Of a stretch of DNA of 9,820 nt, positions 1-9,820 are shown piece by piece. A model generated the notes under the pieces. The model had not been told where the DNA came from. It saw only the letters and a program-made list of their open reading frames with translations, and did no database searches. Location of the stretch: positions 1 to 9,820 of the forward strand of contig JAGCAV010000455.1 in NCBI GenBank assembly GCA_017652545.1, in the 5' to 3' direction. Every line of letters begins with the position of its first letter. Within the stretch, counting starts at the first letter, position 1. Position numbers and translations under genes: made by a program. The DNA is from Lachnospiraceae bacterium. GTDB taxonomy: Bacteria; Bacillota_A; Clostridia; Lachnospirales; Lachnospiraceae.

Positions 1-362
1 ACTTTCTCAAGCCTGAAGTCCGGTCATGGTTTTTCAGGGAATATCCGGATGTGTACTCCAAAGCTGACGATCTTCCCCCTGCCAAGTATAATCCGGGCTG
101 TGATGTCAGAAATTCACTTGTTTCTTCCGGAAGCATCATAAATGGTAAGGTTGAAAACTCCCTCATCTTCAAGGATGTGTTTGTTGGAGAAAACTGTGTG
201 ATCAGAAACTCAATCGTACTCGCCGGAGTTTATATAGGCGATAACGTGCATATGGAAAACTGTATTGTGGAAAGCCACAATACGATCAGGCCGGGGATGA
301 CCTATGATGGCAAAGATGGAATCCGGATCGTGATCGAATCAAACGAGAGGTATGTGTTATAG
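1..362 (+). CDS. glgD: Glucose-1-phosphate adenylyltransferase-like subunit, GlgD type (3' part only)
   Basis: The gene enters from the left edge; the frame is open from base 3, gives 119 residues and stops with TAG at 360-362. What is visible is the C-terminal left-handed beta-helix of the ADP-glucose pyrophosphorylase family: a PPAKY lead-in, then hexapeptide-type turns such as NSLVSSG, IINGKVENS, VFVGENCVIRNS and VYIGDNVHMENC. The family makes ADP-glucose for bacterial glycogen synthesis; in Firmicutes GlgD is the paralogous partner of the catalytic subunit GlgC. I prefer GlgD because the tail (CIVESHNTIRPG, then a run ending in ESNERYVL) resembles clostridial GlgD tails I remember, but the catalytic N-terminal domain lies outside the window, so GlgC is not excluded. 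A GTG at 51 is an internal valine codon, not a start. No T-run terminator follows. Confidence 0.72.
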   Translation, partial: FLKPEVRSWFFREYPDVYSKADDLPPAKYNPGCDVRNSLVSSGSIINGKVENSLIFKDVFVGENCVIRNSIVLAGVYIGDNVHMENCIVESHNTIRPGMTYDGKDGIRIVIESNERYVL

Positions 363-371
363 CTGACATAT

Positions 372-475
372 ATTATCATACATCAGACCTGTGATCCTTT
401 CGGCTCCTGAATGGGCCCCCAACCGACAGGAACCAAAAGGATGACAGGGCTGCCTCTGATGCCTCGGAAGATAAT
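372..475. repeat. Long imperfect inverted repeat (about 104-base hairpin) between glgD and spoVG
   Basis: Bases 388-409 pair with 427-448 around a 17-base loop (410-426), with three interruptions (C404/A432, C401/A435, G393/G443). The helix continues with 381-387 (CATCAGA) against 455-461 (TCTGATG) after a six-base bulge (449-454), and with 372-377 (ATTATC) against 470-475 (GATAAT). That is 32 Watson-Crick pairs in all. If the minus strand is the RNA, C/A at 401/435 and 404/432 become G-U pairs and the central 16-bp helix is continuous. No T-run follows on either side, so it is not a standard intrinsic terminator. It could be a dispersed intergenic repeat, a small RNA or a mRNA 3'-end structure. 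Confidence 0.6.
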
Positions 476-490
476 TGTTCTGCATTAGAC

Positions 491-520
491 TTGACAAGAG
501 ACCTGCTTTGCGGTTATTTT
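491..520 (+). promoter_or_regulatory. Candidate sigma-A promoter upstream of spoVG
   Basis: A perfect -35 hexamer TTGACA lies at 491-496. The best -10 is TATTTT at 515-520 (four of six consensus bases, 18-base spacer). The weak -10 makes this uncertain, but position is sensible: it sits directly after the long hairpin and would put the transcript start just before the small dyad at 534-552. Confidence 0.35.
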
Positions 521-533
521 CAGAGGAGTACAT

Positions 534-552
534 TTCGGGACTGTGTCCCGAA
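534..552. promoter_or_regulatory. Perfect 8-bp inverted repeat with 3-base loop in the spoVG upstream region
   Basis: TTCGGGAC at 534-541 is the exact reverse complement of GTCCCGAA at 545-552, with loop TGT. There is no following T-run, so it is not a typical terminator. It starts 13 bases after the candidate -10 at 515-520, a place where an operator or a 5' leader hairpin would act on spoVG transcription. The protein that might bind it is unknown. Confidence 0.45.
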
Positions 553-564
553 TACCCAAATTCT

Positions 565-593
565 TCAGGAAAGGAGTAAAAAAGCTGTATAAT
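565..593 (+). promoter_or_regulatory. Candidate spoVG-proximal promoter with perfect TATAAT
   Basis: A perfect TATAAT stands at 588-593, about 75 bases before the spoVG ATG. No good -35 is present: TCAGGA at 565-570 is the 17-base-spaced hexamer. The stretch AGGAAAG (567-573) with GTAT (587-590) loosely resembles a sigma-H promoter (AGGA box and GAAT box); spoVG is sigma-H dependent in Bacillus subtilis, but the match here is imperfect and the spacing is one base short. Confidence 0.35.
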
Positions 594-668
594 TGGCATC
601 TTGAAAAGATGCTGCGATTCAAAGACAGTTCCGGAGCGCTGATTCCGGACTGCAAAAAGGTGTACTAT

Positions 669-959
669 ATGAAAATTACCGATGTGAGGATCCGAAAGAT
701 CGCCAGAGATGGCAAGATGAAAGCAGTTGTATCCATCACACTGGATGATGAATTTGTGGTACATGACATCAAAGTGATTGAAGGCGAAAAGGGTTTGTTT
801 ATTGCGATGCCCAGCCGAAGGACAACGACCGGAGAGTATAAGGACATTGCTCATCCGATCAATTCACAGACCAGAGAACAGATACAGGAAATGATCCTGA
901 ATGAATATCAAAGAGCGTTGACCGAGGAAGACCTGACTGAATATGACGAAGAGCTTTAA
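669..959 (+). CDS. spoVG: SpoVG, RNA-binding septation/sporulation regulator
   Basis: A 96-residue protein, the usual SpoVG size. It opens [11 protein letters not shown], and has the family core [16 protein letters not shown] followed by [11 protein letters not shown] and the HPIN segment; the C-terminus is acidic. SpoVG is a small cytoplasmic nucleic-acid-binding regulator, named from its effect on asymmetric septation in Bacillus, and it also influences cell-envelope and virulence genes in non-sporulating Firmicutes. I place the start at ATG 669: AAAAAGGTG at 654-662 is a good Shine-Dalgarno six bases upstream, and all known family members start here. The same frame is open back to base 495, so a longer product is formally possible, but the extra residues are not SpoVG-like. 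It appears monocistronic, ending in the hairpin at 989-1016. Confidence 0.95.
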
Positions 960-988
960 GAATTCAAGTTCAGGGGATTGCTTAAAAG

Positions 989-1016
989 AAGCAGGGCCGG
1001 GAGCCCTGCTTTTTTT
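989..1016. terminator. Rho-independent terminator after spoVG, probably bidirectional
   Basis: AGCAGGGC (990-997) pairs perfectly with GCCCTGCT (1003-1010) around a five-base loop (998-1002), and is followed by seven Ts (1010-1016). It ends spoVG. Read on the minus strand the same stem is followed by TTCTTTT, so it can also end the malQ-plsC transcript, whose last gene stops two bases away at 1018. Confidence 0.92.
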
Positions 1017-1017
1017 A

Positions 1018-1758
1018 CTACCTTAAATCATGATTTTTAATGACCATATCCTGTACGATCTCCCGGACATATTTGCCGAGGAACTTCTGTTCTTCCCGTG
1101 TCATCTCATCGGTACGGATCGGTTCGCCGTATTCCAGGATCACTCTGGTGGCCTTAACTTTCGGGAACTGGTCCTCGAATACTTCGGAGGTATGATTGAG
1201 AGCGACCGGAATGATGGGACAGCCGCTCTTGGTCGCGATCTTGAAAGTCCCTTCATGGAAAGGAAGCAGCTCCCGTTCGTCTTCCCCGCGGTTTCTGGTC
1301 CCTTCCGGGAAAACGATCACGGACTGGCCGCCCTTGACAGTGTCTATGGCCGCCAGGATCACCTTAAGTCCGTCGCGGATGTCTTCCCGGTCCAGATAGA
1401 AGCCATGCATCCAGCTGATCCACCAGGATAAAAGAGGGATCTTCTTCCATTCCTTCTTTGAGATATACGCGGGCGTTGTCGGCGCATACGCCAGGGTCGT
1501 GATGATGTCGAACATGCCGCGGTGGTTTGGCGTAAACAGGGCGGCAGTGTCCTTCGGGATGCGCTCCCGGCCGATCACGGTCACCTTTACCCCGCAGATG
1601 AACAGAAGGATCTTTACATAGCACTGGATGATCGCCAGCCGGCTGCGCTCCTGCGCTTTGGGAGATATTTTGCCGATGATCCATTCGATGGGCGCCAGGA
1701 TCACACAGAAGATCAGGAACAGCAGCAGCGAAAATACTGCAAGTATAAAGCGTATCAT
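1018..1758 (-). CDS. plsC: 1-acyl-sn-glycerol-3-phosphate acyltransferase (PlsC/LPLAT family)
   Basis: A 246-residue membrane-associated acyltransferase of the lysophosphatidate acyltransferase family, which transfers an acyl chain to lysophosphatidic acid to make phosphatidic acid for membrane lipids. One hydrophobic N-terminal segment (about residues 3-22) anchors it. Then come the family blocks: NHRGMFD with catalytic H79 and D84 (HX4D), GFYLDRED (119-126), FPEGTRNRG (150-158, glycerophosphate binding) and IIPVAL (182-187). The frame is open up to 1842, but the start is set at 1758 because AGAGGAAAG just upstream is a good ribosome site and residue 1 there is followed by the membrane anchor; the longer version would overlap malQ. 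It lies 31 bases after malQ and is probably co-transcribed with it. Family members vary in acyl acceptor, so the exact substrate is inferred. Confidence 0.9.
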   Translation of the reverse strand: MIRFILAVFSLLLFLIFCVILAPIEWIIGKISPKAQERSRLAIIQCYVKILLFICGVKVTVIGRERIPKDTAALFTPNHRGMFDIITTLAYAPTTPAYISKKEWKKIPLLSWWISWMHGFYLDREDIRDGLKVILAAIDTVKGGQSVIVFPEGTRNRGEDERELLPFHEGTFKIATKSGCPIIPVALNHTSEVFEDQFPKVKATRVILEYGEPIRTDEMTREEQKFLGKYVREIVQDMVIKNHDLR

Positions 1759-1789
1759 ACTTTCCTCTTTCCGACAGGCTTTGTGTCTG

Positions 1790-3316
1790 TCATCTTCCAA
1801 ACAGTTTTGTCGCAGCCTTGAGCCACTCCAGGCGTTCCTCACTGAGCATATCCTGGGTATACCGGAACGACCAGTTGGCAGCAGCCACGCCGGGTGTGTT
1901 CATCCTGGCTTCGCTGCCGAGCATCAGCAGATCCTGAATGGGGAAGATCGCATATTTTGCGACAGAACCCAGACAGAAGCGGATAAAGTCAAGACTGATG
2001 CGTCCTCCGTCCGTGTTGCCGTAACGGCGGATCCGGTCCCTGATCTCTTCGGGCTGAACGGCATACCATCCCACTGTGGTATCATTGTCATGCGTACCCG
2101 TATAGCACAGGCAGTTGACTGTGGTATAGAAATGAGGGATGTAGTTCCGGTCATTCATATCTCCGAAGCCGAACTGGAGCACCTTCATGCCCGGAAAAGC
2201 GAACGCGTCTCTGAGCTGTTCGACTTCCGGTGTGATGACACCCAGATCCTCCGCAAAGATGGACAGTTCATCGCCGAGTTCTTTCTGAAGCGTCAGGAAC
2301 AGATCCTCACCCGGACCTTTGACCCATTCTCCGTTTTCAGCCGTCTCATCTTCGGCCGGGACAGACCAGTATGCTTCAAATCCACGGAAATGGTCGATGC
2401 GCAGGTGGTCCACCAGTTTCAGCTGCGTCCGTACCCGTGATACCCACCATTTATAGCCGGTCTTTTTCTGATAAGCCCAGTCATAGAGAGGATTCCCCCA
2501 CAGCTGTCCCGTGGCGCTGAAATAATCCGGCGGCACGCCCGCAACACGCAGCGGATACCCCTTTGAGTCAAGCTGGAAGTATTTCTGGTTGGCCCACACA
2601 TCGCAGCTGTCCAGGGCGACAAAGATCGGAATGTCGCCGATGATCTCAACTTCATGCTCATGCGCGTAATCGCGCAGCTCAAGCCACTGTTTCTGGAAGA
2701 TGAACTGGACGAAGCGGTAATACCCGATGCGGTCCTGCAGCTTCTCCTCCCATTTTTTCCGGGAAGCAGGTGTGGGAACCCGGATCTCTTCCTCCCAGTC
2801 CAGCCAGCATCTTCCCTCGTGCGCATCCTTGATGGACATGAACAGGCAGTAATCATCCAGCCAGTCCTTCTCGGCATCGCAGAAAGAGTCAAAATCCTCG
2901 AGCATGGTCTTGTCGGGCGTATGACGGAAGGTGCGGAATGCTTTTTCAAGCAGGGAAAACTTGTAGCTGATGGCCGGACCGTAATCGACCTTCCTGGGAT
3001 CCCAGGCCGGAACATCACGAAGGTCCTCATCTGTAAGGAGCCCTTTTTCCTTCAGCCTGGCAGGGCTGATGATCAGCGGCTGGCCGGCAAAAGCGGAAGG
3101 TCCCTGGTAGGGGGAATCCCCGAAGCCTGTCGGCCCGAGAGGGAGAACCTGCCACAGGTGCTGTCCCGTGGCGTACAGGAAATCAATAAAGTCATAGGCT
3201 CCCTGTCCCAGGTCACCGATCCCGTAGGGGGAAGGGAAGGAAGTCGGATGTACCAGGATGCCCGAAAGGCGCTCCCGGCGTTTTTTCTCATGTGTAACGG
3301 TTGCTTCTTTTGTCAT
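1790..3316 (-). CDS. malQ: 4-alpha-glucanotransferase (amylomaltase, GH77)
   Basis: A full-length 508-residue GH77 enzyme. It cuts an alpha-1,4-glucan and moves the glucanosyl unit to another glucan or glucose, working in cytoplasmic maltodextrin and glycogen turnover. Recognisable blocks: GILVHPTSFPSPYGIGDLG (19-37), LPLGPTGFGDSPYQ (58-71), VPPDYFSATGQLWGNPLYDW (261-280), LRIDHFRG with nucleophile D308, FAEDLG with acid/base E356, and THDNDT with D410. All three carboxylates of the active site are present. The start at 3316 is preceded by AAAGGA (3325-3330) eight bases upstream. It is the first gene of a minus-strand pair with plsC and is divergent from the two-component genes. With GlgD nearby, a role in alpha-glucan storage is natural. 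Confidence 0.97.
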   Translation of the reverse strand: MTKEATVTHEKKRRERLSGILVHPTSFPSPYGIGDLGQGAYDFIDFLYATGQHLWQVLPLGPTGFGDSPYQGPSAFAGQPLIISPARLKEKGLLTDEDLRDVPAWDPRKVDYGPAISYKFSLLEKAFRTFRHTPDKTMLEDFDSFCDAEKDWLDDYCLFMSIKDAHEGRCWLDWEEEIRVPTPASRKKWEEKLQDRIGYYRFVQFIFQKQWLELRDYAHEHEVEIIGDIPIFVALDSCDVWANQKYFQLDSKGYPLRVAGVPPDYFSATGQLWGNPLYDWAYQKKTGYKWWVSRVRTQLKLVDHLRIDHFRGFEAYWSVPAEDETAENGEWVKGPGEDLFLTLQKELGDELSIFAEDLGVITPEVEQLRDAFAFPGMKVLQFGFGDMNDRNYIPHFYTTVNCLCYTGTHDNDTTVGWYAVQPEEIRDRIRRYGNTDGGRISLDFIRFCLGSVAKYAIFPIQDLLMLGSEARMNTPGVAAANWSFRYTQDMLSEERLEWLKAATKLFGR

Positions 3317-3340
3317 GATATAATCCTTTCAACATAAACA

Positions 3341-3390
3341 GATCCTGCTGTTCCGGCCGGAAGGCGCTGCACAGCCTGCCGGACAGGATC
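3341..3390 (-). promoter_or_regulatory. Structured malQ leader (nested inverted repeats)
   Basis: On the malQ strand the leader opens with GATCCTG (3384-3390) and closes with CAGGATC (3341-3347). Inside, TCCGGC pairs with GCCGGA and AGGC with GCCT, leaving a small bulge. The whole 50 bases can fold into one rod starting at the expected transcript start and ending 24 bases before ATG. No T-run follows, so it is not a simple attenuator; it may be an operator array or an mRNA-stabilising structure. Confidence 0.45.
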
Positions 3391-3473
3391 ATGATAGTAT
3401 AGCATAAAACGAGCGCCCGTTCAGGTCAAGCGTGAAAAACGGATGATTCCGGCTTTGCATTGTCCTGTCCGGC
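3378..3473. repeat. 11-base motif in inverted orientation across the malQ/regulator control region
   Basis: GCCGGACAGGA at 3378-3388 is the exact reverse complement of TCCTGTCCGGC at 3463-3473. A split version (TCCTG, then CTGT, then TCCGGC) occurs at 3343-3357. The two intact copies lie in opposite orientation, one in the malQ leader and one 21 bases upstream of the regulator -35. This arrangement suits a shared DNA-binding protein but may be coincidence. Confidence 0.35.
3396..3429 (-). promoter_or_regulatory. malQ-plsC promoter
   Basis: On the minus strand TTGACC (3424-3429) is followed after 17 bases by TATGCT (3401-3406). Overlapping it is TATACT (3396-3401), preceded by TGC, which makes an extended -10. 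Either gives a transcript start around 3390 and a leader of about 70 bases before the malQ ATG. Confidence 0.6.
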
Positions 3474-3494
3474 CCCCGCGAAGGGATCAGAAGA

Positions 3495-3523
3495 TGGACG
3501 GAAAGGGCATGTCATGTTATACT
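3495..3523 (+). promoter_or_regulatory. Promoter of the two-component operon
   Basis: TGGACG (3495-3500, four of six matches to the -35) is followed after 17 bases by TATACT (3518-3523), itself preceded by TGT, giving an extended -10. The predicted transcript start is near 3530, leaving about 85 bases of leader. The promoter is divergent from that of malQ, with roughly 65 bases between the two -35 boxes. Confidence 0.6.
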
Positions 3524-3614
3524 GATCAATATTTATGCTTACAGGTCCAGAAGGCAGATGCTGATGGACTTAACATCATTTGGTCTTTTTTCTTTTTTCA
3601 GACAGGGGGAAAAC

Positions 3615-4325
3615 ATGGAGACAAAGTACAATATCCTGGTGTGTGATGATGAGAAAGAAATCGTGGATGCGATAGAGATCTACCTGATGCAGGAAGGCTA
3701 CCGGGTGCTGAAGGCATACAACGGCAAGGAAGCGCTGGAGATCCTGAAGAAGGAGGACGTCCATCTGATCATACTGGATCTGATGATGCCGGAACTGGAC
3801 GGCATCCATACCACACTGCAGGTGCGCCGGGAAAGCAGCGTGCCCATCATTATCCTTTCTGCCAAATCCCAGGATGCGGACAAGATCCTCGGGCTGAATA
3901 TCGGTGCCGATGATTATGTGACAAAGCCTTTCAACCCGCTTGAACTGGTCGCCAGGGTCAAAAGCGCGCTGCGCAGGTACACCACGCTGGGAACGATCCA
4001 GGAAGAGAAGGAAGAAGAGCATGTGTTCCGTACAGGCGGGCTGATGGTGGATGATGAGCGCAAGGAGGTGACCGTAGACGGGGAAAGCGTCAAGCTTACC
4101 CGGATCGAGTACAATATCCTGCTGTTCCTGATTCAGAACAAGGGAAAGGTGTATTCGATCGACCAGATCTATGAAAAGATCTGGAAGGAAGAAGCGTTTT
4201 TTGCGGACAATACGGTAACGGTCCACATCCGCCATATCCGCGAAAAGATTGAGATCGATCCCAAGAATCCGAAATACCTGAAGGTGATGTGGGGGATCGG
4301 CTATAAGATCGAGGCGATCGATTAA
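3615..4325 (+). CDS. OmpR/PhoB-family response regulator (VanR-like)
   Basis: A 236-residue two-domain regulator. The receiver domain (about 5-120) has the acidic pair D11-D12, phospho-acceptor D55 in LIILDLMMPELDG, S82 and K104 in VTKPF, all the residues needed for phosphorylation. The C-terminal winged helix (about 140-234) ends in the recognition helix TVTVHIRHIREKI (200-212) and the wing VMWGIGYKIE. It is a cytoplasmic transcription factor controlled by the adjacent kinase. The start at 3615 is supported by AGGGGGA five bases upstream; an in-frame ATG at 3558 would add 19 non-domain residues. The stop is three bases before the kinase ATG, so the two are coupled. Sequence style is VanR-like, but nothing here indicates glycopeptide resistance genes; target genes are unknown, with malQ-plsC a possible candidate from position. 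Confidence 0.94.
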   Translation: METKYNILVCDDEKEIVDAIEIYLMQEGYRVLKAYNGKEALEILKKEDVHLIILDLMMPELDGIHTTLQVRRESSVPIIILSAKSQDADKILGLNIGADDYVTKPFNPLELVARVKSALRRYTTLGTIQEEKEEEHVFRTGGLMVDDERKEVTVDGESVKLTRIEYNILLFLIQNKGKVYSIDQIYEKIWKEEAFFADNTVTVHIRHIREKIEIDPKNPKYLKVMWGIGYKIEAID

Positions 4326-4328
4326 GCC

Positions 4329-6722
4329 ATGCGCTGGAGATCATATTGGTACAGGCACAATTTCAAGGTGCTGGTCGACCTGGCCCAGGCTGTTCTGGCC
4401 GGCCTGCTCGCGCTGGTGATCGCCTACTTCCCGATCTGGATGGACGGCGACGTTTCGCTGCGGGAGGTCGGAAGAGGTTTCGAGAACACAGAGCAGTTCT
4501 TCGACCTCGTCAGCGAGACGGTGCATGAAAAGATCGAGAGTGACCGCAACAGGGAACTGTTCGAGAGGAACGGGGCGTTTGACCCGGACAAGCTGATCGA
4601 TATACGGCAGTACCAGTCCGGCGTTCTGGATGAAGCCAATTACAACATGGCGACCACATACCGGATCGGGGACCTGATCGCCTTCGGCAAAAGCGGCGCG
4701 GCATCGATGAAGAATGCGCTTGACCATCTGCCGGAGGGCAATGTTTCCGGAAACACCGGCGGAACACTGGAAAAGGACGCGGATGAACTGGAAACGATTC
4801 TTCCGGTATCCGGTGTTTCCCTGAAAGACGCGTCTTCCGTGAGCGCCAATCCGGCTGTGGTCCTTGCCGAGCTGTACAGGGCACTGAGCGAGACCAGCCA
4901 GGATATTGCGCTCCGGTATGAGCGCTATCAGCAGGAGGCAGAGGGAGAAAGCAGTTCCCTGGCGCCCAGCAATATCGCGTATTATGTGGAGAACACCGCC
5001 ACCAGACAGTATTATACCAACCTTCCCGCGACTTCCCGGCAGGCTGCCGTGGCGGCAGTGGACGGAAATGACGGCCTGACATACCTGTTTGACGGAGAGC
5101 GGCGCTTCAATATTATGGTTGCTGACCCGGAGCATGAGCTCAGCGAGGCGTGCAGTGATTATTTCATGCAGGAGACCTTCCTGGGAAACGGTGAAAAGGT
5201 GCTGATCGCCGCAGACCTGTCCTTCCCGGCAGGAGATAAGATCGGCAGGGCCTATTACCGGTATCTGCAGAGAGTTCCGATCTTTTACCTTACTGTCTTT
5301 ACGATCGCGCTGCTGTCGATCCTGCTGCTGATCCTTCTTTTTGTCAGCATTAACGCGAACGGGCGTTTTTCCAGGGATGACAGGGTGCACCTGATGCCCT
5401 TTGACCAGGTGCCGACCGAGATCGCGGCAGGCATATGCGTGATCGGCATGATCTTCTGGTGGATGCTGGGAAACCGCCTGATCGCTGCCTGGCGCCTGTC
5501 CCCGAAACGGTTTACCGCGGTCACATTCATCCACGCCGCTGTTTTGTATGAGATCGCGCTTCTGGCGCTGCACTCGCTCCTTAGAAGGATCTATGGAGGC
5601 AATTTCTGGGAGAACAGTGTTGTCTACTATGTCGTAATGGGTGCCAGAGCTGTCTACAGCGCGCGCAGAAGCAGCCAGAGGGTTCTGATCGTTTACATCG
5701 GGTTTATTGTTCTGAACCTGGTCGCGCTGGTGATCGGCGGTGTGCCGGGATTTGCCATGGCGCTGGTGATGGACCTGACGGCACTTCTGTATATCATGCG
5801 AGATACCGTGGGCAACCAGAATATCCGCGAGGGCCTGAAGCAGCTGTCCAAGGGCAAGCTGGATTACCGCATCAATACCGGCGTCCTCACAGGAGAAAGC
5901 AGGGAGACCGGACTGGCGGTCAATGAGATGGGAGAAGGCCTGGAGAAAGCGGTCGAGTCGATGCTGGCCAGTGAGCGCCTGAAGGCGGAACTGATCACAA
6001 ATGTCTCCCATGACCTGAAGACACCGCTGACATCCATCGTCAGCTATGTGGATCTTCTCAAACGGAGAAACATTGAAGATGAGCAGGCCAGGGAATACAT
6101 CGAGGTGCTGGACAGCAAAACGCAGAGGCTCAGGCAGCTGACCGAGGATCTTGTGGAAGTTTCCAAGATCAGTTCCGGAAATATCGAGCTGCACCCCGAC
6201 AGGATCGAGCTTCGCCAGTTCATCGTCCAGGCCGGCGGCGAATTTGAGGACCGTCTTGCCGAGAGAGGGATCGCGATCAGCTATGAGCTGGGCAGCGAAC
6301 CTGTGATCATCTTCGCGGACGGCGCCAGGCTGTGGCGGATTTTTGAAAACCTGCTGAATAATGTATATAAATATGGAAAAGCCGATACGCCCATGACGAT
6401 CACCCTCACCTGCGAGGACAGACCCGAAAATGCGCAGCCGGGTGAAGAAGGCATTCGCAGCGCGGTCATGACATTCCGGAATCTTTCCGAGAACCGCATT
6501 ACTGCCAGTGCCAGCCAGCTGAAGGAACGGTTCGGGAGAGGCGACGAGAGCAGAAGGACCGAAGGGTTCGGACTGGGGCTGTCCATTGCGGATTCACTTG
6601 CCGGGGCCATGGGCGGAAGCTTTGATGTAACGGTCGATGAGACAACTTTTACGGCATGGCTGTGTTTCCCGGTCTGCACACAGCAGCAGGAAGCAGCTGA
6701 CGAAATTCGAAAAAAAGAGTAA
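4329..6722 (+). CDS. Multi-pass membrane sensor histidine kinase
   Basis: A 797-residue kinase, partner of the preceding regulator. Membrane segment 1 covers about 14-37; an extracytoplasmic sensor region of roughly 275 residues follows (about 38-315), then five further hydrophobic segments (about 317-341, 364-384, 397-417, 452-470, 472-489). A HAMP-like linker (about 490-545) leads to the dimerisation helix with phospho-acceptor H561 in SHDLKTPLTSI. The ATP-binding domain has the N box ENLLNN (673-678), an F-box-like LKERFGRGDESR (731-742) and a G2 box GFGLGLS (746-752). The usual G1 box DxGxG is absent; TFRNLSENRI (715-724) stands in its place. Only a distant GAGG (4311-4314, 14 bases from ATG) precedes the start, so translation probably depends on coupling to the regulator stop. 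The ligand is unknown and I do not recognise the sensor region. Confidence 0.93.
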   Translation: MRWRSYWYRHNFKVLVDLAQAVLAGLLALVIAYFPIWMDGDVSLREVGRGFENTEQFFDLVSETVHEKIESDRNRELFERNGAFDPDKLIDIRQYQSGVLDEANYNMATTYRIGDLIAFGKSGAASMKNALDHLPEGNVSGNTGGTLEKDADELETILPVSGVSLKDASSVSANPAVVLAELYRALSETSQDIALRYERYQQEAEGESSSLAPSNIAYYVENTATRQYYTNLPATSRQAAVAAVDGNDGLTYLFDGERRFNIMVADPEHELSEACSDYFMQETFLGNGEKVLIAADLSFPAGDKIGRAYYRYLQRVPIFYLTVFTIALLSILLLILLFVSINANGRFSRDDRVHLMPFDQVPTEIAAGICVIGMIFWWMLGNRLIAAWRLSPKRFTAVTFIHAAVLYEIALLALHSLLRRIYGGNFWENSVVYYVVMGARAVYSARRSSQRVLIVYIGFIVLNLVALVIGGVPGFAMALVMDLTALLYIMRDTVGNQNIREGLKQLSKGKLDYRINTGVLTGESRETGLAVNEMGEGLEKAVESMLASERLKAELITNVSHDLKTPLTSIVSYVDLLKRRNIEDEQAREYIEVLDSKTQRLRQLTEDLVEVSKISSGNIELHPDRIELRQFIVQAGGEFEDRLAERGIAISYELGSEPVIIFADGARLWRIFENLLNNVYKYGKADTPMTITLTCEDRPENAQPGEEGIRSAVMTFRNLSENRITASASQLKERFGRGDESRRTEGFGLGLSIADSLAGAMGGSFDVTVDETTFTAWLCFPVCTQQQEAADEIRKKE

Positions 6723-6740
6723 AATCTTCACCTGATTTCT

Positions 6741-6769
6741 TGACATGCCTTTTTGAAAGGCATACATTT
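6741..6769 (+). promoter_or_regulatory. Promoter with a perfect dyad in its spacer, upstream of the zinc-ribbon/DUF5685/J-domain cluster
   Basis: TTGACA (6741-6746) and TACATT (6764-6769) are 17 bases apart. Between them ATGCCTTT (6746-6753) and AAAGGCAT (6757-6764) form a perfect 8-bp inverted repeat with loop TTG, overlapping the last base of the -35 and the first of the -10. That is the classic position for a repressor or MerR-like operator. A terminator role for the kinase gene is less likely because no T-run follows. Confidence 0.6.
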
Positions 6770-6803
6770 CAAAAATAGATCAAAGTGAAGGAAGGGGCAT
6801 GAT

Positions 6804-7199
6804 GTGAAGGACAAGTTCAATCAGTTTATGACCGGCCGCTACGGCGTTGATGAGCTTTCAAAGGTCATGATGGGCGTGGCGGTAGGCGTGATGATACTCA
6901 ACCTGTTTGTGCGGCTTCAGATCCTGAATATTGTCGTGGTGGCACTGATCGTGCTGATCTACCTCAGGATGTTCTCGAAAAATATCCGGAAGCGGTATGA
7001 GGAGAACTGCAGATATTACGCGATCAAACAGAAGGTGCTGGGCTTCTTCGGAAAACAGAAGCGCACTGCCGCGGATCTGAAGAAGAATCACATTTACACG
7101 TGTCCGGGCTGCGGACAGAAGATCCGTATTCCCCGCGGCCGGGGCAGGATCATTGTGACCTGCCCGAAATGCAGACACGAATTTGAAAAGAAGAGCTGA
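6804..7199 (+). CDS. Small membrane protein with C-terminal zinc ribbon
   Basis: A 131-residue protein of unknown function. Two hydrophobic segments (about 20-36 and 39-56) are followed by a basic linker and a C-terminal CxxC-x16-CxxC zinc ribbon: C100-P-G-C103 and C120-P-K-C123. The GTG start at 6804 is chosen because AGGAAGGGG (6789-6797) sits six bases upstream; the ATGs at 6799 and 6802 are in another frame that stops at once. It would place a zinc ribbon on the cytoplasmic face next to the membrane. It is first in a cluster with the DUF5685-type gene, two bases downstream, and the J-domain gene, which suggests a joint function. Similar short zinc-ribbon proteins accompany DUF5685 genes in other Clostridia as far as I recall, but I cannot confirm that here. 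Confidence 0.82.
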   Translation: MKDKFNQFMTGRYGVDELSKVMMGVAVGVMILNLFVRLQILNIVVVALIVLIYLRMFSKNIRKRYEENCRYYAIKQKVLGFFGKQKRTAADLKKNHIYTCPGCGQKIRIPRGRGRIIVTCPKCRHEFEKKS

Positions 7200-7201
7200 T
7201 C

Positions 7202-8044
7202 ATGTTCGGATATATCCAGGCAAATGTGAAGGAACTGAAGATCAGGGAATATGAGCAGTACCGGGCATACTACTGCGGACTCTGCCATGAACTGAAAAAA
7301 AGATACGGCCGCAGGGGACAGTTCCTGCTCAGTTATGACATGACATTTCTGCTGATGCTTCTGAGCGCATTGTATGAGCCGGAAGAAACAAGGAGGAACG
7401 GCCGCTGCATTCCCCATCCGCTGAAGCGGCATGAGCAGATCCGGAGCGAGGTCACGGCCTATGCCGCCGATATGACGATCCTGCTCAGCTACAGAAAGGC
7501 AGCGGATGACTGGCATGATGAACACTCTGTAAGAGGAAGGCTGCTGCGTAACCTCCTGGAACGGGATAACAGGAAGCTTGCCGCCGGATATCCGAGACAG
7601 GCAGGGGAACTTGACCGCTGCGTGAAGGAACTGTCGGCAGCGGAAAAAAACGGAAGCCGGGATCCTGATTATACAGCCGGTCTGACAGGCGCTTTTCTGG
7701 GCGAAATATTCGTCTGGAAAAAGGACCTGTGGGAAGAACAGCTCAGAAGAACCGGATTTTATCTCGGAAAATTCATCTATCTGATGGATGCCTGGGATGA
7801 CCGGGAGGAAGACAGAAAGCACGGCAGTTACAACATTTTCAATCTGCTCGGGACAGAAAAGGAAGCCGCGCTTGCGATGATGCAGGATACGATGGCGCAC
7901 TGCTGCCGTGCTTTTGAGCAGCTTCCGATCGTGGAAATGGCTCCGATACTCAGAAATATACTTTACGCCGGCGTATGGACTGCATTTTCGTCGGGACAGG
8001 AACGCCGAGGTATTCCTGACAGGTCTTTGCAGGAAGAGGAATGA
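7202..8044 (+). CDS. DUF5685-type protein, possible isoprenoid-synthase-like fold
   Basis: A 280-residue, mostly alpha-helical, soluble protein. The start [20 protein letters not shown] and the YYCGLC motif (C25, C28) are typical of the uncharacterised family I know as DUF5685. What stands out are two DxxxD motifs: [11 protein letters not shown] with D102 and D106, and [17 protein letters not shown] with D200 and D204 followed by G208. Their contexts match, in pattern, the two aspartate-rich motifs of squalene/phytoene synthases (YxRxxDDxxDE, and LGxxxQxxNxxRDxxEDxxxG). By inference the protein may share that all-helical class I fold; catalytic activity is not shown. Further cysteines are at 69, 140, 234 and 235. 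It starts two bases after the zinc-ribbon gene, with only a weak ribosome site, so translation is probably coupled; a J-domain gene follows one base after its stop. Confidence 0.85.
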
Positions 8045-8045
8045 T

Positions 8046-8714
8046 ATGATGGATCCCTATGCCGTTCTGGGGGTAAACCGGAACGCGACAGATGAAGAAA
8101 TCAAAAAAGCATACAGACAGCTGAGCAGAAGGTATCACCCCGATGCGAATGTCAACAATCCGGACAAGGAAGCAGCGGAAGAGAAATTCAAGGATATCCA
8201 GCAGGCATACCAGCAGATCATGCATGACCGGGAACAGGGGTATGACAGTTATACGGATTATTCCGGGACAGGCGGCTATGGCGGGTTTGAGGGATACGGA
8301 CCTTTCGGCGGCTTTGGAAACAGCGCCGGAAACAGTTATTCCCAGACGGATGTCCATATGCAGGCTGTCCGGAATTTTATCAGCAGCAGGCACTATGCGG
8401 AAGCGCTGCGCCTCCTGAATGAGATGGAGGAACGCAGTGCCCGATGGTATTATTACAGCGCCATGGCAAACTCGGGACAGGGCAACAACGTGGTGGCAAA
8501 ACAGCATGCGCAGACAGCTTATGCCATGGAGCCGGACAATCTTCAGTACAGACAGCTGGCTTCCCGGATGGAAAACGGCGGCGACTGGTACAGAGGAATG
8601 GGAGAGATGTACGGGAATCCCCTTGATACAGGCGGAGGTGACTGGTGCACGAGGATGTGCATCGCGAATCTGCTCTGCAACTGCCTGTGCGGCGGGAGGT
8701 TTTTCTACTGTTAG
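8046..8714 (+). CDS. J-domain (DnaJ-like) protein with TPR-like region and cysteine-rich tail
   Basis: A 222-residue co-chaperone-like protein. The J domain (about 3-65) begins DPYAVLGV and has the HPD tripeptide (H31-P32-D33) that stimulates the Hsp70 ATPase. A glycine/phenylalanine-rich linker follows (about 74-95), then a helical TPR-like stretch (about 103-175), and a C-terminus with six cysteines (201, 205, 211, 213, 215, 222). It lacks the zinc-binding and substrate domains of true DnaJ, so it is a specialised class C J protein that would recruit DnaK to a particular client. ATG 8046 and 8049 are both possible; GAGGA at 8036-8040 serves either. The gene starts one base after the DUF5685-type stop, so these two proteins are likely made together and the DUF5685-type protein is a plausible client. 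Confidence 0.9.
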
Positions 8715-8767
8715 GACACCGCTTCGGAATATCTGCAGCAAAGGAATATGATGGACAGGTGAAAAAA

Positions 8768-9820
8768 ATGGAGGATCTTCTGAAGGAGATAATGCCTTCC
8801 GACCGGGAAGCGTATCAGGGCTGTCTTGCACACTGGGACAGCCTGTGCAAGCCGCTCGGAAGCCTGGGTGTTTTTGAGGAGATGGTGGCCAGGATCGGCG
8901 CCATGCAGCGCAGTGTGCATCCGCATATCCGGAAAAGAGCAGTCGTGATCATGGGCGCGGATAACGGGGTCGTGGCGGAAGGCGTGTCCCAGACAGGCAG
9001 CGAAGTGACCAGGCAGGTCCTGGAAAACATGGGGGAGCGCATCAGCAGCGTCTGTGTCATGAGCAGGACCCTGCAGACGGAGGTGATCCCCGTCAATATC
9101 GGCATGAACGAAGACGCTGCCCACTGCCGGGTGCGCAATATGGCAGTCAGGCACGGTACGGGAAATATACGGGTGGAAGATGCCATGGACCGGGATACCT
9201 GTATCCGCGCTGTTGAGACCGGGATCCGGGTCGCGCGGGAACTTGCCGCGCAGGGGTATGATCTCATGATCGCAGGGGAGATGGGAATCGGCAACACAAC
9301 GACGTCCTCCGCCTGCGCCAGCGTCCTGTTCGGGGCGGACCCCGCGGTTGTGACCGGAAGAGGCGCCGGACTGTCCGGGGACGGGCTTAAGACAAAGGTA
9401 CGGGTGATCCGGGAGGCCATCAGCCGCTCGCAGCCTGATCCGTCAGACCCCATAGACATCATGAGCAAGGTGGGAGGCCTGGATATAGCCGGTATGGCCG
9501 GCGTATACCTCGGAGCGGCATCCGCGCACGTACCTGTGCTGATCGACGGTGTGATCTCCGGGATCGCGGCCTGCTTTGCGTATATGCTCTGCCCGGATGC
9601 GAAAGACTATATGATTGCGACGCATGCCACATCAGAACCGGCGGGGGAGATGATCAGGCATTTCCTCGGACTGGATCCGGTGCTCTTTGCAAATATGCAT
9701 CTGGGGGAGGGGACCGGTGCAGCCATGGTCCTTCCCATGCTGGATCAGGCTCTGAACCTGTATGACAATCTTCCCTGTTTTGAGGATGCCAGTGTGGAAC
9801 AGTATCAGCATCTGGTGTAA
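8768..9820 (+). CDS. cobT: Nicotinate-nucleotide--dimethylbenzimidazole phosphoribosyltransferase
   Basis: A 350-residue cytoplasmic enzyme of normal family length that attaches phosphoribose from nicotinate mononucleotide to a lower-ligand base, giving alpha-ribazole phosphate for cobalamin-type cofactors. Family blocks are CKPLGSLG (27-34), GADNGVVAEGVS (63-74), GEMGIGNTTTSSA (170-182), GRGAGLSGDGLKTK (197-210) and HLGEGTGAAMVLPML (311-325). E171 and E314 appear to correspond to the catalytic region residues E174 and E317 of the Salmonella enzyme. The start is ATG 8768 behind AGGTG (8757-8761); GTG 8759 is an in-frame alternative, and the longer frame from 8645 overlaps the J-domain gene. 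No cobalamin riboswitch is visible upstream. The gene lies 53 bases after the J-domain gene, so it could be read through; the stop is the last codon of the window, and partner genes such as cobU and cobS may follow. Confidence 0.97.
   Translation: MEDLLKEIMPSDREAYQGCLAHWDSLCKPLGSLGVFEEMVARIGAMQRSVHPHIRKRAVVIMGADNGVVAEGVSQTGSEVTRQVLENMGERISSVCVMSRTLQTEVIPVNIGMNEDAAHCRVRNMAVRHGTGNIRVEDAMDRDTCIRAVETGIRVARELAAQGYDLMIAGEMGIGNTTTSSACASVLFGADPAVVTGRGAGLSGDGLKTKVRVIREAISRSQPDPSDPIDIMSKVGGLDIAGMAGVYLGAASAHVPVLIDGVISGIAACFAYMLCPDAKDYMIATHATSEPAGEMIRHFLGLDPVLFANMHLGEGTGAAMVLPMLDQALNLYDNLPCFEDASVEQYQHLV

Follow-up and report, generated by a model that had tools for sequence, protein, structure and literature searches.

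DUF5685 proteins almost certainly adopt the all-alpha isoprenoid-synthase fold, to judge from two AlphaFold models, and at most of the loci that we compared they are encoded beside, or fused to, a polypeptide ending in a string of cysteines. Tentatively, we favour the reading that DUF5685 is a class I isoprenoid synthase relative which prenylates the cysteine tail of its partner. The protein that forms the starting point is encoded at 7202–8044 in a 9,820-nt stretch of DNA (contig JAGCAV010000455.1, forward strand; hereafter the window, whose numbering is used throughout); the features given below for its gene run lie on the forward strand. It has 280 residues and matches PF18937 (DUF5685) over residues 1–262 (323.5 bits, E 1.4e-96). 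PF18937 is a functionally uncharacterised family; the isoprenoid synthase superfamily is already known. An earlier note on this gene had pointed to two Asp motifs resembling those of squalene/phytoene synthases; it overlooked the link to the cysteine tail, which is the strongest lead on function.

The DUF5685 gene is the middle member of a tight run of three: 6804–7199, a 2-nt gap, DUF5685, a 1-nt gap and 8046–8714. The first gene encodes a small protein whose N-terminal half is hydrophobic and which has a CxxC pair near its C-terminus; BLAST finds a homologue at 74 of 128 loci and clustering at 57 of 118, and its zinc-ribbon-type matches all fall below the cut-off. The third gene encodes the partner, a 222-residue J-domain protein (PF00226, E 4.7e-21) with a TPR-like part, for which TPR-type matches stay below the cut-off, and with a cysteine-string tail (8637–8711, read from the translation and from relatives) that we propose as the acceptor. 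On the 5' side of the run lies a promoter-like sequence, TTGACA-17-TACATT (6740–6768), which agrees with the consensus at 10 of 12 positions and is a consensus match only; it is weak, because the region has four sites of this kind and shuffled sequences already give 1.8 (sd 1.6). The upstream genes at 3558 and 4329 read as a response regulator and a histidine kinase, respectively, and a PF02277 phosphoribosyltransferase gene lies downstream of the run. A close neighbour family that recurs at 33 loci (27 members near) appears, by clustering, to include two-component genes. Rfam gave no matches in the window.

A protein search scored 7,997 candidates, of which 7,063 are DUF5685 homologues at E ≤0.001. 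For comparison of loci, 80 were taken from a genome-contig scan and 48 from three genome searches, giving 128; the scan set is weighted to Lachnospiraceae because only the best 80 of 546 confirmed loci were kept. Leaving out L111, a copy interrupted by a TGA stop (genome G130), together with nine copies identical over residues 2–200, and adding the window protein, produced a set of 119 sequences; in all conservation and locus counts, relatives are counted as independent sequences though they are related. DUF5685 is present in 28 of the 249 genomes of a phylum sample and in 25 genomes of a 97-genome order sample, and there is a match in Thermotoga maritima, the control genome of the three genome searches.

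Identical in all 119 sequences are G3, C25, C28, C69, D102, D106, E148 (codon 7643–7645), G189, D196, D200, D204 and N211; less constant are Y193 (118/119), N252 (117/119), H72 (103/119) and K99 (78/119). In a divergent set of 43 rows (A5), whose members outside the clade of locus L106 are 20–27% identical to L106, the Asp, Cys, Glu, Gly, Tyr and Asn columns just named are invariant. The residues picked out by the earlier note, D102, D106, D200, D204 and G208, lie where it had placed them, with 98 residues from D102 to D200, and the conservation check that it called for finds its four aspartates invariant in both sets. The first motif (D102–D106, DDWHD; 7505–7519) is mostly DDxxD, position 103 being D in 106 of the 119 sequences and N in six. 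The second DxxxD forms part of a longer ladder, D196-x3-D200-x3-D204-x6-N211 (7787–7834); the adjoining G208 is conserved in only 79 of 119. The YYCGLC pair that the same note had seen as a possible metal site corresponds to the invariant C25-x2-C28 (7274–7285), which groups with C69-x2-H72 (7406–7417) at the tip of a predicted beta hairpin (E63–69/E72–81); together these residues may bind a metal.

For each of the two AlphaFold models, the best 50 matches listed are all isoprenoid synthases (the title of one, 9a4c 'ACP-HEPS2', leaves the enzyme unnamed); they are polyprenyl-type synthases, joined in the second model by MoeN5. Foldseek E-values run from 1e-3 to 1e-2, with no match at E ≤0.001 by Foldseek alone; the top FPPS rows have TM-scores of about 0.3, and sequence identity is about 9–16%. 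Squalene synthase is absent among the best 50 matches listed by VIA and Foldseek, an absence with no value for exclusion. A different fold and poor conservation of the aspartates, the two outcomes that the earlier note had named as counting against it, were both looked for and neither was found.

Comparison of profiles with hhalign extends the likeness to the motifs. The DUF5685 alignment (A2) matches an alignment of eight squalene/phytoene synthases (A3) with E 1.1e-4, probability 56 and a score of 40.1 over 119 columns, placing DUF5685 segments of 11 and 17 residues on the first and second SQS_PSY Asp motifs. Against 24 polyprenyl synthases, A2 gives E 0.0064 (probability 6, 181 columns) with both motifs in register, and A5 gives E 5.3e-6 (probability 86, 187 columns); in our own reading of that alignment, D196 and D200 line up with the two outer aspartates of the classical second DDxxD, and the conserved Gln is matched by Tyr193. 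Against 23 DUF2600/YtpB-type proteins the match (E 0.011, probability 4) covers the motif 2 region only. For scale, the same test gives E 6e-4 for squalene synthases against polyprenyl synthases and E 0.37 for squalene synthases against DUF2600. The reversed squalene synthase alignment scores 16.1 and 100 gap-poor column shuffles at most 21.8, against the real 40.1. Of 60 full-column shuffles a single one, at 133.7, exceeded the real score of 40.3, and the next best gave 21.5; the 133.7 is judged an end artefact, as it spans 20 columns at 5% identity with zero summed probability. The DUF2600 match is weak, because 60 shuffles of that alignment reach up to 22.2 against the real 27.0.

Searching the PDB by sequence only returned chance-level matches (best E 0.95 for the single protein and 0.41 for an 85-row profile). 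The window protein matches PF18937 alone up to E 10, and so without PF00494 (HMMER filters drop most matches above 0.1). Among the 25 of 41 Pfam families shown for 85 members, PF00494 is absent; besides PF18937 there is one weak DUF2600 match (E 0.0054), LANC_like in four members (best 0.015), DUF3841 in one (8e-5) and scattered others. Elsewhere, the best PHROGs match has E 0.016, and no match was found in PADLOC at E ≤0.01 or in NCBIfam at E ≤0.1. The models and the hhalign register with SQS_PSY thus agree on the isoprenoid-synthase fold and the two Mg-diphosphate-type Asp motifs that had been suggested; a specific squalene/phytoene synthase kinship is not borne out, given structural matches of polyprenyl type and to MoeN5, the lack of a PF00494 match and the replacement of the squalene synthase Gln by Tyr. 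Because the fold match runs over the whole length, it implies that both motifs would line a single cavity. DUF5685 probably performs diphosphate chemistry.

When the genes are read individually, a cysteine tail is adjacent to or fused with DUF5685 at 110 of 118 distinct loci; three are without one and five are cut by contig ends. Over all intact DUF5685 copies the same tally is 119 of 127. The window J protein has a BLAST homologue at 112 of the 128 loci, and 108 of these proteins carry at least four Cys in their last 45 residues; at the other four (L017, L020, L046 and L074) the J gene runs off the contig end. The 108 proteins hold 757 Cys in the last 45 residues against 26 in the remainder. 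Tails contain 4 to 16 Cys, with a spacing that by eye varies by clade, and their commonest other residues are Gly, Leu and Met.

The protein that carries the tail is less constant. At L101 the downstream tail protein is without an evident J domain (L070 is cut by a contig end); at L110 and L112–L115 (three distinct loci, the most divergent) the tail belongs to a 123-residue protein with weak TPR matches, and at L122 and L126–L128 to the product of the gene directly upstream of DUF5685. At L106 (1501–2628; Anoxybacter fermentans, by an identical database entry) the tail is fused to DUF5685 itself, as in 12 further database proteins (P0127–P0138) with 12–14 Cys in the last 60 residues. Fused tails are Asp-rich, with His preceding Cys in many; in a model of the L106 fusion the tail is predicted to be disordered (pLDDT 35–41) and there is no docking signal. 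The J domain as such was also considered as the partner and rejected, several clades carrying the tail on proteins that have no J domain. At the divergent loci L107–L109 the invariant Asp and Cys are kept and a cysteine-tail gene is absent nearby. By eye, the product of the gene downstream at L107 (169 aa) resembles its counterpart at L109 (157 aa). P0121–P0125 are further divergent DUF5685 proteins.

In three records outside the set (two plasmids and one 'phage') a J protein ending in a cysteine tail is likewise encoded after DUF5685. One, L203, is Pusillibacter faecalis pMM59_01, a 504-kb record typed as a conjugative plasmid, in which DUF5685 and its J partner lie between cdaA/CdaR/RseC-family and YicC/gmk genes. 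Two unannotated faecal records named 'Bacteriophage sp.', MT835850.1 (marked UNVERIFIED) and MT835652.1, both contain DUF5685; since the former also has a J/cysteine-tail gene downstream of it, MT835850.1 may be bacterial DNA deposited under a phage name. A scan of viral_contigs gave 113 pattern matches and no DUF5685 relatives.

How specific is this link? A crude count of cysteine tails is positive at 112 of 118 loci (matches at L108 and L109 being judged spurious), against a background of 38/118 on the antisense strand, 6/33 at squalene synthase/DUF2600 loci and 36/1307 for more distant same-strand ORFs. This background is high, and the linkage therefore rests on the reading of genes, on a motif search and on a TPR/tail search. 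A degenerate DNA motif for CECMGGD, one type of tail, occurs in 8 of the 249 phylum-sample genomes, once in each; all eight are among the 28 DUF5685 carriers, and the motif lies 390–624 bases from DUF5685 (hypergeometric 1e-8, kinship ignored). Used as a query, the half of the partner protein that comprises its TPR-like part and tail matches 12 of the 97 order-sample genomes, all 12 among the 25 carriers and 278–390 bases away (7e-9, kinship ignored). Neither query ever matched a genome without DUF5685; the first reached 8 of the 28 carriers and missed 20, the second reached 12 of the 25 and missed 13, each covering only some types of tail, and the tails of the missed carriers being of other types or too far diverged. 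That DUF5685 in turn comes with a tail rests on the loci read one by one.

Under the prenylation reading, D102 and D106 together with D196, D200 and D204 would hold Mg2+ and thereby bind a prenyl diphosphate, with E148 and N211 possibly joining the Asp ladder in this role. DUF5685 would then ionise the prenyl diphosphate, and the prenyl group would pass to cysteine thiols of the tail encoded by its neighbour, here the J-domain protein at 8046–8714. C25, C28 and C69, with H72 in most members, could hold a metal, possibly zinc, either as a structural element or for activation of the acceptor thiol; zinc would suit such a site, which has three Cys and a fourth ligand that varies more. Once lipidated, the tail would tether the J/TPR protein to the membrane, and there the membrane-type product of 6804–7199 may meet it. 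PF00348 was found in 31 of the 31 genomes searched, and prenyl donors should therefore be available; at L106, in a single case, the second gene downstream on the same strand encodes a polyprenyl synthase (PF00348, E 2.6e-48).

That the tail is the acceptor we hold to be possible rather than probable. It is suggested by the constancy of the tail while its carrier varies, by its fusion to the enzyme in one clade, and by the superfamily relatives ComQ and PalQ, which prenylate dedicated peptides (PMC10853753, PMC13290415). Counting against it, L107–L109 keep the invariant residues without a tail gene; the two tail queries reach only part of the carriers; the tail of the L106 fusion gives no docking signal; Foldseek alone offers no match at E ≤0.001; metal binding is an alternative role for the tail, fused tails being Asp-rich and often having His before Cys; and according to a 2026 review every characterised trans-IDS-like peptide prenyltransferase acts on Trp, a preference linked to the Gln before the second motif (PMC13290415). 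ComQ, PalQ and the ChrPC P domain share with DUF5685 the superfamily and the Asp motifs. They have a dedicated polypeptide acceptor, a role that the tail encoded next to or within DUF5685 may fill. They prenylate Trp, in contrast to the pairing of DUF5685 with a cysteine tail, and they have Gln just upstream of motif 2 where DUF5685 has Tyr193 in 118 of 119 sequences and Ser in the remaining one. ComQ is described as being without the second Asp motif, unlike DUF5685, which keeps the DxxxD form (PMC10853753). The three invariant Cys of DUF5685 could hold Zn, as does the active site of eukaryotic protein prenyltransferases, where the metal binds the acceptor thiol. Eukaryotic Cys prenyltransferases use zinc, according to the 2026 review (PMC13290415).

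An alternative that we consider rather unlikely is that DUF5685 acts as a head-to-head or terpene synthase and forms or cyclises a free prenyl lipid, as squalene/phytoene synthases or YtpB do, and that the tail protein is its chaperone, scaffold or metal donor. Both Asp motifs are in register with PF00494, three loci without a tail retain the invariant residues, and the motif 2 spacing D-x3-D-x3-D-x6-N is identical to that of the DUF2600/YtpB large-terpene synthases (PF10776), among which the YtpB orthologue BalTS is described with DYLDNLxD and DY(F,L,W)IDxxED motifs (PMC7839719). DUF2600 proteins are nonetheless longer, differ in the intervening residues and give only the weak profile score. 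In PF00494 the GxxxQxxN positions G157, Q161 and N164, invariant in the eight sequences of A3, correspond to G189, Y193 and D196 of DUF5685, which has in addition the Cys site and the predicted hairpin; PF00494 occurs in 7 of 199 phylum-sample genomes, compared with the 28/249 for DUF5685. The polyprenyl synthases (PF00348) resemble DUF5685 by profile, but their second DDxxD is absent from it: D196-A197-x-x-D200 has Ala in 115 of 119 sequences and never Asp. Among neighbour families present at at least 5 of 118 loci, no terpene-modifying gene was recognised (by eye, most having no annotation from a tool); the most constant companion is instead the cysteine tail, even fused, which a lipid synthase does not obviously need. 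DUF2600 (YtpB-like) is itself found in 76 of 199 phylum-sample genomes, and in five (G007, G008, G009, G011 and G015) a polyprenyl synthase gene of opposite orientation is no more than about 1 kb away from it.

It is unlikely that the tail binds Zn, Cu or Fe-S and exchanges metal with C25/C28/C69, the body of DUF5685 acting as a metal-dependent scaffold or sensor. The invariant DUF5685 cysteines, the number of Cys per tail, the Asp-rich and often His-flanked fused tails and the CxxC pair of the neighbouring gene would all suit such a role. It leaves the invariant D102, D106, D196, D200, D204, N211 and E148 unexplained, however, which Mg-diphosphate binding would explain, and a single fixed metal site would not be expected to show Cys spacing that varies by clade together with so much Gly, Leu and Met. 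It is also quite unlikely that DUF5685 brings the J-protein complex to the membrane by binding a prenyl diphosphate lipid, such as a carrier lipid of the cell wall, without catalysis. The fold and motif evidence would serve this idea equally, and a membrane-type gene (6804–7199) is at hand, but fully conserved acidic residues are more typical of catalysis; the suggestion in the earlier note that the protein might be a non-catalytic relative is improbable on the same ground. That the fold match reflects no more than the general likeness of helical bundles, with coincidental motifs, as the modest Foldseek E-values, TM-scores and identities given above might favour, is very improbable.

Two further systems set the prenylation reading in context. 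To our knowledge, MoeN5 has neither a Cys site nor a J-protein partner. This protein of moenomycin biosynthesis acts on a phosphoglycolipid, unlike the proposed acceptor of DUF5685. The eukaryotic cysteine string protein DNAJC5 combines a J domain with a C-terminal cysteine string and is palmitoylated by DHHC enzymes. The bacterial partner differs in its TPR-like parts and in lying beside DUF5685, and common descent is not claimed. In its fullest form the proposal would make DUF5685 and its partner a bacterial protein S-prenylation system, in which a single-subunit enzyme of isoprenoid-synthase fold and with a Cys-based metal site prenylates several cysteines of a J/TPR tail, as a counterpart of the eukaryotic lipidated cysteine-string chaperones, with the substrate fused to the enzyme in one clade; as a whole this is somewhat doubtful.

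In the open-licence PMC literature, DUF5685 is named only in a list, and no description of a bacterial module combining a J-domain/cysteine-string protein with prenylation was found. As far as searched, then, the pairing of DUF5685 with the tail and the proposed Cys acceptor are undescribed within that literature. What emerges for a common clostridial family is a fold prediction, a probable class of ligand and a partner protein. If the tail is the acceptor, bacteria would have a dedicated system for S-prenylating proteins, built on a fold in which, according to the 2026 review, all peptide prenyltransferases characterised so far use Trp (PMC13290415). If it is not, a J-domain cysteine-string protein paired with a prenyl-synthase-like protein would still be a testable module.
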